Below, piece by piece: positions 1 through 50,115 of a DNA stretch of 50,115 nucleotides. How positions within the stretch are numbered: the stretch's first letter is position 1; each line of letters opens with the position of its first letter. The position numbers were made by a program, and so were the translations under genes. Origin of the DNA: a virus. Below the pieces are notes generated by a model. The model did not search any database. It was not told the DNA's origin and was given only the letters and a program-made list of their open reading frames with translations. The DNA is taken from positions 1-50,115 of IMG/VR virus record IMGVR_UViG_3300020420_000914. One strand, written 5' to 3'.

Positions 1-5
1 CCAAT

Positions 6-371
6 TTAATGCTCCTTTGTAATATACATATTTATACCAGTGCCTATAGTACAAATACTATTATTGAATAGTATAATATTATTTAACCTATCTTTTAATA
101 CTCCAACTGGATCTTGACCTTTTAAAAATAGGTTTTCTTGCTCTACGCCAAATGTAAAAGTAAACATGTTATTATTTTGCTTTGGTTTTGTAAAAAATAG
201 TATTTTTCCGTATACTGATATTAACTGCTTTATGTGATCAAAGTCCTTTTCAGAAGTAGTTTCAGTTATACCATCATTGTAATGTAAAATAATAGAAGTT
301 GATATCTTATAAATTTCTAAAGTTTCAGCTATTTTAATATATGAATTTTTATTTTGATTATAGGTATACAT
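6..371 (-). CDS. Hypothetical protein, 121 aa
   Basis: I do not recognise this protein. It is complete, with a TAA stop at 6-8, and its ATG overlaps the stop codon of the upstream zinc-finger gene (TAATG-like junction), so it is translationally coupled as the last visible gene of the 2719-to-6 operon. It is mixed alpha/beta in composition, Asn/Ile/Lys-rich, without a signal peptide, membrane segment or Cys cluster. The tight coupling supports it being a real gene; its function is unknown. Confidence 0.7.
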   Translation of the reverse strand: MYTYNQNKNSYIKIAETLEIYKISTSIILHYNDGITETTSEKDFDHIKQLISVYGKILFFTKPKQNNNMFTFTFGVEQENLFLKGQDPVGVLKDRLNNIILFNNSICTIGTGINMYITKEH

Positions 372-580
372 TATTCATCTGTGTGAATATACACACCCTC
401 ATTTTTAAAATCTGTTGATTCATTTGCAACAAAAAGTGTATTACAATATAAACATACTACATACCCATCACTGTTAAGATTATAGTATACTCTTGGATGA
501 TCTGCCTGACAGGCTATTCTTTTATAAGTTGTAGGAACCTGATCTAAAGTTTTATATTTTTCAGGTATATTTGGTTTCAT
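371..580 (-). CDS. CHCC-type zinc-finger protein (NDUFS6-like domain)
   Basis: This 69-residue protein has a Cys24-x3-His28-x14-Cys43-x2-Cys46 arrangement with the surrounding pattern C-x3-HPRVYYNL, then VVCLYCNTLFV. That matches the zf-CHCC family, found in the small complex I accessory subunit NDUFS6 and in short alphaproteobacterial proteins. In those proteins the domain binds zinc; no enzymatic role is known. The ATG overlaps the stop of the upstream 630-residue gene. The domain is convincing from the ligand spacing and the HP-x-V-[YF] context. Its role in the phage is unknown, and acquisition from an alphaproteobacterial host is an inference. Confidence 0.75.
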   Translation of the reverse strand: MKPNIPEKYKTLDQVPTTYKRIACQADHPRVYYNLNSDGYVVCLYCNTLFVANESTDFKNEGVYIHTDE

Positions 581-2472
581 TATAAAGCACCGGCACCAAC
601 ATTTTTTCTTAATTTTCTTTGTTTCACTGTATCGTCATTAGATAATTTACGTTCTCTAAACATATTTTGTAAAGGAGTGTAAAGTTCACTTCTTGGTGCA
701 AATTGCCTTATTTCATTCATTACTAAATTTACTATATTTGCTTTATCTTTCATTTTTAGTAAATCATAAACAGATAGTTCTCTTCTAATTTTCTTTGCTT
801 GAAAAGAATTTATCTTAAATTGTTTTTCTAATTTTACTAATAATCGATTACATAAAGAATGATCAACTTCAGTAATTTCTATATAGTTTAAAAAATCTAA
901 CAGTGTAAATTTGTTCTTTGAAAGTCTATCTACAAATGCTTGACTTGAATTTTGATTGTTAAATTGAACAATACTTCCAGTACCAATTAGACTGTGTACT
1001 AGTAGATATAAATCTGTACCATTAGTTCTAAAGTAATCAAAATTATTATAACTCATAGTTCTTGAAGCATATTGTCTTGCAATTTTTTTATACTTAAATT
1101 CATTTTTTAGTGTTACTAATGCTAAACAGTAAGCATATATAAGTTCACCAATTTGTTCTGCTGTATGTTTTCCAATATCTTGTCTTGATCTAAATGCTCT
1201 ACTTTCAGTTAAGTCATTAACTAACTGAATATTTTCTTTAGCAAAATTTTTTCTTGAAAAATCTAATCTGTCAATTACTTTTACTGCTTTTCCAATATGA
1301 TCAACTGCAACAAATCCTTCTTGATCTCTTACTGTGTATGAATCTCCATTTTGATCAAAAGCATCAATGGCTTTAATATTTCTTAGTTTTTGATATAACT
1401 TATTTTTAATACCTATTAGCTTTAACCATAAACTATACCATGCTTCAATATTTTTTCTATTACTAAAATATGCTTTTTTAAAATTTTCTAAATTAACTAG
1501 TTTTCTTTGGCCAGCTGGTCCTTCTCTGCCTGTTTTTAGTTTTGCAATTTCATCTTCAATTCTTTGTTCATAATCATTTGCAAATCCATCAAAAAATCTT
1601 GCAGGGTCTTGTTCAATTGCACCAGCTCTTACCATCTTATTATGATTCATGTGAATCAGTTCTCTTAATTTTTTTCCAGTTATACCCATTGTATCAAACC
1701 AACTAAAAATATCTCCAGCTTGTTTTAGATAAGTGTTAGCATCATCTATTGAATTTTTAATTGCTTGATATTCTCCAGTTGTTAAGTTAACTATACCAGT
1801 AAAATCTTTTATGTAAGCATCATCATACCAAACACTATCTATTTTGTTTAATCCTGATAAATCAACATCAAAACTTGCGTTCATACTTTCTAATGAACTT
1901 CCTGAATAAGAAGTATGAAATACTACTCCAACTTCTGCTTGTTGTATCTTTTGTGCTAGTTCTGAATTTGAAGGCACTGCATAAGTTATTGTATTTGGTT
2001 TAAATGCAAGGTATGATTCACCGTTATGTTGAATTGTTTTTAAACTATTTTTAGTGAATAACAAATCGCCTTGTAAAACATTTTTAATACCTAACTGTGA
2101 TAGTCCGTTAAATGCTTTTTTAAGTTTTAATCTTAAATCAGCTTTGTCGCCATCTTCTTTTTGATCTTGGTGATTTGCATCAATATCTGATTCTGATTTA
2201 TTTAATTTTGCATTTTTATTAAAAACACTTTTTGTACCAACAAAAAATTTTCCATCACTAGGATCTATACCAGCAAATATAGCCGGTGAACCGTCCCATT
2301 TTATTGTTACATTATATTTTTTTGGACTAGATGTTTTAGCTAAATCAGATAAATTTCTTAAAAATGCAATGGCATTTTCAGCCCCTTGTTTTCCTTGGAA
2401 AAGAGCTAAATCTTCTAAATGGGTAAGATGTGTATTAACATCTTCTGATATAATAAGTTCATTAGCTTTCAT
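580..2472 (-). CDS. Large conserved phage protein with KxDG motif (DUF6267-like)
   Basis: This 630-residue protein resembles a large conserved family of T4-type marine phages that I associate with DUF6267. Residues 58-63 read KWDGSP, the pattern of the lysine-nucleotidylation motif I (KxDG) of covalent nucleotidyltransferases such as DNA/RNA ligases. A later QGDLLF (about 134-139) and FKPN (157-160) could be motif III and IV counterparts. The C-terminal half is basic, helical and unrecognised. The ATG at 2472 is preferred over an in-frame TTG at 2481 and overlaps the 3' end of the upstream 85-residue gene. Ligase-like chemistry is inference from motifs only. Confidence 0.75.
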   Translation of the reverse strand: MKANELIISEDVNTHLTHLEDLALFQGKQGAENAIAFLRNLSDLAKTSSPKKYNVTIKWDGSPAIFAGIDPSDGKFFVGTKSVFNKNAKLNKSESDIDANHQDQKEDGDKADLRLKLKKAFNGLSQLGIKNVLQGDLLFTKNSLKTIQHNGESYLAFKPNTITYAVPSNSELAQKIQQAEVGVVFHTSYSGSSLESMNASFDVDLSGLNKIDSVWYDDAYIKDFTGIVNLTTGEYQAIKNSIDDANTYLKQAGDIFSWFDTMGITGKKLRELIHMNHNKMVRAGAIEQDPARFFDGFANDYEQRIEDEIAKLKTGREGPAGQRKLVNLENFKKAYFSNRKNIEAWYSLWLKLIGIKNKLYQKLRNIKAIDAFDQNGDSYTVRDQEGFVAVDHIGKAVKVIDRLDFSRKNFAKENIQLVNDLTESRAFRSRQDIGKHTAEQIGELIYAYCLALVTLKNEFKYKKIARQYASRTMSYNNFDYFRTNGTDLYLLVHSLIGTGSIVQFNNQNSSQAFVDRLSKNKFTLLDFLNYIEITEVDHSLCNRLLVKLEKQFKINSFQAKKIRRELSVYDLLKMKDKANIVNLVMNEIRQFAPRSELYTPLQNMFRERKLSNDDTVKQRKLRKNVGAGAL

Positions 2473-2719
2473 CTGAATCAATTATCTTTTTGATGCCTCG
2501 TTCAAATTTTCTTGGATCTTGTGATCTAATGCTATTATGCAATCTTTTTACCAAGTCATCAGCAACCGGCTCATCATATGATTCATATATTAACTTTGTC
2601 AAATTTATTGCTGAACTGATAACATGATTAGCACGAGCTTCAAGCAGATTGTTAGTATCTGCTTTTGGCACTACTCTACTAATCTCATCTAATATTGAAC
2701 GTGTTTGTTTCTTCATCAT
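2462..2719 (-). CDS. Conserved small phage protein, 85 aa
   Basis: This small protein starts with KKQTRSILDEI and contains HVISSAINLTKLI and RSQDPRKFERGIKKI, which resemble a short family found next to the KxDG protein in marine T4-like phages. Function is unknown. It is predicted helical and basic at the C-terminus. It starts at one of two adjacent ATGs (2719 or 2716). A late-promoter box AATAAATA ends exactly 5 nt before the first ATG, so it is probably the first cistron of the operon running to position 6. The two genes overlap by about 11 nt and probably act together. Confidence 0.75.
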   Translation of the reverse strand: MMKKQTRSILDEISRVVPKADTNNLLEARANHVISSAINLTKLIYESYDEPVADDLVKRLHNSIRSQDPRKFERGIKKIIDSDES

Positions 2720-2724
2720 AAAAT

Positions 2725-2732
2725 TATTTATT
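2725..2732 (-). promoter_or_regulatory. T4-type late promoter box, 5 nt from ATG
   Basis: AATAAATA on the minus strand ends 5 nt before the ATG at 2719. In T4 late promoters transcription begins about 6 nt after the box, which would place +1 on the A of this ATG. Confidence 0.6.
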
Positions 2733-2757
2733 ATCTTTTTTATTTTTTTATATGACG

Positions 2758-4164
2758 CTATTCATCGTCAAAAACGGATTTTTGCGTTTTTAACATGTCT
2801 TTTAACGCCAAACTTCTTCCAACTTTTTCAGCAACCACTACATTTTCAGCTTTATTTGACACTGTTGAAGTACGTTTTTTTATTGCTGATGTTAGTGCAT
2901 CTGCTGTTTGTATTGCTGTATTTTCAACTTCATCATCTACATCTAAATCACTAATTCTTAATGTATCAATATCAAATGCTAAATCAATCTTACTACCAAC
3001 ACCACCACTTGACCTTGTTTTCATAAGTTGTATTTGATATCTACCACGTTCACGCATAGCTCTACTTGTAAAGATACCTATAACATTATCAGCAGTATTA
3101 ATCTTACTAATACCACCTGCAATATGGCTTTGGTCATATTCAAGTTCTTCAACTGCACTTCTGTTTAACTGAGATGCAGTTACCAATACAAACTGTTGTT
3201 CAACAGCAAAGTTACGTAATTCTTCAGATACAAACTTATCTTTTAAAAACATATCAGCTGGTGATATTCTTTTACTAGTTGGCATCATTAAATCTAAGTA
3301 ATCAATTAATACTACATCAGGTGTTATTCCTTTTTGTATCTGATATTCTTTCAAATAAGAACGTAAATCATTTGCTGTTGTTCCTGAAGCCATGTACTTG
3401 ACTTGAAACTTACCTGATTTTTTAGCTTCCATTCTAACTGATAAGTCAACATCGTCTATCTTTTTAAAAATTTCATTAGTAGCAACACCAGTTGTCATTG
3501 AGTCAATTCTCATAGAACTTAATTCTTCACTTAACTCAAATGTAAAGTATAACACATGCATACCTTGAGATATCCAGTTCATTGCTAGATTTTGTAAGAA
3601 TAAACTTTTACCTGCACCTGACGATCCAGCAAAAATATTTAATTCACCTTTATTAAATCCACCATAAAGTTTTCTATCCAATGCTGACCACCCTGTACTT
3701 ACTGTACCGTTATTGTCTTTTAATTTTAATAACCTTGCTTTAGGGTTTTCAAAATAATCAGTACCAAGATCTTTTGTTAATCCAACTCTTACTGCATCTT
3801 TAATTTTTTGTTCAACTGGCCCATACTCACCAGCTTCTAGCATATCAGCACTTTCAATAATTGCTCTTTCTAATGCTTTGTGCCTACAAAAAGTTTCAAA
3901 CTCATCTAAGAACCAATCTTTTTGCGAATCATCTATGTCAGGGACTAATGTTAAATCTACTTCAGTTTTAGCTTTAATTTGTTCTACTGTAGGTAGTGAT
4001 TTATATTTTTCAGTGTACTCAACAAACATGTCCACTGTTTCAATATATTTTTTACTAAAGAATTCAGGTTTAATAATATTTCTTACCCTGACAAATAGTT
4101 CAGGATCTGTTACCATAAATTCTAAGAAAAGTTTTTGTAAATCTTCTGAATATACTGTTGCCAT
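2758..4164 (-). CDS. 41: Replicative DNA helicase, DnaB family (T4 gp41)
   Basis: This 468-residue protein, close to the 475 of T4 gp41, is the replicative helicase that unwinds DNA ahead of the phage polymerase and partners the gp61 primase. The Walker A motif GSSGAGKS is at residues 180-187. A Walker B-type stretch DVVLIDYLDLM and the DnaB-like segment around SQLNRSAVEE follow. The N-terminal 140 residues form the helical domain typical of the family. It lies 17 nt downstream of thyX and in the same operon as primase, fitting a replisome role. Confidence 0.95.
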   Translation of the reverse strand: MATVYSEDLQKLFLEFMVTDPELFVRVRNIIKPEFFSKKYIETVDMFVEYTEKYKSLPTVEQIKAKTEVDLTLVPDIDDSQKDWFLDEFETFCRHKALERAIIESADMLEAGEYGPVEQKIKDAVRVGLTKDLGTDYFENPKARLLKLKDNNGTVSTGWSALDRKLYGGFNKGELNIFAGSSGAGKSLFLQNLAMNWISQGMHVLYFTFELSEELSSMRIDSMTTGVATNEIFKKIDDVDLSVRMEAKKSGKFQVKYMASGTTANDLRSYLKEYQIQKGITPDVVLIDYLDLMMPTSKRISPADMFLKDKFVSEELRNFAVEQQFVLVTASQLNRSAVEELEYDQSHIAGGISKINTADNVIGIFTSRAMRERGRYQIQLMKTRSSGGVGSKIDLAFDIDTLRISDLDVDDEVENTAIQTADALTSAIKKRTSTVSNKAENVVVAEKVGRSLALKDMLKTQKSVFDDE

Positions 4165-4181
4165 ATTTTTACTATACTATA

Positions 4182-4841
4182 TTAATCTCTATTTCGCAAG
4201 TATTTCCAACTAACTGGAAAACTTTCTTCTACCAACTCATCTATCATATCTGCAACTACTCTTGACTCTAATTGTGTGTCTTCTTCGCATCTTAAGTTGC
4301 ATACTCTAGCAAATGCATAAAGAGTACCACTCCAATACCATTCAGTCATCATGCTTTGTGGTAAAACCATTCTAGCCATTTCTGGAGCTACACCTTGATT
4401 TAATAATGTTTCATAAAAAAGTTTTAATTGAGACATCATATTATCATATTTGCTATTGTCAACTGGTACTTGGCCATTTGATCCTTGTTTAGAATTTAAT
4501 GGCCTACCTCTCCAAGTATCTGGAGTATAAAATTCTGGTTCGTAATCAACATAACGTCTTGATACTTCATTCCAACTTAATCCTACTTGATGTTTAACTA
4601 GTTGTCTAGCAACAAATATTGGTGCTTTAATCCTAAACTGTAGACTACAATGTGCAAAAGGTGACCAATGATTGTGTTTTGCTAAAAAACTAATCAGCTT
4701 TTCATCTTTGTTATGTAGTAATCCTGGCACTGGTCCAGCTTCTGGTATTGATTCCCATTCAGACTCTTTTGCAAACGATACCCTAGCCGCATTGACTACT
4801 GTTAAGTCAGTTCCCATTTTATCAATTAGATTAACTTGCAA
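4182..4841 (-). CDS. thyX: Flavin-dependent thymidylate synthase ThyX
   Basis: ThyX makes dTMP from dUMP using methylene-tetrahydrofolate, FAD and NADPH. The 219-residue length and the segments TDLTVVNAARVSFAK (about 11-25), HWSPFAHC (58-65) and the signature region around residues 80-98 (ARQLVKHQVGLSWNEVSRRY) are diagnostic. The canonical RHR of the ThyX motif reads Lys83-His84-Gln85 here; NE-x-SRRY is kept. The likely start is TTG at 4841, preceded by an AGGAG site about 8 nt upstream, and it restores the usual N-terminus (VNLID-x-MGTDLTVVNAAR). It presumably supplies thymidine for a very AT-rich genome. Confidence 0.93.
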   Translation of the reverse strand: MQVNLIDKMGTDLTVVNAARVSFAKESEWESIPEAGPVPGLLHNKDEKLISFLAKHNHWSPFAHCSLQFRIKAPIFVARQLVKHQVGLSWNEVSRRYVDYEPEFYTPDTWRGRPLNSKQGSNGQVPVDNSKYDNMMSQLKLFYETLLNQGVAPEMARMVLPQSMMTEWYWSGTLYAFARVCNLRCEEDTQLESRVVADMIDELVEESFPVSWKYLRNRD

Positions 4842-4852
4842 TTTTTATTCTC

Positions 4853-5455
4853 CTAATATGTTGATACGATTTTATCTGCAATTCCATACTTAACTGCTTC
4901 TTTGGCTGATAACCATCTGTCTTCAGGTGGTAGTAAAATATCTCTAACTTTCTTTTCACTTAATCCTGTACATTTTTTATAATGGTTAATCATTCTTTCT
5001 GTGCTTAATTCAAATTCTCTTACTCTTGCAAATAATTCATGTTCTTTACCACCTGAACCCCAGCTGTATTGATGTGATAATATTGAAGTGTTTGGTGTTA
5101 ATACACGTCTACCTTTTGTGCCACTCATAAATGTTAGCAATCCACATGATGCAATCATACCAAGCCCTACTGTTTTTACAGGAATTGCTGATCCTTTCAT
5201 TGTGTCTATTAATGCAAATGCTGAATGTACCTGTCCTCCTGGTGAATTAATTACCAATGTAATTTCATTTGGTCTAGACGAATTTGGTAATAAGTTTTTT
5301 TCAATAATTGTATTAATTACTGGTTTGGTTGTTGTACTGTCAAATCCATCGCTGAAATAAATTATTCCAGCTTCATACATCATCATACCTGGTTGAAGAG
5401 GTTGTTGCGGTTGTGGTTTTTCTTTGTTTTTTCTTGTTGTGCTTTCTGCTGTCAT
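4853..5455 (-). CDS. clpP: ClpP-like serine protease
   Basis: This 200-residue protein has the ClpP/crotonase fold pattern. The nucleophile lies in IASCG (Ser103), the histidine in LSHQYSWG (His128), and Asp179 in PPEDRWLSAKEA matches the usual third member. NSPGG (70-74) is the oxyanion-loop motif, and YGIADKI near the C-terminus is typical. The first 23 residues are Gln/Pro-rich and look like an added tail. ClpP forms a barrel that degrades substrates fed by ClpX/ClpA; no unfoldase is seen in this window, so use of host Clp ATPases is an inference. It sits between thyX and primase, 2 nt from the latter. Confidence 0.9.
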   Translation of the reverse strand: MTAESTTRKNKEKPQPQQPLQPGMMMYEAGIIYFSDGFDSTTTKPVINTIIEKNLLPNSSRPNEITLVINSPGGQVHSAFALIDTMKGSAIPVKTVGLGMIASCGLLTFMSGTKGRRVLTPNTSILSHQYSWGSGGKEHELFARVREFELSTERMINHYKKCTGLSEKKVRDILLPPEDRWLSAKEAVKYGIADKIVSTY

Positions 5456-5456
5456 T

Positions 5457-6452
5457 TTAATTGACTCCTATTTTTTTCATAACTTGTATTTTAGCATTGT
5501 TTAGTGTAGCAGATTTTATAATAGACTGCAAGGTATATAACCTTCCATATTTTTGTACTGCTTCTGCTGTGTCCTTAATATTACTGTCCCATGTTGGATA
5601 GCTGACTGCCCAGTTGTTTTCTGTTGCTATATCAACTAAATGTCCGCCTGACTTATCTTTATCAGGACAAACGATAATTTTTGATTCTAACTTATTAAGC
5701 AAATCTATTTGTGCTTGTGTTAATTTATTTCCTAATGATGAAATACCGTTTATTGATAATGCATCAAACACACCTTCAACAATTACTGTATATATTCTGT
5801 CTTCAAAAAGTTTGTCAATGTTATACAAATAGTTTGGTTGTACTGATGAATAATACTTTGGTACATTTTCAATTTTTTTAATTAGTCTTCCAGTATATCC
5901 TACAACTTTTTTGTTATAGTAAAAAGGCAACAATAAACGTTGATTAATTTTCATGTATGGATCAGGTGACCAATAAAAATTTTTATGAAAATCTAGTCCT
6001 CTATCAATCATGTATTTGTAAACATAAATTGCATCATTGGGTGGATTAGACTGACTTATAACTTCTTCAATTGGTCTTGCATCTTTTGGTAAATGTACTT
6101 CTTTAAAATCTAAAGTCCATTTACTTAATCCAGCAACTTGCGTTTGATTGTCTTGTTCTTTAATTGCTTGGAATTGTAATTCTTTTACTTTTTGTTCTGA
6201 TACACCCACTGATAATAAAAGTTCACGCATTCTTTTGTTTAATAGTCTACCTTGTGTAAAAGATGCTTTGTAGTTACAATTAAAGCAATGATAACTAACA
6301 ACTTCGCCAATTTTAAAACCACCTCTTTGTCTAGTATCAGGTCTTGCTTGGCCGTGTGATGTACACATTGGACAATTAATTGCTATCCATCCAGAAGGAG
6401 TCTTCTTAGATTTCGAACTGATATGAGAAAGAATAGTTGTTTGTATATCCAT
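5457..6452 (-). CDS. 61: DNA primase (T4 gp61 type)
   Basis: This 331-residue primase synthesises RNA primers on the lagging strand with the gp41 helicase. The N-terminal zinc finger is Cys27-x2-Cys30 ... Cys56-x2-Cys59 (CPMC and CFNC). The TOPRIM core follows, with VIVEGVFDALSI carrying the catalytic Glu and IIVCPDKDKSGG the Asp-x-Asp motif. Length is close to T4 gp61 (342). It is the first gene of the replication run primase-clpP-thyX-helicase. No late-promoter box lies directly upstream. Confidence 0.94.
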   Translation of the reverse strand: MDIQTTILSHISSKSKKTPSGWIAINCPMCTSHGQARPDTRQRGGFKIGEVVSYHCFNCNYKASFTQGRLLNKRMRELLLSVGVSEQKVKELQFQAIKEQDNQTQVAGLSKWTLDFKEVHLPKDARPIEEVISQSNPPNDAIYVYKYMIDRGLDFHKNFYWSPDPYMKINQRLLLPFYYNKKVVGYTGRLIKKIENVPKYYSSVQPNYLYNIDKLFEDRIYTVIVEGVFDALSINGISSLGNKLTQAQIDLLNKLESKIIVCPDKDKSGGHLVDIATENNWAVSYPTWDSNIKDTAEAVQKYGRLYTLQSIIKSATLNNAKIQVMKKIGVN

Positions 6453-6490
6453 AGTTTTTATATAGTACTATATTTTTTTCTAAAAGTCAA

Positions 6491-7465
6491 TTAAACTTTT
6501 AAGGTCATGGCGCCAACACCAACTGGTACACTCTTAAAACTGCAAGATGTACCAAAAAAATAATAGTCAACAATTTGTTTACAAACTTGATAAAAATTTA
6601 ACCTATGGTTATCAGCATCATTCCAGAACTTTTCTGTTTTTTCTTCAATTATTTGCATTAATTGAAAGCTATCTTTGACATTTCTAGTACCCATAGCTAA
6701 ACCTTCGGCTATAATATTTGATCCTATGTTTACAAAATAGGATGGAATCACATGAATTTTTCTTTTACAAAGCTCTAAAATATAATCTTTTCCTGTATAA
6801 TTTGTGGAAAAATTTGCCAACGATAATATAATTGGTTTTTTAGTAGTTTTAAAATCTCTTATAAATTCTCTATCGATTACTCTATCAGTTATCATAATTG
6901 TGTCATCATCAATTTCATCAACTGTGCGAAAAGCCCAATACCTAACAATCTCTTTAAGATGGTCAACATAATCTTTTTCCCAAACTGTTAAGTCTAAAAA
7001 TATATTATACTTTTTCTTTATTTTTCTTGTTGCTAATAACACCCTTGTAATTGAGGCAAAGTCACCTTCAATTGCTTCTGCATCAGACCAATAATTTTTA
7101 TCTTGTGTTACTCTATAAAAATCTTCATTTTTGACTGACGCATCAGGATATACTGTAATATTATTATATTTCAGTGTTTTTGAAACTGCTTGATTCAAAT
7201 GTTTTTGAATGATTTGTCCTTTTTCTCCAAAATCATTTCCTACAGTAAAAGTTTTAAAATTTTGTTGCAATCCATAAAGATTTTTTTTTGCTTGTTCATT
7301 ATAGCAAATATCTTTACAGTTTTGTATAAAGATATCATTATTAATATATTTTGTTACTGTATATCGAATTAAATCATTCAGACCATTATCATGCTCATAC
7401 TGAGATAATATAATAGCGACTTTGTCAGACTCTCTGACGTCTTCAAAAATAACTTTGTAGTCCAA
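6491..7465 (-). CDS. Hypothetical protein, 324 aa
   Basis: I do not recognise this protein. It is Asp/Lys/Ile-rich, apparently soluble, with a DDDTIMITDRVIDREFI segment and no clear catalytic motif. The start appears to be TTG at 7465, 2 nt after the stop of the upstream structural gene, with AAGGA about 8 nt before it, so the two genes are coupled. The pairing hints at a virion or assembly role, but that is inference only. Confidence 0.7.
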   Translation of the reverse strand: MDYKVIFEDVRESDKVAIILSQYEHDNGLNDLIRYTVTKYINNDIFIQNCKDICYNEQAKKNLYGLQQNFKTFTVGNDFGEKGQIIQKHLNQAVSKTLKYNNITVYPDASVKNEDFYRVTQDKNYWSDAEAIEGDFASITRVLLATRKIKKKYNIFLDLTVWEKDYVDHLKEIVRYWAFRTVDEIDDDTIMITDRVIDREFIRDFKTTKKPIILSLANFSTNYTGKDYILELCKRKIHVIPSYFVNIGSNIIAEGLAMGTRNVKDSFQLMQIIEEKTEKFWNDADNHRLNFYQVCKQIVDYYFFGTSCSFKSVPVGVGAMTLKV

Positions 7466-7467
7466 GG

Positions 7468-8250
7468 TTAATTCCTTAGTAAAACTTTATCAACTGATCC
7501 TGCTGTTACTTCGTATTTGATTCTTATCCATTTTACTGAAGATTCAAAGAAAAAAGGATCAACATCAGTATGGCTTGTAAATCTTATACCATTTGATCCC
7601 TGTCCTTGCACATCTAAAGCAAACCAATGATTATTATTTGTACTAGCCTGATCGTCTAAATTACCTTCTATAAACACATTACCAGTAAATCCAGTTGTGT
7701 ATATTGCAATAGTATGATTTCTAGCAGTTAAATTTCTTTCACTACTACCTTTCATTGCTTGACTGTAATAATAACTTCCTGCTTGAGTGAAGCTGTCAAC
7801 TGTTTGTGTAGGTCTGGCAGATGGTAATCCTCCAGATTTAACTTCAGCTGTACCAATAAAATCTCCAGCTCTGTCAGTAAAAGCAATTTTTTGTTCTTTT
7901 GTAGAAGTTGACTCAATATAAACTGAATAGTTATAAAAACCTTCAGATATATTATAAACATCTTGTGCTGTTACTTCAAGCTCTGCTTCGCCTTTTAATG
8001 CATTTGTGACTGTCATTAGCTTATTAATTACAGTTTCATTGTTGTTTGTTCCAATCATGTTGAAATAAACGTTTTGATTTGTGATGTCAAATATTGCTCG
8101 ATCATTGTCTCTAAAGACAAATTTTAGCTTGTTATCGACACCGTTATATAGTATAATGTTTTTATCGTACATTGGCATATTACTATTTACTCCTGAATTC
8201 AGAGTTAGTGTTAAAGTTTGATCGTAAATATAAAGGTCATAAGTACTCAT
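7468..8250 (-). CDS. Putative virion structural protein (BppU-like N-terminus)
   Basis: The N-terminal 130 residues show beta-rich segments such as KLKFVFRDNDRAIFDI and VYFNMIG, resembling the N-terminal fold of baseplate/receptor-binding proteins like BppU. The C-terminal part (FTGNVFIEGNLD, WIRIKYEV, SVDKVLLRN) resembles a domain common in structural proteins of marine T4-like phages. There is no signal peptide. A late-promoter box lies 5 nt before its ATG, consistent with a late virion gene. The assignment to tail or baseplate decoration is inferred from composition and these segments. Confidence 0.6.
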   Translation of the reverse strand: MSTYDLYIYDQTLTLTLNSGVNSNMPMYDKNIILYNGVDNKLKFVFRDNDRAIFDITNQNVYFNMIGTNNNETVINKLMTVTNALKGEAELEVTAQDVYNISEGFYNYSVYIESTSTKEQKIAFTDRAGDFIGTAEVKSGGLPSARPTQTVDSFTQAGSYYYSQAMKGSSERNLTARNHTIAIYTTGFTGNVFIEGNLDDQASTNNNHWFALDVQGQGSNGIRFTSHTDVDPFFFESSVKWIRIKYEVTAGSVDKVLLRN

Positions 8251-8255
8251 ATAAG

Positions 8256-8263
8256 TATTTATT
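8256..8263 (-). promoter_or_regulatory. T4-type late promoter box, 5 nt from ATG
   Basis: AATAAATA on the minus strand ends 5 nt before the ATG at 8250. It sits in the 19-bp divergent space between this gene and the plus-strand gene at 8270, so there is no room for a longer leader. Confidence 0.6.
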
Positions 8264-8269
8264 TAAACG

Positions 8270-8635
8270 ATGGATTACGCAGAACTAAAAGAAAAATTTC
8301 CTTTCCTTACATGTGTAAAGCATGGGAATGACGAATTTGTTGGTATATTGCTGAATAAAGACCAGCATGTTACCTCTATATACGTCTATGATTCAATAGA
8401 TACTATAAAATTAAAGCAAAGATTTCTAAATTTAGGTGATGAATGGTGGTGGGAATCTAATAGAACTATTCCAATTAATATATTTTTTAACAGAGAATTT
8501 GATATATTTAAAAAATACATAAAAAGTTTCACTTCAAAAGATACTGAAATTGTATTTGGACCGGCAACTTGCTTAAATGATGTTCAAAAGAAAAGAATAA
8601 TTAGAAGAAATATTTCTTTAGTAAAAAAAGGTTAA
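8270..8635 (+). CDS. Conserved marine phage protein, 121 aa
   Basis: A short plus-strand gene diverging from the structural gene at 8250. The segment GDEWWWESNR-x-IPINIFF resembles a small conserved protein in T4-type marine phages. It has no signal peptide or membrane segment. Its stop overlaps by 4 nt the stop of the convergent DnaE-like gene. Function is unknown. Confidence 0.7.
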   Translation: MDYAELKEKFPFLTCVKHGNDEFVGILLNKDQHVTSIYVYDSIDTIKLKQRFLNLGDEWWWESNRTIPINIFFNREFDIFKKYIKSFTSKDTEIVFGPATCLNDVQKKRIIRRNISLVKKG

Positions 8636-9225
8636 CCACCAACTTGTTGCTGTAATTGTTCGCATATTAAGTTTATTTGTACAACCACTGCATGAGCATA
8701 AGCAACCGCGTGTGCTTTCTTAAAATAATAAGAACCGTCACTTGGTTTTGTCCATACTTCTTTCATTATATCTGGCCATGACTTCCCTATAAGATGCCTC
8801 TTTGCTGGTCTTATCATTGCCAGTACTGCCGCTAGTTGTTCTATATTCTTTGGTTTTGTTTTCTGTAGAACTGAACTGTGTTCTCCTACGTGAAACAAGT
8901 TGTTGCTGAATTCTGGCTCTGTGAGTAAATCCCATAATGGCTCCTTTTTTAATAGTTGGGTTAAATGTTCTTCATTTTTAATATCTTTGTATAATGATAC
9001 ATTTAAGATATCTACCTTGATATAACCTCTGTCTTCTGCTTCTTCATAATCAACTGATGATAGATTGTCAATTGGATTCATTGGTATGTCTGTAAAATAT
9101 ACACCAGTATTGTGCTTTTTAAAACTGTCATTATCTTTCATACTGGCTCTGTTGTGCTTAAACAAACTTAGAAGTTTGTCTCTATCACCAGTGTCTATAT
9201 CTATATCAGTCTTTGCTTTGATCAT
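8632..9225 (-). CDS. Stand-alone DnaE-like (Pol III alpha) fragment protein
   Basis: This 197-residue protein is widely conserved in T4-type marine phages. Its segments align by eye with bacterial DNA polymerase III alpha. EDRGYIKVDILNVSLYKDI resembles the G-x-K-x-D-x-L palm segment. NLFHVGEHSSVLQKTKP followed by IEQLAAVLAMIRPAKR resembles the DnaE stretch G-x-FQLES...LKP...DLVALLALYRPGP. YYFKKAHAVAYAHAVV resembles FNKSHSVAYA. The intervening domains of a roughly 1100-residue enzyme are absent, so polymerase activity is unlikely. Its role, perhaps DNA binding or interference with the host polymerase, is speculation. Its ATG overlaps the upstream coiled-coil gene. Confidence 0.7.
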   Translation of the reverse strand: MIKAKTDIDIDTGDRDKLLSLFKHNRASMKDNDSFKKHNTGVYFTDIPMNPIDNLSSVDYEEAEDRGYIKVDILNVSLYKDIKNEEHLTQLLKKEPLWDLLTEPEFSNNLFHVGEHSSVLQKTKPKNIEQLAAVLAMIRPAKRHLIGKSWPDIMKEVWTKPSDGSYYFKKAHAVAYAHAVVVQINLICEQLQQQVGG

Positions 9226-9532
9226 TTTTAAATTCTTCAGTTATATAATCACTAAACTTTTTATCTTTGATGCTTTGATCATTTCTAAATTCTTCAAATT
9301 GATTTTTCAAAGCACCTAAATACATTTCTAGTTGTTTTACTCTAGCATTTAAATTGCTGTATTCATCTACTAAACCTTGAACAGTATCTATGTTTTTAAT
9401 AAACATTTCTTTTTCAGTTAACTGAGATACTACTTTTAATTGTTCCCATTGTTTTTTTAATGATTCATTGTCTGATTGTGACAGTGTCATTCCGGCAACA
9501 ACATCATTTAACATCTCTTGAATTTTTTTCAT
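9206..9532 (-). CDS. Small coiled-coil protein, 108 aa
   Basis: The protein is almost entirely helical, with heptad-like leucines across residues 24-85 (LKKQWEQLKVV, LVDEYSNLNARVKQLEMYLGAL), which predicts a coiled coil. The C-terminus is lysine/aspartate-rich. It overlaps the upstream C2HC gene by 4 nt and the downstream DnaE-like gene by 20 nt, so the three are translated together. Function is unknown. Confidence 0.7.
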   Translation of the reverse strand: MKKIQEMLNDVVAGMTLSQSDNESLKKQWEQLKVVSQLTEKEMFIKNIDTVQGLVDEYSNLNARVKQLEMYLGALKNQFEEFRNDQSIKDKKFSDYITEEFKNDQSKD

Positions 9533-10206
9533 ATGTTTGCTTTCTTCATAATTTCATGAACAAAATCTACATCACTTGGACTTTGATTAAACCTTTTTGA
9601 CCAACTAGTTGGACATATATAATCTTCAACCATAAGTGTTTCTTGTGGTGTTAATGATTCAAGAAAAAATAATCCTGTTTTACTATTGTAAAGTACCCAC
9701 GGTGATATCTGACCAGATCTTATCATATGTATACCTCTTGGTTTTGATATTTTTTCAAAAAACACATTCCAAGGCATATGATTTTCTTCTCCCCAATTTT
9801 TCATTGAAAGAACTGTTCTTTCTACAGCTCTTTCTACTGATTCTCTTACTGCAAATTCAGTGATATACTGTTCGTAAACAATATCACTTGACCAGCGATC
9901 TATCTTTACTCGACCTTTTAATAGCCATTCAATGTAATTTTCAATTGAAGCAACATAAACATCACCAATATAATTTGCAAATTTAACAAATGCAGTATAA
10001 TACTTGCTAATCATAAAATCATCATATGTTCTTTCAGTTTTCATTGTTGTAGAAGTTATTCTCCAAAAATGCTGATAACATCGGAAAGCCAATTGTACAT
10101 TTTTATCTTTTCTGTTGTTCCATCTTCTTTTAGGTTCACATAAATGAGTTATTAGTGTTTTTTCTGACCCAAAAGATTTTTTACAAAACTTACACTCATA
10201 ACTCAT
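9529..10206 (-). CDS. Conserved phage protein with N-terminal zinc finger
   Basis: The N-terminus has a single zinc-finger pattern Cys5-x2-Cys8-x12-His21-x-Cys23 followed by EPKRRWNNR. The remainder is helical, with YYTAFVKFANYI and YIEWLLKGRVKIDRW segments typical of a conserved protein of T4-type marine phages located near uvsW. No enzymatic motif is visible. A nucleic-acid-binding role is suggested by the zinc finger and the replication/recombination neighbourhood but is not shown. Confidence 0.75.
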   Translation of the reverse strand: MSYECKFCKKSFGSEKTLITHLCEPKRRWNNRKDKNVQLAFRCYQHFWRITSTTMKTERTYDDFMISKYYTAFVKFANYIGDVYVASIENYIEWLLKGRVKIDRWSSDIVYEQYITEFAVRESVERAVERTVLSMKNWGEENHMPWNVFFEKISKPRGIHMIRSGQISPWVLYNSKTGLFFLESLTPQETLMVEDYICPTSWSKRFNQSPSDVDFVHEIMKKANI

Positions 10207-10209
10207 ATG

Positions 10210-10677
10210 TTACACCAATAATTTAATTTCATGATCAGTAAGCCCAGCGGACTTGGCTAATTGCTTTACTTCTTTCTTTGATAATAAATTTTTTAATAAT
10301 TCTTTTTCATCTTGTTTATAGTTTGGATAGATAGTATCTAAAAAATCCATTATTTTTGTTTTTTTACCTTTACCTTTTGGCGCCTTAATCCAAGGATGAA
10401 ACATTTTTTTACCAACACCACACAATGCTAATAGCTTCCAAAACAGTTTACTATCTCCTTCGTGTTTTTGCAACAAAGAAAAATCCTTATTACAAAACTC
10501 ATTTACGTTTTCAATATACTCTTCTTGTAAACTTCTAATTCCTTTTACACTGGAAGTAAACCTCATTGATACAAATGGTGAAAAGGATTTCTTTTCTTCA
10601 TCTGATAGTTTTTCATACCATTCCATATTACCTATATCAATATTGTATAACATAGAATTAAGATTGACTTTTGACAT
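10210..10677 (-). CDS. Conserved phage protein, possible clamp-loader gp62 relative
   Basis: This 155-residue protein carries FSPFVSMRFTSS (about 32-43) and FHPWIKAPKGKGKKTKI, resembling a short family conserved in marine T4-like phages. The layout (short, an SPF-x2-x-R motif, then K-rich W segment and acidic helical C-terminus) is reminiscent of the small clamp-loader subunit gp62, but the similarity I can see is weak. It overlaps the upstream 166-residue gene at the stop/start junction. Confidence 0.55.
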   Translation of the reverse strand: MSKVNLNSMLYNIDIGNMEWYEKLSDEEKKSFSPFVSMRFTSSVKGIRSLQEEYIENVNEFCNKDFSLLQKHEGDSKLFWKLLALCGVGKKMFHPWIKAPKGKGKKTKIMDFLDTIYPNYKQDEKELLKNLLSKKEVKQLAKSAGLTDHEIKLLV

Positions 10678-11177
10678 TAGAAAAAATCTCCTATTAATAG
10701 TTCGTCTGGAATTTGATTAATATCTTTTGCAAAATAAACACAAGGCGGTTTTGGACCATCATTTACTGGTACTGCTAATATGTGACCATGTTTTAATTTT
10801 GGCAAATACCATTTTACATCTTGAAATACATTTACAACTTTTGGTTCTGCTGATTTAATCATGTACTCTGCTAATGGATTAGATGTAAGAACTTCAAAGC
10901 CTCTGTCATTTAAACTTGTTAACGGAACCATTTCGCAAACACCTAAATCTTTTTCAATGATCATAACACTCCAATCAATTGGCATTTGTACTGTGTATTC
11001 TCCTACTTCCAACACCATACTTGGTGCATTAAATGATTCTAAAAAAATTAATGGAATAAAGAAAAAATCAATATTCTTTTTGTTTGTGGTATCAAGTACG
11101 CAATATTGTAAATCATCTACAAGTTCAGGAACTTTGTTTAAATTGTAGCTGATGTTATTTGTTGTTAAAATTTTCAT
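10677..11177 (-). CDS. Conserved hypothetical protein downstream of uvsW
   Basis: The protein is beta-rich, with TVQMPIDWSVMIIEKDLG, PLTSLNDRGFEVL and DVKWYLPKLKHGHILAVPV. These segments resemble a conserved marine T4-phage protein that follows uvsW in cyanophages. The start overlaps the uvsW stop by 4 nt, so it is coupled to that helicase. No catalytic motif is seen and the function is unknown. Confidence 0.75.
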   Translation of the reverse strand: MKILTTNNISYNLNKVPELVDDLQYCVLDTTNKKNIDFFFIPLIFLESFNAPSMVLEVGEYTVQMPIDWSVMIIEKDLGVCEMVPLTSLNDRGFEVLTSNPLAEYMIKSAEPKVVNVFQDVKWYLPKLKHGHILAVPVNDGPKPPCVYFAKDINQIPDELLIGDFF

Positions 11178-12625
11178 ATGTTTACCTTGTTTATAGTATA
11201 CGGATAATTTGCCTCTTTGTAAAACTTTTTTCTTGCCGTTAAGTGTCTTTTTGAAAATTTACATGCAGAAGTTATATCCCAGATCTGTACATGATCTTTA
11301 TCTTGTGCCTTTCTAATGCCTCTACCAATGCTCTGTATTACCCTTACGAAGCTTTTTCCGGGTTCTACAAGCACCAAATTAAATATTCTTGGTATATTGA
11401 TACCCACAGCCGCAATACCGTAGGTTGCAACTAATACTTTGTGTTGTTCTGTTGCAATTTCTCCATATTCTTCTTCTCTGTCTTCGTTTTTTGTCTTGCC
11501 TTGTATAAAAACTGAGCCTGGTATAAGTTCTTGTAACATTTCTCCAGATTTGATACGGTCAATAAGTACCAGAGTATTACCTCCAGATCTTACATCATCA
11601 ATTAAATTACTTAAAAACTTTAATCTTTCTGAATTGGTTGTAAGATATGACACTTCTTCTTGATAAGTTCTAAATGAATTTATATCTTGCGTTTGTATTA
11701 TATTAACATGACAGTTTGCTAATACTCCCTTATCTTGCAACTCACTTGCTGAAAGTTGATTAATGACTGTACCTAACGAACATATTAAACTCATTTTTTC
11801 ATATTCTTCTTTTGGTACTGTTCCAGTTAATCCCCATCGTATTGGTATATTAGCAAATGGTCCTGTTAATAAAGATTTAAGTACATCAGCTTTTGCCATA
11901 TGCACCTCATCAACCATTATGCAATTAACATCTTTAATAAATTCTTCAATTGGAAACTCTGCTTGATCTTTTTTTGTATTCTTGTTTAAAATATTAAGAC
12001 TTTGCCAAGTGCAAATAGTGTGAGTGTGTCCTAGCTCTTTTCTTTCACCAAAATAAACACCAACATCTAAACCAACATTTTTATAATCTTCTTCTGTTTG
12101 TGTAACAAGACTTTTATTAGGAACAATAACTATTGTTCTACCAAACTGTTCACACATTTTTGAAAGTGCCGCAGTAATAATTGTTTTACCGGCTCCTGTT
12201 GCAATTTCTTGTAAACTTTGAGGGTTTGCAATAAAATCATTTATAACTTGAACTTGATAATCTCTTAACTTTATAGGTTGTCCTTCATGTGTATGTCCTT
12301 TTGGCCAAACTATGTGAGAAAAATATTCATCAGTTACTTGTTCAAAATTGAAATCAAAATGTTGTCTTTCATCTTCTATAGTTATTTTATATCCGTTATT
12401 TTCAATAATTGGCAAAATTTGATCAAGTAAATTAAGATAAGTTCTTCCACCAATATCACAAAATCTTATATTACCATCCCATCTTCCTAACTTATATGAA
12501 GGTAGGTGATAAGCATAAGGTACAAAATATTTTAATTTGTCAGAAATTTTGCGTCTAGTTGAAACATCTAAGCCTTCAAACTTAACATTAACTTCATCTT
12601 TAATTTTTAATATTGCACTAGCCAT
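11174..12625 (-). CDS. uvsW: UvsW-type RNA-DNA/DNA helicase
   Basis: This 483-residue superfamily 2 helicase (T4 UvsW is about 500) unwinds R-loops and branch-migrates recombination intermediates, helping the switch from origin- to recombination-dependent replication. Walker A is ATGAGKT (142-148), DEVH is at 239-242, the motif III-like RWGLTGT follows, and motif VI is QSIGRGIRK near the C-terminus. The N-terminal domain (1-110) is the usual substrate-binding part. The first six codons overlap the 3' end of the muramidase gene. It lies close to uvsY, uvsX and gp32, its functional partners. Confidence 0.95.
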   Translation of the reverse strand: MASAILKIKDEVNVKFEGLDVSTRRKISDKLKYFVPYAYHLPSYKLGRWDGNIRFCDIGGRTYLNLLDQILPIIENNGYKITIEDERQHFDFNFEQVTDEYFSHIVWPKGHTHEGQPIKLRDYQVQVINDFIANPQSLQEIATGAGKTIITAALSKMCEQFGRTIVIVPNKSLVTQTEEDYKNVGLDVGVYFGERKELGHTHTICTWQSLNILNKNTKKDQAEFPIEEFIKDVNCIMVDEVHMAKADVLKSLLTGPFANIPIRWGLTGTVPKEEYEKMSLICSLGTVINQLSASELQDKGVLANCHVNIIQTQDINSFRTYQEEVSYLTTNSERLKFLSNLIDDVRSGGNTLVLIDRIKSGEMLQELIPGSVFIQGKTKNEDREEEYGEIATEQHKVLVATYGIAAVGINIPRIFNLVLVEPGKSFVRVIQSIGRGIRKAQDKDHVQIWDITSACKFSKRHLTARKKFYKEANYPYTINKVNI

Positions 12626-13227
12626 GGATATTCTTTTCTAATTTGTATAATTGATTTTTTTAATCTAATCACATATTCTTCGCCAAGCTCACTAAACATT
12701 GATAAAAAATTTACTAATACTAACGAGTCAATTGATTGATTATTTCTTATCATAATTTGTCTACTATTTCTAAAACTTGTATATGCATTGTGGTTGTTAA
12801 TTAGTTCATAATAAAAATCAACTGACCCACATTGTTTATCAAACTTAATAATACCCCATGGTGAGTTTGGTACTTTTAATGGTTTAATTTGTTCTCTATC
12901 TTTATCCCAAGTTCTTATACCAAATAAATTATTGGCTTCACGAGCAAATCTTGAATTGCCCCATGATGATTCATGACCTGCTTGTGCTATAATTAAATCT
13001 TTTGGAATAAAAGTTTGTAAATTTTTTGATAATGGATTTTTGTCAATGCAATTTGATACAAATTTAACAAAGTCATCTTTAATAATACTACCAAACTCAA
13101 CTTCTACTTCTGGTTCTGGTTTTTTAACAACTGTAGGAACATGTTCTTCTGTTACAGTTTGTGTATTAAAACTAGGAAAGAAGGCTAGTAGCAGAGATAT
13201 TATTGTAATATAAATCCAATTTTTCAT
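12607..13227 (-). CDS. Secreted muramidase/glucosaminidase, Bax family
   Basis: This roughly 206-residue protein has an N-terminal hydrophobic segment after MKNW (YITIISLLLAFFPSF) that serves as a signal peptide or signal anchor. The catalytic region follows: LIIAQAGHESSWGNSRFA, with the Glu of HESSWG as likely acid, then NNLFGIRTW. This matches the Bax/GH73-like glucosaminidase family, which cuts peptidoglycan glycan strands. A signal-anchored lytic enzyme fits the endolysin role. ATG 13227 is preferred over 13233; either start lies within the 3' end of the upstream membrane gene, an unusually long overlap of about 56 nt. Confidence 0.85.
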   Translation of the reverse strand: MKNWIYITIISLLLAFFPSFNTQTVTEEHVPTVVKKPEPEVEVEFGSIIKDDFVKFVSNCIDKNPLSKNLQTFIPKDLIIAQAGHESSWGNSRFAREANNLFGIRTWDKDREQIKPLKVPNSPWGIIKFDKQCGSVDFYYELINNHNAYTSFRNSRQIMIRNNQSIDSLVLVNFLSMFSELGEEYVIRLKKSIIQIRKEYPWLVQY

Positions 13228-13405
13228 TATCATAATATAAAATCATTTCATTCATAAAGTCTAGTTCTTGTTCAATCCAATCTAATCTTTCATTATATTT
13301 TTCAAGTTGATAATGCAAATGTATCTGTAAGGACAAAATAACTCCTAATACAACACCAAAAATAAACATAATAAAAGCAGTCAAATTAAATTCTTTAAAT
13401 TTCAT
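13172..13405 (-). CDS. Small membrane protein with coiled coil, candidate inner-membrane spanin
   Basis: This 77-residue protein has a short basic N-terminus (MKFKEF), one membrane segment at about residues 9-27 (TAFIMFIFGVVLGVILSL), then an acidic helical stretch (LEKYNERLDWIEQELDFMNEM) likely to form a coiled coil in the periplasm. That topology matches i-spanins. Its location directly upstream of, and overlapping, the muramidase supports a lysis role. The ATG at 13405 has AAAGGA about 7 nt upstream, overlapping the uvsY stop, and is preferred to an upstream in-frame start. Spanin function is inference. Confidence 0.65.
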   Translation of the reverse strand: MKFKEFNLTAFIMFIFGVVLGVILSLQIHLHYQLEKYNERLDWIEQELDFMNEMILYYDNEKLDLYYNNISATSLLS

Positions 13406-13409
13406 TTTG

Positions 13410-13880
13410 CTATCCTTTCGCAAATAATTCAGCATCGTCAAGACCAGCTACTCTTAATTTCACAATGTTATTAATTTGAAACTGTTTACTATCAAGTGCT
13501 TTCATTAGACCAAGAAATTTGTTTCTTAATAGAGCAAACTCATTTACTAATTGAGCCATACTGATCACGTCATCTTCTCCGTCAATATATTTTTCAACAT
13601 CTCTACTGGTTAATGCTCTTTGATAATTTTCAAGATATTGTTTGTATTTTAAACTTCTAGTTTTACGTAATTGTATATTAAGAAACTCTAATATTGATTC
13701 AATTTCCTGTAATTGATTAAAACGATGTTCTACTATTCCAGGTATTTTAGATGAATTAAGTTCAATGTTTCCTTTCATTCCACATTCAATTCTTGCTTCT
13801 TCTAATTGCTGTTCATAGTAATCAATACAGTCGGGTAATTTTGATAAATCAGCAGATACTACTCTGTACCATTTTATCAT
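13410..13880 (-). CDS. uvsY: UvsY recombination mediator
   Basis: UvsY loads the UvsX recombinase on gp32-coated single-stranded DNA. This 156-residue protein (T4: 137) has the compact helical, charged character of the family, with LRKTRSLKYKQYLENYQRALTSRDVEKYIDGEDDV in the middle (broken by me only for length: residues about 91-125) and a C-terminal helix around LGLMKALDSKQFQINNI. It lies two genes downstream of uvsX, as in cyanophages. The ATG overlaps the stop of the 86-residue gene by one base (TAATG). The identification rests on these segments plus context. Confidence 0.85.
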   Translation of the reverse strand: MIKWYRVVSADLSKLPDCIDYYEQQLEEARIECGMKGNIELNSSKIPGIVEHRFNQLQEIESILEFLNIQLRKTRSLKYKQYLENYQRALTSRDVEKYIDGEDDVISMAQLVNEFALLRNKFLGLMKALDSKQFQINNIVKLRVAGLDDAELFAKG

Positions 13881-14140
13881 TACCAGTCCTCACTGTCATC
13901 ATTATCGTACCAAGACTCTTCATCGTTATTATCATTTGATTCTTGATAGTACTCTTCAAATGCTTCTTCAAGATGTTCATCGTTCTCTTTTAATTCATTG
14001 ATACTTTGATCATCAATACCGTAGTCATCAAGTAAAGCTACAAATGAGTTTGCGGCATCACTTTTATCTTTAGCAGGGACAAAATTACTTAATTTATTCC
14101 AAAATTCAATTAGCATTCCAATCTCTGAACTAGTTATCAT
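13880..14140 (-). CDS. Small acidic protein between uvsX and uvsY
   Basis: This 86-residue protein has a helical N-terminus with FVPAKDKSDAANSFVALLDDYGIDD and a strongly acidic Asp/Glu/Asn tail ending in DSEDW. A similar small gene lies between uvsX and uvsY in marine T4-like phages. It overlaps uvsX by 4 nt. The acidic tail might mimic DNA or bind recombination proteins, but no function is known. Confidence 0.75.
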   Translation of the reverse strand: MITSSEIGMLIEFWNKLSNFVPAKDKSDAANSFVALLDDYGIDDQSINELKENDEHLEEAFEEYYQESNDNNDEESWYDNDDSEDW

Positions 14141-15198
14141 ACAACAGTTTCCTCTTCAACCGCAGTAGGTTGCGGTGCATTATTGAATTCAGACATTATC
14201 ATATCCATTAATTCACCGGTCCATTGCTTACGATAGTGTTTATGTTCTTTTCCATCTTTATCAATATATTTTAATCGATTTCCTTCTTTTACAAGAAGAC
14301 CTTTTTTCTCAAATAAATCAACAAGACCTGAATATGGATCCATACCTTTTTCATATGGAATTTTTACTTGAACACTTTCAAAAGGTTTATTAAATCTTGT
14401 TTTCATAACCTTAATTGCGGCTCTAATTCCTGTTACATCAGATATTTTATTTCCATCTTCATCTTCTTTTAATTTTAACTTTTTCATAGCAATAACAACT
14501 GAACTTGCATATACAAATCCTTGTCCACCACTAATTTTATCATCTGGATCAAACATATCCTGAGATGCATAAGTATGGTTAGTTGCTATTAGTCCTACAT
14601 TGTAAGCACCAAACATATTAACACAATTCCTAATAAGTGCTGTCAGCGATTTAGCTTTTCTACCAAGATCACCTTTCATATCACCCTTTTCAAATTGGTC
14701 TCTATCAGTTGGCGTTAACAACATACCTAAACTATCAATTACAAAAAGTATTTTTGGTCTTTCAGACTCTTCTTTACTTTCGTATTCTTTAGCATAGTTT
14801 GAAACAAATTCACTAATAATTTTTGCTACATCATCTACCATAGCAACATTAATTCTTAATAACTTATCTGCTGATGTATCTACACCTAGTGCTTGTAGCC
14901 AATCTTCATGAAGTGCATTTTCAGAATCTAATGCTACACAAAAGATTCCTTGTTGTTGTGCATTTCTAATTAAATTACCAGATGCAATCAAACTTTTACC
15001 TGATCCTGATTCACCTGCTAACATTGTTACTCTTCCAAGTGGAATACCTTTATTAAAATCTCCACTAATAAGATAATTTAGACAATAGTTTCCAGTTGAT
15101 ACCCAAGTGTTTGGATCTGATTCAAAACCAACACTAATACCTTGAATATTTTTTGTTAGACTTGTTCTAAATTTACTTACGTCAAACGGTCTTACCAT
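14137..15198 (-). CDS. uvsX: UvsX recombinase (RecA family)
   Basis: UvsX performs strand exchange in recombination-dependent replication and repair. In this 353-residue protein the Walker A motif GESGSGKS is at 62-69, a Walker B-type stretch ILFVIDSLGMLL lies around 150, and NHTYASQDMFDP precedes GGQGFVYASS, the L2-like region. Length is close to the 391 of T4. It follows gp32 across a 61-bp gap holding a strong hairpin and has an AAGGAG site before its ATG. Confidence 0.95.
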   Translation of the reverse strand: MVRPFDVSKFRTSLTKNIQGISVGFESDPNTWVSTGNYCLNYLISGDFNKGIPLGRVTMLAGESGSGKSLIASGNLIRNAQQQGIFCVALDSENALHEDWLQALGVDTSADKLLRINVAMVDDVAKIISEFVSNYAKEYESKEESERPKILFVIDSLGMLLTPTDRDQFEKGDMKGDLGRKAKSLTALIRNCVNMFGAYNVGLIATNHTYASQDMFDPDDKISGGQGFVYASSVVIAMKKLKLKEDEDGNKISDVTGIRAAIKVMKTRFNKPFESVQVKIPYEKGMDPYSGLVDLFEKKGLLVKEGNRLKYIDKDGKEHKHYRKQWTGELMDMIMSEFNNAPQPTAVEEETVV

Positions 15199-15216
15199 TG
15201 TAAACTCCTTTTGTCA

Positions 15217-15248
15217 AATAGTAGTGCATAGATTCATGCACTACTATT
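15217..15248 (-). terminator. Strong hairpin between gp32 and uvsX
   Basis: A perfect 13-bp stem, AATAGTAGTGCAT (15217-15229) with ATGCACTACTATT (15236-15248), closes a 6-nt loop in the gap between the gp32 stop and the uvsX ribosome binding site. There is no strong U-run on the minus strand, so it may be a weak terminator, attenuator or mRNA-processing/stability element that sets gp32 above uvsX. Confidence 0.5.
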
Positions 15249-15259
15249 AGTTTTAACAT

Positions 15260-16321
15260 TTATTTGTTGGATTGTCTAGCTCTAATCATTGCCAGAATAT
15301 CATCAGCTGAACCACTATTACTAGTTGCCGGAGCGGCTTGAGTAGTTTGTGCTACTACTGGCTCTGGTGTTGCTGGTGCTGACTCAACTGCGACAGTAGG
15401 TTGTGCTACTGCTGGTTGTTGAGGTTGCGGTGCAACAGTTGGTTCTGGTGTAGGTGCTACTGTTGAAGCAACAGTACTTGCTACATTTGATGCTGTCGAT
15501 TTCTGTGCTGATCCACTTGATGCTCCTGCACCACTAAAACCTGTTGGTTTATAGTATTGTGCAAAACGATCTGGATCATAAAGCTCTCCATCAACTGATG
15601 CTTTAAAGAGTTCTTGCATGATAGCAACTTCATCAGATGAAGGTTTCTTCGGCATATAGTCGCCAAGATTATGTAATCCAAACTTGTCAATAGCACTTCT
15701 CTCAGTTTCTGAAAGACTTCTTGCCTTGAATGACCATGTTGATGTTGAGTAATCAGCATAACCACCTTTTTGAGTTTTGGTTAATTTGAAATCTCTACCA
15801 TTTTCATTGTCAGTTGGAAGATCTTCCATATCTGGATTCATCAATGCTGACCTAATAATATTGAATATTGACGGATTAATTACAAAACGTCTAATTGGAT
15901 TTTCTGGAACTGTATCTTCGTCCAGAGTAGAGTTTACAACAAAACCTTGGAAAATGTATGAACGTTTCTTCCAATATTTTCTACCCATATCTTCTAAACT
16001 TGGATCTTTAAACCAAGTTCTTACTTCAGATAAGATAGGACATGGTTCATTAAACATTTCCATACAAGGAATTTGAACCAATGTTGGTTTTGTATCTTGA
16101 GCACCTTTAATACCAGGAAATGGTAATTTAATCATTGCTCTTTCTTGCCAGAAGAAAGTGTTATTTGAATCACCATCTGGTAAGAATCTAAGTGTTGAAG
16201 TTGTTCCTTCTGCGATATTCCAGAAAGGAAAGATTGCATTGTCTGATGCAAGACCTGAGCTGTTTGAAGTTTTCTTTTCTTGTTCTGCCAGCTTGGCCCT
16301 AATTTCTGCTAATGTTGCCAT
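15260..16321 (-). CDS. 32: Single-stranded DNA-binding protein (T4 gp32)
   Basis: gp32 coats single-stranded DNA in replication and recombination. This 353-residue protein (T4: 301) starts with the basic helix MATLAEIRAKLAEQEKK typical of marine gp32. It continues with the OB-fold region (WNIAEGTTSTLRFLPDG) and the zinc-loop region around VQIPCMEMFNEPCPI. Residues about 265-335 are a low-complexity Ala/Pro/Thr/Val/Gln linker, and the tail ends ADDILAMIRARQSNK instead of a strongly acidic end. AGGAGG lies 8 nt before the ATG inside a repeat array in the leader, which suggests autoregulation. Confidence 0.93.
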   Translation of the reverse strand: MATLAEIRAKLAEQEKKTSNSSGLASDNAIFPFWNIAEGTTSTLRFLPDGDSNNTFFWQERAMIKLPFPGIKGAQDTKPTLVQIPCMEMFNEPCPILSEVRTWFKDPSLEDMGRKYWKKRSYIFQGFVVNSTLDEDTVPENPIRRFVINPSIFNIIRSALMNPDMEDLPTDNENGRDFKLTKTQKGGYADYSTSTWSFKARSLSETERSAIDKFGLHNLGDYMPKKPSSDEVAIMQELFKASVDGELYDPDRFAQYYKPTGFSGAGASSGSAQKSTASNVASTVASTVAPTPEPTVAPQPQQPAVAQPTVAVESAPATPEPVVAQTTQAAPATSNSGSADDILAMIRARQSNK

Positions 16322-16328
16322 AATGTGT

Positions 16329-16398
16329 GCCTCCTATGTTGCCTATGTTTGCCTGTATTAGCCTATAATTAAATAATGTTTTACTTAACATTATCTAC
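16329..16398 (-). promoter_or_regulatory. gp32 mRNA leader: 5' hairpin plus four 10-nt repeats
   Basis: The minus-strand leader has a hairpin (TAATGTT at 16387-16393 pairing with AACATTA at 16374-16380) near the predicted 5' end. Four roughly 10-nt repeats follow: TATAGGCT, ATACAGGCA, ACATAGGCA and ACATAGGAGGCA (16329-16368). The last repeat contains the Shine-Dalgarno site of gp32. T4 gene 32 is autoregulated by gp32 nucleating on a 5' pseudoknot and spreading over repeats to the ribosome site; this layout is analogous, but control here is inferred. Confidence 0.55.
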
Positions 16399-16403
16399 TA
16401 GTA

Positions 16404-16411
16404 TATTTATA
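16404..16411 (-). promoter_or_regulatory. 32: T4-type late promoter box upstream of gp32
   Basis: A perfect TATAAATA on the minus strand; +1 is expected near 16398, giving a gp32 leader of about 77 nt. Unlike most boxes in this window it stands well away from the start codon, leaving space for the leader hairpin and repeats. Confidence 0.6.
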
Positions 16412-16437
16412 CTTGACGGAAAAGTCAAGTCTTTTTT
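16411..16437 (+). terminator. Rho-independent terminator on the plus strand
   Basis: ACTTGAC (16411-16417) pairs with GTCAAGT (16424-16430) around a GGAAAA loop, followed by CTTTTTT. This is a textbook terminator in the plus direction, although all nearby genes are on the minus strand. It could stop antisense transcripts from entering the B12 cassette. In minus orientation the same hairpin lies between the 46-residue gene and the gp32 promoter but lacks a U-run. Confidence 0.6.
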
Positions 16438-16459
16438 ACCCAATTTTTTAAAAAACTGG

Positions 16460-16600
16460 CTAATCAAGTATTTTCACCAATATAATCACCTGGATTATTA
16501 GAACAGCTAAAGGTAGTATTGTCCTAATTAGTTCCATTGTATGATTGTATTCATCCAATTTTCTTTCAAGCCAGTTTCTTTTGTATTTCTTTTTTGCCAT
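16460..16600 (-). CDS. 46-residue single-pass membrane peptide of the B12 cassette
   Basis: A small gene 3 nt downstream of the BtuB-like stop. It encodes a lysine/arginine-rich cytoplasmic N-terminus (MAKKKYKRNWLERKLDEYN) and one hydrophobic segment (ILPLAVLIIQVIILVKIL) ending in Asp. By the positive-inside rule the N-terminus is cytoplasmic. The ATG at 16600 directly follows the receptor gene, so it is the third cistron under the cobalamin riboswitch. It may assist the receptor or the DUF6580 transporter, or be unrelated; no family is recognised. Confidence 0.6.
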   Translation of the reverse strand: MAKKKYKRNWLERKLDEYNHTMELIRTILPLAVLIIQVIILVKILD

Positions 16601-16603
16601 AAA

Positions 16604-18520
16604 TTAAAAGTTCTTTTTGAATGTAATCATCCAATTTCTACCAGGTTGTGAATATCCATCTGGACTTTCATAACTTTCGTCAAATATGTTTTTTACACTC
16701 AAACTTATTGTATTACTATCATCTATTTTATACGTAGAATGAAAATTTGTCAACGATACAGATGGTTTTTTTATTGTAGCATAAGTGGTACTATCTATAT
16801 CTTTATGACTTCCTACATAATCCAATTCAATGATATTAGTATATTGACCTTGTGTGTGTTCTAGCCCGGTGCTGTTTATCCACTTTGGTCTTCTTGTCAG
16901 CTCAATACCATCACTGTCTTCTGCTATTGTAAATGTTGTAGCTGAATAAGTTTTTAAATTAGTAGTAAGCTGTCTTGCCATATTTAATTCTACACCATGT
17001 CTGTTTGACTTTGCAGTATCATTCACGTATGTACTTGATTGATACTTCATTGCATTGTCAAGATCTGTTGTAAAATAAACAATATCAAGACTTGTTAAAC
17101 TGTCATTGTATGACAATCCAATATCTGTTGTTGTTGCTTCTTCTGGTTTTAAATTTGGATTACCTGAGTAACCATAATTGTCAGATCCATAAAGTTCATA
17201 CAGTGTTGGTGTTTTGACTGCTGTAGAATTGTTTATTTTAAATTGTAATCCTTCTACTATAGTATATGCTGAACCAATTCTATATGTGTTGTAAGTTGAA
17301 AAATCTTTTGAATTATCATGTCTTACACCACCTGACACTATTAGTCTGTCAGATACCTGTACGTTACTGTTAACAAAGTAACCAGTTGAATGAGAACTTT
17401 TATCTACTTCAGATGAGTAATACTGACCATTGTTGTCAAACTTACCACTGTAGTCTTCATGTTCTATACCTGGTGTAATGTCAAAGTTATCAAACATAAA
17501 AGTATTTGTTCCAATGTATGTTGTACTTTCTGAATCATAGGTATCTATTTCAGTTCCGTTAGTATATGTTCTATCATATTTGTTTTTTGATATGACAAAT
17601 TTACTGTGTCCAAGATCGTTTTTAATTTTTACATCTGATTGAAAAATAGAAAATTTGTTGTTAGCTGTATAATCTAAATCATCTCCTGATCCTGAATCTA
17701 ATTCTGAATCATTTTCTTTAGTTGAATACATTATTCCAAATTCATTCAAACCGTTTTGACCAAAGCCAGTTCTTGAATTAATAGTAAAATTTTTAGCTTC
17801 AAATCCGTCATTCTCAGTTCCTTTTGCTGATGCTGATATTCCATCGCTTTCAGCACCGTCAACTGTTAAATTTACAAACGTATTTTGATCTACAAAATAT
17901 TTTCCTACATTCAAAGTTACTTTTTTAGTGCCAAAAGATCCTGCAGATACAATTATAGAATTTTCAGGTATTGGGTCAGTTTTAAAATTTATAACTCCAC
18001 CTACTGCATTAGGACCATAAAGTGTTCCATGTGATCCTTTAATAACTTCTACTGATGTTGCATGATTTAAAAAATCATTTGATATGTCATGTAATCCACC
18101 AGTTGTACTGTGATCTTTTATAGGTACACCATTAATCATAACCAAGACATGATTTGAATTTGTACCTCTCATAAAGACAGAAGTTTGTTGTCCAGTAGGA
18201 CCTGATTGTACTACATTCAGACCTGAAACTCTTTTAATTGCTTCAACTGTATCTACTGTATTTGTTTTTTGAATTGTTTTGACATCAATTACATCTGCTG
18301 TGATTGTTTTTTCTGCACGTGAACTTGGATCACGTAATACTGGAACGTATATTGTAATAACTAGAGCTCCATCTTCAGATACTCCTACATCAGGTATTTT
18401 AGATTCATCTGCGGCAGGTATGTCTGTAACAATGTCGTGTTTTGTATTTTCATTAGCATGTACTGTTGAAAACAGTAATAAAGTTGCTAATAAAATAACT
18501 TTCGATAGTTTAGTGGCCAT
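16604..18520 (-). CDS. btuB: BtuB-like TonB-dependent outer-membrane receptor
   Basis: This 638-residue protein has a signal peptide (residues 1-22, ending STVHA), a TonB-box-like segment ALVITIYV (52-59) and a plug domain with VFMRGTNSNHVLVMINGVP and EVIKGSHGTLYGPNAVGG. A 22-strand-type beta barrel ends in Phe (WMITFKKNF), the usual BAM signal. The plug sequence is closest to vitamin B12 receptors, which import cobalamin with TonB energy. It overlaps the upstream DUF6580 gene by 34 nt under a cobalamin riboswitch, which strongly supports B12 as substrate. Such receptors are bacterial; presence on a phage genome indicates transfer from a host. Confidence 0.93.
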   Translation of the reverse strand: MATKLSKVILLATLLLFSTVHANENTKHDIVTDIPAADESKIPDVGVSEDGALVITIYVPVLRDPSSRAEKTITADVIDVKTIQKTNTVDTVEAIKRVSGLNVVQSGPTGQQTSVFMRGTNSNHVLVMINGVPIKDHSTTGGLHDISNDFLNHATSVEVIKGSHGTLYGPNAVGGVINFKTDPIPENSIIVSAGSFGTKKVTLNVGKYFVDQNTFVNLTVDGAESDGISASAKGTENDGFEAKNFTINSRTGFGQNGLNEFGIMYSTKENDSELDSGSGDDLDYTANNKFSIFQSDVKIKNDLGHSKFVISKNKYDRTYTNGTEIDTYDSESTTYIGTNTFMFDNFDITPGIEHEDYSGKFDNNGQYYSSEVDKSSHSTGYFVNSNVQVSDRLIVSGGVRHDNSKDFSTYNTYRIGSAYTIVEGLQFKINNSTAVKTPTLYELYGSDNYGYSGNPNLKPEEATTTDIGLSYNDSLTSLDIVYFTTDLDNAMKYQSSTYVNDTAKSNRHGVELNMARQLTTNLKTYSATTFTIAEDSDGIELTRRPKWINSTGLEHTQGQYTNIIELDYVGSHKDIDSTTYATIKKPSVSLTNFHSTYKIDDSNTISLSVKNIFDESYESPDGYSQPGRNWMITFKKNF

Positions 18521-18996
18521 TTTTCCTTTACCTCGTATAATGTTTTAATTATTGTGCCGTAAAATAATGTTGATAAAACAGTATTTGTAAAGAAAGGAAT
18601 TGCCATGATGTAACAAGTGATTAAACCTGTTAGAGTATAGCCATAGTATCCACTTGTCCATACTCCAAAATTTGTTACTATAAAAAATAACAAACTTGAT
18701 AACAGAGACATTATCCATACGTTTACAAACTTAAACTGCTTCATAAACACATAACTCGATAGTGTAACTGCGATAAAAGAAGTATATACCCAAAACATAT
18801 AAGAATGAAATCCTATAAAGATATCAGATACAAACATTGCTAATAAAGGTATTACAACAGCCATATACCTGTCTGATGTTAGCATTGGCATAGTAACAGC
18901 CATAGCTAATATCGGCGTGAAATTAGGAGGATGAGGAATCAACCTACTAATTGCAAGTACAATAACCGTATATACAATTATTCCAAAAGTTTTCAT
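18487..18996 (-). CDS. DUF6580 membrane protein, putative B12-linked transporter component
   Basis: This 169-residue integral membrane protein has about five hydrophobic segments. The segments SRLIPHPPNFTPILAMAV, PLLAMFVSDIFIGFH, SLLFFIVTNFGVW and YIMAIPFFTNTVLSTLFYG match the DUF6580 family as I know it. These proteins look like the substrate-binding (S) components of small-molecule transporters and often accompany cobalamin riboswitches and btuB. The start codon follows immediately after a hairpin that encloses its ribosome site. Its job, moving B12 or a precursor across the inner membrane, is inference from family and riboswitch context. Confidence 0.85.
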   Translation of the reverse strand: MKTFGIIVYTVIVLAISRLIPHPPNFTPILAMAVTMPMLTSDRYMAVVIPLLAMFVSDIFIGFHSYMFWVYTSFIAVTLSSYVFMKQFKFVNVWIMSLLSSLLFFIVTNFGVWTSGYYGYTLTGLITCYIMAIPFFTNTVLSTLFYGTIIKTLYEVKEKWPLNYRKLFY

Positions 18997-19020
18997 AACA
19001 GTTCACCACGTGCCACTGTT
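18997..19020 (-). promoter_or_regulatory. Expression-platform hairpin of the B12 riboswitch
   Basis: On the minus strand AACAGT (19015-19020) pairs with ACTGTT (18997-19002), enclosing GGCACGTGGTGA, which contains the only plausible ribosome binding site. The ATG at 18996 follows at once. This hairpin could hide translation initiation when the upstream cobalamin aptamer is occupied. Confidence 0.5.
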
Positions 19021-19029
19021 AACTTTTCG

Positions 19030-19168
19030 TTGTAGAATCTAGACTTTTCCTGGCCTTTAATCCAACAGAGGACTACACTGGGTGGCATTCGGACTTAACT
19101 TTTATAGTTTTACCGTTGCAGGAACAGTTAATGATTCACACATTATTTCCCACCTCGCGTACAGCGTT
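19030..19168 (-). promoter_or_regulatory. Cobalamin (B12) riboswitch
   Basis: The minus-strand leader shows conserved cobalamin-aptamer blocks in the right order: GGTGGGAA, GTGTGAATC, CTGTTCCTGCAACGGTAA, AGTCCGAATGCCACC, and a B12-box-like AAAGGCCAGGA (19048-19055 core). Spacing between blocks is normal for the RF00174 family. It fills the gap between the 799-residue gene and DUF6580, and precedes the hairpin at 18997-19020. In bacteria this element lowers expression of B12-uptake genes when cobalamin is plentiful. Block order and context make the call firm; the exact ends are approximate. Confidence 0.92.
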
Positions 19169-19173
19169 ATTAT

Positions 19174-19181
19174 TATTTATA
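19174..19181 (-). promoter_or_regulatory. T4-type late promoter box driving the B12 riboswitch operon
   Basis: A perfect TATAAATA lies 9 nt after the stop of the 799-residue gene and just ahead of the aptamer; +1 is expected at about 19168. It places a host-type riboswitch operon under phage late transcription. Confidence 0.6.
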
Positions 19182-19189
19182 TATTATTT

Positions 19190-21589
19190 TTAGTTAGATG
19201 TCAAGCCTGCTAAATGTTTAATTCTGTCAAGCTCTTCTGTTGTATCTTCTTGCTTTTGATCTTCCATTTCATCAGCAATCTTGTTTAACCAAGTTGGCTC
19301 TGAAGGATGTCTGTCGCCATCTGATACATCTGCATATCCAATTCCATCAGCTTCCTTACGTAGCATTGCAATTATTTCTTCTTTTGATTTACCTGCATAC
19401 ATGCTCTTAGGATCTTTAATGTCGCTCATTACTGCATCTTTGTAGTCTTCGTATTCATGCATGTCAGCAAATCTTTCTGAATCTAAATCTGCCTGTGTCA
19501 TTGGATTTTCATCTAATAATTTTTGAGCCGCTTGTTTGTCCATTTTAACTGGATATGATTTACCATTAAATGTAAAATTCTTTTCGCCTTTGACTGCCGC
19601 TTGTGCCGCCGCAGTATTAAAAGCATTATCCTCTTCAACCTTACTTTCCATCATACCTAAGTCATCAAGTCTATTCATGATCCATTCTACTGGATCTCCA
19701 TCTCTAGCTTTTGCTGTGCCATATGGCATTTCGCCTGAGTCTAAATAGTAACTGTATAACTCCATGTACAATTCTGAACCACTATCTAAATCACCCATCT
19801 GTTTCATTTTAGCAACGTCTTGTGGATGTTTAGCCATAATAGCCATTACTTCGTCTTTTTCCATAGCTTCATTTACTGATTCTTGGTTGTGTTTAGGATC
19901 CATTTGTTGTAATAATTCTTCTTGATGTTTTGCTAGTTCTTCTTTGGTATCAAAAGGACCACCTGTTTGTACACCATCTTTAAATGCATAAAATTTACCA
20001 CCTTGGTGTTTTGCTGAAAGTCCGTATTTGTTCATTCCCATATCAGATTCTTGCATACCTAACATTCTTGCCGCCGCATTTAAATATGATGTCCATAATT
20101 TATGATCGCCTGTATCTTTACCGTCTTTGTTCATCATTTCAACAGCTTTGTTGTTAATTTTTTTACGTTGTTCTGGTGTATATTTTTGCATCATTTCGCC
20201 TGCTGTCATATCTTCAGATACAGTATTTGATTGTGCAACAATTGGCTCATCTGTGAATACACCAAGCATTCTGTTAAACGATTCAGTTAACTGATCAACT
20301 TCGTATATTGAATCACCACCTTTAATTTGTTTTGGCTCTTCAGCTGGCTTAGGAGATCTATCTAAATCTTTAATATTTTTTAATACGTCTTTTAAAACTG
20401 ATACATCATCTACTGTCATTTTCTCTTTATCTTCACCTGTAATTTTATCAGACATTCTAGATAAAAATACTGCTACTTCATCATCTTTTGCTCTTGCCGC
20501 CATGTCACTTAATTTGTAAGCCATCATGTTTTCTTTACTTGAAAACTGTTTAATGTTGTCTGGACTGTATTCTTTTTGAGAATCAGTTCTTGGTGATAAT
20601 TCAAAAGGACCTTTTGAAATATTTTGTGCAACTCGTTGTCTTAGTTGTGCTGTATCATTCATTTCTTCTTCATGGATTTGATGTATCATTGGTAGTAACT
20701 CCTGTATTCTTGAATCAATATTTGATACAGTGAATTTTTCTTTCATTTTATCCAGTGAATCCTGAGATACTTCAGATACTGCATTTGCAGTAAAATTATC
20801 TACGTATTCATTGTACCCTGTTGACGTTGTTAAACGTTTCATTGTCTCTCTTAATTTCTCTTGTTTTGCTAACAAAGAATTGTATATTGCTGATGCTTGT
20901 TCTAGCATATTTGGAGAACGTCTAACAATGTTAGCTACTTCACGTATTTTGCTTAATTGTTCACTAATGTTAACAATGCTTTGTCCAACTTCATCATATG
21001 GATTACCACCTGACTGTACATGACGTGTCATTGCTCTTGCACCGTTTAAATGAATAAAAGGATATTTAAATCTTTCACCATCTGAGTTTTCAATATATAA
21101 TGCTTTGATATTTCTTGATCTTGAACCAGGCACTTCTTCATTCACAGGCTTTCTGTGTTTGATAAGAAGCTTGGCTCCTTCTAAATTCTGTGAGCTGGTT
21201 TTTGTTGTTCCAGCTAATGATGTATAACTTTCTGTTGTAATGTCTTTCATAGTATTTGTATTTAACCTAAATGTGTAATTTTTGGGCTTTATTTCTCTAC
21301 CAAATTCTCTTAAATCAAAGTCTAAAAGATTATCTCTTGCTAGATTTTTCACTGATTTTATTGATTTATCAATACTTTCAACAGATTCTGGTCCTTTGTG
21401 CATCTTAATTTCTCCATTTTGTTGATCAACATTTACCATAATATTGGGAGATTTTACATAAAAAAACCTTGCTCTTGCTGGATCAGATATTTCCATGCCT
21501 TCATTACTGTCAAACATCTGTACAGAATACCCGTGCCCTTTGAGTACTTTGAACAATTTTTCAGAAACTGTGTTATAATCTACTGCCAT
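19190..21589 (-). CDS. Large conserved phage protein, probable head/virion component
   Basis: This 799-residue, highly charged protein is without a recognised enzymatic domain. It resembles a large hypothetical protein of marine T4-like phages. It has long predicted helical stretches (residues about 200-360) and acidic low-complexity regions in the middle. The C-terminus ELDRIKHLAGLTSN resembles the gp22 scaffold C-terminus here (VNIKRLAGLRS), which suggests a shared interaction during prohead assembly. A late-promoter box lies 5 nt before its ATG. A virion or assembly role is inferred from these two points. Confidence 0.65.
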   Translation of the reverse strand: MAVDYNTVSEKLFKVLKGHGYSVQMFDSNEGMEISDPARARFFYVKSPNIMVNVDQQNGEIKMHKGPESVESIDKSIKSVKNLARDNLLDFDLREFGREIKPKNYTFRLNTNTMKDITTESYTSLAGTTKTSSQNLEGAKLLIKHRKPVNEEVPGSRSRNIKALYIENSDGERFKYPFIHLNGARAMTRHVQSGGNPYDEVGQSIVNISEQLSKIREVANIVRRSPNMLEQASAIYNSLLAKQEKLRETMKRLTTSTGYNEYVDNFTANAVSEVSQDSLDKMKEKFTVSNIDSRIQELLPMIHQIHEEEMNDTAQLRQRVAQNISKGPFELSPRTDSQKEYSPDNIKQFSSKENMMAYKLSDMAARAKDDEVAVFLSRMSDKITGEDKEKMTVDDVSVLKDVLKNIKDLDRSPKPAEEPKQIKGGDSIYEVDQLTESFNRMLGVFTDEPIVAQSNTVSEDMTAGEMMQKYTPEQRKKINNKAVEMMNKDGKDTGDHKLWTSYLNAAARMLGMQESDMGMNKYGLSAKHQGGKFYAFKDGVQTGGPFDTKEELAKHQEELLQQMDPKHNQESVNEAMEKDEVMAIMAKHPQDVAKMKQMGDLDSGSELYMELYSYYLDSGEMPYGTAKARDGDPVEWIMNRLDDLGMMESKVEEDNAFNTAAAQAAVKGEKNFTFNGKSYPVKMDKQAAQKLLDENPMTQADLDSERFADMHEYEDYKDAVMSDIKDPKSMYAGKSKEEIIAMLRKEADGIGYADVSDGDRHPSEPTWLNKIADEMEDQKQEDTTEELDRIKHLAGLTSN

Positions 21590-21594
21590 ACTGT

Positions 21595-21602
21595 TATTTA
21601 TC
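21595..21602 (-). promoter_or_regulatory. T4-type late promoter box, 5 nt from ATG
   Basis: GATAAATA on the minus strand ends 5 nt before the ATG at 21589; the spacer ACAGT contains no ribosome binding site. The predicted +1 is the A of the start codon. Confidence 0.6.
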
Positions 21603-21603
21603 C

Positions 21604-23211
21604 TTATATTATAAATGGTAATGGTTGTGTTGTACCGTCATCATCATCCTCAAGTGCATCGCCAAGACTCTTTTCAAATATAGGATCATATTTTGTCAAA
21701 TAATCAACTATTCTAGCACATAAAAGAGTAGCTGATACAAGATCATCATTTTCACCAAGTTTTGCTGAAAAACTATTACCTCTAGCAACAAACACTTTTA
21801 GTTCTCTGATTAAGTTTCTACTATTAAGAGAAATTTTATCTGATTCAATCCAATGTTTTATTTTTGAACAAGCTGATATTTTTGCTTTGTGTGTTGTATT
21901 ATAACCTTTTCTTTTATGTTTGTCTCTTCTTTGTTGACCTGCACGTCTTGGTTCGTGTAAGAAAAATCCAGGAAATCTTGCTTCGTCCATTTCTTCAACA
22001 GCCACAATGGCCGCTTCTCCTAGTGTATTGTTTTCAATTGTCCAATATATCTCTGGAGCTGGTTGTCCTTGTTCTTTTAATTCAAGATCTATTTCTTTTA
22101 AAATTGAATATAATGTTCTAACTTGTCCTTGTACTGATGTTTTATTGTGTTGCCACTCAGCAACTTGTTTTAAATCTGGTACACTATAAACTTCAATTGC
22201 TGAATAATCTCCACCTGTACCTAGACTAGGATCTAAAGCACAAACATAAGTATTTCCTTTTTTAATCTTTTCATACCATCTTACTTGACCAGTTTTTCTT
22301 AACGGATCTTTTCCAGATAACGTAATTAATTTTAATCCATCAATTAATGTTTCATCAAATGCAATAAATTCACATTCATGTTCTCTTTTAAATCTTTCTT
22401 CGCCTATCCTTGCTTGTTCATCTTTGGCCCACTTATCATCTCTGTCTGGATGTTCACTCCAATGTACTCCTATTGCTTTGAATCCATTTATGCCAGTGCC
22501 ATCTCTTGTAGGTTGACCAAACTCGTCAACTCTTTTATTTGCGCCTCTCCATAAGCCTGCAAAAACGTCATCATCATTATTTGGTGTTGAAGTAATAATA
22601 CATTTACCACCTGTTGACAATGTAGGTGACAAGGAAGTCCAAAATTCATTAGCTTTATTTTGTGGTTCAACAAATGCAAACTCATCCATGTATACAAGAG
22701 ATATAGACATACCTCTACCTGTTGTCTCTGTTGTTGTTTGTGCTATAATTCTTGATCCGTTGTCAAAATCCATTGATCCTTTATTATATGACGTTACTCC
22801 ACATCTAATATGATCTGGTGTTTCTTCGTATGCAAATCTCACACGTTGCATAATATCTTGTGCACCTTGATATTTGTGTGCCGCAATCAATATCAAAACA
22901 TCTGGGTGAAACATTGCATACCATAACAAGTACCCTGCCGCACAGGTTGTTTTACCTGTTTGTCTTGCACACATGGCAATAGCAAATCTATTATCATTAT
23001 AAGTTTCTAAAAGTCTTTCTTGAAACGGATATGGATTGAATTTCATTCTACCTTTAGTAGGATGTTGAATCCACATAAAATTTTTCATAAAATACAAATA
23101 TCCAGATTTTTTGTCAGCTGATTGTTTTAGCTCAAGTAAATTATTTTCTGAATACTTTGACTTTGAGTAGGCTTTTTTAGTTAAATTTCCATCAAGGCTT
23201 TTTCGTTGCAT
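21604..23211 (-). CDS. 17: Terminase large subunit (T4 gp17)
   Basis: gp17 is the ATP-driven DNA-packaging motor and headful nuclease. In this 535-residue protein (T4: 610) the Walker A motif ARQTGKTT is at 82-89, Walker B plus catalytic Glu is LVYMDEFAF (172-180), and ITSTPN follows as the coupling motif. The RNase H-like nuclease begins with CALDPSLGTGGDYSAIEV around residue 330. The C-terminal stretch ends with an acidic DALEDDDDG. A late-promoter box lies 5 nt before its ATG with no Shine-Dalgarno site. Confidence 0.96.
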   Translation of the reverse strand: MQRKSLDGNLTKKAYSKSKYSENNLLELKQSADKKSGYLYFMKNFMWIQHPTKGRMKFNPYPFQERLLETYNDNRFAIAMCARQTGKTTCAAGYLLWYAMFHPDVLILIAAHKYQGAQDIMQRVRFAYEETPDHIRCGVTSYNKGSMDFDNGSRIIAQTTTETTGRGMSISLVYMDEFAFVEPQNKANEFWTSLSPTLSTGGKCIITSTPNNDDDVFAGLWRGANKRVDEFGQPTRDGTGINGFKAIGVHWSEHPDRDDKWAKDEQARIGEERFKREHECEFIAFDETLIDGLKLITLSGKDPLRKTGQVRWYEKIKKGNTYVCALDPSLGTGGDYSAIEVYSVPDLKQVAEWQHNKTSVQGQVRTLYSILKEIDLELKEQGQPAPEIYWTIENNTLGEAAIVAVEEMDEARFPGFFLHEPRRAGQQRRDKHKRKGYNTTHKAKISACSKIKHWIESDKISLNSRNLIRELKVFVARGNSFSAKLGENDDLVSATLLCARIVDYLTKYDPIFEKSLGDALEDDDDGTTQPLPFII

Positions 23212-23216
23212 ACTAT

Positions 23217-23224
23217 TATTTATG
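23217..23224 (-). promoter_or_regulatory. 17: T4-type late promoter box, 5 nt from gp17 ATG
   Basis: CATAAATA on the minus strand ends 5 nt before the ATG at 23211. The 5-nt spacer is ATAGT. Confidence 0.6.
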
Positions 23225-23231
23225 TACGTAG

Positions 23232-23663
23232 TTAATTAAGTATCTTTTCCAAATCAATAGTATTTTGGTGTTGTAGGCTTACTTTTATGAAATCTCTTAT
23301 ATAATCAAATCTTAATGATAACTCGCTAAAAAGGTTAGCATTTAAAGTTTGCTGTATTGAAGAATAACTGTTTTTTCCAATATTACTAAAATAGTTGACA
23401 TTTAATCCTTTGTTTTTGCCATATGCTGGAAATACACCTGTTACAAATAAACAAGTATCACCAAGTTCTTTAGCTGAATAAACATTGTTGTTGTTAAAAT
23501 ATTCTTCTGCAAAAGATGTTTTAGGTAAAAAGTCTGGTTTTTCAACATAAGATGACAACAGCATAACAACATAAGATTCAATATGCTCAGGCAAATAGTA
23601 TCCGTGTACATCAGATGTTTCACGAATTATATTGTAGAAGACGTATGTGTACTCATCTTTCAT
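23232..23663 (-). CDS. Conserved hypothetical protein upstream of gp17
   Basis: This 143-residue protein carries YYLPEHIESYVVMLLSSYV, KPDFLPKTSFAEEYF and KELGDTCLFVTGVFPAYG, a pattern I associate with a small helical family found in bacteria and in T4-type marine phages. No catalytic motif is evident. It precedes terminase and has its own late-promoter box 5 nt upstream of the ATG. Function is unknown. Confidence 0.75.
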   Translation of the reverse strand: MKDEYTYVFYNIIRETSDVHGYYLPEHIESYVVMLLSSYVEKPDFLPKTSFAEEYFNNNNVYSAKELGDTCLFVTGVFPAYGKNKGLNVNYFSNIGKNSYSSIQQTLNANLFSELSLRFDYIRDFIKVSLQHQNTIDLEKILN

Positions 23664-23668
23664 AAAAT

Positions 23669-23676
23669 TATTTAAT
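23669..23676 (-). promoter_or_regulatory. T4-type late promoter box, 5 nt from ATG
   Basis: ATTAAATA on the minus strand ends 5 nt before the ATG at 23663; the spacer ATTTT leaves no space for a ribosome binding site. Confidence 0.55.
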
Positions 23677-23704
23677 GAGGCTGTATTAGAAAATATGTAT
23701 GTGT

Positions 23705-25027
23705 TTATTTTTGTATTAGAAAATTATATACTGGAAATGTATTAGCAAAATTTTTATTACGTCTGCGGTCAATTTCAGCTAAAAAATCTACTGCATCTTT
23801 TCTCATTTTTTCAGCTTCAGCTTTAGTCCATGTGTTTTCAAAGAAATAGTTTTTTAATCTTTCAACGTAATTAAATTCATTGATGTCTGTTAATTCATTC
23901 TGTTTAACAAATGCATCTAGTTCTTTAAATTTGTTTGTCCAATACTCATTTTTAGGTAGATTTAACACATTCAAAAACTTAGGGCTATGCAGTATGCTAA
24001 CCCCGTATGTAACCCCCTTATAAACGTGTTTTAAGCGGTATACATCCTTCATAAAGCTCAACATAGTGTCAATGCTTAACATATTAGCAGTCACCATTAT
24101 ATGCAAGGATATGCCGGATCTACGCACCATTTCACAGTGTGTTAGCCAATTATCATAATGCATTCCTTCTCTGATATACTCTGCCTGATCTCCAAATGCA
24201 TCGCAACTGGTATGTATCAATATATCTTTTACACAACCTTCTTTTTTCAACTTTTTTAAATGATTTAATGCTTTAATAATAGTTTCTGTTGCTACTGAAA
24301 GATTGGTATTGATTTCCAATGTGAGGTGTGGTTGTGGATCATGTTCTAGATCATCCAACAACTTGAAAGTGTTTTTATTCAGCAAAGGTTCTCCGCCGGT
24401 TATTCTCAAAGTTTTCAATTCAATTTTTAATTCAGGCCACCATTTCCACCATGCATCAACATAAGGATTTTCTTCACGATTAAGATAAGGTGTTCTATCT
24501 GTTTCAGCAATCCATTCAAGATTATTGTAGTTGTCTTGTGTTGGATAAGAACCATGATTTTTAACTTCGCTCCACCATTCACTGCTGAACACTGGTGAAC
24601 AGTAAACACATTTCATATTACAAACATTACCAAAGCTAACTTCAACCTGTGCCGGTTGTATGTTGTCTTGCCATTTAGATTTTGACACTTGATCAAAGTA
24701 AGGCATGGCCCAGGTACTGTTACTGCTTTTTTTAATTCTGTCGCTGTAATGTGAACCTTCTGTATCTTCTACACTCCAACAGTAATTACATTCTTTTGGT
24801 CTTTCTCCGTCAAGCATTTGCTTACGAATAAGTTTTTTATAGCTGGTGTTGTGTAATGCTGAAGGATTGTATTCTAATTCATCAATAGGTATTTTGTGTG
24901 TTTGCGGATGGTGACAACTGTGAGTGTGGCCATTCTGTAAATGAATTGTAACTTGTTGCCACTTTGCTAAACAGAAAGTAGGTGAGATCGTGTCTAACTT
25001 TTGTTTTGTTTCATCAAGTTTGCTCAT
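23705..25027 (-). CDS. Radical SAM protein with twitch/SPASM-like architecture
   Basis: This 440-residue protein has the radical SAM cluster motif Cys-x3-Cys-x2-Cys in NVCNMKCVYCSP, followed by RITGGEPLL, the SAM-binding GGE motif. Extra cysteines occur N-terminal to the core (FCLAKW, HSCHHP, ECNYCW), consistent with an auxiliary iron-sulfur cluster as in twitch/SPASM proteins. Such enzymes make a 5'-deoxyadenosyl radical and often modify peptides. Similar proteins occur in marine phages with unknown targets. It lies between the frameshifted gene pair and the terminase block, so modification of a virion protein is one possibility, not shown. Confidence 0.88.
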   Translation of the reverse strand: MSKLDETKQKLDTISPTFCLAKWQQVTIHLQNGHTHSCHHPQTHKIPIDELEYNPSALHNTSYKKLIRKQMLDGERPKECNYCWSVEDTEGSHYSDRIKKSSNSTWAMPYFDQVSKSKWQDNIQPAQVEVSFGNVCNMKCVYCSPVFSSEWWSEVKNHGSYPTQDNYNNLEWIAETDRTPYLNREENPYVDAWWKWWPELKIELKTLRITGGEPLLNKNTFKLLDDLEHDPQPHLTLEINTNLSVATETIIKALNHLKKLKKEGCVKDILIHTSCDAFGDQAEYIREGMHYDNWLTHCEMVRRSGISLHIMVTANMLSIDTMLSFMKDVYRLKHVYKGVTYGVSILHSPKFLNVLNLPKNEYWTNKFKELDAFVKQNELTDINEFNYVERLKNYFFENTWTKAEAEKMRKDAVDFLAEIDRRRNKNFANTFPVYNFLIQK

Positions 25028-25038
25028 GTAAACTCTTT

Positions 25039-25599
25039 TTAATTAAAAGGCTTACTTAAAATATCATCTGTGTTACCAGGATTATCAACAGCACTTCTAA
25101 AGTCGCCAAATGCTTTACCAGGATTTTTTACGTAGTCAAGACCTTTTTGAATTGTTTTGTTTGTTTTTACAAATTTCTTTAATGACAATTTGTCTTTGTT
25201 AATAATAGCAGTCATACCTTTTGCGTATGCTTGAAACTTTTTTAATTCGTCCGGAGATGAAATTTCATCTACTCCAAAGAAAGGATCGCCGTAGCTACTA
25301 GTATTGATTGCTTGATTGATGTCTGCTATGTTGTTTGAGTTTGAAATCTTAGCAAGATCTCTTAACATATTATTTGTGTTACCTGCTATACCAATTCCTT
25401 TTTCACCGTTGGATGATCTTCCCATATGAAAAGTGTTTTTTATCACTGTTCTAAATACAGGATCTTTTAAAATCTGTGCAGGAGGTAAACCTACTTCACC
25501 TTGAATGCCTTGTAAAGTGCTTAGGTGTTTATTTGTAAGCTGAGTTAATAAAGCTGTTTCGGCTCTACCAATACTTTTATTCTCAACTACTTTTCGGTC
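25039..25599 (-). CDS. C-terminal part reached by probable -1 frameshift from the 152-aa gene
   Basis: This frame is open from the A9G slippery run to 25039 (186 residues) but has no convincing start. A TGA at 25615-25617 closes it just before the slippery site, and the only internal candidate, GTG at 25446, has no ribosome site. The region before that GTG reads as sensible protein (SIGRAETALLTQLTNKHLS, GEVGLPPAQILKDPVF). A -1 slip on A AAA AAG joins residue 149 of the upstream gene to this part, giving about 335 residues. The C-terminus (PFFGVDEISSPDELKKFQ, NPGKAFGDFRSAVDNPG) is unrecognised. A homopolymer sequencing error or a real mutation are alternatives. Confidence 0.65.
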   Translation of the reverse strand, partial: DRKVVENKSIGRAETALLTQLTNKHLSTLQGIQGEVGLPPAQILKDPVFRTVIKNTFHMGRSSNGEKGIGIAGNTNNMLRDLAKISNSNNIADINQAINTSSYGDPFFGVDEISSPDELKKFQAYAKGMTAIINKDKLSLKKFVKTNKTIQKGLDYVKNPGKAFGDFRSAVDNPGNTDDILSKPFN

Positions 25600-26045
25600 T
25601 TTTTTTTTGAGTGCTCAGATTCGGCAACAAAATTTCTATACTCGCTCATCAACTCTTTAAAGACAGATTCATCTACCTCTTTATCATTGTTGACTAGTGC
25701 ATTGTCACCGTGCTTTGCTGGAACGTACTTAAACTTTTTTTGTTTCTTAACTGATGTTGTAAAATCATCTTGCTTGTAAGTATTTGGTCCAGTGTGCACC
25801 ATTACGCTTTCTTCTTTCATATCAATTTCCACGTTTAAATCATCATCTTGAAATGCTTTTTGCATTTCTGGTAATGTTGCTGTAGTTTCTACTGTAGCTT
25901 CAGCTCTGTTAAATTCATTAACATCAACTACTGCATCAACAATACCTGATTGTCTTAATGCATATTCTAACGAAGACTGAATTGATCTATCTTCGTCTAA
26001 ATCAAAATCTCCTTCATCAACTCTTATTACGTAGGTATGCTTCAT
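25587..26045 (-). CDS. Hypothetical protein, 152 aa, carries a frameshift site near its end
   Basis: I do not recognise this protein. It is acidic in its first 100 residues, with two possible alpha/beta repeats (YVIRVDEGDFDLDEDR and LNVEIDMKEESVMV), then a Lys-rich tail ending KKKTEK. Its ATG overlaps the TGA of the upstream gene (ATGA). Codons 146-149 lie in an A9G run (25599-25608), and a -1 slip there would extend the protein by 186 residues. The short form stops at TAG 25587. Both forms may be made, as with structural or assembly proteins of other phages. Confidence 0.7.
   Translation of the reverse strand: MKHTYVIRVDEGDFDLDEDRSIQSSLEYALRQSGIVDAVVDVNEFNRAEATVETTATLPEMQKAFQDDDLNVEIDMKEESVMVHTGPNTYKQDDFTTSVKKQKKFKYVPAKHGDNALVNNDKEVDESVFKELMSEYRNFVAESEHSKKKTEK
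25599..25608 (-). promoter_or_regulatory. Slippery A9G run, candidate -1 ribosomal frameshift site
   Basis: On the minus strand the codons read TCA AAA AAA AAG ACC, which contains the canonical A AAA AAG heptamer in the correct phase. After a -1 slip the next codons are GAC CGA AAA GTA, entering an open frame of 186 residues. No strong downstream hairpin is obvious. Confidence 0.6.
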
Positions 26046-26689
26046 TTTAAAGGCTTCCTATTTTCTTGTGATAATGGTGATTTAGCTTTTGGATCATCTT
26101 CTTTAGGTTGACTTTCATCTTTAGCATCAGTTGTTGCTTTTTGACTTAACGGTCCTTCAACTTCAACTTTGCCTCTGTCTGGATCATTTTCTCTAAAGTT
26201 TTTTAAATCTTTTAAGAAGTTGTCTTTGTGTTCTTCGCCACTTACTGGTTTGTCAGTTTCAGATACTTTCTTTTCTTCATCAGTATAATCTTGACCCATT
26301 TTTGGTTCGTAATTTTCAGAATCTGCTGTTTGTCTTTTTACCTCTGCCTCTTGCTCTTGTTCAATAGGATCATTAGGTCCTTTAACAACTATTGTCTCAT
26401 AAGCTATTGCTAACTTATCTGATAAATTTCTTCTAAATGTTTCATGTGATATTGGCATGTTAATAATGGCATCAATAATATATACTTCTGCATTCTTAAC
26501 TTTAGTACCAAAATCTAATGGATGTTCTTGCATGATTGTTTTAACTGGCTTATTGATTGATACAATATCGTACCTTTCAAGCTCTCGCTCAATGATATTC
26601 ATCATATCATCTGTAACATCACATGCAATTTTAATCCTAACTGGATTTTCTTGTACAGCTTCTGCTAGATATTCTTTAAAAGTTTTCAT
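26042..26689 (-). CDS. Candidate internal (injected) protein with capsid-targeting peptide
   Basis: The N-terminus MKTFKEYLAEA closely matches the T4 internal-protein capsid-targeting peptide MKTYQEFIAEA, which sends IPI-IPIII into the prohead and is cut after Glu10 by gp21. Here the cut would follow LAE, the same motif as the predicted gp23 cleavage site (YLAE-A). The 205-residue mature protein has an alpha/beta N-terminal half (residues 15-100) and a disordered, Lys/Glu-rich C-terminal half containing two GPLSQ/SPLSQ repeats. It has a late-promoter box 5 nt upstream. In T4 such proteins enter the host with DNA and can block restriction enzymes; this role is inferred. Confidence 0.65.
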   Translation of the reverse strand: MKTFKEYLAEAVQENPVRIKIACDVTDDMMNIIERELERYDIVSINKPVKTIMQEHPLDFGTKVKNAEVYIIDAIINMPISHETFRRNLSDKLAIAYETIVVKGPNDPIEQEQEAEVKRQTADSENYEPKMGQDYTDEEKKVSETDKPVSGEEHKDNFLKDLKNFRENDPDRGKVEVEGPLSQKATTDAKDESQPKEDDPKAKSPLSQENRKPLK

Positions 26690-26693
26690 ACTA

Positions 26694-27305
26694 TTATTTA
26701 TCTTCCTTATTGTTTTTATCGTTTTCTTCCACTTTTTGTATTATTTGATCCAATAATTTATTGCGATCTCCTACAATATAACCTTCACCTTCAATGAAAT
26801 CATCAGTAGATCCACCAGCTTTTTGCTCCCATTGATCAACTCTTTGCTTTTTAAGTTGTAGTTCAATCATACGCAATTTTTTGTCTGCTTTGGCGTTTTT
26901 GGCTTCTATGGCGTTTTTCATCATGGTTTGAGCAACTTCAAACATTTTACCAGCATGTCTTGATTCAGAATTCATGCCTAAGTCCATAAGCTCTTTATAA
27001 CTTTTCATAGCTTCTGTGGCATAACCATCCATATCATTATCATGCCCTTCTAAGTCTTTTACTAGTGGCAATGCTTTATCAATTTTTTCAGCTGTAGTAA
27101 GAGCTTTTTTTATAACTTGTTGCTCATTTTCTTGTAATTCAGAATGTGCGGCCGCGGTTGAATGATCTAAATCATCTATAGATGACTTGTAATTTGATGT
27201 GTCATGCCCTAGATCATTTATCTGTGCATCATCATTATTTTCTTGTTTTTTTAATTCATCTTCCATATTTGGTAAGTCAAATGTTTCTTCTAATTTTTTA
27301 TTCAT
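26694..27305 (-). CDS. 16: Terminase small subunit (T4 gp16)
   Basis: gp16 recognises DNA and stimulates the gp17 motor. This 203-residue protein (T4: 164) has an acidic disordered N-terminus and C-terminus around a helical core. The core segment SYKELMDLGMNSESRHAGKMFEVAQTMMKNAIEAKNAKADKK resembles the T4-type pattern of two helices with R-H-x-x-x-x-FEV (positions about 107-150). It lies between gp4 and the internal protein gene, separated from gp17. The call rests on the central helical segment. Confidence 0.8.
   Translation of the reverse strand: MNKKLEETFDLPNMEDELKKQENNDDAQINDLGHDTSNYKSSIDDLDHSTAAAHSELQENEQQVIKKALTTAEKIDKALPLVKDLEGHDNDMDGYATEAMKSYKELMDLGMNSESRHAGKMFEVAQTMMKNAIEAKNAKADKKLRMIELQLKKQRVDQWEQKAGGSTDDFIEGEGYIVGDRNKLLDQIIQKVEENDKNNKEDK
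26695..26702 (-). promoter_or_regulatory. T4-type late promoter box, 5 nt from ATG of the internal protein gene
   Basis: GATAAATA on the minus strand lies inside the last codons of gp16 and ends 5 nt before the ATG at 26689 (spacer ATAGT). Confidence 0.6.
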
Positions 27306-27307
27306 AT

Positions 27308-27730
27308 TTACTTTATAACATAGATTGAGTCTTCATTCAAGACCCTAAATCTAATTCCTTTCCTCTTTGCCCATTCACCAGCCGCCAACCATTTTGACCT
27401 GTTAATTAAGTAGTTAGCTTTATCTTGCTGACTTTTTATACTTTCTAAAGTTGTTTGTTTTTTAGGTTTTATTTCAATCAGCTCGGCAATTTTTTTGCCT
27501 TTCTTATTAATATATATCATTAAAAAATCTGGAACGTACATTGATTGCTTTCCAGTAAATGGATGTTTATATGGAATTCTTACAGGCTCACTTGACCATT
27601 GTATTATTGATGGATGTGAATCGCACATTCTCATAAACGTTAATTCCCAACTTGATCTAAAACGTGGTGATCTTGAACCCACATATTTTTGGTCATTTTT
27701 GACCTGATATATTCCTTGATGAAATTTCAT
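27308..27730 (-). CDS. 4: Head completion protein (T4 gp4)
   Basis: This 140-residue protein (T4 gp4: 150) is required to finish DNA-filled heads. It starts MKFHQGIYQVKN and contains YVGSRSPRFRSSWELTFMRMCD and YVPDFLMIY...IAELIEIKPKKQ. The PDF ... E-x-KPKK arrangement resembles a PD-(D/E)xK nuclease core. Late-promoter box TTAAATA is 8 nt upstream of the ATG. The next gene downstream, gp16, starts 2 nt after its stop. Confidence 0.9.
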   Translation of the reverse strand: MKFHQGIYQVKNDQKYVGSRSPRFRSSWELTFMRMCDSHPSIIQWSSEPVRIPYKHPFTGKQSMYVPDFLMIYINKKGKKIAELIEIKPKKQTTLESIKSQQDKANYLINRSKWLAAGEWAKRKGIRFRVLNEDSIYVIK

Positions 27731-27738
27731 AACAAACT

Positions 27739-27746
27739 TATTTAAG
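27739..27746 (-). promoter_or_regulatory. 4: T4-type late promoter box, 8 nt from gp4 ATG
   Basis: CTTAAATA on the minus strand ends 8 nt before the ATG at 27730, allowing at most a 2-3 nt leader. Confidence 0.5.
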
Positions 27747-28203
27747 CAATAATTTGACGCTTAACAAATTTGTTTGTATCTCTTTCTATGTCTAATTTTC
27801 TTCTAGCTATTTGACTTGTAAGAGGCCTATATTGATTTAAGAGTGCAATACCAACTTCAGTGAATTGCAGTGAATCGTCTTCTGTGTCTTCAATAAGATC
27901 TGTAAATCTTACTCCAAATTTATTAATTGCGTCTAAGGCCAAAAGTGTGTATGCTTCAATTAGTGATTCGTTTTCAGCATACTTTTGAAATATACCTTTG
28001 ATAATTTCATATTGTCTTGGATTAATTGTTTCTTGTTCTAAATTTAAATTCGATAAAATTAAACTGGAGATGTCTTGTGATTGATTTTGTGGCTGACCTC
28101 CTGAAATATTTTTTGCTATTGAACCAAAGGAAGTAATTATCTGCCCAATGCCTCCAACAGATTCAATTGTTGATGTACTATTTCTAACTGAGTTTACTGC
28201 CAT
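27742..28203 (-). CDS. Hypothetical tail-region protein, 153 aa
   Basis: I do not recognise this protein. The N-terminal 50 residues are Gly/Ser/Gln-rich and probably flexible. The rest is helical (YEIIKGIFQKYAENESLIEAYTLLALDAI) and ends in a basic helix. Its start overlaps the stop of the upstream tail gene by one base, so it is probably a tail or baseplate assembly protein co-translated with it. This is context-based inference. Confidence 0.65.
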   Translation of the reverse strand: MAVNSVRNSTSTIESVGGIGQIITSFGSIAKNISGGQPQNQSQDISSLILSNLNLEQETINPRQYEIIKGIFQKYAENESLIEAYTLLALDAINKFGVRFTDLIEDTEDDSLQFTEVGIALLNQYRPLTSQIARRKLDIERDTNKFVKRQIIA

Positions 28204-29219
28204 TACTTAAACAATCCTGTAAAGCCACTAACTGCACTTTTTGTACCTGACTTAACTTTATTTACAACTTGAGCTTTAGCATTTCCAATACCGTTTACAA
28301 TATCGTTTCCGGCTGTTGAAATTGAATTACTTACTTGATTTAAAGAAATTTGTCCGCCATTAGCATCACCTATCGATCCTTTGTCTCCGTCTGCTCCTTC
28401 TTTATCATCTTTCTTACTAACCGTATTTGGTTTTTCTCCAGATAATCCAGCTGGAGTATCATTAAAGTCTCCTGCTGATTCTTCAAATGCATCAAATAAA
28501 GGATATTCTGTTTCTGGTGAATCAATTGGTTGTGCAATTTGATCAATTAAAAAGTTTTCATAGTTAAAACCAAAACTTAAATTAACTACACCAGAAGATG
28601 CATAATCTAATTGATCCATATCAAACCTTGCAAGTCTTGGATATATTACTCTTGTTTTGCTATACATAGCACCAGCAACTTGATATATGTCAATATGTTT
28701 TAATAGTCTACTGTGAAAATTTCTATGCTGAGCAAGACCAAAGTGATGAGTTTTTACAAACTGATCTTCAGTTTGATATATGTTTCTATTATAATTGTGA
28801 TCTTCAGATCTTGGTTCTCCAGATATTCCTGTTTTCTTTTGAGTTAACCTTGCGCCTTGAAATTCAAACTCATATAATAGTTTTGCAAATTTTAATCCTA
28901 AACCATCATGTGTATCATACATTCTAAAAGTTATAGGATCATACGTGATTGATCTGTTAACTACTCTTTTTCTGTTATACTGATTAAGAACTGTTTGATC
29001 AACACTAAATTTTGGCTGGTCCACAGTGTTTACAATAAAATGTAATCTATCTCTAAACTGATTTAATTCTTGATATAAAGGTCGTAAATGCTCGGGAACC
29101 GAGATTTGATACATGCTAAAAGTTACAATAAACTGATGTGCTTGTCTCGGAGCCGGGTCATGATTTGAGCCGCGAAAGAAAAGGTTCGCGGCCCTGTTAG
29201 CTGGTTTTAAAACTGCCAT
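28203..29219 (-). CDS. Putative tail/baseplate structural protein, 338 aa
   Basis: The first 240 residues are rich in beta strands and aromatic residues (HQFIVTFSMYQI, RSITYDPITFRMYD, SSGVVNLSFGFNYENFLI). This is the style of tail-tube-fold proteins such as gp19 and the tube initiator gp54. The last 100 residues are Gly/Asp/Lys/Ser-rich and probably disordered. It lies directly downstream of gp19. A gp54-like or tube-associated role is plausible but not established. Confidence 0.6.
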   Translation of the reverse strand: MAVLKPANRAANLFFRGSNHDPAPRQAHQFIVTFSMYQISVPEHLRPLYQELNQFRDRLHFIVNTVDQPKFSVDQTVLNQYNRKRVVNRSITYDPITFRMYDTHDGLGLKFAKLLYEFEFQGARLTQKKTGISGEPRSEDHNYNRNIYQTEDQFVKTHHFGLAQHRNFHSRLLKHIDIYQVAGAMYSKTRVIYPRLARFDMDQLDYASSGVVNLSFGFNYENFLIDQIAQPIDSPETEYPLFDAFEESAGDFNDTPAGLSGEKPNTVSKKDDKEGADGDKGSIGDANGGQISLNQVSNSISTAGNDIVNGIGNAKAQVVNKVKSGTKSAVSGFTGLFK

Positions 29220-29258
29220 ATTCCTATACTCCGTTTTGAGTTCAGGTGTTAGTAATTA

Positions 29259-29852
29259 TTATACTAATCCGCCTGAGCCACCTAAACCAAATAGAGGGAA
29301 TATAGTATCGCCTGGTGCTTGATGTATTGCATTATCATATTTCAGTGTCAAGATAACTTGTACTGGTTCTGAAACTGCATAATCACCATCTGAATAATCA
29401 ACGTTCTGCAAGAAACAACCTTCTAAGTCCCACTGTTCTAATTCAGTATCATTAGTACCATCTAGTATTTCAATTTTAGTTCCAAACTTGTAAACTGAAC
29501 CTGATGTTGCCGCTGTCTGTTCGAAGTGGTTTAACTGTTTCTGTACTTGCTGACCAACAAGTTTTGAAATGTTGTTATTGATATCATCTCTGAGCGTTAC
29601 GTTAACTGCTTCCCATGTGTGTTTGCCTTGCATGTATGCAACTGAGTTGTATGAATGAATTGGCACTTCTTCATGGTTAATTTTTGGTCTTGTAACGGAC
29701 ATAACTTGTTGAGTTAATTGCAGAGGTGACGCACCTAGGTTACCAAAGTTAGTAAATCTAACTCTAAATCTATATTTTAGTTTTGGCTGTAAAATACCGC
29801 CTCTACCTGTTGATCCATCTATTGGTACACCAAATTTTGAAAGTGTTGCCAT
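29259..29852 (-). CDS. 19: Tail tube protein (T4 gp19)
   Basis: gp19 stacks as hexamers to form the inner tail tube. This 197-residue protein (T4: 163) starts MATLSKFGVPIDGSTGRGGILQPK and contains KYRFRVRFTNFG and EVPIHSYNSVAYMQGKHTWEAVNVTLRDDI, typical of marine T4-like tube proteins. WDLEGCFLQNVDYSDGDYA precedes the C-terminal strands. It follows the sheath gene as in T4, with a 117-bp gap holding a hairpin and a 20-bp palindrome. Confidence 0.93.
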   Translation of the reverse strand: MATLSKFGVPIDGSTGRGGILQPKLKYRFRVRFTNFGNLGASPLQLTQQVMSVTRPKINHEEVPIHSYNSVAYMQGKHTWEAVNVTLRDDINNNISKLVGQQVQKQLNHFEQTAATSGSVYKFGTKIEILDGTNDTELEQWDLEGCFLQNVDYSDGDYAVSEPVQVILTLKYDNAIHQAPGDTIFPLFGLGGSGGLV

Positions 29853-29895
29853 TTTGTCTGCTCTCCTTAATAATTATATTTACTCTTTATTAGTT

Positions 29896-29915
29896 TGTAC
29901 AAAAATTTTTGTACA
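29896..29915. repeat. 20-bp perfect palindrome in the gp18-gp19 gap
   Basis: TGTACAAAAATTTTTGTACA is self-complementary with no loop. It lies between the gp18-distal hairpin and gp19. It could be a protein-binding operator or part of an RNA element; no assignment is possible. Confidence 0.6.
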
Positions 29916-29930
29916 CTTTTAAAGGTAAAT

Positions 29931-29959
29931 TAAAGGGATAAGGTTAACTTACCCCTTTA
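29931..29959 (-). terminator. Hairpin after gp18, possible attenuating terminator
   Basis: On the minus strand AAAGGGGTAAG (29948-29958) pairs with CTTATCCCTTT (29932-29942), one G-U pair, loop TTAAC, just after the gp18 stop. The following T-tract is short, so it is probably a partial terminator or a stability element between sheath and tube genes. Confidence 0.5.
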
Positions 29960-29969
29960 TTTTATTAGC

Positions 29970-32900
29970 TTAACTTGTTAAGCTCTCGCCAGTGTTTTTA
30001 ATACGTAACGGAATGTAAATGAATTCTATTGCTTTTACTGGTTGAATAGCAATATCAATATACAATTCGTTTCTGTCAATTCTTGCACCTGTGTTGTTTG
30101 TGTCATCACAGACTACTAAGAAATCAAACAATGCTCTTTTAGATACTAGATCTTCTAAGAATCTATTGAAAGTGTCAAGCACTTGATCTCTAGTTATTCT
30201 GTCATTTGGTTCAAACAAGAATGGTTTAGCCAAGTTATCAAGTTGATATCTTAAGTAGACAATCAATCTTGCAACATTAACTCTATCCAATGCTGATGCA
30301 ACTGGTGACAATGTTTTCTGACCAAATACTACTAAACCTCTATTTGGAATAAACGCAATTGGGTTTATTTTATTAGAGTATAAAGTATCTCTTTGACCTT
30401 CTGACAATGTTACTGCTTTAAACTCTTCTTCTGGAGTAATGTAACCTACTGAAGTTGAGTTGTCAACTAGACCTCTTGTAAATCCAGCTGGTGCAAACCA
30501 TGGAAATGCCACCTGATCGTTAAATGCAATAGTTCTCATTGCAATGTGAGTTGGTGGAACAACCACGTTGTTACCTGCTAAATCTGAAGTAAATCCTGAT
30601 GGATAATATAATCCAGCATAAGCTGATCCTGACAGTAATCCGTCTTCACCATTTGTTGGTGCATTGTTTTTGTTAGTTGCCCAGTTTTGAACTGATGTTC
30701 CGTCTGGTGCTAGTCTAAATGGTGTATCTGCTAAGACAAAAGCTGTTTGCTTTCTGTCTGTGCTTAATGTTAACATTTCGTCTAGCAATTCTGGATATCC
30801 TGGTGCCGCAAGTAAGTTAAAGAATCTTGACTCTGCTCTAATGTCATCGTTACCTTGTAATGCGCCTTGCATAGCAGTTACAATAACATTTCTTTGAGCT
30901 TTTCTACCCATATACGGTGTACCAGAAGTTGTTAAACCTGAAGTTGTTACCCAAATGTTACCATTGTTTGTATTGTCAAATGTGTAATTTGTTACATACT
31001 TCTTAACATTGTAACCTGATAGTCTTGTATTGAATAGTAAGATTCCTACTGGATATACCGCTGGATCTGGAGCGTCTGAATGGAAGTTAGCATAAGCTGA
31101 ACCCCAATCTTGACTGTCTTCGTTTGCTCCGCCTGGGTTACCCACTGCGTCTCCAAATACAACACCTGTTGCTGTACTTTGGTCTGTGTTATCTAATAAC
31201 ACCCACTTACTTGTTGCAGAGTTATATTTGTAAATTTTTGGATATGAATCTAATTCATCTGAATCAATCCAAATGTCGCCGTTAGCAAGAGCAGTACCAT
31301 TTGATTTTTTAGTTGGTTGTGCTGATACTATTTGCAAGTCTCTTAAACCACCTGAAGCAACTGAGCTTGAACTAAATCTGTCTTTTGAGTTAGCATAAGC
31401 CAGCCATTTCATTGTACCGCCATCATTTTCAGCAATGTAAATATCAGCATCTTGTGTAGTCTTATACCACAGTGTTCCATTTACTGGATCAGCTGTTGGT
31501 GAATTTGCAGATGCTTCATATGTTGCATCACCCCAAAGTGATTTATAGTAAAACGAACTTGCTCCTGATGATGTATTATCAGTAAATCCAAGATCAGCTG
31601 TTGACACACCTTTTGTATTAGATGCATCTGCTCCGTCTTGAACGTAAATTGCATATCCGCCTGTTCTTGTAAGTCTTAAGTATTGTCTTGTAGCACTCAC
31701 GTAGTCAATATCAGCAGTAATATTTGCTGATGTAAGTGTTGAATTATTGTTTACCGCTGTAACAATATCGTTAAGTGTAGCTGGTTGACCTGCACCTGCT
31801 GACGCTGTAACTGTAATTGTTTGTGCGTTAATTTCAAAAGAGATTGCTGTATTTGAACCTCCTGTTGCAACACCACCATGTAATGATGATGTGTTACCAC
31901 TTGCTACAGTTGATACACCTGAACCTCTAACTCTTACTTCATATTGAATTTCCGGAGTTGAAGCGGCGCCACTGTATGCTTCAATTGATTTCTTACCAAA
32001 GTTTGTTGATGATAAAGTTGAAGCTGTTGATGTGAAGTTTGCTTTTAATTCTGCCGCAATGTTTCCATCATCAAAGTCATCAAATCTAACATACACATCA
32101 TTGGCCGCTAAACTGCTACCTTCTGTGGCTGTTGCCGCATCGTCTCTTGAATAAACGTTAGCAGATTTTGAAGTCCATGAAGCTGTGCCTGTGCTGTATG
32201 ATTTAAACACAACGTTTGCACCTTGTCCGCCTGATGTTGATTTTAACCAAACATCTTTGTAACTACCTGATACTGCCACTGTTGGTGGAGTACCTGTACC
32301 TGGCTGAATGTAAACGTTGGCACTTGTTGCAGTTTTCCATGATGGAGCACCTACAACTTCCCATGTACCAGAAACTTTTTGATAAAGTCTAGCTGGTGAA
32401 GTTGATGCAACTAAGGCATAATCTAAATCTTGACCGTAACTTGAAACTGGGTCACCGTTTGAAGCAACTTTACCACCTGCTGTTCCTGGTTTGTCAAGAA
32501 GCACTGTTGGTGTTAACTTGTCCCATGCAGATGATGTTGTATTTGCTGTAAACAGACCCCAGTCTGTATTAGTTGTGTCTAACCAATATGTTCCATTGGC
32601 TGGACGTAATTTTGGTGCATTTGAAGAACCTTCTAACTCGTCTAAGTCTACGTCTGCTCTTATGACATAAGCTCTGTTAGATATTCCTAAATACGAATAA
32701 GTTGATAGCAAACCATACTCATTTCTTTCATCACCTTGTAGCATCGTGCCTTGTAGTGATTTAAATGATGGTTCGCCAAAGGTTGTAACCAGTTCTCTTT
32801 GAGAAGTAACCAAAAATGGTTTTCCTGTATTAGCTGAAGTTGTTCCAACAGCAGTATTGCCTGTGCTTGGATCGGTTTTATCCTGTGCAGTAGCAACAAC

Positions 32901-32990
32901 TACTAAAGGTACTGTACCTTGACCAGCTGATGCATACATTGATTCGTCAATTACTGAAACTGATACACCTGGTGATACTAAAGTTGGCAT
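29970..32990 (-). CDS. 18: Tail sheath protein (T4 gp18), enlarged
   Basis: gp18 forms the contractile sheath. The N-terminus TLVSPGVSVSVIDESMYASAG and FLVTSQRELVTTFGEPSF are typical. The C-terminus contains RLIVYLRYQLDNLAKPFLFEPND and FLVVCDDTNNTGARIDRNELYIDIAIQP. At 1006 residues it is much longer than T4 gp18 (659). The extra length lies in the middle (about 130-650), Ser/Thr/Gly/Asn-rich with repeated short beta segments (e.g. NGTYWLDTTNTDWG and NGTLWYKTTQD), probably surface-exposed domains. AGGGAGAAA precedes the ATG, so it is a Shine-Dalgarno-led gene. Confidence 0.95.
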   Translation of the reverse strand: MPTLVSPGVSVSVIDESMYASAGQGTVPLVVVATAQDKTDPSTGNTAVGTTSANTGKPFLVTSQRELVTTFGEPSFKSLQGTMLQGDERNEYGLLSTYSYLGISNRAYVIRADVDLDELEGSSNAPKLRPANGTYWLDTTNTDWGLFTANTTSSAWDKLTPTVLLDKPGTAGGKVASNGDPVSSYGQDLDYALVASTSPARLYQKVSGTWEVVGAPSWKTATSANVYIQPGTGTPPTVAVSGSYKDVWLKSTSGGQGANVVFKSYSTGTASWTSKSANVYSRDDAATATEGSSLAANDVYVRFDDFDDGNIAAELKANFTSTASTLSSTNFGKKSIEAYSGAASTPEIQYEVRVRGSGVSTVASGNTSSLHGGVATGGSNTAISFEINAQTITVTASAGAGQPATLNDIVTAVNNNSTLTSANITADIDYVSATRQYLRLTRTGGYAIYVQDGADASNTKGVSTADLGFTDNTSSGASSFYYKSLWGDATYEASANSPTADPVNGTLWYKTTQDADIYIAENDGGTMKWLAYANSKDRFSSSSVASGGLRDLQIVSAQPTKKSNGTALANGDIWIDSDELDSYPKIYKYNSATSKWVLLDNTDQSTATGVVFGDAVGNPGGANEDSQDWGSAYANFHSDAPDPAVYPVGILLFNTRLSGYNVKKYVTNYTFDNTNNGNIWVTTSGLTTSGTPYMGRKAQRNVIVTAMQGALQGNDDIRAESRFFNLLAAPGYPELLDEMLTLSTDRKQTAFVLADTPFRLAPDGTSVQNWATNKNNAPTNGEDGLLSGSAYAGLYYPSGFTSDLAGNNVVVPPTHIAMRTIAFNDQVAFPWFAPAGFTRGLVDNSTSVGYITPEEEFKAVTLSEGQRDTLYSNKINPIAFIPNRGLVVFGQKTLSPVASALDRVNVARLIVYLRYQLDNLAKPFLFEPNDRITRDQVLDTFNRFLEDLVSKRALFDFLVVCDDTNNTGARIDRNELYIDIAIQPVKAIEFIYIPLRIKNTGESLTS

Positions 32991-33102
32991 GTTTTATTTC
33001 TCCCTACTGTACATAAACAATATAATATGTTTATCTATTAATCTATATTGATATTTAGCTCTTCTTGATAAAAAATGGGCTAACTGATGCCCCTTTAAAG
33101 GT

Positions 33103-33110
33103 ATTAAATA
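33103..33110 (+). promoter_or_regulatory. T4-type late promoter box, 8 nt from HNH gene ATG
   Basis: ATTAAATA on the plus strand ends 8 nt before the ATG at 33119 (spacer ACTACAGT). It supports that ATG over the upstream in-frame TTG at 33065. Confidence 0.5.
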
Positions 33111-33118
33111 ACTACAGT

Positions 33119-33490
33119 ATGACTATGAAAAGCGAAGACAAACATATCAGACCATTATGCAGTTCTTGTAAAATTAGACCTGCGGCTTTTAATTATAAAA
33201 GAAAAAAGAAGGTTTATTATCGTAAAAAATGTGATCAATGCATAAAAACAGATGCAGGTCAAAAAACAAGATATAACTATTCATGGATTAAAAGTGGATA
33301 TAGAAAAAAAAGCATTTGTGAAAAGTGTGGATTTAAATCTAAACACCCTGCACAAATGGATGTTTATCATATTGACGGTAATTTAAAGAATTCAAGTTGG
33401 GATAATTTAAAAACAATATGTGCAAATTGTAGTCGTATCAAAAGTATTCAAGAAGTAGGTTGGACTCAAGGAGACTTACAGCCTGATTAA
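33119..33490 (+). CDS. HNH-type zinc-binding endonuclease-like protein
   Basis: This 123-residue basic protein has three Cys pairs: CSSC (14-17), CDQC (38-41) and CEKC (67-70). An HNH-like core follows, YHIDGNLKNSSWDNL with His84 and Asn residues, closed by CANC (101-104). The pattern is that of small HNH proteins common in T4-type marine phages, which may nick DNA or act in packaging. It is free-standing on the plus strand opposite the tail genes. A TTG at 33065 would add 18 unconvincing residues. Confidence 0.75.
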   Translation: MTMKSEDKHIRPLCSSCKIRPAAFNYKRKKKVYYRKKCDQCIKTDAGQKTRYNYSWIKSGYRKKSICEKCGFKSKHPAQMDVYHIDGNLKNSSWDNLKTICANCSRIKSIQEVGWTQGDLQPD

Positions 33491-33648
33491 TATGAGCAAG
33501 TCATGTTAGCTTCAGGCTGTACTTGATCTTCTAATGGCTTTGTTATATCAACATCTTCAGCTTTAACTGAAGGAGTAATATGACAGTTATCAACTTGATA
33601 TGTACAACTTGTCATTAACAAACACACCATTATAAAAATATCACGCAT
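33487..33648 (-). CDS. 53-residue putative lipoprotein
   Basis: The gene encodes a short hydrophobic leader with a lipobox-like LLMTSC (Cys15), then a 38-residue acidic mature peptide that ends NMTCSY. A consensus TATAAATA box ends 6 nt before its ATG. Its stop overlaps by 4 nt that of the convergent HNH gene. Small phage lipoproteins serve as outer-membrane spanins or superinfection-exclusion factors; either is possible. The n-region has little positive charge, so the lipobox call is moderate. Confidence 0.55.
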   Translation of the reverse strand: MRDIFIMVCLLMTSCTYQVDNCHITPSVKAEDVDITKPLEDQVQPEANMTCSY

Positions 33649-33654
33649 AGAGTA

Positions 33655-33662
33655 TATTTATA
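33655..33662 (-). promoter_or_regulatory. T4-type late promoter box, 6 nt from lipoprotein ATG
   Basis: A perfect TATAAATA on the minus strand ends 6 nt before the ATG at 33648; the spacer TACTCT has no ribosome binding site. Confidence 0.6.
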
Positions 33663-33665
33663 GTG

Positions 33666-33899
33666 TCAAGACATAAAAGGACCAGGAGGAACTTCTTCTT
33701 GATCCGGATGCCAATGAGTAACATCACCAGTTAGAAACCCGTAGTCGCAGTAAAAAATATGCATACCATCCCATACTTTACCATAGTCGTCTTGATAAAG
33801 ACCTCCATACCAGCCTCTATGTCTTCCAACTACATCAAAAAAATACCAACACTTTTCTCCTACCGCAGGTAATTTTTCATTTACATTAATCCAATTCAT
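33666..33899 (-). CDS. DUF551-like small protein
   Basis: This 77-residue protein follows the DUF551 layout: an N-terminal WINVNEKLPAVGEKCWYFF (family form W-I-x-V-x-x-x-LP) and a C-terminal GDVTHWHPDQEEVPPGP (family form VTHW-x-P). DUF551 proteins are common in phages and of unknown function. Two ATGs adjoin (33902 and 33899); AGGAG is 6 nt from the second, which I prefer. It lies directly downstream of the tRNA. Confidence 0.75.
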   Translation of the reverse strand: MNWINVNEKLPAVGEKCWYFFDVVGRHRGWYGGLYQDDYGKVWDGMHIFYCDYGFLTGDVTHWHPDQEEVPPGPFMS

Positions 33900-33922
33900 C
33901 ATTAACTCCTTTTAAAAGATTA

Positions 33923-34009
33923 TGGTGCCCCCAGCGAGACTCGAACTCGCAAGACCTACTGGTCGACAGATTTTAAGTCTGTTGTGTCTACCTATTCCAC
34001 CACAGGGGC
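33923..34009 (-). tRNA. tRNA-Leu (anticodon UAA)
   Basis: An 87-nt class II tRNA on the minus strand with encoded CCA. The acceptor GCCCCTG pairs with TGGGGGC, the anticodon stem-loop is AGACTTAAAATCT with anticodon TAA, a variable arm is present as expected for leucine, and the T-arm contains GTTCGAGTC. It reads UUA, a frequent codon in this AT-rich genome. Confidence 0.95.
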
Positions 34010-34034
34010 AGTCATAATTTGTTGTTGTGAGTTT

Positions 34035-34304
34035 TTATGATCTTACGTTTCCACGATCTTTTTCAATCTGCATATAGAACTTATCTATTTCAGAAGTAAT
34101 ATCTGGTTGTACTGTTACAATATGATCAATTACAAATTGCTTGAACTCATCATATGTAACATGATGATAAGGACCCCATTTAGTAGTTACTTCTTTCCCA
34201 TTAGGATCTTTTACTATATGCCAAAATTTCCTAGTACGATCATCAGGGTCATCATCATATTCGCAAAAATATTGAAATCCAAGGTATTCTATATCAGGTT
34301 TCAT
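34035..34304 (-). CDS. Hypothetical protein, 89 aa
   Basis: A small soluble protein starting MKPDIEYLGFQYFCEYDDDPDD, with aromatic-rich and acidic segments; no motif recognised. The ATG at 34304 has an AGGTG site about 7 nt upstream and is preferred over a GTG at 34313. It overlaps the 3' end of the upstream 75-residue gene by 11 nt. Confidence 0.6.
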   Translation of the reverse strand: MKPDIEYLGFQYFCEYDDDPDDRTRKFWHIVKDPNGKEVTTKWGPYHHVTYDEFKQFVIDHIVTVQPDITSEIDKFYMQIEKDRGNVRS

Positions 34305-34521
34305 TTTTATCACCTACCTTAAGAAAGTTTCGAAACTCCTTCATACTTGAACGAGTTAAGTTTTTGACTTCATAGATTACGTATTCTTTAGAAGTTGTAT
34401 TATAAAAGCCAAGTTGATCAATACGACCATCTTTTTGTTTTTTATTAATACAAACTTCAACATGTTTAGGTTTTGATTTTTTTACAAGGCCAAAAAATTC
34501 ACTAATGAATTGTTCCGACAT
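34294..34521 (-). CDS. Hypothetical protein, 75 aa
   Basis: A small basic protein with an alternating strand pattern (KHVEVCINKKQKDGRIDQLGFYN, KEYVIYEVKNL) and no recognised domain. AAGGAAC precedes the ATG by about 6 nt. It forms a small coupled pair with the downstream 89-residue gene. Function is unknown. Confidence 0.6.
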   Translation of the reverse strand: MSEQFISEFFGLVKKSKPKHVEVCINKKQKDGRIDQLGFYNTTSKEYVIYEVKNLTRSSMKEFRNFLKVGDKNET

Positions 34522-34591
34522 TTTACTGTTCCTTCTAGCTGTGGAAGTGCTCTTACTATGCTTATTATATTACGACAGGTTTATTAGTCTG

Positions 34592-35230
34592 TCAACCGGT
34601 TTTGTTAGATTTTATTTGTTTTATAACTTGCTGAGTTTGTAAACGAAGATCTTCAATTGAAGAATCGTTGCGAATCACATAGTCAATTTTTTGATTGACC
34701 CAATCCCATTCGCTTTGATGAATTCCCATATCACTTAAACTGTGTTGACTAAATTGATCACCAGCCGCGGCATCTAATGCCATTTGATACCAATGCGGAT
34801 CTTCTCCTCTTTGAACTTTTACAACATATCCGCCAAGTGCTTTTATAAGACCAACTTCATTTTTAAAACGACAGTCGCTAATAACTGTAGGTTTCATGCC
34901 TCCTGCAACATATCTATTTTCCATGCTGTAAAGCCAAATGTTAGGATTAAAGCTATCTCTAAAAACTTCTGTGCCTACTAACTGTAATGCAAGTCTAGGA
35001 GTAAACTTTCTAAGGCCAAGTTTACTACTCCACCATGGATCAACTGATTCTCTAAAAGCTCGACTTTGATTACTGTCGCCTTCAAGCATTGCTCGAGGCC
35101 AACCAAATACATTTGCAACTGCATCTTTTAATGGGTCAGCAAAAGATTCGTGCTTATATCCGCTCTTATTAAATACTTCGGCAACTGTATCTTTACCAGC
35201 ACCAATAAAACCAACTATTCCTACGATCAT
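34592..35230 (-). CDS. 1: Deoxynucleoside monophosphate kinase (T4 gp1-like)
   Basis: The enzyme phosphorylates dNMPs to dNDPs for phage DNA synthesis. This 212-residue protein (T4 gp1: 241) has a P-loop GFIGAGKD (7-14) and FADPLKDAVANVFGWP typical of the phage dNMP-kinase family. FTPRLALQLVGTEVFRD and VISDCRFKNEV follow, the conserved DxRF substrate segment. It works with ThyX in the same pathway to supply dTTP. Confidence 0.9.
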   Translation of the reverse strand: MIVGIVGFIGAGKDTVAEVFNKSGYKHESFADPLKDAVANVFGWPRAMLEGDSNQSRAFRESVDPWWSSKLGLRKFTPRLALQLVGTEVFRDSFNPNIWLYSMENRYVAGGMKPTVISDCRFKNEVGLIKALGGYVVKVQRGEDPHWYQMALDAAAGDQFSQHSLSDMGIHQSEWDWVNQKIDYVIRNDSSIEDLRLQTQQVIKQIKSNKTG

Positions 35231-35281
35231 AAGTTTATATTAACAACCTATTACTACTTTGTCAATTATTTTTTTGAATTT

Positions 35282-36028
35282 TTATCCAATTACGAAAGTC
35301 AATGGATCTTCGCCGGTACCGTAAGTTTCAATTTCTCTCTCAAGTTTTTCAACAGCCGCTTGTCCTTCATTTTTTAAATCAGCACCATTTAATGATACGC
35401 CACCTTGAGCACCTGGTAATGTACTGTACTTACTATAAGCCTGTCCTAACATCATTTTACACTGTGCGAGTGCATAATCTCTTATCCAAGGTCTACTGTA
35501 TCTTTGAGAAATTAGAGTTTCAGCTGGCTTTTCCATAAAAACTTGTAACAGAACATTTTCTTTTGTTCTTGGTCTTCTCATTAATATTAGTTTATGTTTT
35601 TCTGTTACATATTTGAAGTTTAAATAACCACCAAATAATCTTCTAACTGTTTCCTGATATTGAGCAAAAGCGTCCCATGTTAACAAACCACCAATTCTTC
35701 CACCTTGTAAAAAGTAAAGATTAGTGTATGCTAATTCAAAAGGATCAAGATCTACTGAATTTGATGAACCAGCAACTGATCTTCTAAATATTTCTTTTAC
35801 TTCAATTACCTCTGATGCTAGTGTGTACTCTTGAACATCTGGTTGTAGTTCTAAATAAATGTATGCTTCTTCTGTAGAATTTGAGCTTTTTTGCCTGTAT
35901 TTGTCTACAGCAAGATCTATACCCTGTTCATAGTGCTTTGGATCAAGCTCAACATCAACCATACCGTCACCTAAAATGTTACGAATATCGGTTATAAGTT
36001 CTTGTCTGTTTGTTTTCTTTGTAGCCAT
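35282..36028 (-). CDS. 13: Neck protein (T4 gp13)
   Basis: gp13 joins the head and tail. This 248-residue protein (T4: 309) starts MATKKTNRQELITDIRNILGDGMVDVEL, continues HYEQGIDLAVDKYRQKSSN and ends with the PWIRDYALAQCKMMLGQAYSKY segment typical of marine gp13. The ATG at 36028 is preferred; an upstream in-frame ATG at 36061 would read through the TATAAATA box. It diverges from gp14 across 57 bp holding one late-promoter box for each gene. Confidence 0.9.
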   Translation of the reverse strand: MATKKTNRQELITDIRNILGDGMVDVELDPKHYEQGIDLAVDKYRQKSSNSTEEAYIYLELQPDVQEYTLASEVIEVKEIFRRSVAGSSNSVDLDPFELAYTNLYFLQGGRIGGLLTWDAFAQYQETVRRLFGGYLNFKYVTEKHKLILMRRPRTKENVLLQVFMEKPAETLISQRYSRPWIRDYALAQCKMMLGQAYSKYSTLPGAQGGVSLNGADLKNEGQAAVEKLEREIETYGTGEDPLTFVIG

Positions 36029-36036
36029 GTTAATAC

Positions 36037-36044
36037 TATTTATA
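36037..36044 (-). promoter_or_regulatory. 13: T4-type late promoter box, 8 nt from gp13 ATG
   Basis: A perfect TATAAATA on the minus strand ends 8 nt before the ATG at 36028 (spacer GTATTAAC), allowing only a 2-3 nt leader. Confidence 0.6.
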
Positions 36045-36059
36045 TAAAGAGACAAATAC

Positions 36060-36067
36060 AATAAATA
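36060..36067 (+). promoter_or_regulatory. 14: T4-type late promoter box upstream of gp14
   Basis: AATAAATA on the plus strand with +1 expected at about 36073, giving a short leader ATAAGGATTAGAT that includes a ribosome site (AAGGA). It is back-to-back with the gp13 box. Confidence 0.6.
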
Positions 36068-36085
36068 CTTTTATAAGGATTAGAT

Positions 36086-37333
36086 ATGCCAAGAATTAGC
36101 TTATGGAAACCAGATAAAGGTAACGATTACAAATTAGTTGATCGTGTAGTAAAAGAACACCTATTTGCAGGTGGTACGGGGGTATTTGTACACAAATACC
36201 TTGGTCCCCACGTGAATACAAACAGTATATCACATGATCAGCCAAAAAACAGTACAGTTGGTCCTGCTAATATACAAGACTTACTATTTTTAGAAAATCG
36301 TGATAGAAAATACGACTCAGACGTCTATGACCTAAGAGGTAGCTATTCTTTAAGTGATCAAGATTTTGATTTAACACAATTTGGTTTATTTCAAACTAGT
36401 GATATAATTTATATTACTTTTCATTTAAATGACATGGTTGAAAAACTTGGTAGAAAAATTATGCCAGGTGATGTTTTTGAGTTGCCTCATTTAAGAGATG
36501 ATATAAGATTAGAGGCGGCTATGATAACATTAACTAGTAAGCCTACAAAAAAATTTAGAAAAGGCGAAACTATCACCGGTGGTACTTCAGGAACTACTGG
36601 AACTGTTATTGATTATAATCACAATGCTAAAACTATAAGAATTACTACAGATGGTTTGTTTAGTGCAAATGAAACTATTACCGGAGAAATGAGCTCAGCA
36701 ACACAAACTGTTTCATCTTTTACTCCATCAGAAAATTTAGCAATTAATAAATTTTATGTTGTTGAAGACACTGCAAGAGGACAAGAAGGTTATGATCCAG
36801 GTTGGTGGCCACATATTTGGAGATGTAAAGCCACTGCTATGCAAGATACACAAGAGTTTAGAGATATACTTGGTAGTGGTGAAAATGCTGATGACTTGAA
36901 AAATATTATTTCAACATATCAATCAGATATTGATATTAATGATGCAGTTGTAAATGAAGGACAAAGAAATGTACCAACTAAAGGTCTTGATGTAGGTCAT
37001 TTATATGTGTCAGGTGATGATTTACATAAAATTAATCCAAGAGCACAAGACGGAACACCGGGAAAAACTATTGCTATTTCTCATACCGGAAACAGTTTTC
37101 CTAGCTCTATACAAGAAGGTCAATATGTATTAAGAACAGATTATAATCCAAGTAGATTGTTTAGAAAAGAAGGTACAAGATTTATTAAAATTGCAGATAA
37201 TTTAAGAGGACTATATACTTCAAGCAATAAAGGACTTGACGGATTTATTAATAATACAACTTCATCAACAGTAACTGGTGATGGAAAAGAAAAACAAAAT
37301 TTAAGTAAGGTGATACCACCTAAGGCGGATTAA
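36086..37333 (+). CDS. 14: Neck protein (T4 gp14)
   Basis: gp14 forms the neck/head-closure complex with gp13. This 415-residue protein is longer than T4 gp14 (256). The first 135 residues (MPRISLWKPDKGNDYK, TGVFVHKYLGPHV, LFLENRDRKYDSDVYDLRG, GRKIMPGDVFELPHLRDD) are typical. A beta insertion follows with GETITGGTSGTTGTV and ETITGEMSSATQTV repeats (about 165-210). EDTARGQEGYDPGWWPHIWRCK is the conserved core near 230. Two bases separate it from gp15. Confidence 0.92.
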   Translation: MPRISLWKPDKGNDYKLVDRVVKEHLFAGGTGVFVHKYLGPHVNTNSISHDQPKNSTVGPANIQDLLFLENRDRKYDSDVYDLRGSYSLSDQDFDLTQFGLFQTSDIIYITFHLNDMVEKLGRKIMPGDVFELPHLRDDIRLEAAMITLTSKPTKKFRKGETITGGTSGTTGTVIDYNHNAKTIRITTDGLFSANETITGEMSSATQTVSSFTPSENLAINKFYVVEDTARGQEGYDPGWWPHIWRCKATAMQDTQEFRDILGSGENADDLKNIISTYQSDIDINDAVVNEGQRNVPTKGLDVGHLYVSGDDLHKINPRAQDGTPGKTIAISHTGNSFPSSIQEGQYVLRTDYNPSRLFRKEGTRFIKIADNLRGLYTSSNKGLDGFINNTTSSTVTGDGKEKQNLSKVIPPKAD

Positions 37334-37334
37334 A

Positions 37335-38693
37335 ATGGACTACTGGTACGATCAACAAATAAGAAGATACATTTTACAATTTATTAGAATCTTTGATAAC
37401 TTTTCAATTAAAGTTGGTAAAAAAGATAATTCTGATAGCGAAAGTTTTATAAGAGTTCCTGTAAGATATGCTGATATGTCAAGAATGGTGGCACACTTAC
37501 AAAGGCACAATTCTGAAAACGTAATGAGCTCTGCTCCTTTTATGTCAGTTTATATTGCAAACTTACAACTTGCTAGAGATAGATTACAAGACCCAAGATT
37601 AGTTGATAAAGTGCAAGTACAAGAAAGAAAATATGATACTGCTAGTACATCTTATCTACATGAAATTGGTAATACATATACAGTTGAAAGATTTATGCCT
37701 GTACCATATAATTTAAATATGGCTATTGACATTTGGTGTTCAAACACAGATCAAAAAATGCAATTATTAGAACAAATACTTACATTGTTTAATCCTGCTG
37801 TAGAATTACAATCAAACGATAATCCATTAGATTGGACTAATATTACAAACGTAGAATTAATTGATATAAATTGGAGCTCAAGAGCTGTGCCTCAAGGAAC
37901 TGATACACAACTTGATGTTTCAACTTTAACATTTAGTTTACCAATTTGGATTAATCCTCCAGCTAAAGTTAAAAAACAATCAATTATCAAACAGATTGTT
38001 GCAAGAGTTAATAACACAGAATCAATAGATGATTTAGATTATGATCCAAGATTTATTGATTTCTTTGAACAGTTTCCAGGACAAATATCAACGCAAGTTG
38101 TTACTCCAGAGAATGCACAAATTTCAATTAGCGGTAATGAAGTATCATTGTTAGGTGCTTATGGTGCCAACGATAAAGAAAGTTGGAAAGAATTTTTAGA
38201 TGTTTATGGTCAACTTCAAGATGGTATTTCAAGATTGATATTAAATCATTCTAGTAACTTAGACTCAACTAGTGATTTAATTTACGGCACAATAGCATTC
38301 CATCCAACTGATAACAATAAACTTGTATTCACATTAGATACTAGTACACTACCATCAAATACACAAACTGCTATAGATAAAATTATCGATCCAGAAGTTA
38401 ACTATCCAGGAAATAATTTACCTTTAGCAATGAATGGTCAAAGATACCTAGTTGTAAATCCTATACCAGCTGGGCATTCTGCATTTGGAGGATTTACATG
38501 TGCTGAAAATGATATCATTGCTTACAGTAATGGTGCATGGAGTAAAGTATTTGATGCATCTGAAAATACAAGTGCTCATTATGTTACAAATACAAATACT
38601 GGTATACAATATAAGTGGACCGGTTCTCAATGGATAGACAGTTACAGAGGACAATATAATAACGGTTACTGGAAATTAGAACTTGCACCATAA
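37335..38693 (+). CDS. 15: Proximal tail sheath stabiliser / tail completion (T4 gp15)
   Basis: gp15 caps the tail and stabilises the sheath. This 452-residue protein (T4: 272) begins MDYWYDQQIRRYILQFIRIFDNF. The core contains VPVRYADMSRMVAHLQRHNSEN, VERFMPVPYNLNMAIDIW and STLTFSLPIWINPPAKVK, all typical of marine gp15. The C-terminal 200 residues extend the family core, with a terminal beta segment (YVTNTNTGIQYKWTGSQWID) like those of other marine phage structural proteins. It is coupled to gp14. Confidence 0.93.
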   Translation: MDYWYDQQIRRYILQFIRIFDNFSIKVGKKDNSDSESFIRVPVRYADMSRMVAHLQRHNSENVMSSAPFMSVYIANLQLARDRLQDPRLVDKVQVQERKYDTASTSYLHEIGNTYTVERFMPVPYNLNMAIDIWCSNTDQKMQLLEQILTLFNPAVELQSNDNPLDWTNITNVELIDINWSSRAVPQGTDTQLDVSTLTFSLPIWINPPAKVKKQSIIKQIVARVNNTESIDDLDYDPRFIDFFEQFPGQISTQVVTPENAQISISGNEVSLLGAYGANDKESWKEFLDVYGQLQDGISRLILNHSSNLDSTSDLIYGTIAFHPTDNNKLVFTLDTSTLPSNTQTAIDKIIDPEVNYPGNNLPLAMNGQRYLVVNPIPAGHSAFGGFTCAENDIIAYSNGAWSKVFDASENTSAHYVTNTNTGIQYKWTGSQWIDSYRGQYNNGYWKLELAP

Positions 38694-38728
38694 TAGAAAA
38701 TGTTGTACAATAAAGAAAAGGAAAAAAA

Positions 38729-39148
38729 ATGTACACCGCAGTTGGAACAACTTTTATTGCAAAAGACACAAGAAGAATCTTACTTAATTTAAGAAGTGAA
38801 GAAGTTTCATATCCTAATACATGGAGTTTCTGGGGTGGAAAAATTGAAAAAAATGAACTTCCTTTAGACGCTTTAAGAAGAGAATTAAAAGAAGAAATGG
38901 GTTTTGTTCCGCCTATGGAAAAACTAAATCCTTTAGATACATATCAATCAAAAGATAACGGATTTAAATATTATACATACGTTATTGTTACGCCAAAAGA
39001 ATTTATCCCTACACTAAATGATGAAAGCAATGGTTATGCTTGGGTCAAAATTGGTCATTATCCAAAGCCACTGCATAACGGTGCTAAACTTACTCTAGGA
39101 AACGAAAAAAATATTAAGAAGTTTTATAAGATCCTTGACCAAAATTAA
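38729..39148 (+). CDS. Nudix hydrolase
   Basis: This 139-residue protein contains a full Nudix box, G-x5-E-x7-RE-x2-EE-x-G, spanning GKIEKNE to RRELKEEMGF (about 33-56). Nudix enzymes hydrolyse nucleoside-diphosphate-linked compounds, for example oxidised dNTPs, dinucleotide cofactors or capped RNA; the substrate cannot be read here. It is preceded by AAAAGGAAAA, a ribosome site, and follows gp15 by 35 bp, so it is probably in the gp14-gp15 late transcript. The phage family also includes T4 NudE, of different sequence. Confidence 0.88.
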   Translation: MYTAVGTTFIAKDTRRILLNLRSEEVSYPNTWSFWGGKIEKNELPLDALRRELKEEMGFVPPMEKLNPLDTYQSKDNGFKYYTYVIVTPKEFIPTLNDESNGYAWVKIGHYPKPLHNGAKLTLGNEKNIKKFYKILDQN

Positions 39149-39151
39149 ATA
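39144..39151 (+). promoter_or_regulatory. T4-type late promoter box, 5 nt from ATG
   Basis: ATTAAATA on the plus strand overlaps the Nudix stop codon and ends 5 nt before the ATG at 39157 (spacer CAGTT). Confidence 0.55.
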
Positions 39152-39156
39152 CAGTT

Positions 39157-39822
39157 ATGGGAAAGGTATATCATATACACCAAATAAAATTGATTGAAGC
39201 TTTTCAAACGTTTGAAAAAAAGCAAACAGTTGACAAAGCTCTTGGATCATATTTAGATAAAAATGGAATTTCAAAACAGAAGTTTTATGACTTCTTTTCA
39301 AATTTACCAAGGAATGAAGTTAGAAGATATTACAAACTTGTTGTATCTGCTTTTCAGAAATATATTAAAAACTCTGCAGAACTTGACTTGCAATTAAGAT
39401 ATGATTTAGAAGATGTTTATTATACTGTAACAAACAACTTAAAAACTTGTGATAGAAAATATATTTTTCCTTCTGTTTTGAAAAGTTACCATAAAAATAT
39501 AAATCCTGTTAGAGCATTATATTTTGAAATACAAGAAATTGACATAGTATTTGATAAAAATAATCCTGATCATGTTTTTGTAATTGACAAAATTAAAGAT
39601 AGAAAGTTTATTGAACTTTTAATTCAAGACATAAAAGCAGATATAAAGTCTTTACAAAGTTTGGAAAAAAGATTTATAGAAACTAAAAAAGCATTTGACT
39701 TTTTTTCATTGCCAATGACATATTATCATACACAAGAAATAATTAAAGATATGAAAAAATGGAGTGCTGTATTTTTAGATCATCAAATAAAATATGGAAC
39801 AAAAAAATTCAAATATGATTAA
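39157..39822 (+). CDS. Hypothetical helical protein, 221 aa
   Basis: I do not recognise this protein. It is Lys/Asp/Phe/Tyr-rich and predicted mostly helical, with a possible helix-turn-helix-like stretch near the N-terminus (TVDKALGSYLDKNGISKQKFYDFF). A coiled-coil-like helix (IKDRKFIELLIQDIKADIKSLQSLEKRF) follows. It has its own late-promoter box 5 nt upstream. The stop overlaps by 4 nt that of the convergent fibre-like gene. It is late and near neck genes, so possibly structural. Confidence 0.65.
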   Translation: MGKVYHIHQIKLIEAFQTFEKKQTVDKALGSYLDKNGISKQKFYDFFSNLPRNEVRRYYKLVVSAFQKYIKNSAELDLQLRYDLEDVYYTVTNNLKTCDRKYIFPSVLKSYHKNINPVRALYFEIQEIDIVFDKNNPDHVFVIDKIKDRKFIELLIQDIKADIKSLQSLEKRFIETKKAFDFFSLPMTYYHTQEIIKDMKKWSAVFLDHQIKYGTKKFKYD

Positions 39823-42164
39823 ATTACGCAATAAATTAATCTAGATAAATTTTCAGTATCATCGTTTTCTATACTTTTACCAATTACAAATATAGAATTA
39901 CAAATACCATCGTATGCTTCACCAACACCTGGATCATCACTTGTTACAATCAAGTCACCTTTTTTAACTTTACCTTTAACAAGAACAGGAACTTTACCTC
40001 TTAATGCTACTGGTACAGTTATTCCTTCTTCAGCACTGTTCATTAAATATGCAGGTTCATTTGATACTACTCCTGCAATTCTATGATCCATACTTTTTGT
40101 TGATTGGGTTACTTCTTCATCTCCACCAAATACAAGAACTGTGCCTCTTGGATACTCGCCATTGTCTGTAACATAAAGCTCTGCCAAGTCAGCATATTGA
40201 GCCGATGTTGCTTTTAGTGTTGCAACGTTGGCTTCTATATTTGCTAAAGCAATATTTGATACTAATGTTGTTGTGCTTGTGATTGCGTTTGATGTAAAAA
40301 ATTTAAACTTGTCTGCAGATTCTTGCCAAATCATACCAGCATGATCTTCAGTTGATCCTCTTTCAATTAGTATACCACTGTCAACTGAGTTTGTTGCGCC
40401 GTCACCAGCATTTCTATTCAAGTAAATCATTGGATCTTCAACTTCTAATTGTGATACGTCAATTGTTGTTGTATCACCATTAACTGTTAAATTACCAGTT
40501 ACAGTAACGTTTCCTCCAAAAGATCCGTTTCCAGTAATATTAACACTGCCAGTACCTGTGATATCATGTGTAGCTAAATCTAAAGGACCTCCAAGCTGTG
40601 GAGTAGTGTCTTCAATTATGTTTAATAAACCTGTATCTGTATCAGTGTTTACTTCCCATTTTGATGTTGAAGAGTTATATTTTAAAACTGAATTGTTTAC
40701 TGCACTAGATGTATCTACATCATTTAATTCACCTAATGTATCTTTTGATTGTACTTGTGAGTCAACATATAGTTTTGTTGCGGCATCAGTGTTACTTACT
40801 GGTGTACCTAAATTTATAATTTTATTTGTTTGTGCATCAAGATTTCCACCAAGTTGCGGTGATGTATCTTCAACAATTTCTAATGAAGTTATTCTTACTT
40901 CTGTTGCTGTGATATAACCTTGTGATGCACTTGAATCTGAATGTGCAGGGTTTGGTGTCAAAGTACCATTGGCAGTAGAAGCATCGTAATAAATTGAATA
41001 CGTTGCCGAACCACCTGGAGTATCATGAACATTAAAGTTACTTTGATATATTACTGGTGTATTAGCTGATTCATAAACTGTATCTTCTGCTAATAGTGTT
41101 TCTCCACCTGTGCCTTTGTTTCTATATAATCTGATATAAAAAGCTGTAGTTCCAGTTGATGACTGTATTTGATATTTTGCATGGGCAGTAACTAAAATTT
41201 TATTTGAGTTACTTGCAGGATTTATTGATACTGCTAATCCTGAAGCCGCTTCAGATTGTAGTGTTGCACCTGTAATGGCCGCAGTTGAATTATCTGTATC
41301 AACTGTACTGTTAACTGTATTTTGTGCTTGTGCTTGATTTATCCAAGCACTACCATTCCATACTAATGATTCTCCTGTGTTTGCACTAGTAATGGTTACA
41401 TCACTTAAACTATTAATACTTGATGCACCAATACGTGCATCTGCTCTTGTATTAGTAAAGTAAAGATTAGTTGATCCTTCTGTTAAATTATCAGTTGTCT
41501 TTGTTGCTAATCTATTGTCAAATCTTGTATCAGTATAATAAAGATTTGTACCTTCTGATAAATTTGTAGTGGTATGATTACCTATACTTGATACTTGTCC
41601 TGTTAACAATGCCGGTGCGGATGTAACATTTAATATTACATCAGTGTTTGCGGCTTGAATGTTACCAGTGTGTACACCTGTTGAGTTACCTGTTAGTGTT
41701 CCTGAATGTGAACCTAGAGATACTGTTCCAGATGCTGTTAAATCTGTAAATGAACCTGTTGACTGTGTAGTTACACCAATTGCTGTTCCGTCAATTGAAC
41801 CACCTGTAATATTAGCACCTGCTGATGCTAGATTTGATGTAACATTTATTGAAGCAATAGTACCTATTGAAAAGTTGTTGAATTGTGCATTACTAAAGTC
41901 AATTGTTGGTGTGCCTTCGCCAGTAAATGTCCATTTACCGTTAGAACCTGACTTTGTATACTTTATATCAGCCACAGTTGACCCACTTACATCAACTTCT
42001 AATCCTGCACCTGCACCAGGAAGTGTTGCTCCTTGGTTAACAGTAATTATAGGATCCGTAGTTGTTAAGTCAGTAGTATTAATTGCTAGTAAATCATTTA
42101 CAAAACTAACATTTGCATCAAAGGTAACTGTACCTGATGATCTTCTAATAACTTTAGCTGGCAT
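39819..42164 (-). CDS. Fibre-like virion structural protein, 781 aa
   Basis: This long, Ser/Thr/Asn-rich beta protein carries repeats typical of phage fibres: LYYTDTRFDNRLA and LYFTNTRADARIG (about 195-235), VTGNLTVNGDTTTIDVSQLEVEDPMIYLN, and several ATKLYVDSQV/EDTTPQLGG units. The C-terminal 130 residues (YADLAELYVTDNGEYPRGTV, FGGDEEVTQS, RIAGVVSNEPAYLMNS) form a conserved domain of marine T4-phage structural proteins, reminiscent of a self-cleaving chaperone or G2-type end domain. A promoter box plus an AAGGAG site lead it. It lies just downstream of the gp23 terminator. A role on the virion surface is likely, exact location unknown. Confidence 0.8.
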   Translation of the reverse strand: MPAKVIRRSSGTVTFDANVSFVNDLLAINTTDLTTTDPIITVNQGATLPGAGAGLEVDVSGSTVADIKYTKSGSNGKWTFTGEGTPTIDFSNAQFNNFSIGTIASINVTSNLASAGANITGGSIDGTAIGVTTQSTGSFTDLTASGTVSLGSHSGTLTGNSTGVHTGNIQAANTDVILNVTSAPALLTGQVSSIGNHTTTNLSEGTNLYYTDTRFDNRLATKTTDNLTEGSTNLYFTNTRADARIGASSINSLSDVTITSANTGESLVWNGSAWINQAQAQNTVNSTVDTDNSTAAITGATLQSEAASGLAVSINPASNSNKILVTAHAKYQIQSSTGTTAFYIRLYRNKGTGGETLLAEDTVYESANTPVIYQSNFNVHDTPGGSATYSIYYDASTANGTLTPNPAHSDSSASQGYITATEVRITSLEIVEDTSPQLGGNLDAQTNKIINLGTPVSNTDAATKLYVDSQVQSKDTLGELNDVDTSSAVNNSVLKYNSSTSKWEVNTDTDTGLLNIIEDTTPQLGGPLDLATHDITGTGSVNITGNGSFGGNVTVTGNLTVNGDTTTIDVSQLEVEDPMIYLNRNAGDGATNSVDSGILIERGSTEDHAGMIWQESADKFKFFTSNAITSTTTLVSNIALANIEANVATLKATSAQYADLAELYVTDNGEYPRGTVLVFGGDEEVTQSTKSMDHRIAGVVSNEPAYLMNSAEEGITVPVALRGKVPVLVKGKVKKGDLIVTSDDPGVGEAYDGICNSIFVIGKSIENDDTENLSRLIYCVI

Positions 42165-42185
42165 TATATCTGCTCCTTATTACTG

Positions 42186-42193
42186 TATTTATT
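42186..42193 (-). promoter_or_regulatory. T4-type late promoter box upstream of the fibre-like gene
   Basis: AATAAATA on the minus strand (within CTAAATAAATA), with +1 near 42180 and a 16-nt leader containing AAGGAG before the ATG at 42164. This is a conventional leader, in contrast to the leaderless cases. Confidence 0.6.
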
Positions 42194-42211
42194 TAGCTGT
42201 GGAAAAAATAG

Positions 42212-42248
42212 TAGAAAAGAAAAAGCCCCCCGGTTTCCCGGGAGGCTT
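42212..42248 (-). terminator. 23: Rho-independent terminator after gp23
   Basis: On the minus strand AAGCCTCCCGG (42238-42248) pairs with CCGGGGGGCTT (42223-42233) with one mismatch and a GAAA loop, followed by TTTTTCTTTTC. It lies 24 nt after the gp23 stop and is by far the strongest terminator in the window, fitting the very high expression of the capsid gene. Confidence 0.9.
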
Positions 42249-42271
42249 AAAGTGTTTAACTTTTTTGTGGA

Positions 42272-43444
42272 TTACACAAATGATAAGTTAGAAACCGCAA
42301 TTTTTGACATGTAGTCTGCCGCATTACCAAGAGATGATGCTGTGTTGTTTAACTCAACATAACCATATCTTGTCATGAAACTTACTACTGGTTCAAAAGT
42401 TGACGGATCAATCACAACACCTGAGCTCATTAGTGGAATGTATGGGCAATAGAAAGCCGCCGCATCTACTTCACCTGGGCCTTTGTAACCTACAAGTACG
42501 TTAGCTGAATCAGAAGCATATGAGTTTACATATACTCTCATTGAGCCGTTTAATGTACCTACAAATTTAGTATTTGTTGGCGCATCAAATGTACCTTCAG
42601 TTGTTCTTGCGAACGCTGATGTTGTCGCTGATTGAAGAATAGTAAGAGCTGTTGGGGACATAACTGCCCAGTTACCTGCACCTCTTCTTGTTCTTTGTGC
42701 AATCAAGTTAGCTTCTCTGTTGATCAACACGGCTAATACTGCATGTTTGTCACCGATATACGTATGTGTACCAGTTACACTTGACATGTCAAAGTCTGTT
42801 GCCGCCGCTGTCGCTAGTGAATTTAGTGAACCTATAATTTCTTGATCGATTTCAGCAGTGATTTCTTGTGCTAGAGCCGCCATAATTTCAGCTTCTACAT
42901 CTAGGCCATGCATTGCATTGGCATCTTGAGCTGACTCAAAAGTCCATCTTGCAGATAGCTTTCTTGTCTTAGCTTCAACTGTTTGTTTTAACACTTGAAT
43001 TGATAGTCTGTTACCAGCTACACCTTCTAGTGTTGAAGTTGATGCCGCTTTGTCGTTAGCATCTCCTGAATAACCTTCAGCAATTTTGAATGGTGAAAGT
43101 GCTTCATCACCTGCTGTAGTATCAGTACCTGATGTTGAATTGAATGAGTCAGCGTATCTAACTCTTAATGTGTGAATTTGTCCAACTGGACCAGTCATTG
43201 GTTGTACACCAACGATCTCGTTAGCTATAACTGTAGGCATCACACGTCTGATTACTGGAAGGATAACCTTGTTTAAAGCCGCTACATTGCCGGCGCCTGT
43301 TGCACCTGCTGTTGCCGCCTCGGCCAAATATGTCTGAGTGTTTTCTAACACTGCTGACATAGTTTCTTTCTTTTGACCTTCAAGTCCTTCTAGCAGAGCA
43401 GATTTTGTATTTTCCCAGTTCTCTGTAATAGTTTTGTCTGTCAT
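42272..43444 (-). CDS. 23: Major capsid protein (T4 gp23)
   Basis: gp23 builds the head shell. This 390-residue precursor has a helical N-terminal propeptide ending TYLAE-AATAGATGAG, so gp21 cleavage after Glu42 is expected. The mature part starts with NVAALNKVILPVIRRVMPTVIANEIVGVQPMTGPVG (residues about 50-85), then ARWTFESAQDANAMHG and RRGAGNWAVMSPTAL, all diagnostic for marine T4-like gp23. AAGGAG lies before the ATG, 2 nt after the gp22 stop. A strong terminator follows it. Confidence 0.97.
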   Translation of the reverse strand: MTDKTITENWENTKSALLEGLEGQKKETMSAVLENTQTYLAEAATAGATGAGNVAALNKVILPVIRRVMPTVIANEIVGVQPMTGPVGQIHTLRVRYADSFNSTSGTDTTAGDEALSPFKIAEGYSGDANDKAASTSTLEGVAGNRLSIQVLKQTVEAKTRKLSARWTFESAQDANAMHGLDVEAEIMAALAQEITAEIDQEIIGSLNSLATAAATDFDMSSVTGTHTYIGDKHAVLAVLINREANLIAQRTRRGAGNWAVMSPTALTILQSATTSAFARTTEGTFDAPTNTKFVGTLNGSMRVYVNSYASDSANVLVGYKGPGEVDAAAFYCPYIPLMSSGVVIDPSTFEPVVSFMTRYGYVELNNTASSLGNAADYMSKIAVSNLSFV

Positions 43445-43446
43445 GT

Positions 43447-44532
43447 TTAACTCCTTAGACCTGCTAGTCGTTTAATATTAACGATATCATTATTTTCGTC
43501 ATTGCTAATTGCTTCAGCTCTATCACCAGTGTGCTCTGTGATTACTACAGTGTCTGATTTCTCAGATGTTGTAGTTTCATTTAACACTGCTGGTAGATAC
43601 TTTTCAAACTGCTTTTTTAAATTACCAGTTTGTACTGACTCAAGTAACTCTGACATTACTTGACGCTTATCTTTCGACAATGGTGAAACAAGTTCGTTAA
43701 GAGTTTTTTCTCTAACAATCTTATCTTCTGCTATTTTAAGCTTCGTTGCCATTGTTTCTATTTCAGCATCTTTCTCAGCTAGGCTACCTTCCATTTTATT
43801 GGTTTTTTCCTGCTGATCAGTAAGTTGAGTATTCAACTTACGAATTTCCCCACCTTCGTTGAGGTAAGAACTCATGTATTCACCTGCAAACGCCTCAAAT
43901 ACTTTTCTACCAAAGTTGTTCTCTTTTGCAACTTTAATATCTTCTTTTAATGTATTGAGCTCGTTTTTAAGTGTTGAAGTAACTGCGTTCTCTACAAGAC
44001 CTGCCGCTCTCTTGATGAAAGCTGATTTAGAATCTTCAATAATTTTCTTACCTTCTGATACTAATTGTACTTTCTTTTCAACGAGATCTTTTTTGTCTTG
44101 TTCAAATTCAGTTAACTCTTTGGAGAGTTGTCTGACTACAAACTCTTCTAAGTTTGTAAATTGACCTTTGAGTGCGTCTCTGTCGCCATGTAACTCTTGT
44201 ACTTCTTGTACTAGAATATCATTAACGAATTTAGTCAACATACCTGAATGTTCGTTCATCTTCTTCTTGTATTCTACTCTTTCTGCAACAAGTTTTTGCT
44301 TGTCTTCTGCAAATTCACTAACTTCTTTTTTCAAAGTGTCAGTAATCATGCCATCCATAGCTTCTACAATTTGAGATTTGTCATTTTCATAACGTTGTGC
44401 GAACTCTTCACGTAGTTCTGCAGAGATTTCCTCACGAGCCTCAGACAGCTTTTTCTCCCACGCTTCCTGAACTTGAGTTTTTACTTCTTCAGAAAGTGCT
44501 TCGGATCCAAAAATTTCTGTAATGTTTGCCAT
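43447..44532 (-). CDS. 22: Prohead scaffold protein (T4 gp22)
   Basis: This 361-residue protein is almost wholly helical and very rich in Glu, Lys and Gln with long coiled-coil stretches (about residues 15-280), as expected for the main core scaffold that is later degraded by gp21. It lies between gp21 and gp23, the usual order. The C-terminus ends VNIKRLAGLRS, matching the end of the large protein at 19190. The gene has a GGAG ribosome site. Confidence 0.92.
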   Translation of the reverse strand: MANITEIFGSEALSEEVKTQVQEAWEKKLSEAREEISAELREEFAQRYENDKSQIVEAMDGMITDTLKKEVSEFAEDKQKLVAERVEYKKKMNEHSGMLTKFVNDILVQEVQELHGDRDALKGQFTNLEEFVVRQLSKELTEFEQDKKDLVEKKVQLVSEGKKIIEDSKSAFIKRAAGLVENAVTSTLKNELNTLKEDIKVAKENNFGRKVFEAFAGEYMSSYLNEGGEIRKLNTQLTDQQEKTNKMEGSLAEKDAEIETMATKLKIAEDKIVREKTLNELVSPLSKDKRQVMSELLESVQTGNLKKQFEKYLPAVLNETTTSEKSDTVVITEHTGDRAEAISNDENNDIVNIKRLAGLRS

Positions 44533-44542
44533 CTGAATCTCC

Positions 44543-45178
44543 TTATTTTAATCTTAGCTCTGTTATTATTTTCGTAATCTCGTTAGCAAAATGTTTTTCT
44601 GCTTTACGATCATACATCGCATCACGACTAAGACCTAATAGACCCATGCCGCCATGCATATTTAGTAAGCCTTCGTATATGGCTTTCGGATATGCATCAG
44701 GAGCCGAAGGCTGAGCAACAATATCAACAGTGACGATTTCAAAGTCTGCGACTTTACCATCATTGCTTACGTTACCTGCACCTCTTGAACTTACTCCTAA
44801 TTTACATCCTGAATCCAGCAAAGTTGAAACTATCTTTCCCATTGGTGTGGGCATAACTTTTAGTTTTCCGTAGCCATCTGGTCCATCCATCCACATAGAT
44901 TCAATCATATGAGAGACCCTATCAATGTTTATTTGTAAACCTTGAGGATGATCAGCTTCACCCATTACTGAGTAACCTGATTTTAGTCTTTCGTTAATTG
45001 TTCCTACTGCTTTTTGGATTTGATCGACCGGATATACACGTTTGTTTTCGTTGACTACTCCACCTTGAATAAAAACACCTTCCATATAATGGTGTTTATT
45101 CTCATCTTTGCCTTCATGTATAACTTTGATCTTTGCTTGATCGTAAGTTAAACTTTCTGTTAGTGGACGAAAACTCAT
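44543..45178 (-). CDS. 21: Prohead maturation protease (T4 gp21)
   Basis: gp21 is the serine protease that cleaves head proteins after (L/I)-x-E sites. In this 211-residue protein (T4: 212) the conserved GEADHP holds the catalytic His77 and LGVSSRGAG holds the nucleophilic Ser131 (or 130). VDIVAQPSAPDAYPKAI closes the core. It lies between the acidic core protein and gp22. Its predicted targets in this window are gp23 (LAE-A) and the internal-protein candidate (LAE-A). Confidence 0.95.
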   Translation of the reverse strand: MSFRPLTESLTYDQAKIKVIHEGKDENKHHYMEGVFIQGGVVNENKRVYPVDQIQKAVGTINERLKSGYSVMGEADHPQGLQINIDRVSHMIESMWMDGPDGYGKLKVMPTPMGKIVSTLLDSGCKLGVSSRGAGNVSNDGKVADFEIVTVDIVAQPSAPDAYPKAIYEGLLNMHGGMGLLGLSRDAMYDRKAEKHFANEITKIITELRLK

Positions 45179-45201
45179 TTGCTATTTCTCCTATTGAGTA
45201 A

Positions 45202-46053
45202 TTACTTACTCGCTACTGGTGATTTAGCTGATGAGTCTGAACCGTCTGCGTGTTCTGGCTTTACTTCTGACATGCTTGGTTCTGTTGTAGCACCCATGCT
45301 TGCCGGTTTTGGAGCCGCTCCACCTTTTTCATCACCACTTGCTGTTTTAACTGGTGCCGCACCGTTGGCATTTTCCTTTGGTGCACCCGCTACAGGTGAT
45401 TTACCAGAATCTGAACCGTCTTTGTGATCTACATTGACTGCTTTTAGCTCAGCTTCTTCTAATGGTTGTTCTGTAGATTCCTCTGCAGGCATTTCCATTT
45501 CGCCTTCGCCTTCAGCTTCTTCTTCATCTTCTGCTTCTGGTTCGTCGTCTTTATGACCAACTAATTCGTTAAACTTTGCTTTAAGATCTTCAAGTGCATC
45601 TTCGATATCTTCGACTTCTTTCTTCATGTCGTCCATTTCTTCTTCATGCTCTTCTTCTTTTTCTTCAGCATCGTCGTCTTCTTCGTTAGTTTGTTCATAA
45701 TCGATCTCTTCTGCATCTTCTTCAGCTTTTGTTTTTAGCTGTGCTTTAAGATCTTCTTCTTGATCACCAGTACCACCTACAGTTTCTTCAACTTCTTCAG
45801 TTGCTTCTTCGTCTTTTGACTCAGTTGCTTCATCTGATGCTTCTTCTACTGCTTCTTCTTTGGTATCTTCTTCTGATGATTCTTCAACTTCTTTTTCTGT
45901 TACTGTGTCAGCTTCTTGTGAATTAACGATATCTTCGTGAATTTCTCTAGCTTTTTCTACGATAACATCGTGTAAAAGCTCTTGAGCTTTGTCTTGTTCG
46001 CCGTTCACTAGAAACTCTAACACTTGCTCTAGTTTTGAACTCATTTGTGACAT
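45202..46053 (-). CDS. Acidic prohead core protein (gp67 position)
   Basis: This 283-residue protein has a Glu/Asp-dominated centre (about residues 55-200; long runs of E with A, D, T and K) and a Gly/Ala/Pro/Ser-rich C-terminus with two DGSDS-x-KSPVA repeats. Its position between gp68-like and gp21 genes equals that of T4 gp67, a short acidic core protein (80 residues). The size and composition suggest an enlarged equivalent, but similarity cannot be judged because of low complexity. The N-terminal 45 residues are a normal helical domain. Confidence 0.65.
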   Translation of the reverse strand: MSQMSSKLEQVLEFLVNGEQDKAQELLHDVIVEKAREIHEDIVNSQEADTVTEKEVEESSEEDTKEEAVEEASDEATESKDEEATEEVEETVGGTGDQEEDLKAQLKTKAEEDAEEIDYEQTNEEDDDAEEKEEEHEEEMDDMKKEVEDIEDALEDLKAKFNELVGHKDDEPEAEDEEEAEGEGEMEMPAEESTEQPLEEAELKAVNVDHKDGSDSGKSPVAGAPKENANGAAPVKTASGDEKGGAAPKPASMGATTEPSMSEVKPEHADGSDSSAKSPVASK

Positions 46054-46126
46054 TGTGTAATCTCCTTATACGATTTCTCGCGAATAATCATATTATTATA
46101 GCTTTATTTACAAAATAATGAAATAA

Positions 46127-46142
46127 ACCCGGGAATTCGGGT
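46127..46142 (-). terminator. Short GC-rich hairpin after the gp68-like gene
   Basis: On the minus strand ACCCG (46138-46142) pairs with CGGGT (46127-46131) around AATTCC, followed by TTATTTCATT. It lies in the 145-bp gap between the gp68-like and gp67-like genes and stands out in GC content. A weak terminator or attenuator is possible; an upstream second copy of ACCCGAATT is present. Confidence 0.4.
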
Positions 46143-46198
46143 AGAATTCGGGTGATTTTTTTAAGATTTTCAAAAAAGTATGTTTTAATGGAACTAGT

Positions 46199-46402
46199 TT
46201 ATGCTACTTCCACTGGTGCGCCATACATTTTTGCAACAAATTCTTCATTCTCTTCTTGATCTTTCTTTCTAATCTCTCTAACTTTTCTTAGTTTATTAAG
46301 ATGACGTAAAGTCAAGCGAGTTTTTCTAGAACTTCCAATGTCAGCTCTGTGATAATCGTCTTGGCTTGGAAAATATGCTTCTTTTAATTCGTTGTATCTC
46401 AT
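46199..46402 (-). CDS. Small basic prohead core protein (gp68-like)
   Basis: This 67-residue protein has a short N-terminus and a strongly basic helical core (TRLTLRHLNKLRKVREIRKKDQEE). The LTLRHLNKLRK segment resembles the small core protein of marine T4-like phages that sits between portal and gp67/gp21 genes. A perfect TATAAATA box ends 8 nt before the ATG. Function as a core component is inferred from place and similarity of that segment. Confidence 0.7.
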   Translation of the reverse strand: MRYNELKEAYFPSQDDYHRADIGSSRKTRLTLRHLNKLRKVREIRKKDQEENEEFVAKMYGAPVEVA

Positions 46403-46410
46403 AGCACTTG

Positions 46411-46418
46411 TATTTATA
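46411..46418 (-). promoter_or_regulatory. T4-type late promoter box, 8 nt from gp68-like ATG
   Basis: A perfect TATAAATA on the minus strand ends 8 nt before the ATG at 46402 (spacer CAAGTGCT). Confidence 0.6.
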
Positions 46419-46422
46419 AAAC

Positions 46423-47100
46423 TTAGGTTTTTTTCTTAATTAAGAAAGTATTTTTATAATTTGATATCTTGTAATTTTGTATTATTTTAAAATTTTTAGT
46501 ATTTGACATATAATCTGTTATTACTCTATCAGTTGCTTGTTTTGTATTTGTTTCTATTAAACAATAGTTATACTTTAAATTGTCTAAATTAATATTGATT
46601 TCTTCTCCTTCAACATCAATTAATAATATATCACATTCTGGTAATACGTTATAATGTATATTTGGTACACGTTGGAAAAAAGATTTGGTTTTAGTTTCAG
46701 ATATTCTTGAAGATAAAAGATCTTGTACATTACTATATACAAATTTGCGTTTGTATGAAGTTACTGCTGAATGTATAAATTCACAATTATTTAAATTTAA
46801 CTTTGACTTTAAATTGTTTGCAATTTTAATTGCTGTTTGATCACAATCATAGCCTTTCCAATATTGTATGTCAAACTTACCAAATAAAAATTCAGCAACT
46901 GCTAAAAATCCAAAACTACAACCAAGCTCAATTACTTTTAATTTTTTATTAACTGTTAAACCTTTGAGCCATTCAGAAATTTCAGGTTTTTCAATCCTGC
47001 GTTTTAACATTTGTATATGTGTGGAAGATATGGTTGCGTCTTGTTTTTTAATTTGTTCTGTTATTAAATTAAAAATTGAAGATTGATTTAGATTACTCAC
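46423..47100 (-). CDS. FkbM-like SAM-dependent methyltransferase
   Basis: This roughly 225-residue protein has a Rossmann methyltransferase core. KVIELGCSFGFLAVAEFLFG is motif I with the E-x-G-C-x-x-G loop, YDCDQTAI is the acidic motif II, and CDILLIDVEGEEI is a DVEG motif typical of FkbM-type O-methyltransferases. The substrate is unknown. The likely start is GTG at 47100, which overlaps the portal stop by 8 nt; an ATG at 47169 would overlap the portal gene by 77 nt. The gene is unusual here, as it splits the portal from the core-protein genes. Confidence 0.75.
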   Translation of the reverse strand: MSNLNQSSIFNLITEQIKKQDATISSTHIQMLKRRIEKPEISEWLKGLTVNKKLKVIELGCSFGFLAVAEFLFGKFDIQYWKGYDCDQTAIKIANNLKSKLNLNNCEFIHSAVTSYKRKFVYSNVQDLLSSRISETKTKSFFQRVPNIHYNVLPECDILLIDVEGEEININLDNLKYNYCLIETNTKQATDRVITDYMSNTKNFKIIQNYKISNYKNTFLIKKKT

Positions 47101-48823
47101 CTTCAGTGCCACCTGGAGTTTCTGCTCCAGAGATAGGCGACTCTTCACCACCAGGTGCTTCTTGATCACTTGTTGGTTCTGGTGTAAAACCTGATGACGG
47201 CATAGGAGCCGCTCCTACTGAGCCAAGGCCTTCAGATTGTCCAGCTTCACCTGGCATTGAACCTTTGTTTTCTTCTGCCCACAGTTTTTCATTTTCGTAA
47301 ATTTCTTCTTCAGTTAATTTTAAGAAACGTTTTAATGTGAAACGTTTACTTAGATGTGGAATTTGATTTACCTGATTCCAAATTTGTACTTGTTGTGAAT
47401 CAAGTTCAATTTGTCTATACTTGCCAAAGTTTTGTGGTTCGTTAAATTGTAGTTCAAATGATCCTGAATCAATTTCAATACCTCTGTGTTTTAAAAACAT
47501 TTTAAATTCATGGTCAACAGCTGGTTGTAAAAATGTTTGTAATCTTTTACAAAATTTAGTAAATCTATATTCTTGAATGTAAGCAGTACCTACTCTACCA
47601 TCTGTAAAAGCAGTTTGCGGATCATTTGGTGAACTTGGCATGTACGCACTAGGTATTCTTAAGCCTTTCATTAGCTTGTCATTGAAATATCTTAAATCAT
47701 CTATTTCACCTAAGTTAGTACCACCTGGTAATGTTTCAACTTTTGATCCTCTACCTTCAGCCGTTTGTGCAAAGAAATAATCTTCAATCATTGACAGAGG
47801 ATTATATGTTGCATCCATAATATTTGTACCACCACCTGTTTGTGATGGAATACGTCTTTGATGTATTTCGTTTTTTACTCTTTCAATAAAGCCCATTGCT
47901 TTTGATGTTGGCATGTTTCCTACATCAATGTAAAATACTCTACGTTCAGGTGCTCTTTGAACTCTATAAATTATGATTGCATCTTCTAGTAATTCTTTTT
48001 GTTTATAAGTTTTAAAGATTGGTTCTAATATTGATAATCCAAATGGCCAATATCTGTCCATACCTTCTGTCATACTTAAATGTATAACATGTGAAGCATC
48101 TATTGGATAGACTGTTGCATCTCTTTGGAATCTTGAACCATAACCCCCAGGTACATTTGTTGTTGTTTGACCTCTTGGTGAATATGCTCTGTTAGATCCC
48201 ATACCTCCTACTGGAAAAGGTGTTGAAGATGTTTGACCTAGTTGTGTATTAAATTTAGAATATGAATCTGATGTTAAGTTTAAATTTTTAATATTTAGAT
48301 CTAAGTTTCTTATAAAATATGCTTCTGGCTTTTTACCTTTGCCTTCATTAACAACAATCTTATCAACAAAACCTGGGTCTACCCAGTACCATTTATAAGT
48401 TTCTGGATCACGTACAAACATTTGATCACCATACTTGATTGTGTTTCTAAACATTTTGAAACAACGTTTGTTCCAGTCATTAATTTTATTCCATTGCTGT
48501 AATGCTTGACTTAATATATGAGTTTCAGTATCTGTAGGATCGTTTTTATAAAAAATACTCCACGGTGATTGTGTTTTTTCATCTACTTGAGTACAGAACT
48601 CTGCGATAGTATCTAGTGCTGAATTAATTTCAGTATCTAAATCCATCATATCATATTGATAATATCTTTCAATTCTGTTTGGTTGTCCAGCATAAACTTC
48701 AGGCAACCACGTATTGTATCTTGCGTGTCCAGTATTGCCAGTGCTTTGCGAAGGCACTGAACCCATTGGACTCTTTAAGCCTTGTGCGGTATCATATTCT
48801 TTAAAGTATTTTTTCCAGCTCAT
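47093..48823 (-). CDS. 20: Portal protein (T4 gp20)
   Basis: gp20 forms the dodecameric portal through which DNA enters and leaves the head. This 576-residue protein (T4: 524) has NTWLPEVYAGQPNRIERYYQYDMMDLD near the N-terminus, then EDAIIIYRVQRAPERRVFYIDVGNMP, ATYNPLSMIEDYFFAQTAEGRGS, LPGGTNLGEIDDLRYFNDKL and RIPSAYMPSS. These are the segments used for cyanophage/pelagiphage gp20. The C-terminal 70 residues are Gly/Pro/Glu/Ser-rich. A late-promoter box ends 5 nt upstream of the ATG. Confidence 0.97.
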   Translation of the reverse strand: MSWKKYFKEYDTAQGLKSPMGSVPSQSTGNTGHARYNTWLPEVYAGQPNRIERYYQYDMMDLDTEINSALDTIAEFCTQVDEKTQSPWSIFYKNDPTDTETHILSQALQQWNKINDWNKRCFKMFRNTIKYGDQMFVRDPETYKWYWVDPGFVDKIVVNEGKGKKPEAYFIRNLDLNIKNLNLTSDSYSKFNTQLGQTSSTPFPVGGMGSNRAYSPRGQTTTNVPGGYGSRFQRDATVYPIDASHVIHLSMTEGMDRYWPFGLSILEPIFKTYKQKELLEDAIIIYRVQRAPERRVFYIDVGNMPTSKAMGFIERVKNEIHQRRIPSQTGGGTNIMDATYNPLSMIEDYFFAQTAEGRGSKVETLPGGTNLGEIDDLRYFNDKLMKGLRIPSAYMPSSPNDPQTAFTDGRVGTAYIQEYRFTKFCKRLQTFLQPAVDHEFKMFLKHRGIEIDSGSFELQFNEPQNFGKYRQIELDSQQVQIWNQVNQIPHLSKRFTLKRFLKLTEEEIYENEKLWAEENKGSMPGEAGQSEGLGSVGAAPMPSSGFTPEPTSDQEAPGGEESPISGAETPGGTEGE

Positions 48824-48828
48824 ATTTT

Positions 48829-48836
48829 TATTTATT
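48829..48836 (-). promoter_or_regulatory. 20: T4-type late promoter box, 5 nt from gp20 ATG
   Basis: AATAAATA on the minus strand ends 5 nt before the ATG at 48823 (spacer AAAAT); no ribosome binding site is possible between them. Confidence 0.6.
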
Positions 48837-48886
48837 GCAATCTAATTTTTAAATACTAACAGAAACACACCAGCATGTCAACCTTA

Positions 48887-50115
48887 TTAAGTAACCGAAT
48901 TTCGAACTAACTCTAGTTGGGCTTGTGCTGATTTGTCTGTATTTCCTGAATTTGTGTTAATTTTGTTTAATATATCAATTTGTGACTGTAGCATTTCAAT
49001 CTGTTTTCTTCTATATTCGCCCTCTGACATTTCGCCTTGTTCAATGAAACTTTGAGGATCACCAAACATTGGCATTATTCTAATTTTGCTTCTAAATGCA
49101 CCTTCATTGCCCATACTTTCTTGAGTACCACTTTGATCTCCAGGTGGGTTTGCATCATCACCGGTAACAGGTGTAGTGGATCCAGGTGCCTTGTATCCTG
49201 TGATTGAACCTGAATAATATTCACCAATCATTCTCTGAAGTGTGTTTTCTATTTCAGCTTCAGTCATTGGTCTTTCTTGTGCATTTCTACCAGTGGTTGG
49301 CTGTCTTACGCCGTCAATGGTTTTAAATTTACCAAACCCAGATGCTTCAAGCAACTGATTGATTATTGCCTGTCTGTCTGCTTTTTGTTGAGTTGTTAAA
49401 TCATCTAAATTACTTGGAAACTGTTTTAGTTTGTCTACCAGTGCATCGTATTCTTTTAACTTATCACCGTCGTCGCCACCTGGCAGTGCTAACGCAACAC
49501 CTCTGGCAATACCTGACGATATACCACCTGTTAATGCAGTTGTTATAAAATTAGTCATGCCAGTAAGGCCATTACTAAAAAAGTCTTTTACCTTAGCCAT
49601 GAACTCAGTAGTATTGTCCATTGCTTTAGTAATGGAAGCCGATATCTTACTAAACAGTCCTCCGTCTTTACTCATTTCAGTTACAAAGTTTGTAATTGAC
49701 GTGATGATTGAATTAAATGCTTGAATATTTGATTCTGTTAAAAATGCAAGAGCTAATTTTTGAAATTGTGCAGTTAATAAAGTTAATGCGTTTGAAAGTA
49801 ATACTTGAGCTTCGGCAAGTTCTTCTGGCTTCAACGTAGACATCTTTTGAGCCATTTTGACAAAACTGTTAGTTTCTTCGCTCAATAATTGTTGTTGATT
49901 GATCAATTGCAACACAGTTTGAGACATGCTGTCACCCATAATTGCAAGGGCTTGTAATCTTTGTCTTTCTGAGTCACTGACATTTAAAATAGATTTTCTA
50001 AAATCCTCTAAACTATCAATAACACTACCTCCACCTATGATAGTATTGTTTATACCTCGCAATGAATCTGCCAACTGTGGTGAAGTCACTGTTAACTCTC
50101 TGAAACCTTCGACAA
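48887..50115 (-). CDS. Virion-associated protein, 5' end cut by window edge
   Basis: The frame stays open to the end of the window (upstream codons read VEGFREL), so the true start lies beyond 50115 and a GTG at 50089 is unlikely to be it. The visible 409 residues have long helical stretches (LLTAQFQKLALAFLTESNIQAFNSIITSI), hydrophobic glycine-rich segments (GMTNFITTALTGGISSGIARGVALALPG) and a Pro/Gly/Thr linker. A C-terminal coiled coil (RRKQIEMLQSQIDILNKI) follows. This resembles tape-measure-like or internal virion proteins. It precedes the portal. No firm family call. Confidence 0.6.
   Translation of the reverse strand, partial: VEGFRELTVTSPQLADSLRGINNTIIGGGSVIDSLEDFRKSILNVSDSERQRLQALAIMGDSMSQTVLQLINQQQLLSEETNSFVKMAQKMSTLKPEELAEAQVLLSNALTLLTAQFQKLALAFLTESNIQAFNSIITSITNFVTEMSKDGGLFSKISASITKAMDNTTEFMAKVKDFFSNGLTGMTNFITTALTGGISSGIARGVALALPGGDDGDKLKEYDALVDKLKQFPSNLDDLTTQQKADRQAIINQLLEASGFGKFKTIDGVRQPTTGRNAQERPMTEAEIENTLQRMIGEYYSGSITGYKAPGSTTPVTGDDANPPGDQSGTQESMGNEGAFRSKIRIMPMFGDPQSFIEQGEMSEGEYRRKQIEMLQSQIDILNKINTNSGNTDKSAQAQLELVRNSVT

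Follow-up and report, generated by a model that had tools for sequence, protein, structure and literature searches.

Over large parts of the surface ocean vitamin B12 is scarce, and its import is a necessity for many marine bacteria. Among described uptake systems, the solitary protein BtuM is found next to btuB and mediates B12 uptake independently of an ECF module (PMC6072759), and structure 6FNP is ECF-CbrT, a cobalamin transporter (eLife, PMC5997447). Control by a B12-sensing leader is exemplified by the env8 riboswitch, in which binding represses translation (PMC10907184). Two phage systems share single elements with the locus described here: the methylophage Melnitz and its relatives have a glutamine riboswitch linked to a tmRNA gene (PMC9004378), and the pelagiphage Polarivirus skadi has an annotated TonB-dependent receptor gene (PMC10504331).

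The locus lies within the window, a 50,115-nucleotide stretch of viral DNA comprising positions 1 to 50,115 of the IMG/VR record IMGVR_UViG_3300020420_000914. Like the Melnitz riboswitch, its leader is a metabolite-sensing RNA in a marine T4-like phage, but the ligand class differs and the link is to a transporter operon rather than to a tmRNA gene. Polarivirus skadi is likewise a marine phage with a receptor gene of the same superfamily, whereas that gene was reported without B12, a riboswitch or DUF6580. Our search of the literature, which covered few subscription journals and no preprints, returned no description of a phage B12 uptake cassette and no paper mentioning DUF6580; judged by the literature that was searched, the combination of sensor, receptor and carrier candidate is new in phages. 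We consider it likely that this combination is a phage-borne B12 uptake operon, expressed during infection and turned down when B12 is sufficient. The sensor, the outer-membrane receptor and the inner-membrane carrier candidate travel jointly across divergent marine phage lineages, and B12 supply appears to be under the control of these viruses.

A DUF6580-btuB unit at a phage cargo site

The unit, its component parts and the genes on either side are as follows.

15260..16321, minus strand: downstream flank, gene for the gp32 single-strand DNA binding protein (phrog_1192), marking the conserved insertion site
16460..16600, minus strand: open reading frame for a 46-aa membrane peptide of no family, absent beside btuB in relatives
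16604-19204, minus strand: the whole DUF6580-btuB unit including its promoter (sigma-70-type promoter, AdoCbl-II riboswitch, DUF6580, BtuB-like receptor)
16604..18520, minus strand: BtuB-like TonB-dependent receptor, 638 aa (Pfam, NCBIfam, PDB sequence and structure matches; tree)
18487..18996, minus strand: DUF6580 six-helix membrane protein, 169 aa (PF20221), candidate inner-membrane cobalamin carrier
18997..19020, minus strand: possible start-site hairpin AACAGT/ACTGTT directly 5' of the ATG, a rival of the closing helix, with a putative function
19013..19074, minus strand: conserved 3' module of the leader, with closing helix CCUCUGUU (19064-19071) paired with AACAGUGG (19013-19020) and an L13-like AGGA at 19048-19051
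19075..19167, minus strand: AdoCbl-II cobalamin riboswitch aptamer (RF01689), with L5 loop UCCU at 19120-19123
19176..19204, minus strand: sigma-70-type promoter, TTGACA (19199-19204), 17-nt spacer, TATAAA (19176-19181)
19190..21589, minus strand: upstream flank, gene for a large virion structural protein (phrog_13484), marking the conserved insertion site

The first-pass annotation of this DNA had recognized a B12 cassette between a large phage gene and gp32. Both the cassette and its placement are borne out, and its extent is larger than was claimed, in that it recurs in other marine phages. One flank comprises the virion structural protein and terminase and the other gp32 and a RecA/UvsX-type protein; phage genes elsewhere in the window encode helicases, tail sheath, capsid, portal and ThyX. 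The gene order terminase, large gene, DUF6580, btuB, gp32, uvsX was seen in L001, L011, L340-L342, L350, L359 and L370. Because this order repeats in independent contigs, a chimeric contig at the cassette locus, a concern raised at the outset, is unlikely.

By capsid and gp32, the closest isolates are jumbo T4-like phages (Sinorhizobium phage Phosso, the PA5oct group and Agrobacterium phage Atu_ph07), so the genome is probably large and the window a fragment of it. The term pelagiphage, applied earlier, is not established by these comparisons, although the leader RNA is of the SAR11 type.

Occupancy of the site is variable. Cassette genes were present at 17 of 80 gp32 loci and absent from 36, the other 27 being too short upstream to tell. 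The structural gene adjoins gp32 in one locus (L347), and in another (L335) the position of the cassette is occupied by genes that, named by reading, are desaturase-like, oxygenase-like and peroxiredoxin-like. The insertion site is thus a cargo site, with the B12 cassette one of several cargoes. Host-type genes in a phage genome that vary among close relatives at one site constitute a phage auxiliary metabolic cassette, and the unit conforms to this description.

Profile searches detected at least 79 viral DUF6580 loci and at least 80 viral receptor loci, which yielded 102 distinct loci once duplicates were removed. Among the matches listed, both genes occur in 39 of these 102 loci, always adjacent and on one strand, in the order DUF6580-btuB in 28 and the reverse in 11; DUF6580 occurs alone in 34 and the receptor alone in 29, some of these single-gene loci being due to contig ends or a distant receptor. 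Of 50 viral records tested for RF01689, 16 scored above the cut-off. The T4-type major head protein was found in 17 of 35 such viral records versus 0 of 14 control genomes, and reading frames are intact in dozens of viral records. Among phage isolate records, the DUF6580 search gave no match, and receptor matches were distant, the best of them in records that bear the names of bacteria and contain a 16S rRNA gene. An uptake unit within a T4-like genome had been described as unusual; this holds for isolates, in which the unit was unseen, but in uncultured marine phages it is recurrent.

A host-type promoter and an AdoCbl-II leader precede the unit

The promoter matches 11 of 12 consensus bases, a score equalled in 0 of 300 shuffles, and its -35 box lies within the end of the upstream gene. 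TTGAC-type promoters are found upstream of 11 of 11 viral riboswitches examined. Eight nucleotides downstream of the promoter, and ahead of the DUF6580 gene, begins an aptamer that scores 71.7 bits against RF01689 (cut-off 36.5; E 5.7e-16; clan CL00101) and covers model positions 1-81 of 81. The first-pass annotation was correct in identifying a cobalamin riboswitch but not in its class, which is AdoCbl-II (RF01689) rather than RF00174.

The 3' module of the leader lies outside the Rfam model and is common to eight other viral and ten SAR11 leaders. Aptamer helices are conserved across 19 leaders, viral and SAR11. For the structure we propose, 92.7% of cells are paired in these 19 leaders versus 82.8% in shuffles, and the covariation score is 0.307 versus 0.125, above all 500 shuffles, which do not preserve relatedness among the sequences. 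Sliding the pairing partners by 1-3 columns reduces the paired fraction to 28-51%. Between L5 and L13, two C-G pairs are invariant, one pair switches from U-A to A-U, and the fourth is mostly unpaired. Changes on both sides were detected in 11 of the 33 base pairs of this structure, a count reached by 123 of 500 shuffles, and the thermodynamic fold of the window leader alone was no better than shuffles (z -0.79).

The sequences of the window and of the viral leaders also suggest how the leader might act at the start codon. In most phage leaders of the window's type, AACAGT can pair with upstream sequence or, alternatively, with ACTGTT at the ATG, which would give a translational switch. A second candidate switch, in which the linker GTGGC would pair with the P3 strand of the aptamer, was rejected by eye; the linker is fixed where P3 varies. 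The direction of control would be that of known B12 riboswitches such as env8. A second type of leader, in two phages (L250 and L253), has a Shine-Dalgarno-like stretch immediately before btuB.

The receptor resembles BtuB and groups with SAR11 receptors

Both domains of the receptor exceed their Pfam cut-offs (plug PF07715, 75.6 bits; barrel PF00593, 119.7 bits), and its sequence shows a terminal Phe, a signal peptide and a TonB-box-like stretch that reads ALVITIYV (TLVVTIYV in L001), in keeping with the complete BtuB-like receptor initially described. The best NCBIfam model is that of the B12 receptor (TIGR01779, 214 bits), with siderophore and heme models at 103 bits or less; because 214 bits is under the curated cut-off of 599.7, we refer to the protein as BtuB-like and not as a TIGR01779 equivalog. 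E. coli BtuB is the top PDB match by sequence and by structure and shares the plug, barrel, TonB-box-like stretch and terminal Phe, whereas identity to the phage receptor is about 23%. In a structure search of the PDB, the top 12 matches of an AlphaFold2 model of the receptor (mean pLDDT 86; residues 18-63 below 50) were without exception E. coli BtuB, at E 1.6e-43 to 2.2e-38 and a target TM reaching 0.91, and other TonB receptors start at E 8e-35. Among predicted viral structures, the model matched just one clear TonB-dependent receptor.

A cellular counterpart exists in SAR11. In ten Pelagibacteraceae genomes, RF01689 (84-98 bits) lies just 5' of btuB, which is followed by DUF6580. This unit has the AdoCbl-II leader and both protein families found in the window, in the order btuB-DUF6580 as opposed to DUF6580-btuB, and the SAR11 leaders match the phage leaders across about 160 nt, the 3' module included.

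In two trees of 86 and 91 sequences, both obtained by quick searches with no bootstrap, the viral receptors form one clade (SH-aLRT 99 and 98); it includes a single Rhodobiaceae receptor, and a few distant viral receptors fall apart from it. The sister group comprises 12-13 SAR11-type receptors (SH-aLRT 98 and 99), among them receptors encoded behind AdoCbl-II riboswitches, and the addition of 24 further alphaproteobacterial receptors left the grouping unchanged. Because bacterial sampling was steered by DUF6580 and by a profile built from viral sequences, the trees may lack a closer cellular relative. The receptors FepA and CirA fall outside the viral and SAR11 group. Structure matches and trees weigh against a siderophore receptor, the identity against which the first-pass annotation had cautioned.

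TonB-dependent receptors, BtuB included, are well-known receptors for phages and colicins, and the BtuB-colicin E3 complex 1ujw is among the structure matches of the phage protein. The receptor might be displayed in order to change adsorption, as a decoy or as a means of attracting or shutting out phages or colicin-like proteins, with B12 incidental; the 29 distinct viral loci, among the matches listed, that have a receptor and no DUF6580 would fit such a role. It would leave unexplained, however, the riboswitch, the co-transcribed DUF6580 and the cellular operon made of the same parts, and the receptor retains a TonB-box-like stretch and plug. By eye, viral receptors generally retain the signal peptide and TonB-box-like stretch. 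Altered adsorption had been offered earlier as an alternative; our analysis lent it no support, and we regard it as quite unlikely.

The variable presence of the unit at one cargo site among close relatives would also be expected of passing cargo, acquired from a SAR11-like host and of little function to the phage. Against this, the viral receptors form a separate, deep-branched clade, frames are intact, all 11 riboswitches have promoters and leader pairing is conserved. These features point to long-term selection, and we judge passing cargo to be very improbable.

A possible resemblance of DUF6580 to S-components of ECF transporters

The assignment of the membrane protein to DUF6580 is borne out by a PF20221 score of 147.6 bits (cut-off 27). 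Its model (pLDDT 94.6) is mostly helical and has about six helices in the membrane. No structure match found by Foldseek had an E-value of 0.001 or less; the matches listed with a query TM of at least 0.5 were all S-components (ThiT, FolT, PanT and ECF complexes), at weak E-values. The only match of the DUF6580 profile to PDB sequences was a weak one to 6fnp_A (E 0.061), which from its length and label we infer to be CbrT itself, and hhalign comparison with a known B12 S-component gave a probability of 60 over a fragment only. CbrT (6FNP) and BtuM are, like DUF6580, small six-helix membrane proteins, and DUF6580 may share their S-component-like fold, but they have no significant sequence similarity to it. 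Its predicted structure suggests that DUF6580 resembles ECF S-components. A family with no assigned function thereby gains a testable one, that of carrying B12 across the inner membrane for SAR11 and for phages. The Rhodobiaceae protein lacks the near-invariant Cys128 of DUF6580, which means that not every member can have a BtuM-like cysteine ligand.

The imported compound might be a different cobalt-containing or tetrapyrrole molecule, such as cobinamide, another cobamide or a B12 breakdown product. CbrT binds cobinamide besides cobalamin (PMC5997447), several corrinoids trigger cobalamin riboswitches according to the title of one report (PMC9600662), and sequence alone cannot reveal the ligand. 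We found nothing specific against this reading, which would refine B12 uptake rather than oppose it, and we think it unlikely.

A model for B12 uptake during infection and its candidate clients

Import of B12 by the infected cell, proposed in the first-pass annotation, is well supported by the anatomy of the unit, namely its riboswitch, the structure of its receptor, the apparently S-component-like fold of DUF6580 and its SAR11 counterpart operon. We propose that during infection the host-type promoter would drive synthesis of an mRNA with a cobalamin-sensing leader. Under cobalamin scarcity, DUF6580 and btuB would be translated; the BtuB-like receptor would carry cobalamin across the outer membrane by way of the host TonB system, and DUF6580 would carry it across the inner membrane, much as BtuM or an ECF S-component does. 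With sufficient cobalamin, L5 of the ligand-bound aptamer would dock on the leader's 3' module, blocking translation. Raised B12 uptake in infected cells becomes a directly testable question. The imported cofactor would serve phage B12-binding radical SAM enzymes, or host enzymes where the phage has none.

A class II ribonucleotide reductase, suggested previously as a client, fared less well than import itself. The window has no NrdJ match. Matches to NrdJ_Z occurred in 12 of 35 records, all under the cut-off; eight ribonucleotide reductases typed from related phages score above the threshold of TIGR02506, the model for class I alpha subunits, but below that of NrdJ_Z; and in one phage (L255) an NrdB-like open reading frame lies 3' of NrdA. 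We therefore rejected a phage class II enzyme as the client.

Better candidates appear to be the B12-binding radical SAM enzymes that are encoded by related phages and next to the operon of SAR11. Of 29 phage records that carry DUF6580 or the cassette, 10 have a B12-binding domain over the cut-off; neither the window nor a 242-kb relative (G016) has one. All nine proteins typed with Pfam, four from phages and five from SAR11, have fused B12-binding and radical SAM domains. In a SAR11 genome (G068) the order is riboswitch, btuB, DUF6580 and a B12-binding radical SAM gene, with intergenic gaps of a few bases. In a phage record (G042), a divergent gene for a B12-binding radical SAM-like protein of 508 aa starts 48 nt from DUF6580; its PF02310 match is under the cut-off, and its radical SAM assignment comes from a CxxxCxxC motif found by eye and not from Pfam. 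Over-cut-off B12-binding matches numbered 11 in 3.30 Mb of these phages versus 0 in 0.67 Mb of control sequence, where about 2.2 would be expected. Among 26 cassette-free relatives there was no B12-binding match over the cut-off, a comparison too small for significance. Searches of phage isolates for B12-binding radical SAM proteins gave only 3 and 2 distant records.

A more far-reaching possibility is that B12 uptake operons with a sensor of their own form a lineage specific to viruses, borne by marine T4-like and jumbo phages, which would feed phage B12-binding radical SAM enzymes in infection, and that at least one cell lineage, represented by a Rhodobiaceae MAG, took the receptor back from viruses. 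We advance this broader proposal tentatively, and in its full form would sooner doubt than assert it.

A small open reading frame downstream of btuB

The cassette as initially described was an overlapping operon that included the 46-residue membrane peptide. The open reading frame for this peptide starts 3 nt after the btuB stop, with no overlap. The closest relative of the window (L001) has no homologue of it, and the one homologue among all loci examined (L030, 70% over 43 aa) is not beside btuB. The peptide, which is not conserved, was dropped as a part of the cassette and probably does not belong to the B12 unit. The overlap that stands is the one between the DUF6580 and btuB genes, of 34 nt.

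Receptor and DUF6580 relatives in cellular and phage records

A cellular BtuB from a Rhodobiaceae MAG (L268:1498-3258) nests within the viral receptor clade in the tree. Other genes on its contig look bacterial, and together with the placement this points to a possible virus-to-cell transfer of BtuB. Three other MAG contigs, L161 and L162 (Neomarinimicrobiota MAG) and L169 (Pacearchaeota MAG), show the same match statistics as viral loci L042/L043 and L052/L077, and are therefore probably misbinned phage.

DUF6580 also occurs in other phage records with no receptor gene nearby (L030, 5962-6468; L022; L037; L054). In L030, it is directly preceded by a clamp-loader-like gene. The L030 record also encodes the sole homolog we found of the 46-residue membrane peptide located downstream of btuB in the window (L030:2075-2203; 70% over 43 residues), with 3.7 kb separating it from DUF6580.

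Radical SAM genes and a second leader type

Genes for B12-binding radical SAM enzymes were found in phage records carrying DUF6580 or the cassette; in phage isolates, matches to such enzymes were distant only. The window has a radical SAM gene of its own, from which the B12-binding domain is absent.

L325:6825-8351 (phage record G042), B12-binding radical SAM-like enzyme
L430-L433, B12-binding radical SAM enzymes
Window 23705-25027, the window's own radical SAM gene, at a distance of some 5 kb from the cassette

A second type of AdoCbl-II leader, presumably closely similar to the crystallized env8 riboswitch, lies immediately 5' of btuB, with AAGGAG downstream.

L250:1501-1581, second-type leader
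L253:1501-1581, second-type leader

Alternative cargo

The cassette's own site, between the structural gene and gp32, is occupied in L335 by roughly 7 kb of alternative cargo (859-7860), comprising two desaturase-like genes, several oxygenase-like genes and one peroxiredoxin-like gene, all named by reading.

Follow-up and report, generated by a model that had tools for sequence, protein, structure and literature searches.

A predicted T4-type capsid-targeting sequence on a conserved gene between the terminase genes of uncultured marine phages

The head-packaging locus

IMG/VR record IMGVR_UViG_3300020420_000914 is a 50-kb linear fragment, and its whole length of 50,115 nucleotides (the window) was analysed. 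The gene under study, gene X, occupies positions 26042–26689 and is an ORF of 215 aa with an ATG start. An ORF at this place had been proposed in an earlier sequence-only reading and is present, on the minus strand. The sequence directly 5' of the start codon is AAGGAAGATAAATAATAGT-ATG and the protein begins with MKTFKEYLAEAVQENPVR. Its product is a homolog of virion proteins (PHROG 14802) with 129 distinct family members in IMG/VR, and its N-terminus carries a predicted capsid-targeting sequence (CTS).

All neighbouring genes named here lie on the minus strand. Directly upstream of gene X is a gp16-like gene, a putative small terminase (26694–27305), which matches PHROG 16202 (unknown function) and is assigned to gp16 from synteny, position and layout compared with T4 gp16. 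A gp4-like head completion/closure nuclease follows at 27308–27730 (PHROG 218, E 3.9e-39). On the other side, gene Y (25587–26045; 152 aa) overlaps the end of gene X and is recognised only in nearer relatives, and the gp17 large terminase lies at 21604–23211 (PHROG 36964, E 2.8e-127). A radical SAM protein is encoded between X/Y and gp17 (23705–25027; Pfam 6.7e-9) and has the same place in the nearest relatives. The gp21-like prohead protease (44543–45178) is assigned by its position between gp20 and gp22, and relatives encode homologs of it at their gp23 loci.

The order gp4, gp16-like gene, X, (others), gp17 was found in essentially every IMG/VR locus. Among 78 gp16-like neighbourhoods, 75 contained X, two ended too early and one was a true exception, giving 75 of 76 evaluable cases. 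In T4 (NC_000866), genes 16 and 17 are direct neighbours. Median identity was 37 % for X, compared with 53 % for gp4, 48 % for the gp16-like protein, 58 % for gp17 and 32 % for a 799-aa virion protein.

T4 late promoters have ATAAATA as their core, and a copy of this motif precedes the ATG of X by 5 nt (26695–26701, minus). The motif is rarer in the window than expected by chance (14 observed, 31 expected), and for six ORFs, namely X, gp17, gp20, the gene of the 799-aa virion protein and two more, a copy is separated from the start codon by exactly 5 nt. In 121 of 138 family members X has the motif no more than 40 nt upstream, most often at a spacing of 5 nt. Given this placement and recurrence, X looks like a late gene. 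The minus-strand copies located 5 nt before an ATG are at 48829, 26695, 23217, 21595, 8256 and 2725; with a start site positioned as in T4, late mRNAs from these motifs would be leaderless or nearly so.

Lineage of the phage

The portal protein is 47–53 % identical to its counterparts in PA5oct, Phosso, Atu_ph07 and GAP32-type phages, and these stand at the top of the match list. The closest cultured portal relatives are thus Rak2/PA5oct-type jumbo phages (PA5oct, Phosso, Atu_ph07), and nothing pointed to a SAR11 host, so that an earlier description of the phage as a pelagiphage is not upheld.

Two other observations concern the gene content of the window. A TonB-dependent outer-membrane receptor (16604–18520, minus; Plug and beta-barrel domains, Pfam 5e-21 and 4e-34) adjoins a multi-pass DUF6580 membrane protein (18487–18996, minus), a possible phage-carried nutrient-uptake pair in a T4-like phage. 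The products of gp22 (43447–44532) and of the gene for the 799-aa virion protein (19190–21589) have a common C-terminal motif, I-[KR]-x-L-[AS]-G-[LIM]. It occurred in 33 of 4,965 ORFs, all of the gp22 or 799-aa families, while two control patterns gave 0; it was present at the C-terminus of 13/13 distinct gp22 and 21/43 distinct 799-aa-family proteins, and is possibly a shared scaffold/cargo C-terminal signal.

The N-terminus and its predicted cleavage site

The first ten residues of X, MKTFKEYLAE (26660–26689, minus), form the predicted CTS. Over residues 1–11 the sequence MKTFKEYLAEA is identical at 7 of 11 positions to MKTYQEFIAEA of T4 IPII and IPIII (NC_000866), with conservative changes at the other four, and at 6 of 11 to IPI. 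The likeness that had been described as near identity is therefore real, and the wording was too strong. For T4 IPIII the first ten residues suffice for targeting, mutations place targeting mainly at residues 4 and 7 and processing at residues 8 and 10, and gp21 cuts after L/I-x-E (PMC9026906). In X all four positions are filled, by F4, Y7, L8 and E10, and across alignment A3 residue 4 was F in 54 of 56 sequences and Y in one, while residue 7 was Y or F in all 56.

The gp21 pattern L/I-x-E is found at residues 8–10 as L8-A9-E10, followed by A11, and cleavage is predicted between Glu10 and Ala11 (codons 10/11, 26657–26662, minus). The gp23 of the same phage has the predicted site YLAE|A (Glu42|Ala43; 43316–43321, minus), as the sequence-only reading had stated. 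In genomes with both proteins readable, the residue after L-x-E is A, Q, T, S or N in gp23 and A or S in the X products of the marine relatives. As the gp23 sites of the same genomes carry these residues, the P1' residues of X look tolerated by the phages' own protease, and the E|S and E|A sites of X seem compatible with it.

Controls and conservation within the family

IMG/VR was searched with a degenerate DNA pattern for the CTS N-terminus, with the same codons in permuted order as a control. At least 120 IMG/VR stretches matched the CTS pattern and the permuted pattern had 0 matches; the resemblance in gene X is beyond chance.

L-x-E was present at residues 8–10 in 128 of 129 distinct IMG/VR family members. 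Residues 1–11 are the best conserved block of the family (3.28 bits per column, compared with 2.06 for residues 12–17 and 2.16 for the folded domain), and 7 of the 12 invariant columns in a 13-member alignment fall within them, at the positions that T4 needs. Two checks for retrieval bias were applied. Fifteen family members with an N-terminus outside the retrieval pattern retained L-x-E. In an independent sample, retrieved by way of the gp16-like gene and with X detected by a profile built without the CTS, the core motif was present in 68 of 69 distinct X proteins, compared with 8 of 937 background windows, and the P1' residue was small, A or S.

A scan for further CTS-like starts, which had been suggested from the sequence alone, found only X in the window. 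With the strict pattern there was one occurrence per contig, at X, in 15/15 relatives' contigs. A looser pattern was applied to the window and to five long contigs (about 560 kb); X was the only match in four long relatives and in the window. In the fifth long contig (G001) X was not listed by the looser scan, probably due to a preceding in-frame ATG, and was the sole CTS-like ORF by the strict pattern. The proposal of a T4-type CTS and gp21-type site in X is supported by family-wide conservation and by the same L-x-E in the gp23s of the same phages, and the reading as CTS with predicted cleavage is well supported at the sequence level.

Structure and relatives of the body

An AlphaFold2 model built on a 56-sequence alignment (mean pLDDT 70.5, pTM 0.47) has an N-terminal helix at residues 4–10, a ferredoxin-like beta-alpha-beta-beta-alpha-beta domain whose fold spans about residues 15–103 and which is annotated as about residues 12–110 (26360–26656, minus; block pLDDT about 71–91) and a charged, low-confidence C-terminal part at residues 111–215 (26045–26359, minus; block pLDDT 49–69). 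Matches in the PDB were to common ferredoxin-like folds only, with Z below 8; HPPK, ribosomal S6, ACT and CutA1 were among them and are not read as indicating function. No relative was found when the family profile was searched against PDB sequences. Pfam gave no catalytic family above cut-off; a GDSL lipase match (E 1.2e-4) was rejected, since its 22.9 bits fall below the cut-off of 27 and X contains no GDS motif. Mature X is acidic, with a pI of 4.83, and the family has pI values of 4.4–7.8 (median 5.2).

Gene X matched PHROG 14802, 'virion structural protein', with E 5.8e-10 over residues 1–161, and the same group was matched by 54 of 56 family representatives. The cultured relatives are all jumbo phages: the PA5oct group, Phosso, Atu_ph07, GAP32, CBB, BF, PBECO4, PHA46 and Vibrio 2.275.O. 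The earlier remark that the body is unlike any known internal protein does not point to a new effector, as the protein falls into PHROG 14802 and has syntenic virion structural orthologs in jumbo phages. The jumbo proteins (including PA5oct gp282, GAP32_204, CBB gp210, PBECO4 gp016 and phage 121Q 557) are homologous to X over residues 1–161 at 20–28 % identity, and their loci resemble that of X, with tail tube, gp4 head closure, gp16-like gene and X in most of the phages inspected; extra genes intervene in Phosso and Atu_ph07. Among the orthologs inspected, PA5oct gp282 has a record that flags ESI-MS/MS detection in virions. The phAPEC6 protein gp270c (virion table of PMC7247149) was considered as an ortholog by gene count and dropped, its mass being 16.2 kDa and that of PBECO4 X 20.65 kDa.

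Unlike X, the jumbo orthologs have an N-terminal helix without the T4-like CTS consensus and usually without a cleavable L-x-E|small site, and the CTS-like DNA pattern had no match in nine jumbo genomes. The helix has no usable site in PA5oct (MKSFRDYYDAS), Phosso (MKNFYEYLSS) and PHA46 (MNKLQTILTS), while LTE|S is kept in Atu_ph07 and Vibrio 2.275.O. Because the PA5oct protein is in the virion although its helix has no usable site, cleavage is not universal in the family. The helix in orthologs without a site could serve another role.

Comparison with T4 internal proteins

T4 internal proteins (IPs) and Alt have such propeptides and are ejected (PMC9026906), and the IPs are poorly conserved among relatives. 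IPII and IPIII, which are CTS-bearing, gp21-cleaved and ejected, share with X all functional positions of the CTS, but the mature bodies are unrelated or of unproven relation. The T4 IPs are basic (pI 8.9–9.5; 9.3–9.5 for IPII and IPIII) and encoded outside the head cluster, whereas X is acidic and encoded inside the head-packaging cluster. Of the traits of IPI–III, X has neither the basic mature protein nor the accessory, poorly conserved character.

The T-even IP7 (PHROG 2667, internal head protein) has a CTS followed by a similar first strand and helix in the same register as in X. PHROG 2667 was matched by 18 of 56 family members and a BFVD match to Ip7 had E 3.5e-3. With the CTS removed, the match between mature X and mature IP7 was weak (hhalign, P 0.006–0.016). 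IP7 is about 100 aa and was found only in enterobacterial T-even-type phages, whereas X is 215 aa. Homology of X to IP7 is at most possible; the likeness comes mostly from the CTS and is not significant without it.

The CTS on other bodies in IMG/VR

Among the matches listed, the CTS N-terminus was also found on 77 other bodies, which form 35 clusters without detectable mutual similarity. The expectation that the CTS would serve as a general probe for capsid cargo is supported by this diversity, which includes an Acb1-type protein; with its permuted-codon control, the CTS N-terminus is a clean probe for putative capsid cargo in environmental phages. The putative cargo included T-even internal proteins, a nucleotidyltransferase-like FGRFNPPT-GH family, proteins with a DPBB lytic-transglycosylase domain or with DUF6267, and one Acb1. 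By eye, possible ADP-ribosyltransferase-like and HAD-like proteins were also seen, with no Pfam match above cut-off. These 77 bodies had a median pI of 9.5, with 67 of 77 above 8.

The largest CTS-bearing family among the matches listed comprised 22 members (L086, L041, L053, L067 and others) with FGRFNPPTVGH behind the CTS, as in NMNAT-type enzymes. Pfam gave no match for the member L086. This family is a candidate for an injected enzyme of nucleotide/NAD metabolism.

An Acb1-type anti-CBASS protein with the full CTS MKTFREYLAEA is encoded at 2104–2574 (plus) of locus L069 (IMG/VR contig 3300050162_000268; PF23474, E 2.8e-23). It differs in this from the Acb1-like 57B protein of T2, which has no CTS. 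This was the sole CTS-tagged Acb1 among the matches listed, and one other relative was retrieved, aligning from residue 14 only. The sequence suggests that in L069 an anti-CBASS enzyme is pre-loaded in the capsid. Downstream of this gene (L069:3718–6197), seven or more short paralogs (about 80 aa, ..LKPGDYVRI..LSPEEVMEVKLSR) are encoded in tandem.

The window itself encodes a DUF6267 protein without a CTS (580–2481, minus), and homologs elsewhere (e.g. L026:4752) have one; gain or loss of the CTS is therefore visible on the same body. A literature search of incomplete coverage, which does not prove absence, found no paper that connects the CTS with cargo of environmental phages or cyanophages.

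Possible roles of gene X

X is probably a core, CTS-targeted and gp21-cleaved protein of the capsid interior with a role in assembly or packaging. Reading X as a head part is supported by its fixed place in the head-packaging cluster, its near-universal presence, acidity and predicted late promoter, and the detection of an ortholog in virions. Three findings count against this reading. X diverges faster than gp4, the gp16-like protein and gp17, yet the 799-aa virion protein is equally divergent; T4 uses the CTS and lacks a gene at this place; and several distant jumbo orthologs have no usable cleavage site.

From these comparisons we infer targeting, cleavage, an internal location, promoter activity and a role for X along the following lines. 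The phage would represent a marine lineage within the T4 superfamily that is uncultured and has Rak2/PA5oct-type jumbo phages as relatives, and X would be expressed late from its own T4-type promoter within the gp4/gp16/gp17 cluster. Its first ten residues would fold into a short amphipathic helix and, as the CTS, draw the protein into the prohead core, where activated gp21 would cut after Glu10, as it would cut gp23 after YLAE. Within the maturing head the cut would release an acidic, ferredoxin-like protein of 205 residues (23.5 kDa), with a role that is most likely structural or related to assembly or packaging and not directed at the host.

The sequence-only reading had favoured a host-injected effector, packaged via the CTS, cleaved, ejected with the DNA and acting for example against restriction or another defence. 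The ejection of T4 proteins with such propeptides, the enzyme-like cargo behind the same N-terminus in IMG/VR (including the anti-CBASS protein), a layout of CTS and possible ferredoxin-like fold as in IP7, with weakly matching mature parts, and faster evolution of X than of gp4 and gp17 are consistent with such a function. However, X is a core gene with a fixed syntenic place beside the gp16-like gene, unlike the poorly conserved IPs; it is acidic, while the IPs and other CTS cargo are mostly basic; it has no catalytic family match above cut-off; and it is the only CTS-like gene in each long contig examined. A host-directed effector, against restriction or defence for example, is accordingly unlikely, although injection is possible, also as a by-product of either reading.

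A narrower version of the assignment as a head part, in which X would stay near the portal and help the gp16/gp17 motor or head completion, is improbable. In essentially all marine loci X lies between the gp16-like gene and gp17, with gp4 close by, which points in this direction, and ferredoxin-like domains are common protein-interaction folds, but the argument is one of gene order, the protein has no detectable relation to any neck or portal protein, and the PDB profile search gave no match. It is equally doubtful that the helix is uncleaved and binds a neighbouring structural protein, its likeness to IPII/IPIII being amphipathic-helix convergence: the jumbo orthologs do retain an N-terminus that resembles a helix and has no consistent L-x-E site, but the invariant columns at T4-required positions, the same peptide on 35 unrelated body clusters among the matches listed, the empty permuted-codon control and the small P1' residue in the independent sample all argue against this reading.

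Implications

The CTS is usually discussed as a loader of variable injected proteins (IPI–III, Alt); here it is joined to a protein that is conserved and encoded in the head-packaging cluster. As a tentative extension of the reading of X as a head part, the T4 CTS may in this lineage have become fixed on one core gene, inserted between the terminase genes and absent from T4, its product being an obligatory capsid-interior protein that connects assembly of the core with packaging of the DNA; the mobile CTS cargo of T4 and its freshwater and marine relatives would be the variable counterpart. If this is true, the CTS would label both essential components of the head and disposable injected effectors. 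The pairing of CTS and X in hundreds of uncultured marine phage contigs gives a testable function to the anonymous virion family PHROG 14802.
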